From NCBI GenBank assembly GCA_030740435.1, contig JASLXG010000088.1, forward strand, positions 1 to 33,823: a DNA stretch of 33,823 bases, written 5' to 3'. The notes beneath the pieces are model-generated. The model worked only from the letters and a program-made list of their open reading frames with translations, did not search any database and had not been told where the DNA came from. Below, piece by piece: positions 1 to 33,823 of this stretch (position 1 is its first letter; each line of letters begins with the position of its first letter). This DNA comes from Alphaproteobacteria bacterium. Its GTDB lineage: Bacteria > Pseudomonadota > Alphaproteobacteria > UBA2966. Position numbers and translations under genes: made by a program.

Positions 1-1
1 T

Positions 2-577
2 CTGCCGCCGAGCGTGACGTTGCGCCTTGTCGAGGTCGTCGAGTTGGAGCCACCGGACGGCATCGAGCCGTTGCACTGGCGTCTGCTGACGACGCACGAG
101 GTGAACGACGTTGCGGGCGCCTGGCAGATCGTCGACTGGTACGCCCAGCGCTGGATGATCGAGCAGCTGTTCCGGGTAATGAAGCGCCAGGGGCTTAAGG
201 TTGAAAACAGCCAGATCGAAAGCGCCGATCGGCTGCTCAAGCTGATCGCCATGGCGGCCCACGCCGCAGCGCTTACGCTGCAACTGGTCCAGGCCCGTGA
301 CGGCGCCGATGCCCGGCCGGCCAGCGCCGCCTTCAAGCCCCAGGAAATCGAGACCCTAGAGGCCGTCAACCCCCGCCTTGAAGGTAAAACAGAAAAACAA
401 AAGAACCCCTACCCCAGCCACAGCCTCGCGTGGGCGGCCTGGATCATCGGCCGCCTCGGCGGCTGGAACGGCTATCGCTCCTCAAAACCGCCGGGTCCGA
501 TCACCATGGTCAACGGCATAAATCAATTCCACGCAATCGCTGACGGCTGGGCCCTCAGAGATGTGTGCATCCCTTAG
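2..577 (+). CDS. IS4-family transposase, C-terminal part (5' end outside window)
   Basis: The reading frame is open to the left edge of the window, so this is the 3' part of a longer gene. The visible part carries the IS4-type Y-(2)-R-(3)-E-(6)-K signature: counting from the GTG at 14, Tyr43, Arg46, Glu50 and Lys57. The Glu is the third acidic residue of the DDE catalytic triad, so the chemistry would be cut-and-paste transposition. The two Asp residues must lie upstream and cannot be checked. The tail, rich in Gly and Trp and ending near a 'GWALRD' stretch, resembles the C-termini of Tn5/IS50-like members. A hairpin with a T-rich tail follows the stop directly. It differs in sequence from the IS4-type copy at 23905-25075. 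Whether the whole copy is intact is unknown. Confidence 0.85.
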   Translation: MPPSVTLRLVEVVELEPPDGIEPLHWRLLTTHEVNDVAGAWQIVDWYAQRWMIEQLFRVMKRQGLKVENSQIESADRLLKLIAMAAHAAALTLQLVQARDGADARPASAAFKPQEIETLEAVNPRLEGKTEKQKNPYPSHSLAWAAWIIGRLGGWNGYRSSKPPGPITMVNGINQFHAIADGWALRDVCIP

Positions 578-603
578 CGCCCCCCTGGGGGCGGCTTATT
601 TTT
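578..603 (+). terminator. Rho-independent terminator after the transposase
   Basis: The six bases 578-583 (CGCCCC) pair with 588-593 (GGGGCG) around a four-base loop, and TTATTTTT follows at 596-603. The hairpin begins at the base after the transposase stop codon. On the other strand there is no T tract, so it is best read as a plus-strand terminator. The rest of the gap to 661 shows nothing I can name. Confidence 0.6.
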
Positions 604-661
604 GTGCCTACCTTAACCTTCTCCAGGGGGGGCTGTGTGGGCGCCGCCCGATCAGCACCAA

Positions 662-1573
662 TCACTCCCCGCGGGGGCGGACCAGCAGCACCGGCAGGTG
701 CAGCTCTGCGATGATCTTTTCGGCCGGGCCCTGGGCCAGCAGCGCGCTGTCATCGGCCAGCACGATCAGCTCGCCGTGTTCCTGCCACAGCGTGTTGGCC
801 AGCTGGCCAGGGCGGTCGAGCAGCACCCGGACACGCTTGATGGCGATGCCCTGGGGTGCCAGGCGGGTCATGGCGTCGGCTTCGAGGGCCCGGGTTTGGT
901 CCTCGCTCGATCCCACCAGAAGCAGCGTCAGGCGGCGCCCCCCGTTGCCGGCGATGGCGGCGGCGATGGCCACGGCACGGTCGCTGGCCGGGGTGCCCTC
1001 GTAGACCGAGATCACCGGCTGCTCGCCCGCTTGGCCGGCGGTGTGTTCGCCGACCAGCACGGCGCCCGGCGCCTCGCCCCACAGCCGCCGTGCCGTCGAG
1101 CCCAGGCCGGCGTCGCGGCCCAGGCGGCGGTTGGCCTTGCCCAGGATGACCATGTCGGCGCCCGGCGCGGCGGCCAGGATCTCGCCACTGACCTGGCCCC
1201 GGGCGCTGCGGAAGGACCAGCGCACGGCGTGGCGTTCCGAGGCCCGGGCCAGGGCTCGTTGCGCCGCGCGGGCCTGGGCCCGCAGGCTGCGCTCCATGTC
1301 GGCCTCGGACAACGGTTGGCTGGCCGAGGTCATGCTGACGATGCGGGTGAGCGGCGCCCGGGCCACCCGCAGCAGCGCCTCGTCCTCGACATGCAGGCCC
1401 TCGAGCTCGGCCTCGAGGAGCGCCGCCAGGCGGGCCGCGGCGTCCAGCGCGGCCAGCCCTTTGGCCGAGGAATCCAAGGCCAGCAAAATACGCCGGATGT
1501 CGTGGTCGCTCTTGTCCGGCCGGCGGCGCGGCAGGCGGCGGCGCTCATGGTGGGGTCGCTGAGCCATTTTCAT
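662..1573 (-). CDS. Universal stress protein (UspA-like, tandem)
   Basis: The 303-residue protein looks like two degenerate UspA-type alpha/beta domains in tandem. The first begins near residue 27 (IRRILLALDSS) and ends near the 'AVLVGE' strand; the second begins near 'PVISVYEG' and ends in 'LPVLLVRPRG'. A 'GLGSTARR' stretch resembles the last part of the nucleotide-binding G-2x-G-9x-G(S/T) motif, but the full motif is not clear, so ATP binding is doubtful. The basic N-terminus (about 25 residues, many Arg and His) is outside the family fold. The start codon overlaps the stop of the upstream Lon-like gene (ATGA), implying translational coupling and joint expression. An in-frame ATG two codons later is an equally possible start. 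A role in stress tolerance is inferred from the family and from the protease partner. Confidence 0.7.
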   Translation of the reverse strand: MKMAQRPHHERRRLPRRRPDKSDHDIRRILLALDSSAKGLAALDAAARLAALLEAELEGLHVEDEALLRVARAPLTRIVSMTSASQPLSEADMERSLRAQARAAQRALARASERHAVRWSFRSARGQVSGEILAAAPGADMVILGKANRRLGRDAGLGSTARRLWGEAPGAVLVGEHTAGQAGEQPVISVYEGTPASDRAVAIAAAIAGNGGRRLTLLLVGSSEDQTRALEADAMTRLAPQGIAIKRVRVLLDRPGQLANTLWQEHGELIVLADDSALLAQGPAEKIIAELHLPVLLVRPRGE

Positions 1574-4077
1574 GGCGCCTCGGGCGCCTTTTCGTTTTTC
1601 TCCGCCCGGCCGCGTCCTTTTCTGGCAAAAGCTCGAATATCCTCGGCCATCTTGATCAGGCGGTCCTCGACCAGGCGGTTGACCGACTTCTCCGGGAACT
1701 TGCCGTCGCGGCGGCGCTGGCCGGCCGGCCGGCCGGTCAACAGCTCGATACCATCATCGATGGTCTCGACCGGGTAGATCTGGAAGCGCCCCTTGGCGCA
1801 GGCCTCGACCACGTCGTGGCGCAGCATCAGATGAGCCACGTTGGCGGCCGGGATGAGCACGCCCTGGCGGCCGCTGAGGCGGCGCTGGCGGCAGAGGTCG
1901 AAGAAGCCCTCGATCTTTTCGTTGACGCCGCCGATGGCCTGCACCTCGCCGAACTGATTGACCGAGCCGGTAACCGCCAGCGACTGCTTGATGGCGACGC
2001 TGGAGAGAGCCGAGAGCAATGCATAGAGCTCGGTGGACGACGCCGAATCTCCGTCGATGCCGCCATAGGATTGCTCGAAGACCAGGCTGGCCGAGAGCGA
2101 CAACGGCCGGTCGGCGGCATAGCGCGCACCGAGAAAACTGGTCAGAATCAGCACGCCCTTGGAGTGCAGCGGCCCACCCAGCTCGACCTCGCGCTCGATG
2201 TCGACGACGCGGCCGCGGCCGGGCCGAATGCGGGCCGTTATACGGCTGGGCCGGCCGAAAGAAAAATCACCCAGGCTGAGTACCGAGAGCGCATTGACCT
2301 GGCCCACCTTCTTGCCAGCGGTGTCGATCATCAGGGTGCCGCGCACGATCATCTCCTGCGAGCGTTCCCGCAGCCGGTCATGGCGGCGGCTGCGGGCCAA
2401 GACGCTCTTGTCGATGTCGGCCGCCGTCACCACCCGGCGCTTAGCCGTGCTGGCCCAGTGGTCGGCCTCAGACATGATGTCGTTGATCTGGCCCATGGCG
2501 GTGGAAAGCCGGGACTGATCGGCGGCCAGACGGCTGGAATGCTCGATCAGGCGGGCCACCGCGGAACGCGCGAAGGGCTTGAGCTCGCGGCTGCGCACGA
2601 AGCGGCCCAGCAAGCGGGCGTAGGCCAGCACCGACTTTGGCGTGCGCTCCATGTCGGCGCCATAATCGACCGAGACCTTGAAGAGCTCGCCGAATTCGGG
2701 ATCGGCCTGGCAGAGCAGGTAATAAATGCGCGGCTCGCCGATCAGCACCACCTTGACGTCGAGCGGGAGGGCCTCGGCCTCTACCGAGATGGTGCTGATC
2801 AGGCTGAGCGCCTGGCCCAACGATTCGATGCGCACCTGGCGCGATCGCAGCGCCCGCTTCAGGCCCTCCCAGGCATAGGGCTGGGTCAGCAGCTTGATGG
2901 CGTCAATGATGATGTAGCCACCGTTGGCGCCCTGCAGCGAGCCCGCCTTGATCAGCGTGAAGTCGGTGATCAGCGCCCCCATCTCGGAGATGTGCTCGAC
3001 CCGGCCCACCAGGTTGGCATAGGTCGGGTTGTCCTCGTAGACCACCGGCGCCCCCATGGCGGTACTGTTGTCGACCAGCAGGTTGACCTGGTAGCGCCGG
3101 AAAGCCCGAGACGGTGGCCGGGGCTGGGGCGACACGGCTCCGGCCCCGGGGCCGGAGCCGGCGGCGGCGGCGGCGGCCATGATGGCGGCCTCGGGGCCGC
3201 CCGGAATCGACTGTTCCTGCGCCTCACCCTTGTCGAGGAAGACGTCGACGTTCTCCAGCACGTCGGCCTGCACCGCTTCCAGGTATTTGAGCACCAGCGG
3301 GTGGCCCTCGTACTTTTGGCAGAGCTCGTCGATCAGGTGGCCGACGGCGTACATGGTGACTTCGCGGTTGAGCTGGGAAATGCGCTTGCGGCGTTCGCGG
3401 TCCCATTCGGGCACTTGGCGGATGGTCTCCTGCAGCTCCTCCTGCAGCTCCTCCAGGGCCGCCTGCAGTTGCTTGCGCTCGGCTTCGTCCAGCGCCTGGA
3501 AGGCGTCGGGCGTGATCACCTCGCCCTCGCGCGTCGGCGCCAGCGCCAGCCCGGCCGGGGTGCGCACCAGGGTGACGCCGCGTTCCCGGCCGCTTTCCTG
3601 GATGACCTCGAAGGCCTGTTCCTGGCGCTCACGAAACTCCTCGTCCATGCTCTGGCGGCGGTTGCGGTATTCCTCGCTCTCGAAAACCGCCGGCAGCGTA
3701 TTGTGCAATTCCTCGACGAAGCCCGCCATGGCGGTTCGAAAATCGGCCCCTTCGCCGGCCGGCAGCTCAATGGCGCGGGGCCGGTGGGCTTCGCTGAAGT
3801 TATGCACCAGGCACCAGTCCGAGGGCCTGGGCTCCTTGGCGGCACGGCGGTTGAGGAACTCTCGCACCGTGGTGTGGCGCCCCGTGCCTGAAGGGCCGTG
3901 GACGAAAAGGTTGTAGCCGTCGCTGCGGATCGAAGTGCCGAACTCGATGGCCTCGACGGCGCGAGGCTGGCCCAGAACCTCGGTCAGCTCCTCCAGCTCA
4001 TTGGTGTTCTCGAAGGGCAGGAGCCGGGGATCGCAGACTCGGTAAAGGGATTCGGGTTTGAGCGGTGCTGGTGCCAT
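1570..4077 (-). CDS. Lon-like AAA+ protease (AAA_32 / Lon_C type)
   Basis: This 835-residue protein is an ATP-dependent serine protease of the Lon-like group that lacks the classical N-terminal Lon domain. A P-loop-like stretch sits at residues 61-69 (GPSGTGRHT) with Arg in the usual Lys place, and a Walker-B-like 'GGYIIIDA' is found near residue 385. The C-terminal domain has the Ser-Lys dyad: Ser678 in 'GDSAS' and Lys721 in 'NEKIEG', 43 residues apart as in classical Lon. Between them and the ATPase lie a charged, helical region and an Ala/Gly-rich low-complexity insert near residues 290-320. I chose the ATG at 4077 because AGGAGG lies 10 bases before it; the frame continues to 4110 without such a site. 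The downstream Usp-like gene overlaps by four bases. Substrates are unknown; cytoplasmic protein quality control is an inference. Confidence 0.88.
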   Translation of the reverse strand: MAPAPLKPESLYRVCDPRLLPFENTNELEELTEVLGQPRAVEAIEFGTSIRSDGYNLFVHGPSGTGRHTTVREFLNRRAAKEPRPSDWCLVHNFSEAHRPRAIELPAGEGADFRTAMAGFVEELHNTLPAVFESEEYRNRRQSMDEEFRERQEQAFEVIQESGRERGVTLVRTPAGLALAPTREGEVITPDAFQALDEAERKQLQAALEELQEELQETIRQVPEWDRERRKRISQLNREVTMYAVGHLIDELCQKYEGHPLVLKYLEAVQADVLENVDVFLDKGEAQEQSIPGGPEAAIMAAAAAAGSGPGAGAVSPQPRPPSRAFRRYQVNLLVDNSTAMGAPVVYEDNPTYANLVGRVEHISEMGALITDFTLIKAGSLQGANGGYIIIDAIKLLTQPYAWEGLKRALRSRQVRIESLGQALSLISTISVEAEALPLDVKVVLIGEPRIYYLLCQADPEFGELFKVSVDYGADMERTPKSVLAYARLLGRFVRSRELKPFARSAVARLIEHSSRLAADQSRLSTAMGQINDIMSEADHWASTAKRRVVTAADIDKSVLARSRRHDRLRERSQEMIVRGTLMIDTAGKKVGQVNALSVLSLGDFSFGRPSRITARIRPGRGRVVDIEREVELGGPLHSKGVLILTSFLGARYAADRPLSLSASLVFEQSYGGIDGDSASSTELYALLSALSSVAIKQSLAVTGSVNQFGEVQAIGGVNEKIEGFFDLCRQRRLSGRQGVLIPAANVAHLMLRHDVVEACAKGRFQIYPVETIDDGIELLTGRPAGQRRRDGKFPEKSVNRLVEDRLIKMAEDIRAFARKGRGRAEKNEKAPEAP

Positions 4078-4135
4078 GGCGCGGGTTCCTCCTGAGGCTA
4101 GAATCATCACCCCGCGGCGGCGCCCGTCAAGGGGA

Positions 4136-4546
4136 TCAATCCTGAGGTGCTTCCAATTTTGCCATGTCGGCGTCGGAAAAGCCGAAATGATGGCCGATCT
4201 CGTGGATCAGCACGTTGCGCACCAGGTCGCCCAGGCTGTCCTCGCTCTCGCACCAGTAGGCCAGGATGGGCTGGCGATACAACAGGATCATGTCGACGTC
4301 GACGGGCGTGTCGAGGACGCTTTTGCGGGCCAGGTCGAGGCCGCGGTAGAGGCCCAAAAGGTCATACTCGGACTGGATGCCAAGCTCGTCGAGGGTCTCG
4401 CGGTCGGGGAACTCGGCCACACGGATAACCACATCGTCGACGAAGCCGCGCAAGCGCGCCGGGATGGCACGGTAGGCGGCATCGGCGATGACTTCGAACT
4501 CGGCGGCGCTGGGTGCCAGCTCGGCATAACGCGCGGTTTCCTCCAT
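4136..4546 (-). CDS. Metallopeptidase family protein (Zincin_1)
   Basis: This 136-residue protein has an HExxH zinc-binding motif at residues 115-119 (HEIGHH), followed by a 'GFSD' stretch whose Asp may be a further ligand. Length and motif position fit the small bacterial Zincin_1 family (PF06262), whose physiological substrate is not established. No signal peptide or membrane segment is seen, so it is probably cytoplasmic. The ATG at 4546 gives the usual family length; extending to the TTG at 4600 would read through a terminator hairpin. No clear Shine-Dalgarno precedes the ATG, and the terminator of the upstream dehydrogenase ends only about 18 bases before it. The message may therefore be leaderless or have a very short leader. 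Confidence 0.8.
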   Translation of the reverse strand: MEETARYAELAPSAAEFEVIADAAYRAIPARLRGFVDDVVIRVAEFPDRETLDELGIQSEYDLLGLYRGLDLARKSVLDTPVDVDMILLYRQPILAYWCESEDSLGDLVRNVLIHEIGHHFGFSDADMAKLEAPQD

Positions 4547-4563
4547 AGCCGGAGGATACACAC

Positions 4564-4588
4564 AAAAAAGGGGGGCAGACTGCCCCCC
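4564..4588 (-). terminator. Rho-independent terminator after the short-chain dehydrogenase
   Basis: Bases 4570-4577 (GGGGGGCA) pair with 4581-4588 (TGCCCCCC) around a three-base loop. Six A residues at 4564-4569 give a U6 tract on minus-strand RNA. The hairpin lies between the dehydrogenase stop at 4612 and the metallopeptidase ATG at 4546, so it should end dehydrogenase transcription. The opposite side has only three T residues, so it would be weak for plus-strand RNA. Confidence 0.75.
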
Positions 4589-4611
4589 TTTCCGGTCCAA
4601 GGCACCGTGGT

Positions 4612-5376
4612 CTATCTGGGCGCCATCCTCAGCGCACCATCGAGACGGATGGTTTCGCCGTTGATCATGTCGTTCCGGCAGATGTGCACGGCCAGGTCGG
4701 CGTATTCCTCGGGCGTGCCCAGGCGCGAGGGGAAGGGCACGCTGTCGCCCAGCGCCTTTTGCACGTCGGGCGGCAGGGTGAACATCATCGGCGTCTTGAA
4801 GAGGCCCGGCGAGATGGTGTTGACGCGGATGCCGTTGGAGGCGAACTCGCGGGCCAGCGGCAGCGTCATGGAAGAAACCCCGCCCTTGGAGGCGGCGTAG
4901 GCAGGCTGGCCGATCTGGCCCTCGGTAGCGGCCACCGAGGCGGTGTTGATGATGACGCCGCGCCCGCCCGTGTCGCCCAGCGGCTCAAGCGCCAGCATGT
5001 CGGCGGCGGCCAGGCGGATGGCGTTGAAGGTACCGATCAGGTTGATCTCGATGACCCTCGTGAACTGCTCCAGCGGCAAGGGTCCCTTGCGGCTGACGGC
5101 CCGGGCCGAGACGCCGATGCCGGCGCAGTTGATCAGCACCCGGGCGGCGCCCAGCGCCTCGCGGGCGGCGGCTATGGCGGCCTCGGTCTGGGGCCCGTCC
5201 GAGACGTCGCAGGCATGGGCCGAGCCGCCCACCTCGCCGGCCACGCGCTCGGCGTTCTCCTGGTTGAGGTCGAAGATGGCGACCTTGGCACCGGCTGCCG
5301 CCAGCGCCTTGGCACTGGCCTCGCCGAGCCCCGAGCCGCCACCGGTGACGATGGCTGTTACACCGTCCAATTCCAT
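4612..5376 (-). CDS. Short-chain dehydrogenase (3-hydroxyacyl-CoA dehydrogenase type-2-like)
   Basis: This 254-residue protein is a classical NAD(P)-dependent SDR. It has the TGGGSGLG cofactor loop at residues 11-18, a 'NCAG' stretch at 83-86, and catalytic Ser147, Tyr160 and Lys164 (YAASK). Asp36 after the second strand (IFDLN) favours NAD over NADP. The sequence style, including 'LPLAREFASNGIRVN' and the 'TPMM' stretch, resembles the HSD10 / type-2 3-hydroxyacyl-CoA dehydrogenase group, so oxidation of short 3-hydroxyacyl-CoAs in beta-oxidation or branched-chain breakdown is a reasonable inference, not proven. The ATG at 5376 has AGGAGG seven bases upstream, which decides the start against longer frames to 5577. 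A strong terminator follows. Confidence 0.85.
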   Translation of the reverse strand: MELDGVTAIVTGGGSGLGEASAKALAAAGAKVAIFDLNQENAERVAGEVGGSAHACDVSDGPQTEAAIAAAREALGAARVLINCAGIGVSARAVSRKGPLPLEQFTRVIEINLIGTFNAIRLAAADMLALEPLGDTGGRGVIINTASVAATEGQIGQPAYAASKGGVSSMTLPLAREFASNGIRVNTISPGLFKTPMMFTLPPDVQKALGDSVPFPSRLGTPEEYADLAVHICRNDMINGETIRLDGALRMAPR

Positions 5377-5500
5377 GGTTTGTCCTCCTGAAAGGCAGAT
5401 ATCGCGGAAAAAAGGCTTGCCGTCGTTTAGCAGATCGCGTGGGCCATGGCGACCGCCGTTATGTTGGGCCTGTGTTGCGCCTGGCTGGCCCCGTACCCAT

Positions 5501-5866
5501 ATGCCGGAAATGGTCGAGCCAAGTGATTCCGACTCCGACCTCGTGCGCCGCGGCTTCTGGACCAAGGTGCGGCGCACGCTGGGCCGGGTGCCTTTTTTGG
5601 AGCAGGCCGTGGCGGCCTATTTCTGCGCCACCGACGCGGCCACGCCGCGCCACGTCAAGGCGCTGCTGCTGGCCGCCATCGCCTATTTCGTGGTGCCCAC
5701 CGACATGATCCCCGATTTCATCACCGGCATCGGTTTCGTCGATGACGCCAGCGTGCTGGCCGGCGCCATCAATCGCGTCCGCCGTCATCTCAAGCCGCAT
5801 CACCACGAGCGCGCCCGCCAGGCCCTGGCCCACTTGCGCGGCGAACAAGAAGCCGACGTTACCTGA
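5501..5866 (+). CDS. DUF1232 (YkvA-like) small membrane-associated protein
   Basis: This 121-residue protein contains the DUF1232 core: a hydrophobic segment near residues 54-66 followed by 'VPTDMIPDFITGIGFVDD'. The Pro-x-Asp-x-Ile-Pro-Asp pattern is typical of the family (PF06803). One membrane-inserted segment is likely. The C-terminal tail is basic and His-rich, then acidic. The function of the family is not known. The start at the ATG at 5501 gives the usual length; no good Shine-Dalgarno is visible. It lies six bases before the peptide-binding protein gene, so the two may be cotranscribed. The 124-base gap to the divergent dehydrogenase gene should hold promoters for both directions, but I see no convincing -35/-10 pair. 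Confidence 0.75.
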   Translation: MPEMVEPSDSDSDLVRRGFWTKVRRTLGRVPFLEQAVAAYFCATDAATPRHVKALLLAAIAYFVVPTDMIPDFITGIGFVDDASVLAGAINRVRRHLKPHHHERARQALAHLRGEQEADVT

Positions 5867-5872
5867 AGCCCC

Positions 5873-7738
5873 GTGTTTGCTATCATCGCCGGCGTGAACG
5901 CCCGGCTGACATTATTTTGCCTGCTGACGGCAGGTGCCTCGCTGCTGTTGGGGCCGGCGCTGGCCGCCGAGCCGCGCCACGGGCTCTCGGCCTTCGGCGA
6001 TCTCAAGTACGGCGCCGATTTCCAGCACTTCGACTACGTCGATCCCCAGGCTCCCAAGGGCGGTGCGCTGAGGCTGGCGGCCACGGGATCCTTCGACAAC
6101 CTCAATCCCTTCATCCTCAAGGGCATACGTTTTCGCGGCATGGCCAATGCCATCGGCGGGCTGCCGTTCGAATCACTGATGGCGGGCTCGGCGGACGAGC
6201 CCGACGCCATGTACGGCCTGGTGGCGGCCACGGCCGAGCTGGCGTCGGATCGTTCCTGGGTCGAGTTCACGCTGCGGCCCGAAGCGCGCTGGCACGATGG
6301 CTCGGCGATCAGCGCGGACGACGTGGTCTTTTCTTTCCACACCCTCAAAACCGAAGGTGCGCCCAGTTTCCGCATCACCTACCGCGACATCGAAAAGGTG
6401 GCAGTGACGGCCCCCGGCCGGGTGCGATTCAGCTTCCGCCCAGGCGGCGTGTGGCGCGACCTGCCGCTGCTGGCAGGCTCCATGCCGCTGATTTCCAAGG
6501 CCTATTACGCCAAGGTCGAATTCAACAAGACCACCGTCCAGCCGCCGCTGGGCAGCGGCCCCTACCGCATCACCAAGGTCGACCAAGGCCGTTCGGTAAC
6601 CCTGGAACGGGTGGCGGACTATTGGGCGCGGGATTTGCCGGTCAACCGCGGGCGCTACAACTTCCAGACCATCCGCTTCGACTTCTATCGCGACCGCAAT
6701 GTCGAATTCGAAGCCTTCAAGGCCCATGAGTACGATTTCCGCGAGGAGTTCACCTCCAAGGTTTGGGCCACCTCATACAAGTTCCCGGCCGTCAAAAAGG
6801 GCCTGGTGGTGGTCGAGACCGTGCCCGACGCCTCTCCCGCCAACCGCCAGAATTTCATGCTCAACCTGCGCCGGGCCAAGTTCCAGGACCGCGGCGTGCG
6901 CCAGGCCTTCGACCTGGCCTTCGATTTCGAATGGATCAACAAGAACCTCTTCTACGGCCTCTACAGCCGAACGCTCAGCGTTTATCAGAACACCTCCATG
7001 GCGGCCCGCGATTTGCCGGGGCCGGCCGAACTGGCGTTGCTCGAGCCCCACCGCGCGGGCCTGCCGGCCGAGGTCTTCAGCCAAATCTACCAGCCGCCCA
7101 AGTCCGACGGCCTGGGCAACAACCGGCGAAATTTGCGCCAGGCCGCCAAGCTGCTGAGTGCCGCCGGCTGGCGCATCGAGGACGGCCGTCGCGTCAACGC
7201 CGCCGGACAGGCTTTCGAGCTCGAGTTCCTGACCTTTTCGCCCACCTTCGAACGCGTCTACGCCCCCATCGTGCGCAACCTGAAGAAACTCGGCATCCGC
7301 GCCACCATCCGGGTGGTCGATTCGGCGCAGTACGCCAACCGCATGCAGGAGTTCGACTTCGACGTCTCGACCACGGCCTTCGGCGGCCAGACCACGCCCG
7401 GCGTCGGCGAGCGCACTTTCTGGGGCTCGGAAGCGGCCAACAGCCCGGGCTCCATCAATTACGCCGGCATAGCGGACCCCGTGGTCGACGACCTGGTGGC
7501 CCGCATCGCCGCGGCCCAAACCCGGCCCGAGCTGGAGACCGCCGCCCGGGCCCTCGATCGCGTGCTCTTGTGGAACCAGTACCTGATACCGCAATGGTTC
7601 CGCGCCTTCCACCCCATCGCCTACTGGGACCGCTTCAGCCGGCCGGCCACCAAGCCCAAGTACGGGCTCGGCTTTCTCGACACCTGGTGGCACGACACGG
7701 ATAAAGCGGCACGCCTGGCCGCCAAGGCCAAGCGCTAG
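5873..7738 (+). CDS. yejA: Peptide/oligopeptide ABC transporter substrate-binding protein (YejA-like)
   Basis: This protein of about 621 residues is an SBP family 5 periplasmic binding protein. The N-terminus is a signal peptide: a hydrophobic run ending in 'GPALAAEP' with likely cleavage after AxA near residue 32. The mature start resembles YejA ('HGLSAFGDLKYGADF', then 'PKGGALRLAATGSFDNLNPF'). Downstream come 'SWVEFTLRPEARWHDGS' and 'DDVVFSFHTLK', standard for oligopeptide-binding proteins. The gene is followed in order by yejB-, yejE- and yejF-type genes, so it delivers peptides to that importer. In E. coli the homologous system takes up microcin C; the natural ligand here is unknown. Two GTG starts are possible, 5873 and 5894. 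The second gives a shorter, more typical signal-peptide n-region; neither has a strong ribosome-binding site. Confidence 0.9.
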   Translation: MFAIIAGVNARLTLFCLLTAGASLLLGPALAAEPRHGLSAFGDLKYGADFQHFDYVDPQAPKGGALRLAATGSFDNLNPFILKGIRFRGMANAIGGLPFESLMAGSADEPDAMYGLVAATAELASDRSWVEFTLRPEARWHDGSAISADDVVFSFHTLKTEGAPSFRITYRDIEKVAVTAPGRVRFSFRPGGVWRDLPLLAGSMPLISKAYYAKVEFNKTTVQPPLGSGPYRITKVDQGRSVTLERVADYWARDLPVNRGRYNFQTIRFDFYRDRNVEFEAFKAHEYDFREEFTSKVWATSYKFPAVKKGLVVVETVPDASPANRQNFMLNLRRAKFQDRGVRQAFDLAFDFEWINKNLFYGLYSRTLSVYQNTSMAARDLPGPAELALLEPHRAGLPAEVFSQIYQPPKSDGLGNNRRNLRQAAKLLSAAGWRIEDGRRVNAAGQAFELEFLTFSPTFERVYAPIVRNLKKLGIRATIRVVDSAQYANRMQEFDFDVSTTAFGGQTTPGVGERTFWGSEAANSPGSINYAGIADPVVDDLVARIAAAQTRPELETAARALDRVLLWNQYLIPQWFRAFHPIAYWDRFSRPATKPKYGLGFLDTWWHDTDKAARLAAKAKR

Positions 7739-7765
7739 GATGCCGGGTGTATGGACATAGCGGCC

Positions 7766-7838
7766 CACCCCCCCTCCCTCATCCTCCCCCTCCCCCTCCC
7801 CACAAAACCGAATTTTGGGGGAGGGAGGGGTGGGGGTG
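7766..7838. repeat. G/C-tract palindromic intergenic repeat, copy 1
   Basis: A C/T-rich arm (7766-7800) is followed by ACAAAACCGAATTTT and a G-rich arm (7817-7838) containing GGGGGAGGG and GGGGTGGGGGTG. The same G-rich arm recurs at 15230-15252. Such dispersed palindromes resemble REP-type intergenic repeats of high-GC proteobacteria. It fills the gap between the yejA- and yejB-type genes and ends about 33 bases before the yejB start, so a folded RNA here could lower expression of the membrane subunits relative to the binding protein. There is no T tract to make it a normal terminator. Confidence 0.65.
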
Positions 7839-7871
7839 TGTCGCCGCCCGCACCAGGCAGGACCTAGCCCC

Positions 7872-8987
7872 ATGCTGGCCTACATCATCCGCCGGCTGCT
7901 GCTGATGATCCCGACGCTCTTTGGCATCATGGTGATCAACTTCCTCATCGTGCAGGCGGCGCCGGGCGGGCCGGTGGAACAGCTTATCGCCCAGATCCAG
8001 GGCACCGCCGTCGAGGCCACGGCGCGCATCGGCGGCTCGGATGCCGGCGAGACGCGGCGCCAAGGCGGCCAGGCCGGGGCCACGGGGGCCGACGTCTCCA
8101 GCAAGTACCGCGGCGCCCGGGGCCTCGATCCCGAATTCGTCAAGGAAATCGAAAAGCTTTACGGCTTCGACAAGCCGGCGCACGTGCGTTTCTTCCAGAT
8201 GATCGGCAATTATCTGCGCTTCGAGTTCGGCAACAGCTTCTTCCGCGACCGCGCCGTGGTCGACCTGGTGCTCGACAAGATGCCGGTGTCGATCTCGCTG
8301 GGGCTGTGGACCACCTTGCTGGTCTATCTCATCTCCATTCCCCTGGGCATCGCCAAGGCGGTGCGCGACGGCTCGCGCTTCGACGTCTGGACCTCGGCCG
8401 CCATCATCGTGGGCTACGCCATCCCGGGTTTTCTTTTCGCTATCCTGCTGGTGGTGCTGTTTGCCGGCGGCAGCTTCTGGGATGTCTTTCCCTTGCGAGG
8501 ACTCACTTCGGAAAACTGGGAGGCGCTTTCCTGGCCGGCCCGCATCGCCGACTATTTCTGGCACATCACGCTGCCCGTGGCGGCCATGGTGGTGGGCGGA
8601 TTCGCCACGCTCAGCATGTTGACCAAGAACTCCTTCCTCGAGGAGATCAACAAGCAGTACGTGCTGACCGCCCGGGCCAAGGGGCTGAGCGAGGGCCGCG
8701 TGCTCTATGGCCACGTCTTCCGCAACGCCATGCTGATCGTGGTGGCCGGTTTTCCCTCGGCCTTCGTCGGCGTGCTGTTTACAGGCGCCCTGCTGATCGA
8801 GGTCATCTTCTCGCTCGACGGCATCGGGCTTTTGGGCTTCGAGGCGGCGCTAGCGCGCGATTTCCCGGTGATGTTCGGCACGCTTTTCTTCTTCACCCTG
8901 CTGGGCCTCGGCCTCAACCTGATCGGCGATCTGATGTACGTGGTGATCGACCCGCGCATCGATTTCGAACGCCGCGACGTGGCCTGA
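7872..8987 (+). CDS. yejB: Peptide ABC transporter permease (YejB-like)
   Basis: This 371-residue inner-membrane permease has a first membrane segment at residues 5-28 ([16 protein letters not shown]) typical of DppB/OppB/YejB subunits. A long periplasmic loop follows, with a Gly/Ala-rich stretch near residues 50-75, then five further hydrophobic segments. The cytoplasmic EAA loop that docks with the ATPase is visible ('[18 protein letters not shown]', then 'FRNAM'). The long loop and '[15 protein letters not shown]' fit YejB better than DppB. The start at 7872 puts the methionine directly before the first membrane helix. The stop is three bases before the next permease gene, so the two are translated from one message and should form a heterodimer. 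Confidence 0.9.
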
Positions 8988-8990
8988 GCC

Positions 8991-10033
8991 ATGAGATGGC
9001 CCTTTCCCAGATTGCGCCTGGCCCCGCTGACGCGGCGGCGTTTGCAGAATTTCCGCACCAACCGCCGCGGCTACTGGTCGTTCCGCATCTTCATGGTGCT
9101 CTTTATCGCCAGCCTGTTCGCCGAATTCATCGCCAACGACAAGCCCATCGTCATCAACTACCAGGGCGAATACCTGTTGCCGGTCTTCGTCAGCTATCCC
9201 GAGACCCGCTTCGGCGGCGACTTCGAGACCGAAACGGACTATCGCGATCCCTACGTCATCGAACTGATCCAAAAGCAGGGCTGGATGCTCTGGCCGCCGG
9301 TGCCCTACAGCTACAACACCATCAACTACGATCTGCCGGTGCCGGCACCGGCACCGCCCAGCGCCGAGAACTGGCTGGGCACCGACGACCAGGGCCGCGA
9401 CGTGGTGGCGCGGCTGATTTACGGCTTCCGCATCTCGGTGCTGTTCGGTGTCGCCCTGACCGTGATCTCCTCGTTCGTCGGCGTGGTGGCGGGCGCCGTG
9501 CAGGGCTTCTTCGGCGGCTGGACGGACCTGCTGTTCCAGCGTTTCATCGAGATCTGGTCGGGGCTGCCGGTGCTGTTTCTGCTGATCATCCTGGCTAGCG
9601 TCATCCAGCCCGGCTTCTGGAGCCTGCTCACCTTGATGCTGATGTTCAGCTGGATGGCGCTGGTGGGCGTGGTGCGGGCCGAGTTCCTGCGCGCCCGCAA
9701 TTTCGATTACGTGCGCGCGGCCCAGGCGCTGGGCGTGGGCAACACGACCATCATGTTCAAGCACCTGCTGCCCAACGCCATGGTGGCCACCGTCACCTTC
9801 ATGCCCTTCATCCTCTCGGGCTCGATCACGACGCTGACGACGCTCGACTTTTTGGGCTTCGGATTGCCGCCAGGCTCGCCCTCGCTGGGCGAGCTGCTGG
9901 CTCAGGGCAAAGCCAATTTGCAGGCGCCCTGGCTCGGCATCTCGGGCTTTTTCGTCATCGCCATCATGCTGACGCTCTTGGTCTTCGTCTTCGAGGCGGT
10001 ACGAGACGCCTTCGATCCCCGCAAGGTGCAGGG

Positions 10034-10037
<4 letters not shown>
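8991..10037 (+). CDS. yejE: Peptide ABC transporter permease (YejE-like)
   Basis: This 348-residue second permease begins with a basic cytoplasmic stretch and '[20 protein letters not shown]', typical of YejE/OppC-type subunits. One membrane segment follows, then a long periplasmic domain (about residues 45-135) with a Pro/Ala run, then the five-helix BPD_transp_1 core. The EAA loop is present ('[18 protein letters not shown]', then 'LLPNAM'), and '[19 protein letters not shown]' near the end is a DppC-like signature. The stop overlaps the ATG of the ATPase gene by four bases (ATGA). It should pair with the YejB-like subunit to form the transmembrane channel. Confidence 0.9.
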
Positions 10038-11671
<1,634 letters not shown>

Positions 11672-11673
11672 AC

Positions 11674-12621
11674 ATGGCGGGCGCCAAAGCCGTCCTGGTG
11701 CTGTCGAGCCAACTCGGCGCCGACGACTGGGCCCGGGCGCTCTGTGCCGCCGATCCCGAACTGAAAGTGCGGGTTTGGCCCGAGGTGGGCGATCCGGGCG
11801 ACATCGACGTGATCATCGCCTGGGCGCCGGAACCCGGCCAACTCCTGGGGTTCCCGAACCTCAAGGCCATCCTTTCGCTGGGCGCCGGGGTCGATCAGGT
11901 GCTCGGCCTTCCCGACCTGGCGGAGCTCGCCCATGTGCCACTCTGCCGCACCGTCGACGACGGCCTCAGCCTGGGCATGACGCACTACGTGCTGCTGCAC
12001 GTGCTGCGCTACCACCGGCGTGCGCCCGAGCTCGAAGCCATGCAACGCGGCCACGAGTGGCGTTTTCTGGTGGCCGATGCGGCGGCCGAGACCAGCGTCG
12101 GCATCATGGGCTTGGGCGAGATGGGCGGCCTGGCGGCCGAGAAGCTGGTCGATCTGGGATTCGCGGTCCGCGGCTGGAGCCGATCGCAAAAGCAGCTTGC
12201 CGGCATCGATTGCTTCGCCGGGGCCCAGGGCCTCGGCCCCTTCCTCGCCGGCACGCGAATTCTTGTCGTGCTGCTGCCCCTGACGGCCCAGACCCGCGAC
12301 ATCGTCAACGCAGAAACGCTGGGCCAATTGCCCCAGGGCGCCTATCTCATCGCCGCCGGACGCGGCGGCCACCTGGTCGAGGCGGACGTGCTGGCGGCGC
12401 TCGACGAGGGCCAACTGGCCCACGCCACGCTGGACGTCTTCAACAGCGAACCGCTGCCCACTGAGAGCCCCTTCTGGGACCACCCCAGGGTCACGGTAAC
12501 GCCCCACAACGCCAGCGATTCGGCGCCCGGCCAGGTGGTGCCGAAGTTGCTCGAAAACATCCACCGCGCCCGGGCCGGCCAGGCGCTGCTCAACCAGGTC
12601 GATCGTCGGCGCGGGTATTAG
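11674..12621 (+). CDS. 2-hydroxyacid dehydrogenase, GhrA-like (glyoxylate/hydroxypyruvate reductase A)
   Basis: This 315-residue protein is a D-isomer-specific 2-hydroxyacid dehydrogenase. It shows the nucleotide-binding GLGEMG at residues 146-151 and the catalytic trio Arg230, Glu259 and His278 ('TPHNAS'). Arg at 168-170 (GWSR) after the second beta strand favours NADP(H). Length and the 'LSLGAGVDQVL' stretch fit the GhrA subgroup, which reduces glyoxylate and hydroxypyruvate in the cytosol; the exact substrate is inferred. It starts two bases after the yejF-type stop, so it is probably the last gene of that transcript, although a link to peptide import is not obvious. Its 3' end overlaps the convergent kinase gene by four bases. 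Confidence 0.82.
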   Translation: MAGAKAVLVLSSQLGADDWARALCAADPELKVRVWPEVGDPGDIDVIIAWAPEPGQLLGFPNLKAILSLGAGVDQVLGLPDLAELAHVPLCRTVDDGLSLGMTHYVLLHVLRYHRRAPELEAMQRGHEWRFLVADAAAETSVGIMGLGEMGGLAAEKLVDLGFAVRGWSRSQKQLAGIDCFAGAQGLGPFLAGTRILVVLLPLTAQTRDIVNAETLGQLPQGAYLIAAGRGGHLVEADVLAALDEGQLAHATLDVFNSEPLPTESPFWDHPRVTVTPHNASDSAPGQVVPKLLENIHRARAGQALLNQVDRRRGY

Positions 12622-15119
12622 CGGCGTGGGGCGGCCGAGCCCTCCACCGGCAAGCGGCAGGTCACGCGGGTGCCGGCGCCGGGGGTGGATTGGAGCTCGA
12701 CGACGCCGCCGTGCAACTCGACGAAGGAGAGCACCAGCGAGAGGCCGAGGCCGGCGCCCGGATTGCGCGCCGTCGTGGTCTGGCCCTTGGTGAATTTTTC
12801 GAACACCCATTCGTGCTGCTCCAGCGGGATGCCTTCGCCGGTGTCGGCGACCCAGATGTCGATCTCGCCGCCATGGCGCCTGGCGCCCAGGGTCACGGTG
12901 GCGCCGCGGCTGGAGAATTTGATGGCGTTGGACAAAAGATTGAACACCACCTGCTTGAGGCGGCGCTGGTCGGCCTCGAGCTGGCCGATCTCGGGCGGCC
13001 AGTCGAATTCCAGCTCCAGGCCGGCGTTCTGCATGCGCTGTTCAACGAGCTTGAGCACCTCGAGCAACACGCCATGGAGGTCGAAGCGGCTCAGCTCCAG
13101 CACCATCTGGCCGGCCTCGATGGTGGCCAGGTCGAGGATGTTGTTGATCAGCGCCAGCAGCGACTCCGACGAATAAAGCGTGCCGCGAACATAGTCGCGC
13201 TGCTGGTCGTTGAGGGCGCCGTAGTATTCGTTGGCCAGGATCTCGTTGAAGCCGATGATGGTGTTGAGCGGCGTGCGCAGCTCGTAACTCACGGTGGCGA
13301 TGAATTCGGTCTTGAGGCGGTCGGCCTCCTCCAGGGCCTCGGCCCGCTCCCGAAGTGCGCGTTCGATGCGCGACGAATCTGTGATGTCGAGGTAGGTGTG
13401 CAGCATGGCGCCGTCGGGCAGCGGCATGGCGGCAAACTGCACCACCACGGCGTCGGGGAGTTCCAGGCGTTCGCTGCGGGGCTCGCGGTCGAACACGCGA
13501 TGCACGATGCGTTCCTTGACCTGGGCCCAATTCTCCTCCGCCCCGGACCCGGCCCAGAGCAAGGCACGGCTGGCCTCGGCCACTTCGCTGACGTGGGGCT
13601 CATTGGCCAGGAACTCGTCGTCGAGCTGCCAGATGCGGGCAAAGCCCGAGTTGTGGAGCTTGAGCCGGCCGTCACCGCCATAGACCGCGACGCCCTCGAA
13701 GAGATGGTTGAGCGTGGCGCGCTGCACCGCCGCCAGGGTGTTGCGTGAGCGTTCCAGCTCGAGTTGGTCGGAAACGTCCTCGTAGATGAACATCAGGCCG
13801 CCGAAGGGGTGGGGCGCCACCACCACCCTCAGCGTGCGGCCGTCGGGCAGGTAGATCTGCTCCTCCTGGGCGGCCAGCAGCGAGGTGTAGAGGTCGAGAA
13901 TGCCGGCCTTGTAGACCGGGAAGTCGGCTTGTTCCGGCAGCCGCCGGCGCTCGCGCAGCATCTCCAGGATTTCGTCGTGGCCGGGCCGTGCCTCGAGCCA
14001 GTCGGCATCGAGCTCCCAGAGCCGGGCGAAGGCGTGATTGAAGAAACGCAAGCGCTTGTCGGGGCCGAAGATGGCGATGGCGCTCTGCAACTGGTCCAAG
14101 AGCTCGGCCTGGGCGTCGAGATGGCGGGCCAATTCGTTGGCCAAGTCTTCGCGGTCGGTGACGTTGCGCGCGAAGCCGGCACTGCCGCCGTCGGCTAGCG
14201 GCAGCTCGATCAGATCGTAGGTGCGGCGCTCGCCGGCCACCACGAAGCGGCGCTGTTCGATCTGGATGCGGCGCTCGGAGGCGGCGCGTTCGGCCAGCGC
14301 CCGGCTGCCGCCGGGGTCGGGATCGAGCTCCAGGCCGGGGTGGGCCAGAGCCGCTTCGCGCGAGGCTTCGACGGCGCTCAGGTAGGCGCTGTTGACCCAG
14401 ACCAGGCTGAGATCGGCGGCCCGGCGCCAGCTTGGCAGCGGCGAGGTTTCGTTGACATCGTGCGGCCCCTCGCCGGCCGAAGTCTTTGGCCCTGTGGCGA
14501 TCGCGCCGCCGGCCACAGGGCCAAAGGCTTCGCCCGGCGCCGGACGGCTGGCGTCGTCGAACCACAGCACATGGGCCACCGAGCCGCCGAGAGGGGTGGC
14601 GGTGCCGCGCACCGTGAAGCGGCGGCCAGCCTCGGCCGCCTCGAGGCCCAGCGAAAAGGGCTGATCGTCCTGGCGCAGCGCCGCTACGGCGTCTTGCAGC
14701 GCGGCGAAGGAAGCGCTGGCGAAATGGCGGCCCAGATCGGCAAAGCCGGCAACCTCGGTGGCGGCGATGCCGAGCTGGGCGGCAAGCCGGCGCGAACAGC
14801 GTTCCCGGCCGTCGGGGCCCCATTCGTAATAGCCCTCGGGAAACGAGGCGAGCACGGCGTGGGCCCGGGCCAGGGCGCTCTCCAGCGCCGCCGCCTCGGC
14901 CCGGGCGCCGACCTCGCGGCGCCGGCGTGCACCCCAGAAGGTGATGGCCACGACCAGCCCGACGACGGCGATCACCACCGCCACGGCCACCACCAGCGCG
15001 GCGGCGGCTGCCGTCGCCGACTGGGCCGCCGTGCTCTCCGCCGCTGCCACAGGTAGCGCCGCCAGCAGCGCCACTAGCACCGCCAACGCTATCGTACGCA
15101 AGGTCGTCAGCCCGCTCAT
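12618..15119 (-). CDS. PAS-domain sensor kinase, DivL-like, with Tyr in place of the phospho-acceptor His
   Basis: This 833-residue protein begins with a signal-like hydrophobic segment (about residues 8-27) and a membrane segment (about 40-62). Low-complexity and PAS-like regions follow, with the clearest PAS domains near 310-430 and 450-560. A HisKA-type dimerisation helix (about 600-665) and a HATPase_c domain (about 705-825) complete it. In the H box the sequence reads VSYELRTPLN: Tyr612 (TAC, plus-strand 13284-13286) replaces the His that normally takes the phosphate. The N box (FNLLSNAIKFS), G1 (DTGEGIP) and G2 (GAGLGLSL) are intact, so ATP binding is likely. The same substitution defines Caulobacter DivL, which controls the kinase CckA. 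Placement beside ahcY supports that identity. The coding sequence also holds an in-frame inverted repeat at 14471-14539. A true DivL orthologue is likely but not proven. Confidence 0.85.
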   Translation of the reverse strand: MSGLTTLRTIALAVLVALLAALPVAAAESTAAQSATAAAAALVVAVAVVIAVVGLVVAITFWGARRRREVGARAEAAALESALARAHAVLASFPEGYYEWGPDGRERCSRRLAAQLGIAATEVAGFADLGRHFASASFAALQDAVAALRQDDQPFSLGLEAAEAGRRFTVRGTATPLGGSVAHVLWFDDASRPAPGEAFGPVAGGAIATGPKTSAGEGPHDVNETSPLPSWRRAADLSLVWVNSAYLSAVEASREAALAHPGLELDPDPGGSRALAERAASERRIQIEQRRFVVAGERRTYDLIELPLADGGSAGFARNVTDREDLANELARHLDAQAELLDQLQSAIAIFGPDKRLRFFNHAFARLWELDADWLEARPGHDEILEMLRERRRLPEQADFPVYKAGILDLYTSLLAAQEEQIYLPDGRTLRVVVAPHPFGGLMFIYEDVSDQLELERSRNTLAAVQRATLNHLFEGVAVYGGDGRLKLHNSGFARIWQLDDEFLANEPHVSEVAEASRALLWAGSGAEENWAQVKERIVHRVFDREPRSERLELPDAVVVQFAAMPLPDGAMLHTYLDITDSSRIERALRERAEALEEADRLKTEFIATVSYELRTPLNTIIGFNEILANEYYGALNDQQRDYVRGTLYSSESLLALINNILDLATIEAGQMVLELSRFDLHGVLLEVLKLVEQRMQNAGLELEFDWPPEIGQLEADQRRLKQVVFNLLSNAIKFSSRGATVTLGARRHGGEIDIWVADTGEGIPLEQHEWVFEKFTKGQTTTARNPGAGLGLSLVLSFVELHGGVVELQSTPGAGTRVTCRLPVEGSAAPRR
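14471..14539. repeat. Inverted repeat inside the divL-like coding sequence
   Basis: The 28-base arm 14471-14498 is the reverse complement of 14512-14539 except at two positions, with a 13-base spacer. It is translated in frame and adds a Gly/Ala/Pro-rich stretch (about residues 194-217) between folded parts of the kinase, with no stop codon. It resembles a palindromic element inserted into a tolerant linker, as in Rickettsia palindromic elements, but no second copy is seen here. Confidence 0.7.
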
Positions 15120-15213
15120 CGCAGCACCCGTCCGCCGGGGCCAGCGCTAGGCCCCGGCGTCATGGTAACGAATTCAGTGGAGCTTAATCAAAGCCCCCAG
15201 CCGTCAATTTTTT

Positions 15214-15252
15214 CTCCCTCCCCCTTGATGGGGGAGGGCCGGGGTGGGGGTG
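15214..15252. repeat. G/C-tract palindromic intergenic repeat, copy 2
   Basis: CCCTCCCCC at 15216-15224 pairs perfectly with GGGGGAGGG at 15230-15238 around TTGAT, then a GGGGTGGGGGTG tail follows to 15252. The tail and G-rich arm match copy 1 at 7817-7838. It sits between the ahcY stop and the divL-like start. On minus-strand RNA the hairpin is followed by A residues, not U, so it is not a usual terminator for ahcY. Confidence 0.65.
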
Positions 15253-15262
15253 TCGCCCGCCG

Positions 15263-16555
<1,293 letters not shown>

Positions 16556-16616
16556 GTCGGGCTCCTGGCATGACGGGCCGCGGGCCGCCTCCGGCGGCGG
16601 CCGCGAATTTGGCGGC

Positions 16617-16674
16617 TATATAGCAAGGCGCCCCTCCGGATGCAAGCATAAAGAAATCTTTATATGCGCATATA
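16617..16674 (-). promoter_or_regulatory. ahcY promoter with two overlapping palindromes (possible SahR-type operator)
   Basis: On the minus strand, TTGCAT (16645-16640) and TATATA (16622-16617) are separated by 17 bases, a plausible sigma-70 pair that would place the transcription start about 55 bases before the ahcY ATG. Just upstream of the -35 lies ATAAAGAAATCTTTAT (16648-16663), with perfect 7-base arms. It shares TAT with a second perfect palindrome, TATATGCGCATATA (16661-16674). The first resembles the AAAGATATCTTT-like operator described for SahR, an ArsR-family regulator that senses S-adenosylhomocysteine, as I recall it. No regulator gene is in the window. Confidence 0.6.
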
Positions 16675-16933
16675 GGAGGGATTTTGCGGCTGATGGGGGG
16701 AATCTGGTTGTTTTGTTGGACCCTCGCCGGGCGGGCGGAGTCTTGTTTAGACCCTCACCGGGCGGGCGCATCCGCGCCCTTGGCCTCCGCCCCCCTAGAG
16801 GGGAGCGGCTTAGCGCCGCCGTCATAGTGTTCTATCTTTGCTGCTTGGTCTTGGTGCAACGGGAGCAATGCGACCCGCCGCCCCTGCGGCGCCCCCGCGG
16901 AGGCAGCGGACCGCAGGGCCGCCGCCGTGAGCG
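16675..16933. other. Intergenic spacer between ptsI and ahcY with short direct repeats and GC hairpins
   Basis: No convincing gene is present. A 19-base direct repeat with one mismatch, GACCCTCRCCGGGCGGGCG, occurs at 16719-16737 and 16750-16768. GC-rich inverted repeats follow near 16785-16825 (CCGC-CCCC / GGGG-GCGG and GCGGC / GCCGC). On the minus strand this is the 3' flank of ptsI, but I see no hairpin with a U tract that would be a clear terminator. Confidence 0.5.
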
Positions 16934-18709
16934 CTAAAAGGCATTGAGATCATCGAGCATGGCGACGATGCGGCCTGTGTCGTGCTGCTCCAAAATGCTT
17001 TGCGAACGCCGTGTCGCCTCGCTCACGTCAAGCGCGTGAATGCGCTGCTTGACGCGCGGCAAGGCCGTCGCCGCCATGCTCAGATCGCGCAGCCCCAGCC
17101 CCAGCAGCAGCGCCGTCAGGCGTGGCTCGCCGGCCATCTCGCCGCAGATGTTGATGGGAATGGCGGCCCTATGGGCGGCCTCGATGCTGTGGCCGACCAG
17201 GCGGATGACGGCCGGATGCAGGGAATTGAACTGGGCCGCCATCTGCTCGTCGGAGCGATCGATGGCCAGCGTGTACATGGTAAGATCGTTGGTGCCGATG
17301 GAGAAGAAATCGGCCACCTCGGCCAGGCCGTCGGCGGCGATGGCGGCGGCCGGCACCTCGATCAGCACGCCCAGCGGCGGCAGCGGCGCGGCGATGGCCT
17401 GGCCCTGGCGCTTGAGCCGCCGCGCCACCCGCTTGAGTACCTGACGCACCTGCAGCACCTCGCCCGGCGTGGTGATCATGGGCAGCAGAATGCGCACCGG
17501 GCCATGGGCGCCGGCCCGCAGGATGGCGGCGAGCTGGTCCTCGAGCAGCGAAGGCAGCTTGAGCGAGAGCCGGATGGCCCTCAGCCCGAGCGCCGGATTG
17601 GCGCTGGCGGCAAAGTGCTGGCCCAGGGCCGGGGCCAGCTTTTCGCCGCCCACATCCAGCGTGCGGATAGTGACGGGCCGCCCCGACATGCCCTCGACCA
17701 GGGCCGAGAGCGCCGTGTACTGCTCGTCCTGGCTGGGCAGATCGTCGCGGTTCATGAAGAAGAACTCGCTGCGCAAGAGGCCGATACCGGCCGCCCCCAC
17801 CTGGTTGACCATGTCGAGCTCGAGGGGCAATTCGAGGTTGGCTTGCAGCGTCACCTCGACGCCGTCGCGGCTGCGCGCCGGCAGGTCGCGCAGGCGCTCC
17901 AGCAGGCGCTTCTCGCGGGCCAGTTCCTGACGCCGCTGGCGAAAGCGGGCCCGGGTGCGGCTCGAGGGGTTGACGACGATGCGGCCCCGGCCGCCATCGA
18001 TCACCACGGCGTCGCCGGTCTTGACCGCCGCCACCACGCCGGCCGCCCCCAGCACCGCCGGCAGTCCCAGCGAGCGGGCGACGATGGCGGTATGGCTCTC
18101 GGCGCCGCCCAGCGCCGTGGCGAAGCCGGTGATGCGGGCCGGGTCCATCAGTGCCGTGTCGGCCGGCGTGATTTCCTCGGCGATCACCACGGTGCCTTCG
18201 GGCAGGCCGCTGAGTGCCTTGTAGGGCGTGTTGGTGAGGCTGCGGATGAGGCGCTGGCCCACGTCGTTGATGTCCTGCACCCTTCCTGCCAGGTAGGGGT
18301 CGCCGATGGTCGCAAAGCTTTGCCCGATGTCGGCCACCTCGGCCTGCACCGCGGCCTCGGCGTTGATGCGCTGGCGGCCGATGCGCTCTTCGACGCCGCG
18401 CACCAGGCGCGAGCCCGAGAGCATCTGCATGTTGGCCTCGAGGATATAGCCGAGCTCCTCGCCCGCCGCCCCCGAGAGCCGCCGGGCCTTCTCTTGCAAC
18501 TTGCCCATCTGGCGCAGGCTATAGGCCACGGCCTCGTTGAAGCGGCGGCATTCGGCCGCCACCTGGGCGGCGCCGATGCCGTATTCGGGCACCTGGCTGA
18601 GCCGCTGGTCGACCACGAAGGCGCGGCCGCTGGCGATGCCCGGCGCCACGCCGTGACCCTCGACGATGCGCTCGCTCAGCCGGCGCCGCCCGCGGCCCTC
18701 AGTCTTCAT
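16934..18709 (-). CDS. ptsI: Phosphotransferase system enzyme I
   Basis: This 591-residue EI takes phosphate from phosphoenolpyruvate and passes it to HPr. The phosphorylated His is His206 in 'GGAESHTAIVARSLGLP'. The PEP-binding barrel shows 'LLRSEFFFM', 'TLDVGGEK', 'PALGLRAIR' and the catalytic Cys522 in 'NICGEMAGEP'. Length and motifs fit the ordinary EI; there is no N-terminal GAF domain, so it is not the PtsP (nitrogen) form by architecture. It overlaps ptsH by 11 bases. No EIIB, EIIC or EIID gene is nearby, so it probably feeds a regulatory cascade. Two ptsI-type starts near 18709 are possible; the ATG chosen gives 'MKTEGRGRRR' before the conserved 'GHGVAPGIASG'. Confidence 0.93.
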   Translation of the reverse strand: MKTEGRGRRRLSERIVEGHGVAPGIASGRAFVVDQRLSQVPEYGIGAAQVAAECRRFNEAVAYSLRQMGKLQEKARRLSGAAGEELGYILEANMQMLSGSRLVRGVEERIGRQRINAEAAVQAEVADIGQSFATIGDPYLAGRVQDINDVGQRLIRSLTNTPYKALSGLPEGTVVIAEEITPADTALMDPARITGFATALGGAESHTAIVARSLGLPAVLGAAGVVAAVKTGDAVVIDGGRGRIVVNPSSRTRARFRQRRQELAREKRLLERLRDLPARSRDGVEVTLQANLELPLELDMVNQVGAAGIGLLRSEFFFMNRDDLPSQDEQYTALSALVEGMSGRPVTIRTLDVGGEKLAPALGQHFAASANPALGLRAIRLSLKLPSLLEDQLAAILRAGAHGPVRILLPMITTPGEVLQVRQVLKRVARRLKRQGQAIAAPLPPLGVLIEVPAAAIAADGLAEVADFFSIGTNDLTMYTLAIDRSDEQMAAQFNSLHPAVIRLVGHSIEAAHRAAIPINICGEMAGEPRLTALLLGLGLRDLSMAATALPRVKQRIHALDVSEATRRSQSILEQHDTGRIVAMLDDLNAF

Positions 18710-18998
18710 CGAACTTGCCCTCCACCAGCGCCTCGAGGGCGTCGAGCACGGCCTCGGCCTGGTTGCCGCTGGCCCTCAGCTCGAGGCTGCTGCCGGGCCC
18801 GGCCGCCAGCATCATCAGGCCCAGGATCGATAGCCCCGAGACCTCGTGGTCGTCCTTCTTCACCCGCACCTCGGCCTCGAACCGGCCGGCCAGCTTGACG
18901 AAGCGGGCGGCGGCCCGGGCATGCAGCCCGAGGCGGTTGGCGATGACCACGCGGCGGCTGAGCTGCGCGGGCGGGGCTTTCCCGGGTACCTGGTTCAC
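18699..18998 (-). CDS. ptsH: HPr phosphocarrier protein
   Basis: This 99-residue HPr has His26 in 'GLHARAAARF', phosphorylated by EI, and Ser57 in 'LSILGLMML', 31 residues later as in E. coli HPr (His15/Ser46). Ser57 is the expected target of the HprK encoded upstream in the same cluster, so both phosphorylation routes are possible. The N-terminus is about ten residues longer than classical HPr. It overlaps ptsI at its 3' end and the EIIA gene at its 5' end (ATGA-type), implying coupled translation. Confidence 0.93.
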   Translation of the reverse strand: MNQVPGKAPPAQLSRRVVIANRLGLHARAAARFVKLAGRFEAEVRVKKDDHEVSGLSILGLMMLAAGPGSSLELRASGNQAEAVLDALEALVEGKFDED

Positions 18999-19420
18999 GT
19001 CTCGCAGCCGGCCAGCAGCTTCGAGGCGACGTTGATGTACTTGCGCCCGGCCTCCTGGGCCGCCGCCACGGCCTGGGCCATGTCGCCCTCGTCGCGCACC
19101 CCGGCCAGCTTGATCAGCATGGGCAGGTTGACGCCGGCCAGGACCTCGACGTTGGCCTGCTCCATGATCGAGATGGCCAGGTTGCAGGGCGTGCCGCCGA
19201 ACATGTCGGTGAGCACGATGACACCGGCGCCGGCGTCGACCTCGGCGACCGCCCGCAGGATGTCCTGGCGGCGCTCCTCCATGTCCTCGTCGGCCGCGAT
19301 GCAGATGGCCCGGGCGGCCCTTTGCGGCCCCACCACGTGCTCGGCGGCGGCCAGGAACTCGGCCGCCAGGCGCCCGTGGGTGACTAGTATCAGGCCGATC
19401 GGCCCTTTGCCTTGGTTCAT
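18995..19420 (-). CDS. PTS EIIA, mannose family (ManX/PtsA-like)
   Basis: This 141-residue protein is a mannose-family EIIA. It starts with 'GLILVTHGRLAAEFL', in which His15 is the phosphorylation site, and contains 'VLTDMFGGTPCNLA', typical of the fold. Only the A domain is present: no IIB domain is fused and no IIC/IID permease is beside it. In alphaproteobacterial clusters of this type the protein is a regulator at the end of the EI-HPr chain. The ATG at 19420 follows the rapZ stop after one base (TGAgATG), and the gene overlaps ptsH by four bases. The frame extends upstream to 19444, but that would add residues outside the family fold. Confidence 0.9.
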   Translation of the reverse strand: MNQGKGPIGLILVTHGRLAAEFLAAAEHVVGPQRAARAICIAADEDMEERRQDILRAVAEVDAGAGVIVLTDMFGGTPCNLAISIMEQANVEVLAGVNLPMLIKLAGVRDEGDMAQAVAAAQEAGRKYINVASKLLAGCET

Positions 19421-19421
19421 C

Positions 19422-20339
19422 TCACTCCACCCGATCCAGTTCACGGTGTCTGAGCGCCACCGGCCAGCCGCCGTGGCGCAAGCGTTGGGCCAGACGCTCG
19501 GCCACGAAGACCGAACGGTGCTGGCCGCCGGTGCAGCCGATGGCCACGGTCAGATAGCTTTTGCCCTCGCGCTGATAATGCGGCAACAAATCACCGATCA
19601 TCTCGCCAAGGCTGGCCATGAAGGGCCCAAAGGCGGCATCGGCGGCGATGAAGGCGGCCACCTCCGGGTCGCGGCCGCTCTGCGGCCGCAGCGTGTCCTG
19701 GTAGTGGGGATTGGTCAGGAAGCGCACATCGAAGACCAGGTCGGCCTCGCGCGGCAATCCCTGGCGGTAGGCGAACGAGGTTAGCGCCACCGTCAGACCG
19801 GGGGTGCGGTCGGGGGCGAAGCGGGCGTCGAGGAACTGGCGCAGCTCGCCAAGCGTCAGCCGCGAGGTGTCGATCACCAGGTCGGCACGTTCGCGCAATG
19901 GCGCCACCAGTTGGCGCTCCAGCTCGATGCCGTCGCTGACCGGGCGGTCGGCGGCCAGGGGGTGACGCCGCCGGGTCTCGGTGAAGCGCCGGCGCAATAT
20001 GTTGTCGTCGCAATCGAGGAACAGCAGCGAGAGCCGCAGGTCGTCGCGGCCCGATGATTCGTCGATCTGGGCCAACAGGCCCTCGGCGCGGAAATCGCGG
20101 GTGCGGCTGTCGATGCCGATGGCCAGCGGCTGGTCGGGCTTCGCCACGGACTCGTCGCCGGGCCACAACAGGCGGCGCAGCAGATATAGCGGCAGGTTGT
20201 CGATGGCCTCGAAGCCGAGGTCCTCCAGCGCCTTCAGCGCCGACGATTTGCCGGCTCCGGAAAGCCCGCTGACCAGCATTACCTGGCGCCGGGCGTCCGT
20301 CTCCGGCGGCACCACGGGCGGCGCCACGGGCGCTGTCAT
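19422..20339 (-). CDS. rapZ: RNase adapter RapZ (P-loop nucleotide-binding protein)
   Basis: This 305-residue member of the RapZ (YvcJ) family has a Walker A motif at residues 25-32 (GLSGAGKS), 'GIDSRTRDF', and the C-terminal 'GCTGGQHRSVFVAE' that marks the family. In E. coli RapZ steers RNase E to the small RNA GlmZ and so controls glucosamine-6-phosphate synthesis; whether the target is the same here is unknown. Its place between hprK and the PTS genes fits alphaproteobacterial gene order. The ATG at 20339 overlaps the hprK stop (ATGA). A Pro/Val-rich tail of about 15 residues precedes the P-loop domain. Confidence 0.93.
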   Translation of the reverse strand: MTAPVAPPVVPPETDARRQVMLVSGLSGAGKSSALKALEDLGFEAIDNLPLYLLRRLLWPGDESVAKPDQPLAIGIDSRTRDFRAEGLLAQIDESSGRDDLRLSLLFLDCDDNILRRRFTETRRRHPLAADRPVSDGIELERQLVAPLRERADLVIDTSRLTLGELRQFLDARFAPDRTPGLTVALTSFAYRQGLPREADLVFDVRFLTNPHYQDTLRPQSGRDPEVAAFIAADAAFGPFMASLGEMIGDLLPHYQREGKSYLTVAIGCTGGQHRSVFVAERLAQRLRHGGWPVALRHRELDRVE

Positions 20340-20761
20340 GATTTCTTTCCGGCCAGGCCGGCGACCGCCAGGCGGATCTTGGCCGGCGTCGAGGCAGCGA
20401 AGGCGGTCAGCCGGTAAAGCGGCAGCGCCACGCCCTCGAAGTCGCGGCTGGCCGCCTCGGGCAGGCGCTCGAGCTCGGCTTCGGGCGCCAGCTCGACCAC
20501 CGCGCCCACCGCCGTTCCGGCACAATGGGGCAGCCGCACGATACCCATGCCGCGCACTTCCAAAAGGCCGCACAAAACCTCGGGCGGTGCCGCATGCAAG
20601 GTGCCGGCGCGGGCTTCCAGCTCGACCTGGTCGTCGGCCACCAGGCAGGCGCCCTGGTCGATCAGCCTGAGCGCCAGATCCGACTTGCCGCTGGCCGAGG
20701 GGCCGCAGAGCAGCACCGCGGTACCGTCGATAGCGACGCAGGTGCCATGGACGAGAACCAT
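20336..20761 (-). CDS. hprK: HPr kinase/phosphorylase, minimal alphaproteobacterial form
   Basis: This protein of about 141 residues contains only the catalytic core of HprK. Walker A is GPSASGKS near residues 20-27, 'VADDQVEL' holds the metal-binding acidic pair, and 'LLEVRGMGIVRLP' matches the core signature. The N-terminal domain of Gram-positive HprK (roughly half the length) is absent, as is usual in Alphaproteobacteria. It should phosphorylate HPr on Ser57. The start is uncertain: the ATG at 20761 gives MVLVHGTCVAIDG, while the frame continues to a TTG at 20797; neither has a good ribosome-binding site. The stop overlaps the rapZ start. Confidence 0.88.
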   Translation of the reverse strand: MVLVHGTCVAIDGTAVLLCGPSASGKSDLALRLIDQGACLVADDQVELEARAGTLHAAPPEVLCGLLEVRGMGIVRLPHCAGTAVGAVVELAPEAELERLPEAASRDFEGVALPLYRLTAFAASTPAKIRLAVAGLAGKKS

Positions 20762-20836
20762 GCCGCGAGGGTGCGCCAGGGCCGGCGCCGGAGTCAATTG
20801 CCGGTCAATCGGGCGGAAAGTTCTTAACCCGCATTA

Positions 20837-22477
20837 TCAAACCGGCAGCTCGACCACGATTCGGGCGCCCACCACCGCGCCCTCGGCGTCATGGCGGTTT
20901 TCGGCCCAGATCGTGCCGCCGTGAGCCTCGACGATCTGGCGCGAGATCGAGAGCCCGAGGCCGGAATGGCGGCCGAAGGCCTCGCCCTCGGGGCGTTCGC
21001 TGTAGAAGCGCTCGAAGACCGCCTCGAGTTTTTCCTCGGGCAGGCCCGGCCCCCGGTCCTCGACCAGCAGGCGCACCCGGTCGTCGCGGCGTTGCAGGCC
21101 GAGCTCGATGACGCTGTCCGGGGGACTGAACGTGAAGGCGTTGTCGAGCAGATTGCGCAGCACCTGGCCGAGACGGCCTTCGAGGCCCGGCACGACGTAG
21201 TCCCCGGGTGCTGTAGCGGCGATGTTCAGATCGATTTCGGGTCGGCCCTCCGTGCGCTCGATTTCGACCAGGGTGCGGGCCAGGGCTTCGAGGTCGACCG
21301 GCGCCGCCTCGGCCCGTGCCAGTTCGGCATCGAGACGCGAGGCGTCGGCGATATCGCCGATCAGGCGGTCGAGGCGCTGCACGTCGTCGGCGATGATGGC
21401 CATCAGGCGCTGCTGCTGGGCCGGCTCGGGGCCCCGTTCCAGGGTCTCGACGGCGCTGCGGATCGAGGTGATGGGGTTGCGCACCTCGTGGGCCACGTCG
21501 GCGGCGAAGGCCTCGATGGCCTCGAGCCGGTCGTAGAGCACCGCCGTCATGTTGCCGAGCACCGCCGAGAGCTCGCCGATCTCGTCGCGCCGGCTCGAGA
21601 AGTCGGGGATGGCGGCGCGCTGGCCGGGCCGGCGGCGCACCATCTCGGCCGCTGCCGCGAGTTGGCGGATGGGCCTGACGATGGTGCCGGCCAGATAGAG
21701 CGAGAGCAGTACCGTCACCCCCAGCGCCAGCGCGAAGACCTGGCCGATGGCCAGTTGCAGCTGGCGCACGCTTTGCTGGATGTCGGCGCCACCGGCCGTC
21801 AGCACCAGCGCGCCGAGCACCCGCTTGAAGCGCTGCACCGGCATGGCGACGCTGACGATGAGGCCGCCGTCCTGGGTTTCGCGCACGCTTGAGGCGGCGT
21901 GGCCGGCCAGGGCGTGCCCCAGTTCCTCGCTATAAAGGGCGCGCAATTCGAGCTGTTCGCGGTAGGGCGGGTAGCTTTCCCAGCCCGGCATGGTGCGGGT
22001 CAACCATTCAGCCCAGCGGGCCAGGAATTCGAGCGCCGGCAAGTCGCCGCCGGGCAGCGGTAGCGGCAACATCTCGACCCGGCGCCCGGCGGCACCCAGG
22101 CGGCGACTGTCGGCCATCACCAGGGCGCGGCTATCAAAGAGCAGCGCCCTGGTTCGCTGCGTCCTCACCAGACGGCGCAAGAATTCCGCCGATAGCGCGG
22201 CATCGAGGCGGCGCCCGCCGGGCGGCCCGGCCACGGCCCCGGCCCCGATGGCGCCGGCGATGATGCCACTTTCGATCTCCAGGGCGGCGATCTTGGCCTC
22301 GATCAGGCCCTCGCGGTATTGGTCGAGAAACAACAAGCCGCCGAGCAGGATGCCCAGCGCCAGCACGTTGATGCCGAGGATGCGCAGCGTCAGCCGCGAG
22401 AGCCGGCGTTCGTGCCACTTTTGCACCTTGGGCAGCGGCGTCGCTGTCGTTGCCTGGCCCTCGCTTGGCTGCTCCAT
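20837..22477 (-). CDS. chvG: Sensor histidine kinase ChvG
   Basis: This 546-residue inner-membrane kinase has a membrane segment at about residues 30-51, a periplasmic sensor domain to about 245, and a second membrane segment at about 246-268. HAMP, a HisKA domain with phospho-accepting His330 in 'VAHEVRNPITS', and a HATPase_c domain with N box 'LRNLLDNAFTFS', 'VEDRGPGLP' and 'HSGLGLSIS' follow. It pairs with the chvI product just upstream. ChvG/ExoS-ChvI in Alphaproteobacteria senses acid and envelope stress. The ATG at 22477 gives the usual basic N-terminus; no strong ribosome-binding site is seen. A 34-base inverted repeat lies in the leader between chvI and this start. Confidence 0.9.
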   Translation of the reverse strand: MEQPSEGQATTATPLPKVQKWHERRLSRLTLRILGINVLALGILLGGLLFLDQYREGLIEAKIAALEIESGIIAGAIGAGAVAGPPGGRRLDAALSAEFLRRLVRTQRTRALLFDSRALVMADSRRLGAAGRRVEMLPLPLPGGDLPALEFLARWAEWLTRTMPGWESYPPYREQLELRALYSEELGHALAGHAASSVRETQDGGLIVSVAMPVQRFKRVLGALVLTAGGADIQQSVRQLQLAIGQVFALALGVTVLLSLYLAGTIVRPIRQLAAAAEMVRRRPGQRAAIPDFSSRRDEIGELSAVLGNMTAVLYDRLEAIEAFAADVAHEVRNPITSIRSAVETLERGPEPAQQQRLMAIIADDVQRLDRLIGDIADASRLDAELARAEAAPVDLEALARTLVEIERTEGRPEIDLNIAATAPGDYVVPGLEGRLGQVLRNLLDNAFTFSPPDSVIELGLQRRDDRVRLLVEDRGPGLPEEKLEAVFERFYSERPEGEAFGRHSGLGLSISRQIVEAHGGTIWAENRHDAEGAVVGARIVVELPV

Positions 22478-22493
22478 GTTATTAATTGGACTT

Positions 22494-22584
22494 CGCCCGG
22501 CCGCCCGCTCCCCCTCCCAACCAGCCACAGGTTACCACAGGGATTATTGATGGCTGGTTGGGAGCGGCAGCGGGCGGCCGGGCG
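22494..22584. repeat. 34-base inverted repeat between chvI and chvG
   Basis: Bases 22494-22527 are the reverse complement of 22551-22584 with two mismatches, separated by 23 bases. Each arm holds CGCCCGGCCGCCCGCT and TCCCAACCAGCCA in its reading. The RNA would fold into a very stable hairpin between the chvI stop (22598) and the chvG start (22477). No U tract follows, so it is not a typical terminator; it may protect or separate the two messages, or be a REP-like element. Confidence 0.8.
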
Positions 22585-22597
22585 ATCCTCGCAAGCA

Positions 22598-23296
22598 TCA
22601 GACCTCGCGGTAACGGTAGCCGACGCCGTAAAGCGTTTCGATGTTGGCGAATTCGGCATCGACTTCGCGCAACTTGCGACGCAGGCGCTTGATGTGGCTG
22701 TCGATGGTGCGGTCGTCGACGTAGACGTTGTCCTGGTAGGCCACGTCCATCAACTGGTCGCGGCTCTTGACGTGCCCCGGGCGCTGGGCCAGGGCCGTCA
22801 GGACCAGGAATTCGGTCACCGTCAGGCGCACCGGCTGGCCCCGCCAGGTGCAGAGATGCCGGGCCGGGTCGAGGGTGAGGTCGCCGCGCACCACGGCCTT
22901 TTCGGCAGCCTCGAGGTCGTCGGCCTGGGCCGCCTCGGCGCGGCGCAGCAGGGCCCGGATGCGTTCGATCAAGAGGCGCAGCGAGAAGGGTTTGCGGATG
23001 TAGTCGTCGGCCCCCATCTTGAGGCCCAGCACCTCGTCAAGCTCGTCGTCCTTGGAGGTGAGAAAGATCGCCGGCACGTCGCTGTGGCGGCGCAGCCGGG
23101 TCAAAAGTTCCATGCCGTCGAGGCGCGGCATCTTGATATCGAGCACCACCAGGTCGACCGGCTGGGCGCCCAGGCCGCGCAAGGCCTCGGCGCCGTCATG
23201 GTAGCTGCGCACCCGAAAACCCTCGGCCTCCAGCGCCATGGCCAGCGAGGCCAACAGGTTGCGGTCGTCATCGACCAGGGCGATGGTTGCGCTCAT
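22598..23296 (-). CDS. chvI: Response regulator ChvI
   Basis: This 232-residue OmpR/PhoB-type regulator has an N-terminal receiver domain with the acidic pocket Asp10/Asp11, phospho-accepting Asp53 (VLDIKMP), Thr80 and Lys102 (RKPF). A C-terminal winged-helix DNA-binding domain ('[19 protein letters not shown]', '[10 protein letters not shown]') follows. The motifs and the neighbouring chvG identify it as ChvI, the envelope-stress regulator. AGGAGG lies 10 bases before the ATG at 23296, which fixes the start; that same site can pair in a small hairpin. It is the first gene of the long minus-strand cluster. The upstream promoter region is partly occupied by a mobile-element remnant from 23374. 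Confidence 0.93.
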
Positions 23297-23305
23297 GACG
23301 GATTT

Positions 23306-23321
23306 GCCTCCTGGGGGAGGC
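23306..23321 (-). promoter_or_regulatory. chvI: Hairpin covering the chvI ribosome-binding site
   Basis: On minus-strand RNA, GCCUCC (23321-23316) pairs with GGAGGC (23311-23306) around the four-base loop CCCA. The second arm contains most of the AGGAGG Shine-Dalgarno for chvI. Six G-C-rich pairs so close to the start codon could limit translation. Confidence 0.5.
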
Positions 23322-23379
23322 GATTCTAGGCCGCCGTCGGCGTTGTGCCAAACGCCAATCGTGCAGGTGGTTACTAGAG

Positions 23380-23391
23380 CCGCATTTCTCA
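23380..23391 (+). repeat. Short terminal-type motif CCGCATTTCTCA, copy 1
   Basis: CCGCATTTCTCA occurs here directly before the presumed 5' end of the intron remnant. The inverted copy is at 23876-23887 and a third, direct copy is at 33629-33641 within CCCGCATTTCTCA. It may be the end of an insertion element interrupted by the intron. Family unknown. Confidence 0.5.
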
Positions 23392-23880
23392 GTGCGCCCC
23401 GACGGCGCATGTCACCGGTGGAGGAAGGATCCACCCGAGCAGTAGTCGGTTTGACTTGGTAGCCGGCAGGCGGTTTCGTTGGGCAACCAACGCGGGGCCG
23501 AAGCCCTGCGACAAAGGCCGCCTAGGGCGGTTGAGCGAGCTTGCGGGCCGTAATTAGAGTGAGGCCTGAGCAGGCCTCGAAAGTGAAGTCGTGGACGCCG
23601 ACCCGCCTGAGATTCGGGGAAGGCCGCGCGGGACGGGGAAGCAAACCGACGAGGGCACCCGTTCCGGTCCACCGGGATAGTTGGCACGGCACGCAGGCGG
23701 GCACAAAGGGTGATGGGGCGGCTGGGCTTGGCCTTGAGCGAAGCCAAAAACGACGGTCGTGAACGCCCGGCAGGGAAGCTTCGACTTCCTCGGCTATACG
23801 TTCGGCCCGCACCGCTATCGCAAGGATGGCCATTGGTATCTTGGCGCCAGTCCGTCGACGCAGGCCGGGACCCAATGAGA
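23392..23880 (+). pseudogene. Group II intron remnant: 5' ribozyme-like part joined to a broken reverse transcriptase fragment
   Basis: The stretch beginning GTGCGCCCC at 23392 and running to about 23640 reads like the 5' domain of a bacterial group II intron. It is GC-rich and structured, with no credible protein. From 23713 a reverse-transcriptase/maturase C-terminal piece appears: MGRLGLALSEAK, then after a frameshift in a run of five A residues near 23750, 'TTVVNARQGSFDFLGYTFGP' followed by 'HRYRKDGHWYLGAS'. These match the conserved maturase pattern 'ESFDFLGYTFGP'. A complete intron of this type is about 2 kb; here it is under 0.5 kb, so most of the enzyme and the 3' ribozyme domains are missing. 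The last codons, after about 23850, belong to a separate repeat end. It is dead as a mobile element. Confidence 0.6.
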
Positions 23881-23890
23881 AATGCGGGCT
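23853..23890 (-). repeat. Repeat-element end, copy 2 (shared with the window's right end)
   Basis: Read on the minus strand from 23890, AGCCCGCATTTCTCA is followed by GGGTC and GGCCTGCG at the same spacing as in the plus-strand copy at 33627-33660. The match is 15 bases exact, then two interrupted blocks. It forms an inverted partner of the short motif at 23380-23391 across the intron remnant. Confidence 0.6.
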
Positions 23891-25151
23891 AATGCCAATG
23901 CTGTTCACTTTGCGATCGTGATATGATTGGCGTAGGCGATTCGGGGCGATGGCGGCGCGTTGGACTGACGGTATCGGATGGGGAATTTGCCCACCTTTCT
24001 CTTGACGGCGCGGGGATTTCTGCGGCCTCGGTTGGAGACCACGCGCTCTTCGAGGATCTCCGCCAGCACGGCCTCATGGAAGGCGAGCCTATGCTGAGGG
24101 GGGAATAGCGGTCTCGATCTCCCAGCGTTCCTGGTGGAGCGCCGCCAGCTCCCGTGCCGGGGCTTCGGCCGGATCGGTGATGGTGGTGATCAGGCGGTAG
24201 AGGGGCTCGGCCCCGGCGATGCCCTTCAGGCGGTACTCGATCACCCGCACCAGCCGCCCCTGACGGTCCTGGCGGCGATCCTTGGCCGAGGCATAGATGG
24301 TGCTCAGATAGGAACCGTCGGAGAGCCGTTGCTGGCAGGGTGGGATTTGGTTCTTCTCAACCCGCCAGAGCAGCGCTGCCCCCGTCGCCGCGGCCTGGCT
24401 CCAGAGCGCGAAGCTGAAGAAACCGCGATCCGCCAAGCACAACATGTTCGGCTTGAGACGCTCCACCACGGCCTGGGCCAGGGTCTGCTCGCCGCTGGTG
24501 TAGGCGCCCAACTCGGCCCCGAAAAGAACGTGGCTGCCGGTTTTCACCAGGCAGACGAAGCGGAGTTGCGGATAGGCGCTACGCCCGCGCGAGGCACCCG
24601 GACGTCCGAAGGCAGCCACGTTGGCTGCCTCATTGGCCACTTCCTGGGTGCTGCCGTCGATGCTCACCAAGCGCCAGTCTCCATACCACGCCCCTTTCGT
24701 CTCTCGCTGCGCCAGCGGCCCAACGGCTTGCTGGTACAACTGCTTGACCGGCTCCACACCGAGCCGGCTGCGGGCCTGGGAAATCCCCGACTTACCGGCC
24801 ACCGGAACAACCCCAAACGACCACGAGGGCCAGCGCAAGCCCTCCAAAAGACAGCGCAGAACCTCGCCGTAGGAAGCCTCCGCGTAGAGCGCCAGGGCGA
24901 TGACGTAGTACATCATCACCGGCGCCGGAAGCTGCCGCTCCCGCAGACTGGCCCGACCCGTTCGTTCGAGAACCCCGTCAATCAAGTGCCGGGGAAAAGT
25001 CTTGGTGATGACCCCGAGGCTGATGTGGTCCGAAATCCGACTCCCTGCAGGCAATTTGGCCACTGTCCGTGCCATGTCATCCCTTTTATATGGTGGTCAG
25101 AGGGATGCAGTATACCATATCTTGTGTTGAGATGAACAGTATTGGCGCTAG
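23889..25151 (-). mobile_element. IS4-family insertion sequence, decayed
   Basis: The ends are imperfect inverted repeats. Reading inward, the left end is CTAATGCCAATGCTGTTCA and the right end is CTAGCGCCAATACTGTTCA, differing by three transitions. The inner core, GCCAATRCTGTTCA, bounds 23894-25146. The element carries one transposase gene on the minus strand that is broken (see next entry). Its left end touches the repeat end at 23890 and its right end touches the stop codon of the threonine synthase gene. No clean target duplication directly at these ends was found. Confidence 0.75.
23905..25075 (-). pseudogene. IS4-family transposase, internal deletion plus frameshift
   Basis: The N-terminal 328 residues are readable from the ATG at 25075 and carry two DDE Asp residues in 'SIDGSTQEV' and 'CLADRGFFS' and the Glu in 'ERWEIET'. 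Directly after 'ERWEIET' comes 'AIPPSA' and a stop. In the next frame the C-terminus continues as 'LAFHEAVLAEILEERVV', 'GRRNPRAVKRKVGKFPIR' and ends at TGA 23905-23907. In relatives of this IS these C-terminal motifs are separated from 'RWEIE' by some 70-80 residues including the Lys of the YREK signature, as I recall the family. So a block was deleted and the frame shifted by one base near 24085. It cannot make active transposase but its ends might still be moved by a related enzyme. Confidence 0.8.
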
Positions 25152-26398
25152 AGCCTCGTTACAGCCTCGAAATCGATTTGCTGCGTCAAATCGAGCTGCT
25201 CGCCGGCCGCCGGCATGGGGTATTTGAGACCGCTGCCGCAATTATAGAGAACCACCCGATCGCTGACATTAACCAGGCCTTCGGCCAAGGCCTTCTCGAG
25301 GGCCGCTACGGTAGCCGCGCCCTCGGGACAGAGCAGTAATCCGTCTTCCCGGGCGGCCGCCCCTTGCGCCGCTTCGATGTCGGCATCGTCGACGGCGATG
25401 GCGAAGCCGCCGCTTTCGCGCACCGCCCGCAAGATAAGAAAATCGCCAATCGCCGCCGGCACGCGGATGCCGCTGGCCACGGTCTGGGCCTGGGGCCAGA
25501 GCTCGGCGTGTTCGCTGCCTTCCTCGAAGGCCTTGACGATGGGCGCGCAGCCGCTGGCCTGCACCGCCACCATGCGGGGCCGATGGCCGTCGATCCAACC
25601 CAGTTCGCCAAGTTCGGCGAAGGCCTTCCACATGCCGATCAGGCCGGTGCCGCCACCGGTGGGATAGAAGATCACGTCGGGCAACTGCCAGCCCAACTGT
25701 TCCGCCAGTTCCAGCCCCATGGTCTTCTTGCCCTCGATGCGGTAGGGCTCCTTCAACGTCGAGACGTCGAACCAGCCCGCGGGCTCACGCCCAAGGCCGA
25801 CGATCTTGCCGCAGTCGTTGATCAGGCCGTTGACGCGGAAGAGCCTGGCACCCTGCAGCGCGATTTCGCGCAAATTGACCTCCGGCGTGTCGTCGGGACA
25901 GAAGACGAAGGTCTCCAGGCCGGCCCGGCTGCCATAGGCCGCCAGGGCCGCGCCGGCGTTGCCGTTGCTCGGCATGGCGGCGCGCTTCACCCCCAGTTCC
26001 TTGGCCATGCTGACGGCCACGGCCAGGCCCCGGGCTTTAAAGGATCCCGTGGGCAAACGCCCCTCGTCCTTGACCAGGATCTCGCCGCCGCCCAGCCGGC
26101 GGCTCAGTCCCGGCAGCGTCACCAGCGGCGTCATGCTCTCGCCCAAGCTGACGATATTGGCGCACGACCGCAGCGGCAGGAACTCACGGTAACGCCACAA
26201 ATCCGGCGCCCGGCGTTCGAGGTCTTGCGGCTTGAGCGCCCGGCCCAGCGCTTCGAGATCGTAGCGCACCAGCAGCGGCCAGCCCTGGGGCGAAAGTTGG
26301 TGCAGGCGGTCGGCCGGCAGGCGTTCACCCGTCATGCCGCATTCGAGATGGCTGACGAAAGTGGGGCGTTCCTCGGTCAGGTTGTCGGCGAAGGCCAA
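25148..26398 (-). CDS. thrC: Threonine synthase
   Basis: This 416-residue PLP enzyme converts O-phosphohomoserine to threonine. PLP-binding Lys121 lies in 'LPTGSFKARG', the phosphate-binding 'PTGGGTGLIG' follows near residue 245, and 'PSNGNAGAALAAYGSRAG' is the typical substrate loop. Length and the N-terminal region fit the shorter plant/archaeal-like class II/III threonine synthase rather than E. coli ThrC. Related fold-type II enzymes (threonine dehydratase, cysteate synthase) are less likely alternatives. The start is TTG at 26398, supported by GGGAGG nine bases upstream; the next in-frame ATG would remove conserved sequence. The stop codon (25148-25150) lies at the outer edge of the IS4 end, so the last codon or two may have been altered by that insertion. 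Confidence 0.85.
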   Translation of the reverse strand: MAFADNLTEERPTFVSHLECGMTGERLPADRLHQLSPQGWPLLVRYDLEALGRALKPQDLERRAPDLWRYREFLPLRSCANIVSLGESMTPLVTLPGLSRRLGGGEILVKDEGRLPTGSFKARGLAVAVSMAKELGVKRAAMPSNGNAGAALAAYGSRAGLETFVFCPDDTPEVNLREIALQGARLFRVNGLINDCGKIVGLGREPAGWFDVSTLKEPYRIEGKKTMGLELAEQLGWQLPDVIFYPTGGGTGLIGMWKAFAELGELGWIDGHRPRMVAVQASGCAPIVKAFEEGSEHAELWPQAQTVASGIRVPAAIGDFLILRAVRESGGFAIAVDDADIEAAQGAAAREDGLLLCPEGAATVAALEKALAEGLVNVSDRVVLYNCGSGLKYPMPAAGEQLDLTQQIDFEAVTRL

Positions 26399-26532
26399 GA
26401 CCTGTGTCCTCCCGGATTAGTGGCTGGGGCGAGGCGAGGACCGATTGATATAGCGTCGGGACGGCCGCTGCAATCCTCGCGAGCCCCATTGACGGGCGCC
26501 GTCAGATGGGTATGACTGGCGGGCGCTGCCTC

Positions 26533-27360
26533 ATGACGTATTACGCTACATATTTCGCCCGCCGGGCCGCTTGGGCCGGCTTGTTGGCCGCCCTCTTCTG
26601 GCTGCTGGCCTGGCCTGGCGGCAGTTCCGCCCGGGCGGCTGAAGGCTACCGCCTGGAGATGGATTATGAACTCTATATCGGCGGTTTCCTGTTGGGCCGG
26701 GCCGGCTTCCAGTTGCAGCTCGGCACCCGCGACTACCGCATCGACGCCCAGGGCCGTTCCGAAGGCCTGATCGATCGCATCGTCGGCTTTCGCAGCCAGG
26801 CCTCGTCCCAGGGCCAGGTGCTCGAGGGCCGGCCGCTGCCGACGCTCCATCGCCAGGACAACAGCTGGTTCGGCGAGCCGCGCAGCGTGCGCCTGGGCTT
26901 CGCCGCCGCCGGCCCCCAGCGCATCGAGGTGCTGCCCGAGGCCGCCGACGACGACCGCCAGCCGGTGCCCGGCGATCTCTTGGGCGGCAGCATAGACCCG
27001 CTGAGCGCCGCCCTGCTGGCCGGCATCGAAGTGGCGCCGGAGGGCGCTGCCACGCCGTGCCGCTTCGTGCTGCCCATCTTCGACGGCCGCCGGCGCTACG
27101 ACATTACTTTCAAGCCCGAGCGCTGGGAAAGCATCGAGGGACCCTTTTTCAAGGGCCGGGCCCGGCGCTGTTCGGCTCTCACCCGCCGCATTGCCGGTTT
27201 TTCCCGGAACCCCTGGCTGCCGCGCACCGAGGAGCCGGAGGCCGGCCACGTCTGGTTTGCCCGCCTGGCGCCGGCAACGCTGCCCATCGTGGTCCGCCTG
27301 GAAGCCGACATCGGGCTGGGATCGCTGGTCGTCCACTTGGTTCGCTTTGCCCGGAAATAA
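26533..27360 (+). CDS. DUF3108 exported protein
   Basis: This protein of about 275 residues has a hydrophobic signal segment (WAGLLAALFWLLAW) followed by 'SSARAAEG', a likely signal-peptidase site, so it should be exported. The mature part begins 'YRLEMDYELYIGGFLLGRAGF', then 'RSEGLIDRIVGFRSQASSQG' and, near the middle, 'SIDPLSAALLAG', which are typical of the DUF3108 family (PF11306). No catalytic motif is visible; the family function is not known, and a beta-rich periplasmic fold is expected. In-frame ATGs at 26506 and 26512 lie upstream; I prefer 26533 because it gives a normal signal-peptide n-region. The preceding 134-base gap from the divergent thrC gene shows no clear promoter. Confidence 0.75.
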   Translation: MTYYATYFARRAAWAGLLAALFWLLAWPGGSSARAAEGYRLEMDYELYIGGFLLGRAGFQLQLGTRDYRIDAQGRSEGLIDRIVGFRSQASSQGQVLEGRPLPTLHRQDNSWFGEPRSVRLGFAAAGPQRIEVLPEAADDDRQPVPGDLLGGSIDPLSAALLAGIEVAPEGAATPCRFVLPIFDGRRRYDITFKPERWESIEGPFFKGRARRCSALTRRIAGFSRNPWLPRTEEPEAGHVWFARLAPATLPIVVRLEADIGLGSLVVHLVRFARK

Positions 27361-27389
27361 CCGGGATCAACCAAGAGCGCGTTGCCGGA

Positions 27390-28211
27390 TCAGTTGCGCC
27401 GGGTTTGCCGCACCAGGAATTGGACCATGGTCTCGATGGCGCCGGCATCGTCGAAAACGTCATGCCCGCTGCCCGGCGGCAACACGAACGAAGCCGAATC
27501 GGGGCGGCCGCCGAGGAATTGGCCGCAATGGCCCTCCTGGTCGGCGGTGCGCTCCGGCCCATACCAGGGATCGTCGGCACTGACGATGGCCAGCACCGGC
27601 GTTGCCGCCGGCAGCGTCAGGCCGCGCACGCGGTGGGCGCCGTTGCAGGTCCACTGGGCGATGACGTGGGCGCGAAACTCCTCGCCGCGGTAATGCGCCG
27701 CCGCCACCCCACCCTCCGAGGTGCCGACCAGGAAGAGATTGTCGAAATCGATCCAAGAGAGGCTCGACAGGCGGTGCAGCGCATAGGAGATCTCGGCCAG
27801 CCTGAGGTCGTAGACGAACAGGTTGTAGCCGCCGGTCTGGGTTTTGGGATCGCACTGCAGCGGACGGAAGCGCCGGGCCAGGCTGTCGGGCGCGATGACC
27901 GCGAACCCGGCCCGCGCCAGGCGCTCGAAAAACTTGAAGTTGCCGATCCCGGTGCAGCCGTGCATGTAGAGCACCAGCGGCAGCCTGACGCCGGGGTCGT
28001 AGCGCGCCAGGTGGCTGGCCACCTCGGGGCTTTCCATGGTGGTCAGCTTGGGCTTGCCGGCCGTGACCTGGGGCAGCGCCACCACGGCCTTTTCCCAGGT
28101 CAGCTGGAGATCGGCGCGGTTGTCCAGCATCTCGGTACAGCCAGCCCCCAGCAAGGCCACAAGGACAACAGCGATAGCCGCCAGCCGCAGGCGGGAAACC
28201 GCGCCCGCCAT
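27390..28211 (-). CDS. Alpha/beta hydrolase, probable lipoprotein
   Basis: This 273-residue protein starts with a hydrophobic segment ending in LLGAGC, with Cys25 as likely lipidation site; the -3 position is Gly rather than Leu, so the lipobox is imperfect. The mature part shows an alpha/beta-hydrolase pattern: 'LPLVLYMHGCTG' (oxyanion region), nucleophile Ser in 'GTSEGG', acid in 'VSADDPW' and His in 'GSGHDVFDD'. It resembles dienelactone-hydrolase or depolymerase-like esterases; the substrate is unknown. Its ATG overlaps the ispE stop by one base (TGATG), so translation is coupled. The longer frame to 28346 would lie inside ispE and lacks the signal sequence at its start. Confidence 0.72.
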   Translation of the reverse strand: MAGAVSRLRLAAIAVVLVALLGAGCTEMLDNRADLQLTWEKAVVALPQVTAGKPKLTTMESPEVASHLARYDPGVRLPLVLYMHGCTGIGNFKFFERLARAGFAVIAPDSLARRFRPLQCDPKTQTGGYNLFVYDLRLAEISYALHRLSSLSWIDFDNLFLVGTSEGGVAAAHYRGEEFRAHVIAQWTCNGAHRVRGLTLPAATPVLAIVSADDPWYGPERTADQEGHCGQFLGGRPDSASFVLPPGSGHDVFDDAGAIETMVQFLVRQTRRN

Positions 28212-29176
28212 CAACCGTAGGCCTCTGCCGCCGGGGCCGCCGTCGCCGTCGCCTGGATCCACCAGTGGGGCCGCTGGCGGCTCAAGTGCGCCGCCCCGGC
28301 GGCCGCGGCGGCCGCCGCCTGGGCCCCGGCAAAAAGTCCGAAGCAACTGGCACCGCTGCCTGACATGCGGGCCAGCAGACAGCCGGGCAGCGCGGCCAGG
28401 CGGTCCAGGAGTTCGGCGATGTCGGGCACCAGGCGCCGCGCCGGGGCCTCGAGATCGTTGCGCCTCTCGGCCAGGGCGGCGACCAGGGCCCGGGCATCGG
28501 CCGGCGCCGGCCAGGTTGGCACCGGCGACGGCGCGGCTTGGTCGAGGGCGGCAAAGACTTGGCCGGTGGCCAGCGCCGGGCCGGGATTTGCCATCACGAA
28601 GTGCAACGGCGGCAGGGTCGGCAAAGGCCGCAAGTGTTCGCCCTTGCCGCCCACGATGGTGGGCCGGCCCGCCAGGCAGGCCGGCACGTCGGCGCCCAGC
28701 CTGAGCGCCAGGGTGGCCAGTTCGCCGGCCGGCAGCTCGATTTGCCAGAGCGTCAACAGTCCGCGCAACGCCGCTGCGGCATCGGCCGAGCCACCGCCCA
28801 GGCCGGCCGCTACCGGCAAGGCCTTATAGAGCCGCATCTCGGCGCCGGCCGTGAGGCCGGGCCGGCCGGGCGGTCCGGGCCGGCCGGTCCGGGCCGCCCA
28901 TGCCGCCAGTTCCCGGGCCGCCCGCATGACGATGTTGTGCTCGGGTGCCTGATTTTCCAGCGCCGCCGCGAAGGGGCCCGTGACTTCCAGCGTCAAAGCC
29001 TCGGCCGGCCTCAGTTCGAGCCAGTCGCCGTGCCGGGCGAAGACGATCAGGCTGTCGAGCTCATGATAACCGTCGGCCCGTCGGCCCAGTACATGAAGGT
29101 ACAGATTGAGCTTGGCGGGCGCTGGCAGCCGCACCCCCGGCGCCTGGTTAGCCAAACGCTCGGCCCTCGTCGTCAA
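28211..29176 (-). CDS. ispE: 4-diphosphocytidyl-2-C-methyl-D-erythritol kinase
   Basis: This GHMP kinase (321 residues from TTG 29176, 307 from GTG 29134) phosphorylates CDP-methylerythritol in the non-mevalonate isoprenoid pathway. It has 'PAPAKLNLYLHVLGRRADGYHELDS' near the start (cited here in two parts: PAPAKLNLYLHVLG and RRADGYHELDS), the GHMP loop 'PVAAGLGGGSADAAAAL' and the C-terminal 'MSGSGASCFGLF'. Catalytic Lys and Asp positions look intact. The TTG overlaps the stop of the upstream TPR gene (TTGA) and has AAGGA about nine bases upstream, which supports coupling; the GTG would give a length closer to most IspE proteins. The C-terminal Ala-rich tail is longer than usual. Confidence 0.9.
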   Translation of the reverse strand: MTTRAERLANQAPGVRLPAPAKLNLYLHVLGRRADGYHELDSLIVFARHGDWLELRPAEALTLEVTGPFAAALENQAPEHNIVMRAARELAAWAARTGRPGPPGRPGLTAGAEMRLYKALPVAAGLGGGSADAAAALRGLLTLWQIELPAGELATLALRLGADVPACLAGRPTIVGGKGEHLRPLPTLPPLHFVMANPGPALATGQVFAALDQAAPSPVPTWPAPADARALVAALAERRNDLEAPARRLVPDIAELLDRLAALPGCLLARMSGSGASCFGLFAGAQAAAAAAAGAAHLSRQRPHWWIQATATAAPAAEAYG

Positions 29177-30924
29177 TTGCCGGTGGCATCCTTGTCACCC
29201 GGCTTGAAGTCGGGCTTCACCTCTTCCTTGAGCCCCTTGGTGAGTTTCTCCCGGATCACCGGGATGGTGTCCCTGTCCGGCTTCAGCACCAGGGCGTGGC
29301 GCCACTGGAAAACCGCCTCGAGGCGGCGACCGGCGCGCCAGTAGGCATCGCCCAGATGGTCGTTGATGATGGGGTCTTGGGGCCGCAGTGAAACCGCCCT
29401 TTCGAGCTGCTTGACGGCGCCCTCGAACTCGCCCAGTCGATAGAGCAGCCAGCCCAGGCTGTCGATGATATAGCCGTCGCGGGGGCGCAACTCGACGGCC
29501 CGTTCGATCAGCTTGCGCGCCTTGTCCAGGTGCTGGCCGCGATCGATCCAGGAATAGCCCAGGTAGTTGAGCACCAGTGCCTGATCGGGCTTGAGCTCGA
29601 GCGAAGTGAGAAAATCCTGCTCCGCCTCGGGCCAGCGCTTGGTGCGTTCGCGACTGATGCCGCGGGCGTAATAGAGAGTCCAATGCTTGCTTTCGGGCTG
29701 GCCGATGCGAGAGATGGCCTGATCGTAGATGCCTGCCGATTCGGCGTAGCGCTCGTGTCCGCGCAGGATATCCCCCAACGTCACCAGAGCATCGATGCGT
29801 TGGGGCCGTTCCTTGGCCATGCCGCGCAGCAGCTTGGTGGCAGCCTCGACCTTGTCCAAACGGTTGAGGTTGTCGGCCATGCGGATGCGCGCCCGCCAGC
29901 CGTAGGCCGTGCCCCCGCCGATACGGGCGTAGACGGCGTTGGCCTCGGCCGTGCGCTCGTCCTGATCCAAGAGGCCGCCCAACAGCGTCAGCGCCACGGC
30001 CGAGCCTGGCTGGAGGTGGATGGCAAGCTGGACGTAGACCTTGGCCACCTCGCGGGTCCGACCCTGGGCCGCCGCCGCGGCGACGCCGTAGAACACTTCC
30101 GCCAGTCCTGCCTTGACGTCGGGCACCAGGCGGGCCGGGGCCTTTTTGCCCTGGCTTTCCTTGAGCGCCTCGAGGATAAGCGGATTGTCGGGATCCCTGA
30201 TTTCCTCGAGGAACGAGCGGTAGAGTGCCGTGGCCTCGTCGAAACGACCTTGGCGGGCGAGGAAGCCACCATAGGCCTCGATCTCGCGCAGCGAACGGAA
30301 GTCCTGCTTCGCGGTAACCTCGCGAAAAGCCTCGTCGGCGGCTTGTACCCGCCCCGCCAGGTCGTTGACCAGGGCCCGGTGGTAGGCCTCGAAGAGACGG
30401 AATTTCTTCTTCTTGAGCGGCGCCAGCGCGGCCAGGGCTTTGTCGGGCTGCTTGCCGGCCAGGGTCCAGGCCTTGACCAGCGGCACCAGCAGGGCGCCGC
30501 TGCGGCGCCGGCTGGCCTTGGACAACTGCTTCTCCGCGGCCGCGAAATCGCCGGCAATGACGGCTTGCAAAGTCAGCACCAGGTTGCCCAGCACGTCGCG
30601 TTTCTGGCTCCGCAGAAGCTTTTTCGCCAGCGCCACGCCGGCGTCGATCTTTCCCACCGCCAGGGTCACGATGAAGGCCGGGTGGAGCAGCAATTCGTTG
30701 TCCGGGTCTTCGGCCAGGACCTCGGCGTAATAGCGCGCCGCCGCCACCGCATCGTTGTTGCGGTGGGCGTGGCGTCCGGCCAGGTACTTGCCGTAGACCG
30801 AGCCCTCGCTGGCGCCCTCCGCCGCTGCCGCCCCTGTGGCCGCCCCTGTGGCCGCCGTCAACCCAGCCAGGACCAGCAGGGCGGCGCCAAGGCCGCGGCC
30901 CAGCTGAGCCAATTTGCCCGCCAT
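29173..30924 (-). CDS. Exported tetratricopeptide-repeat protein
   Basis: This 583-residue protein begins with a signal-like segment ('AALLVLAGLTAATGAA') and continues as alpha-helical repeats. Clear TPR units lie near residues 430-560, for example 'ALVLNYLGYSWIDRGQ', 'GYIIDSLGWLLYRLGEFEGA' and 'DPIINDHLGDAYWRAGR', each with the Ala/Gly/Tyr pattern of the motif. Such proteins hold other proteins together; several alphaproteobacterial relatives sit in front of ispE, but the partner is unknown. The C-terminal tail is Lys/Asp-rich. The ATG at 30924 comes seven bases after the ETF-QO stop, so the genes are probably in one operon. The frame runs on to 31509 inside the upstream gene, which is a chance extension. 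Confidence 0.82.
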   Translation of the reverse strand: MAGKLAQLGRGLGAALLVLAGLTAATGAATGAAAAEGASEGSVYGKYLAGRHAHRNNDAVAAARYYAEVLAEDPDNELLLHPAFIVTLAVGKIDAGVALAKKLLRSQKRDVLGNLVLTLQAVIAGDFAAAEKQLSKASRRRSGALLVPLVKAWTLAGKQPDKALAALAPLKKKKFRLFEAYHRALVNDLAGRVQAADEAFREVTAKQDFRSLREIEAYGGFLARQGRFDEATALYRSFLEEIRDPDNPLILEALKESQGKKAPARLVPDVKAGLAEVFYGVAAAAAQGRTREVAKVYVQLAIHLQPGSAVALTLLGGLLDQDERTAEANAVYARIGGGTAYGWRARIRMADNLNRLDKVEAATKLLRGMAKERPQRIDALVTLGDILRGHERYAESAGIYDQAISRIGQPESKHWTLYYARGISRERTKRWPEAEQDFLTSLELKPDQALVLNYLGYSWIDRGQHLDKARKLIERAVELRPRDGYIIDSLGWLLYRLGEFEGAVKQLERAVSLRPQDPIINDHLGDAYWRAGRRLEAVFQWRHALVLKPDRDTIPVIREKLTKGLKEEVKPDFKPGDKDATGN

Positions 30925-30931
30925 CACGACG

Positions 30932-32593
30932 TCACATATTGGGATAATTGGGACCACCGCCGCCCTCCGGCACCACCCAGGTAATGTTCTGGCTGGGATC
31001 CTTGATGTCACAGGTCTTGCAGTGCAGGCAGTTCTGGGCATTGATCTGCAGTTGCGGCCCGTCCCCGCCCTCGTCGATGATCTCGTAGACCCCGGCCGGG
31101 CAGTAGCGTTGTTCCGGGGCATCGTAATCCGCCAGATTGCGCCGTATCGGCAGCTCGGCATCGCCCAGCCTGAGATGCACCGGCTGGTCTTCGGCGTGGT
31201 TGGTATTCGAGATATAGACCGAAGACAGCCGATCGAAAGTAAGCTCGCCGTCCGGCTTGGGATAGTCGATGGCCGGACTGGCGCCGGCGGGAAGCAGACT
31301 GTCGTGATCGGCATGACGGTTGTGCAACGTCCAGGGCGCCTTGCCGCGCAGCAGAAAAAGGTCGATGCCGCTGTATATGGTGGCGGCCCACAACCCCCAG
31401 CGGAAAGCTGGCCGGAAATTGCGTGCCCGCTGCAGTTCCTCGTGCACCCAGGAATGGGCCACGCGTTCGGGGAAACCGGCGAGTTCGTCGCCCCCCGCGC
31501 CACCTTCACGCAGCGCCTCGAAAGCGGCCTCGGCGGCCAGCATGCCGGTCTTCATGGCGGTGTGGCTGCCTTTGATCTTGGGCACGTTCATGAAGCCGGC
31601 GGCGCAGCCGGTCAAGGCGCCGCCGGGAAACACCAGCTTGGGCAGCGCCTGCAAGCCGCCCTCGTTGATGGCTCGGGCGCCATAGGCGATGCGGCGGGCG
31701 CCGGCGAAAGTCCCGCGGAGCGCCGGGTGGGTCTTGAGGCGCTGCATCTCCTCGAAGGGCGAGAGGTGCGGGTTCTTGTAGTCCAGCGCCACCACGAAGC
31801 CGACCGCCACCTGGTTCTGCTCCAGGTGGTAAAGGAACCCGCCACCGTAGGTTTGCCCATCCAGGGGCCAGCCGGCGGTATGCACGACCAGGCCGGGCCG
31901 GTGCTGCTCGGGCGCCACTTCCCAGAGCTCCTTGATGCCCAGGCCGTAGATCTGGGGATCCTTGTCGTGCCGCAGCCCGAAGCGATCGATCAGGGTTTGC
32001 GACAGCGAGCCGCGGCAGCCCTCGGCGAACAAGGTGTATTTGGCGTGCAATTCGACACCTGGTTCGAACTCGGCCTTGTGGCTGCCGTCGGCGGCCAGGC
32101 CCATGTCGCCGGTGGCCACGCCTTTGACCGAGCCGTCGTCGTTGAACAGCACTTCGGCGGCGGCGAAGCCGGGGAAGATTTCGACGCCCAGCGCCTCGGC
32201 CTGTTCGCCCAGCCAGCGGCAGAGGTTGCCCAGGCTGATGATGTAGTTGCCGTGGTTGTTGAATTGCGGCGGCAGCAGCGCGTTTGGCCAGCGCAAGGAG
32301 CCGCCCGCCGAGAGGAACAGAATCCTCTCCTCGCTGACCGGCGTATTCAGGGGCGCGCCGCGGTCTTTCCAGTCGGGAAAGAGCTCGTTCAGGGCGCGCG
32401 GTTCGAGCACCGCACCGGAGAGGATGTGGGCCCCCACCTCGGAGCCCTTTTCGAGAACGCAGACCGTGATGTCGGTATCGAATTCGGCAGAGAGCTGGCG
32501 CAGGCGGATGGCCGCGCCCAGGCCCGACGGTCCGGCCCCGACGATGACCACGTCGAACTCCATCGACTCTCGGGCGACGCTTTCTTCTGCCAT
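30932..32593 (-). CDS. Electron-transfer flavoprotein:ubiquinone oxidoreductase
   Basis: This 553-residue enzyme passes electrons from ETF to ubiquinone, linking fatty-acid and amino-acid oxidation to respiration. The FAD-binding loop GAGPSGLG is at residues 19-26. The [4Fe-4S] cluster motif is near the C-terminus: 'RYCPAGVYE', then 'NCLHCKTCDIKDPSQNITW' and 'VVPEGGGGPNYPNM', the typical ETF-QO ending. Other landmarks are 'LSGAVLEPRAL' and 'GCAAGFMNVPKIKGSHTAM'. It is a monotopic inner-membrane protein. The ATG at 32593 is preferred over the TTG at 32596. It would work with the short-chain acyl dehydrogenase pathway, to which the SDR at 4612-5376 may belong. Confidence 0.95.
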   Translation of the reverse strand: MAEESVARESMEFDVVIVGAGPSGLGAAIRLRQLSAEFDTDITVCVLEKGSEVGAHILSGAVLEPRALNELFPDWKDRGAPLNTPVSEERILFLSAGGSLRWPNALLPPQFNNHGNYIISLGNLCRWLGEQAEALGVEIFPGFAAAEVLFNDDGSVKGVATGDMGLAADGSHKAEFEPGVELHAKYTLFAEGCRGSLSQTLIDRFGLRHDKDPQIYGLGIKELWEVAPEQHRPGLVVHTAGWPLDGQTYGGGFLYHLEQNQVAVGFVVALDYKNPHLSPFEEMQRLKTHPALRGTFAGARRIAYGARAINEGGLQALPKLVFPGGALTGCAAGFMNVPKIKGSHTAMKTGMLAAEAAFEALREGGAGGDELAGFPERVAHSWVHEELQRARNFRPAFRWGLWAATIYSGIDLFLLRGKAPWTLHNRHADHDSLLPAGASPAIDYPKPDGELTFDRLSSVYISNTNHAEDQPVHLRLGDAELPIRRNLADYDAPEQRYCPAGVYEIIDEGGDGPQLQINAQNCLHCKTCDIKDPSQNITWVVPEGGGGPNYPNM

Positions 32594-32677
32594 CAAAACA
32601 CTCCGGCCGGACCGATCAGGCTACAAGGACACCAGCGGAAACAAAGGGAAGCAACGAGTTATGCCCCTCCGCCCGGC

Positions 32678-32695
32678 GCGGGTCAATGACCGCGT
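32678..32695. promoter_or_regulatory. Possible operator palindrome between ETF-QO and glycosylase genes
   Basis: GGTCAATGACC at 32681-32691 is a perfect 5-base-arm palindrome, and CGCG / GCG flanks extend it to about 32678-32695. It lies in the 153-base divergent intergenic region, where the promoters of both genes must be. No -35/-10 pair is convincing, and such a short palindrome could be chance in this base composition. Confidence 0.3.
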
Positions 32696-32746
32696 TGGCT
32701 GGCCGCCGCAAGCGCCGCATGCTAGCTTTGGCGAGAGACCCCAGCC

Positions 32747-33577
32747 ATGACCGACAGCCACCCTTCAGCTCTTGCCCTGCTCGCCTGGTACATCGATTCC
32801 GGGATCGACGAGGCCATTGCGCCAGAGCCCCGTAATTATTATCAGCCAGCACCGCCGGCACCGCCGGTACCGCCGGCGCCGGAGCCAGAGGGATCCCAAG
32901 CTATCCGGCTGCCCGCAGCCCGGCCGCCGCGCGCCGGCGCCAGCGTGCCGCTCGACCTCGAATCTCCGGCCGCCGCACAACAGAGCGCCCAGGCCCTGGC
33001 CGCCGCCGCCGGCTCGCTGGCCGAACTGGCCCAGGCCATGCAGCGCTTCGAGGGCTGTGCGCTCAAGCACACGGCCAGCAACCTGGTGTTCGGCGACGGC
33101 AATCCCGAGGCCCAGGTGATGTTCGTGGGCGAGGCGCCGGGCGCCGACGAGGACCGCCAAGGCAAGCCCTTCGTCGGCGTCTCCGGCCAGCTTCTCGATC
33201 GCATGATCGCCTGCATCGGGCTAGACCGCGGCAACGCCTATATTACCAACATCATCTCCTGGCGGCCGCCCGGCAACCGCAAACCGACCAGCGCCGAGGT
33301 CATCACCTGCCTGCCCTTCGTGCAGCGCCACATCGAATTGGTGGCGCCCCGCCTGCTGGTGCTGGTCGGCGGTACCGCGGCCAGCGCCCTGAGCGGTCAG
33401 AGCCAGGGTATCACCCGTCTACGCGGCCGCTGGCTCGACTACCAGACCCCGGGGGGCAAGACCATCCCCGCGCTTCCCATATTCCATCCCGCCTACCTGC
33501 TGCGCCAACCGGCGCTCAAGCGCGAGGCCTGGCGCGACCTGCTGGCCATCCGCGAACGCCTCGAGCAAATGACTTGA
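32747..33577 (+). CDS. Uracil-DNA glycosylase, family 4-like
   Basis: This 276-residue enzyme would remove uracil from DNA. Motif A is '[17 protein letters not shown]', motif B is '[10 protein letters not shown]', and '[14 protein letters not shown]' and '[12 protein letters not shown]' are family landmarks. In classical family 4 enzymes four Cys hold a [4Fe-4S] cluster. Here Cys104 and Cys188 are in two of those places, but the first Cys is replaced by Phe101 and the third ('KCRPP') by Ser-Trp172. A full cluster therefore seems unlikely. The first 95 residues form a Pro/Ala-rich, probably disordered extension not seen in short family 4 proteins. The ATG at 32747 has no clear ribosome-binding site. 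Confidence 0.85.
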
Positions 33578-33626
33578 GCGAGGCACGGCCCCGTCGCGGG
33601 TCTTCCCCTTGAGCGTCGGGATGGCT

Positions 33627-33823
33627 AGCCCGCATTTCTCACCGGGTCATGGCCTGCGCGTCGCTGTCGCGCCGACAGGGTTGGAGCGCTGCACCGCGCG
33701 ATGTGGGACATCGGGCAAGCAGCGTGACGCACCCTGTCGGTGCGACAGCGGCGCCCGAAGGGTCGCCCCCAGCCGCGCGCCCGCTTTGGCAAAAGGTCGA
33801 AGAGCGTAGTCCCACTACGCTCA
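33627..33823 (+). mobile_element. End of an unidentified repeat or insertion element, cut by the window edge
   Basis: AGCCCGCATTTCTCA at 33627-33641, with the following GGGTC and GGCCTGCG blocks, matches the minus-strand copy at 23890-23853. Inside it, 33662-33681 and 33731-33750 are 20-base inverted repeats with one mismatch, enclosing smaller stems (CGCTGC / GCAGCG and GATGT / ACATC). No protein is recognisable to the edge; a 66-codon frame from 33609 shows only Arg/Ala/Pro-rich sequence. Probably the terminus of a mobile element; its family is not recognised. Confidence 0.5.

Follow-up and report, generated by a model that had tools for sequence, protein, structure and literature searches.

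A DivL orthologue with tyrosine at the phospho-acceptor position, and the variable fate of its kinase module across Alphaproteobacteria

DivL is the textbook example of a histidine kinase converted to a sensor, and it modulates the cell-cycle kinase CckA. The Caulobacter crescentus protein combines several PAS domains with a HisKA domain that carries Tyr in a VSYELRTPL box and with a HATPase domain whose boxes are intact (structure 4q20; PMC4211667). In that protein, the substitution R553A disrupts binding of phosphorylated DivK (DivK~P), whereas Y550H does not (PMC4211667). The Tyr was described in 2014 as conserved with one named exception, an Ala in Magnetospirillum (PMC4211667). Rhodobacterales encode a short DivL that lacks the kinase module and occurs in the absence of DivK (PMC2877005, PMC9430884). 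The two absences were reported always to go together (PMC2877005), with one known exception in which DivK was acquired horizontally (PMC9430884). The short form consists of the same PAS part found in the kinase-less relatives described below.

The window analyzed here, a contig of 33,823 nucleotides, encodes a DivL that, unlike the short form, keeps the whole pseudokinase module. The gene (P0001) occupies positions 12618..15119 on the minus strand, which the initial annotation had left unstated, and comprises an ATG start and an 833-residue open reading frame. All features of the protein listed here are on this strand. Behind a signal-like N-terminus lies a transmembrane-like hydrophobic helix (residues ~44-65; 14925..14990), read from the sequence and modeled as a helix at low confidence. 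A cryptic unit at residues 96-189 (14553..14834) displays a PAS-like order of strands and helices in a weak model (pLDDT ~57-81) and has no Pfam match; it may represent a fourth PAS domain. The low-complexity linker that follows (residues 190-226; 14442..14552) had been called unusually short. This description does not hold, as the distance from the conserved G172 to P227 is 55 residues, towards the upper limit of the orthologue range (31-64, median 48, n=134). Three PAS regions are recognized by Pfam: PAS_4 at residues 235-324 (14148..14417), a domain at residues ~340-450 composed of PAS_8 (340-389) and a second PAS_7 stretch (13770..14102), and PAS_7 at residues 470-586 (13362..13712), just past which the kinase-less relatives stop. 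The HisKA (DHp) domain at residues 603-670 (13110..13313) and the HATPase_c (CA) domain at residues 717-826 (12642..12971) both score above the Pfam cut-offs. The AlphaFold model of the full protein, built from a two-row alignment, is poor (mean pLDDT 45) and adds little.

The H box reads VSYELRTPLN. As first noted from the sequence, the acceptor codon is TAC instead of a His codon (13284..13286, minus strand; context gtg agt TAC gag ctg cgc acg ccg), and alignment with 4q20 equates Tyr612 with Caulobacter Tyr550. Three residues on, the CGC codon of Arg615 (13275..13277, minus strand) aligns with the R553 whose role was defined in PMC4211667. Intact N, G1, and G2 boxes follow, with the consensus residues N731, D759-x-G761-x-G763, and G790/G792.

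Several lines of evidence support the proposal that this gene is a DivL orthologue. Among solved structures, Caulobacter DivL (4q20) matches the protein best (E 1e-46); the kinase modules align over their full length, Tyr opposite Tyr, and share the VSYELRTPL box. A maximum-likelihood tree built from the kinase module (79 rows; bootstrap not fully converged) has a branch with support of 100/100 that separates 4q20, the window protein, and a further 24 DivLs from 53 ordinary histidine kinases, drawn from the window genome and related genomes. This is the HisKA-HATPase comparison that had been suggested as a check; it contained no named PleC or DivJ sequences, and the window protein groups with Caulobacter DivL. 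Gene order agrees as well. As the initial annotation had stated, divL lies downstream of ahcY (15263..16555, minus strand), a conserved neighbor located directly upstream of divL in 74 Tyr-bearing orthologues, the window gene included. From the tree, the structure match, and the conserved gene order, orthology with DivL is about as firm as sequence permits.

A similar arrangement is that of Sinorhizobium meliloti, whose homolog lies between ahcY and tsaE and is presumably the DivL studied in PMC11500502. It resembles the window in architecture, acceptor Tyr, directly adjacent ahcY, and a chvG-hprK-PTS cluster further upstream, although identity is 39% over residues 228-832 and the N-terminal part is unmatched by BLAST. 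Upstream of ahcY, the window carries ptsI, HPr, EIIA, rapZ, hprK, chvG, and chvI (16934..23434, minus strand), which together follow the backbone of the S. meliloti order chvG-hprK-IIA-HPr-ahcY-divL-tsaE with extra genes added. An IS4-type transposase gene adjoins chvI (24089-25075, minus strand). Downstream, tsaE is absent from its usual spot directly behind divL, unlike in C. crescentus. Its place is taken by a convergent 2-hydroxyacid dehydrogenase gene (11674-12621, plus strand), the end of which overlaps that of divL by 4 bases. A contig scan with the window protein retrieved a single close full-length relative (L024), which belongs to an independent public metagenome-assembled genome.

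Tyrosine occupies the acceptor column of this relative and of other full-length orthologues from the same order (G011) and from other families (G015, G017, G018, and G019). A sequencing or assembly error, for which a single transition from CAC to TAC would suffice, was rejected on this basis; with Tyr present in same-order orthologues and in most orthologues surveyed, such an error is hardly credible. It is very improbable that the protein is an active tyrosine kinase or belongs to the ordinary sensor kinases and only resembles DivL. The intact N, G1, and G2 boxes would suit either, and DivL was originally described as a tyrosine kinase, to judge from the title of Wu et al. 1999 as cited in PMC4211667. 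Against this, the window protein falls within the DivL group at 100/100, and Caulobacter DivL displays neither kinase nor phosphatase activity, its functions in vivo requiring no kinase activity (PMC4211667).

Judged by its sequence, domains, orthology, and genomic context, and by the presence of CckA, ChpT, and CtrA in the genome, the window protein is very probably a membrane-anchored, multi-PAS pseudo-histidine kinase of the DivL type. Because the acceptor Tyr cannot become phospho-His, the DHp-CA module would export no phosphate. By analogy with Caulobacter, its most likely role would be to dock and read DivK~P by means of the H-box surface that surrounds Arg615. The PAS domains would then contact CckA and set its balance between kinase and phosphatase activity, which would feed ChpT and CtrA. 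To judge from the kinase-less relatives, the output would come from the PAS part, with the kinase module as an optional input.

The expected partners were sought in the window genome with partial success. CtrA scores above its curated cut-off, ChpT is present, and CckA is encoded in two overlapping pieces at the ends of contigs C207 and C222. Neither DivK nor a PleD above the cut-off was found in the draft (98.6% complete, 236 contigs), so that DivK input is putative in this organism. DivK may truly have been lost, with the transmitter module persisting as an undecayed relic and the PAS part alone controlling CckA. Seven DivK-less genomes at least 90% complete, the window genome among them, do retain Tyr. 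This reading is nonetheless unlikely. The congener G001 carries DivK beside PleD, the catalytic boxes and Arg615 of the window protein are all intact, and a 236-contig draft that also splits CckA could plausibly have a gap over divK-pleD. A gap in the assembly explains the absence more simply, and true loss is less likely.

The window gene itself is an ordinary DivL, and the comparative result around it is of greater interest. A survey of 289 alphaproteobacterial genomes together with the window's order recovered ~166 DivL genes. At the acceptor position Tyr prevails, with His, Phe, Thr, Gln, Cys, Val, Gly, Leu, Arg, Ser, Lys, Glu, or Asp in other genes. Tyr is thus common yet not universal, which qualifies the earlier statement of conservation with one exception (PMC4211667). 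Seven divL genes bear His. Four of these adjoin ahcY, and the five placed in the kinase tree all group with the DivLs; more than one regain of His is therefore probable. In three cases beside ahcY (L211 in G181, L216 in G277, and L217 in G055), the canonical His sits in an SVSHELRTPLN box with all other boxes intact, and these genes are possibly regained kinases. For most genes with other acceptor residues, ahcY is not adjacent, so their orthology is judged from the profile score alone.

The acceptor residue varies with the presence of DivK. Tyr is found in 103 of 116 genomes with a clear DivK, compared with 6 of 32 genomes that are at least 90% complete and lack DivK (7 of 33 when one short row is included). 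DivK was searched with a Caulobacter sequence as the query; its hits are mostly 68-83% identical and lie next to PleD where checked, indicating that the query worked. The position of Arg615 is more telling. It is Arg in all 113 module-bearing genes from genomes with DivK, even where the acceptor is His, Phe, Val, or Ser, compared with 7 of 18 such genes in DivK-less genomes. In raw counts, which include rows related by descent, the association with DivK is strong (Fisher 1e-11 for Arg; 7e-19 for Arg or module loss). With shared descent corrected for, neither Tyr nor Arg was significantly associated with DivK, at the low power offered by 4-10 independent pairs on the DivL tree; these pairs favor the same direction, ~4 to 0.5 at best. 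In the raw counts, the docking Arg, more than the Tyr, accompanies DivK, and its retention in all 113 genes fits the finding that Y550H keeps and R553A loses DivK~P binding (PMC4211667). The Arg also belongs to the general H box, so constraints other than DivK may contribute to its conservation. The survey further suggests that the transmitter module is retained to serve DivK: genomes with DivK have it intact, and in most of those without DivK it has decayed or been deleted.

Deletion of the module is seen in the window's own order, sampled with 15 genomes. DivL stops right past the last PAS domain in two genomes of genus g2 (G002, G004) and in seven of family f2 (G007-G010, G012-G014), whereas the window genome (G000) and G011 retain the module. 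The truncated genes have ahcY upstream wherever the flank is long enough. A split gene was rejected as the source of the truncation, as tblastn detected no histidine kinase remnant in the flanks (best E 0.5). Matches that stop at contig ends (G112, G235, G242, and G288) were not counted as losses, and G236 was likewise set aside. Although the order is monophyletic (99/99), a single clade of its kinase-less members is rejected (AU p 0.008), so the module has been lost at least twice. The DivL of G005 is a shorter PAS fragment (L045), also located beside ahcY. In that genome and in G003 and G006 (same family, genus g3), CckA, CtrA, ChpT, and DivK all went undetected.

Genus g2 departs from the published rule on short DivLs. 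Its two truncated proteins (L040 in G004 and L041 in G002) occur with L075 and L074 in genomes that keep a DivK-PleD pair, and the DivK is 89-90% identical to that of G001 and adjoins PleD, hence inherited and not imported. A short DivL together with an inherited DivK is new, and it qualifies the statement that a kinase-less DivL always accompanies the absence of DivK (PMC2877005), to which an exception was already known (PMC9430884). Truncation beside an inherited DivK-PleD pair would imply that DivK in this genus acts only through other partners.

With moderate confidence, the alphaproteobacterial DivL module may be regarded as a reader of DivK. On this account, the Arg persists in every genome that retains both DivK and the module, the Tyr drifts even to His, the module is repeatedly eroded or cut when DivK is lost, and one genus of the order has cut it yet kept an inherited DivK-PleD. 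The repeated deletions, the probable regains of His, and a genus whose DivK has no docking site on DivL constitute natural experiments on the purpose of the module, through which the question of why Tyr is present becomes testable.

Two single genes from the survey complete these observations. The DivL of G016 (L034 / L135) has Cys at the acceptor position (VSCELRTPL), and a weak match to DivK in that genome, 45% identical, is probably not DivK. In G140 (74% complete), the H box of L280 is erased and its CA domain eroded, with DivK present.
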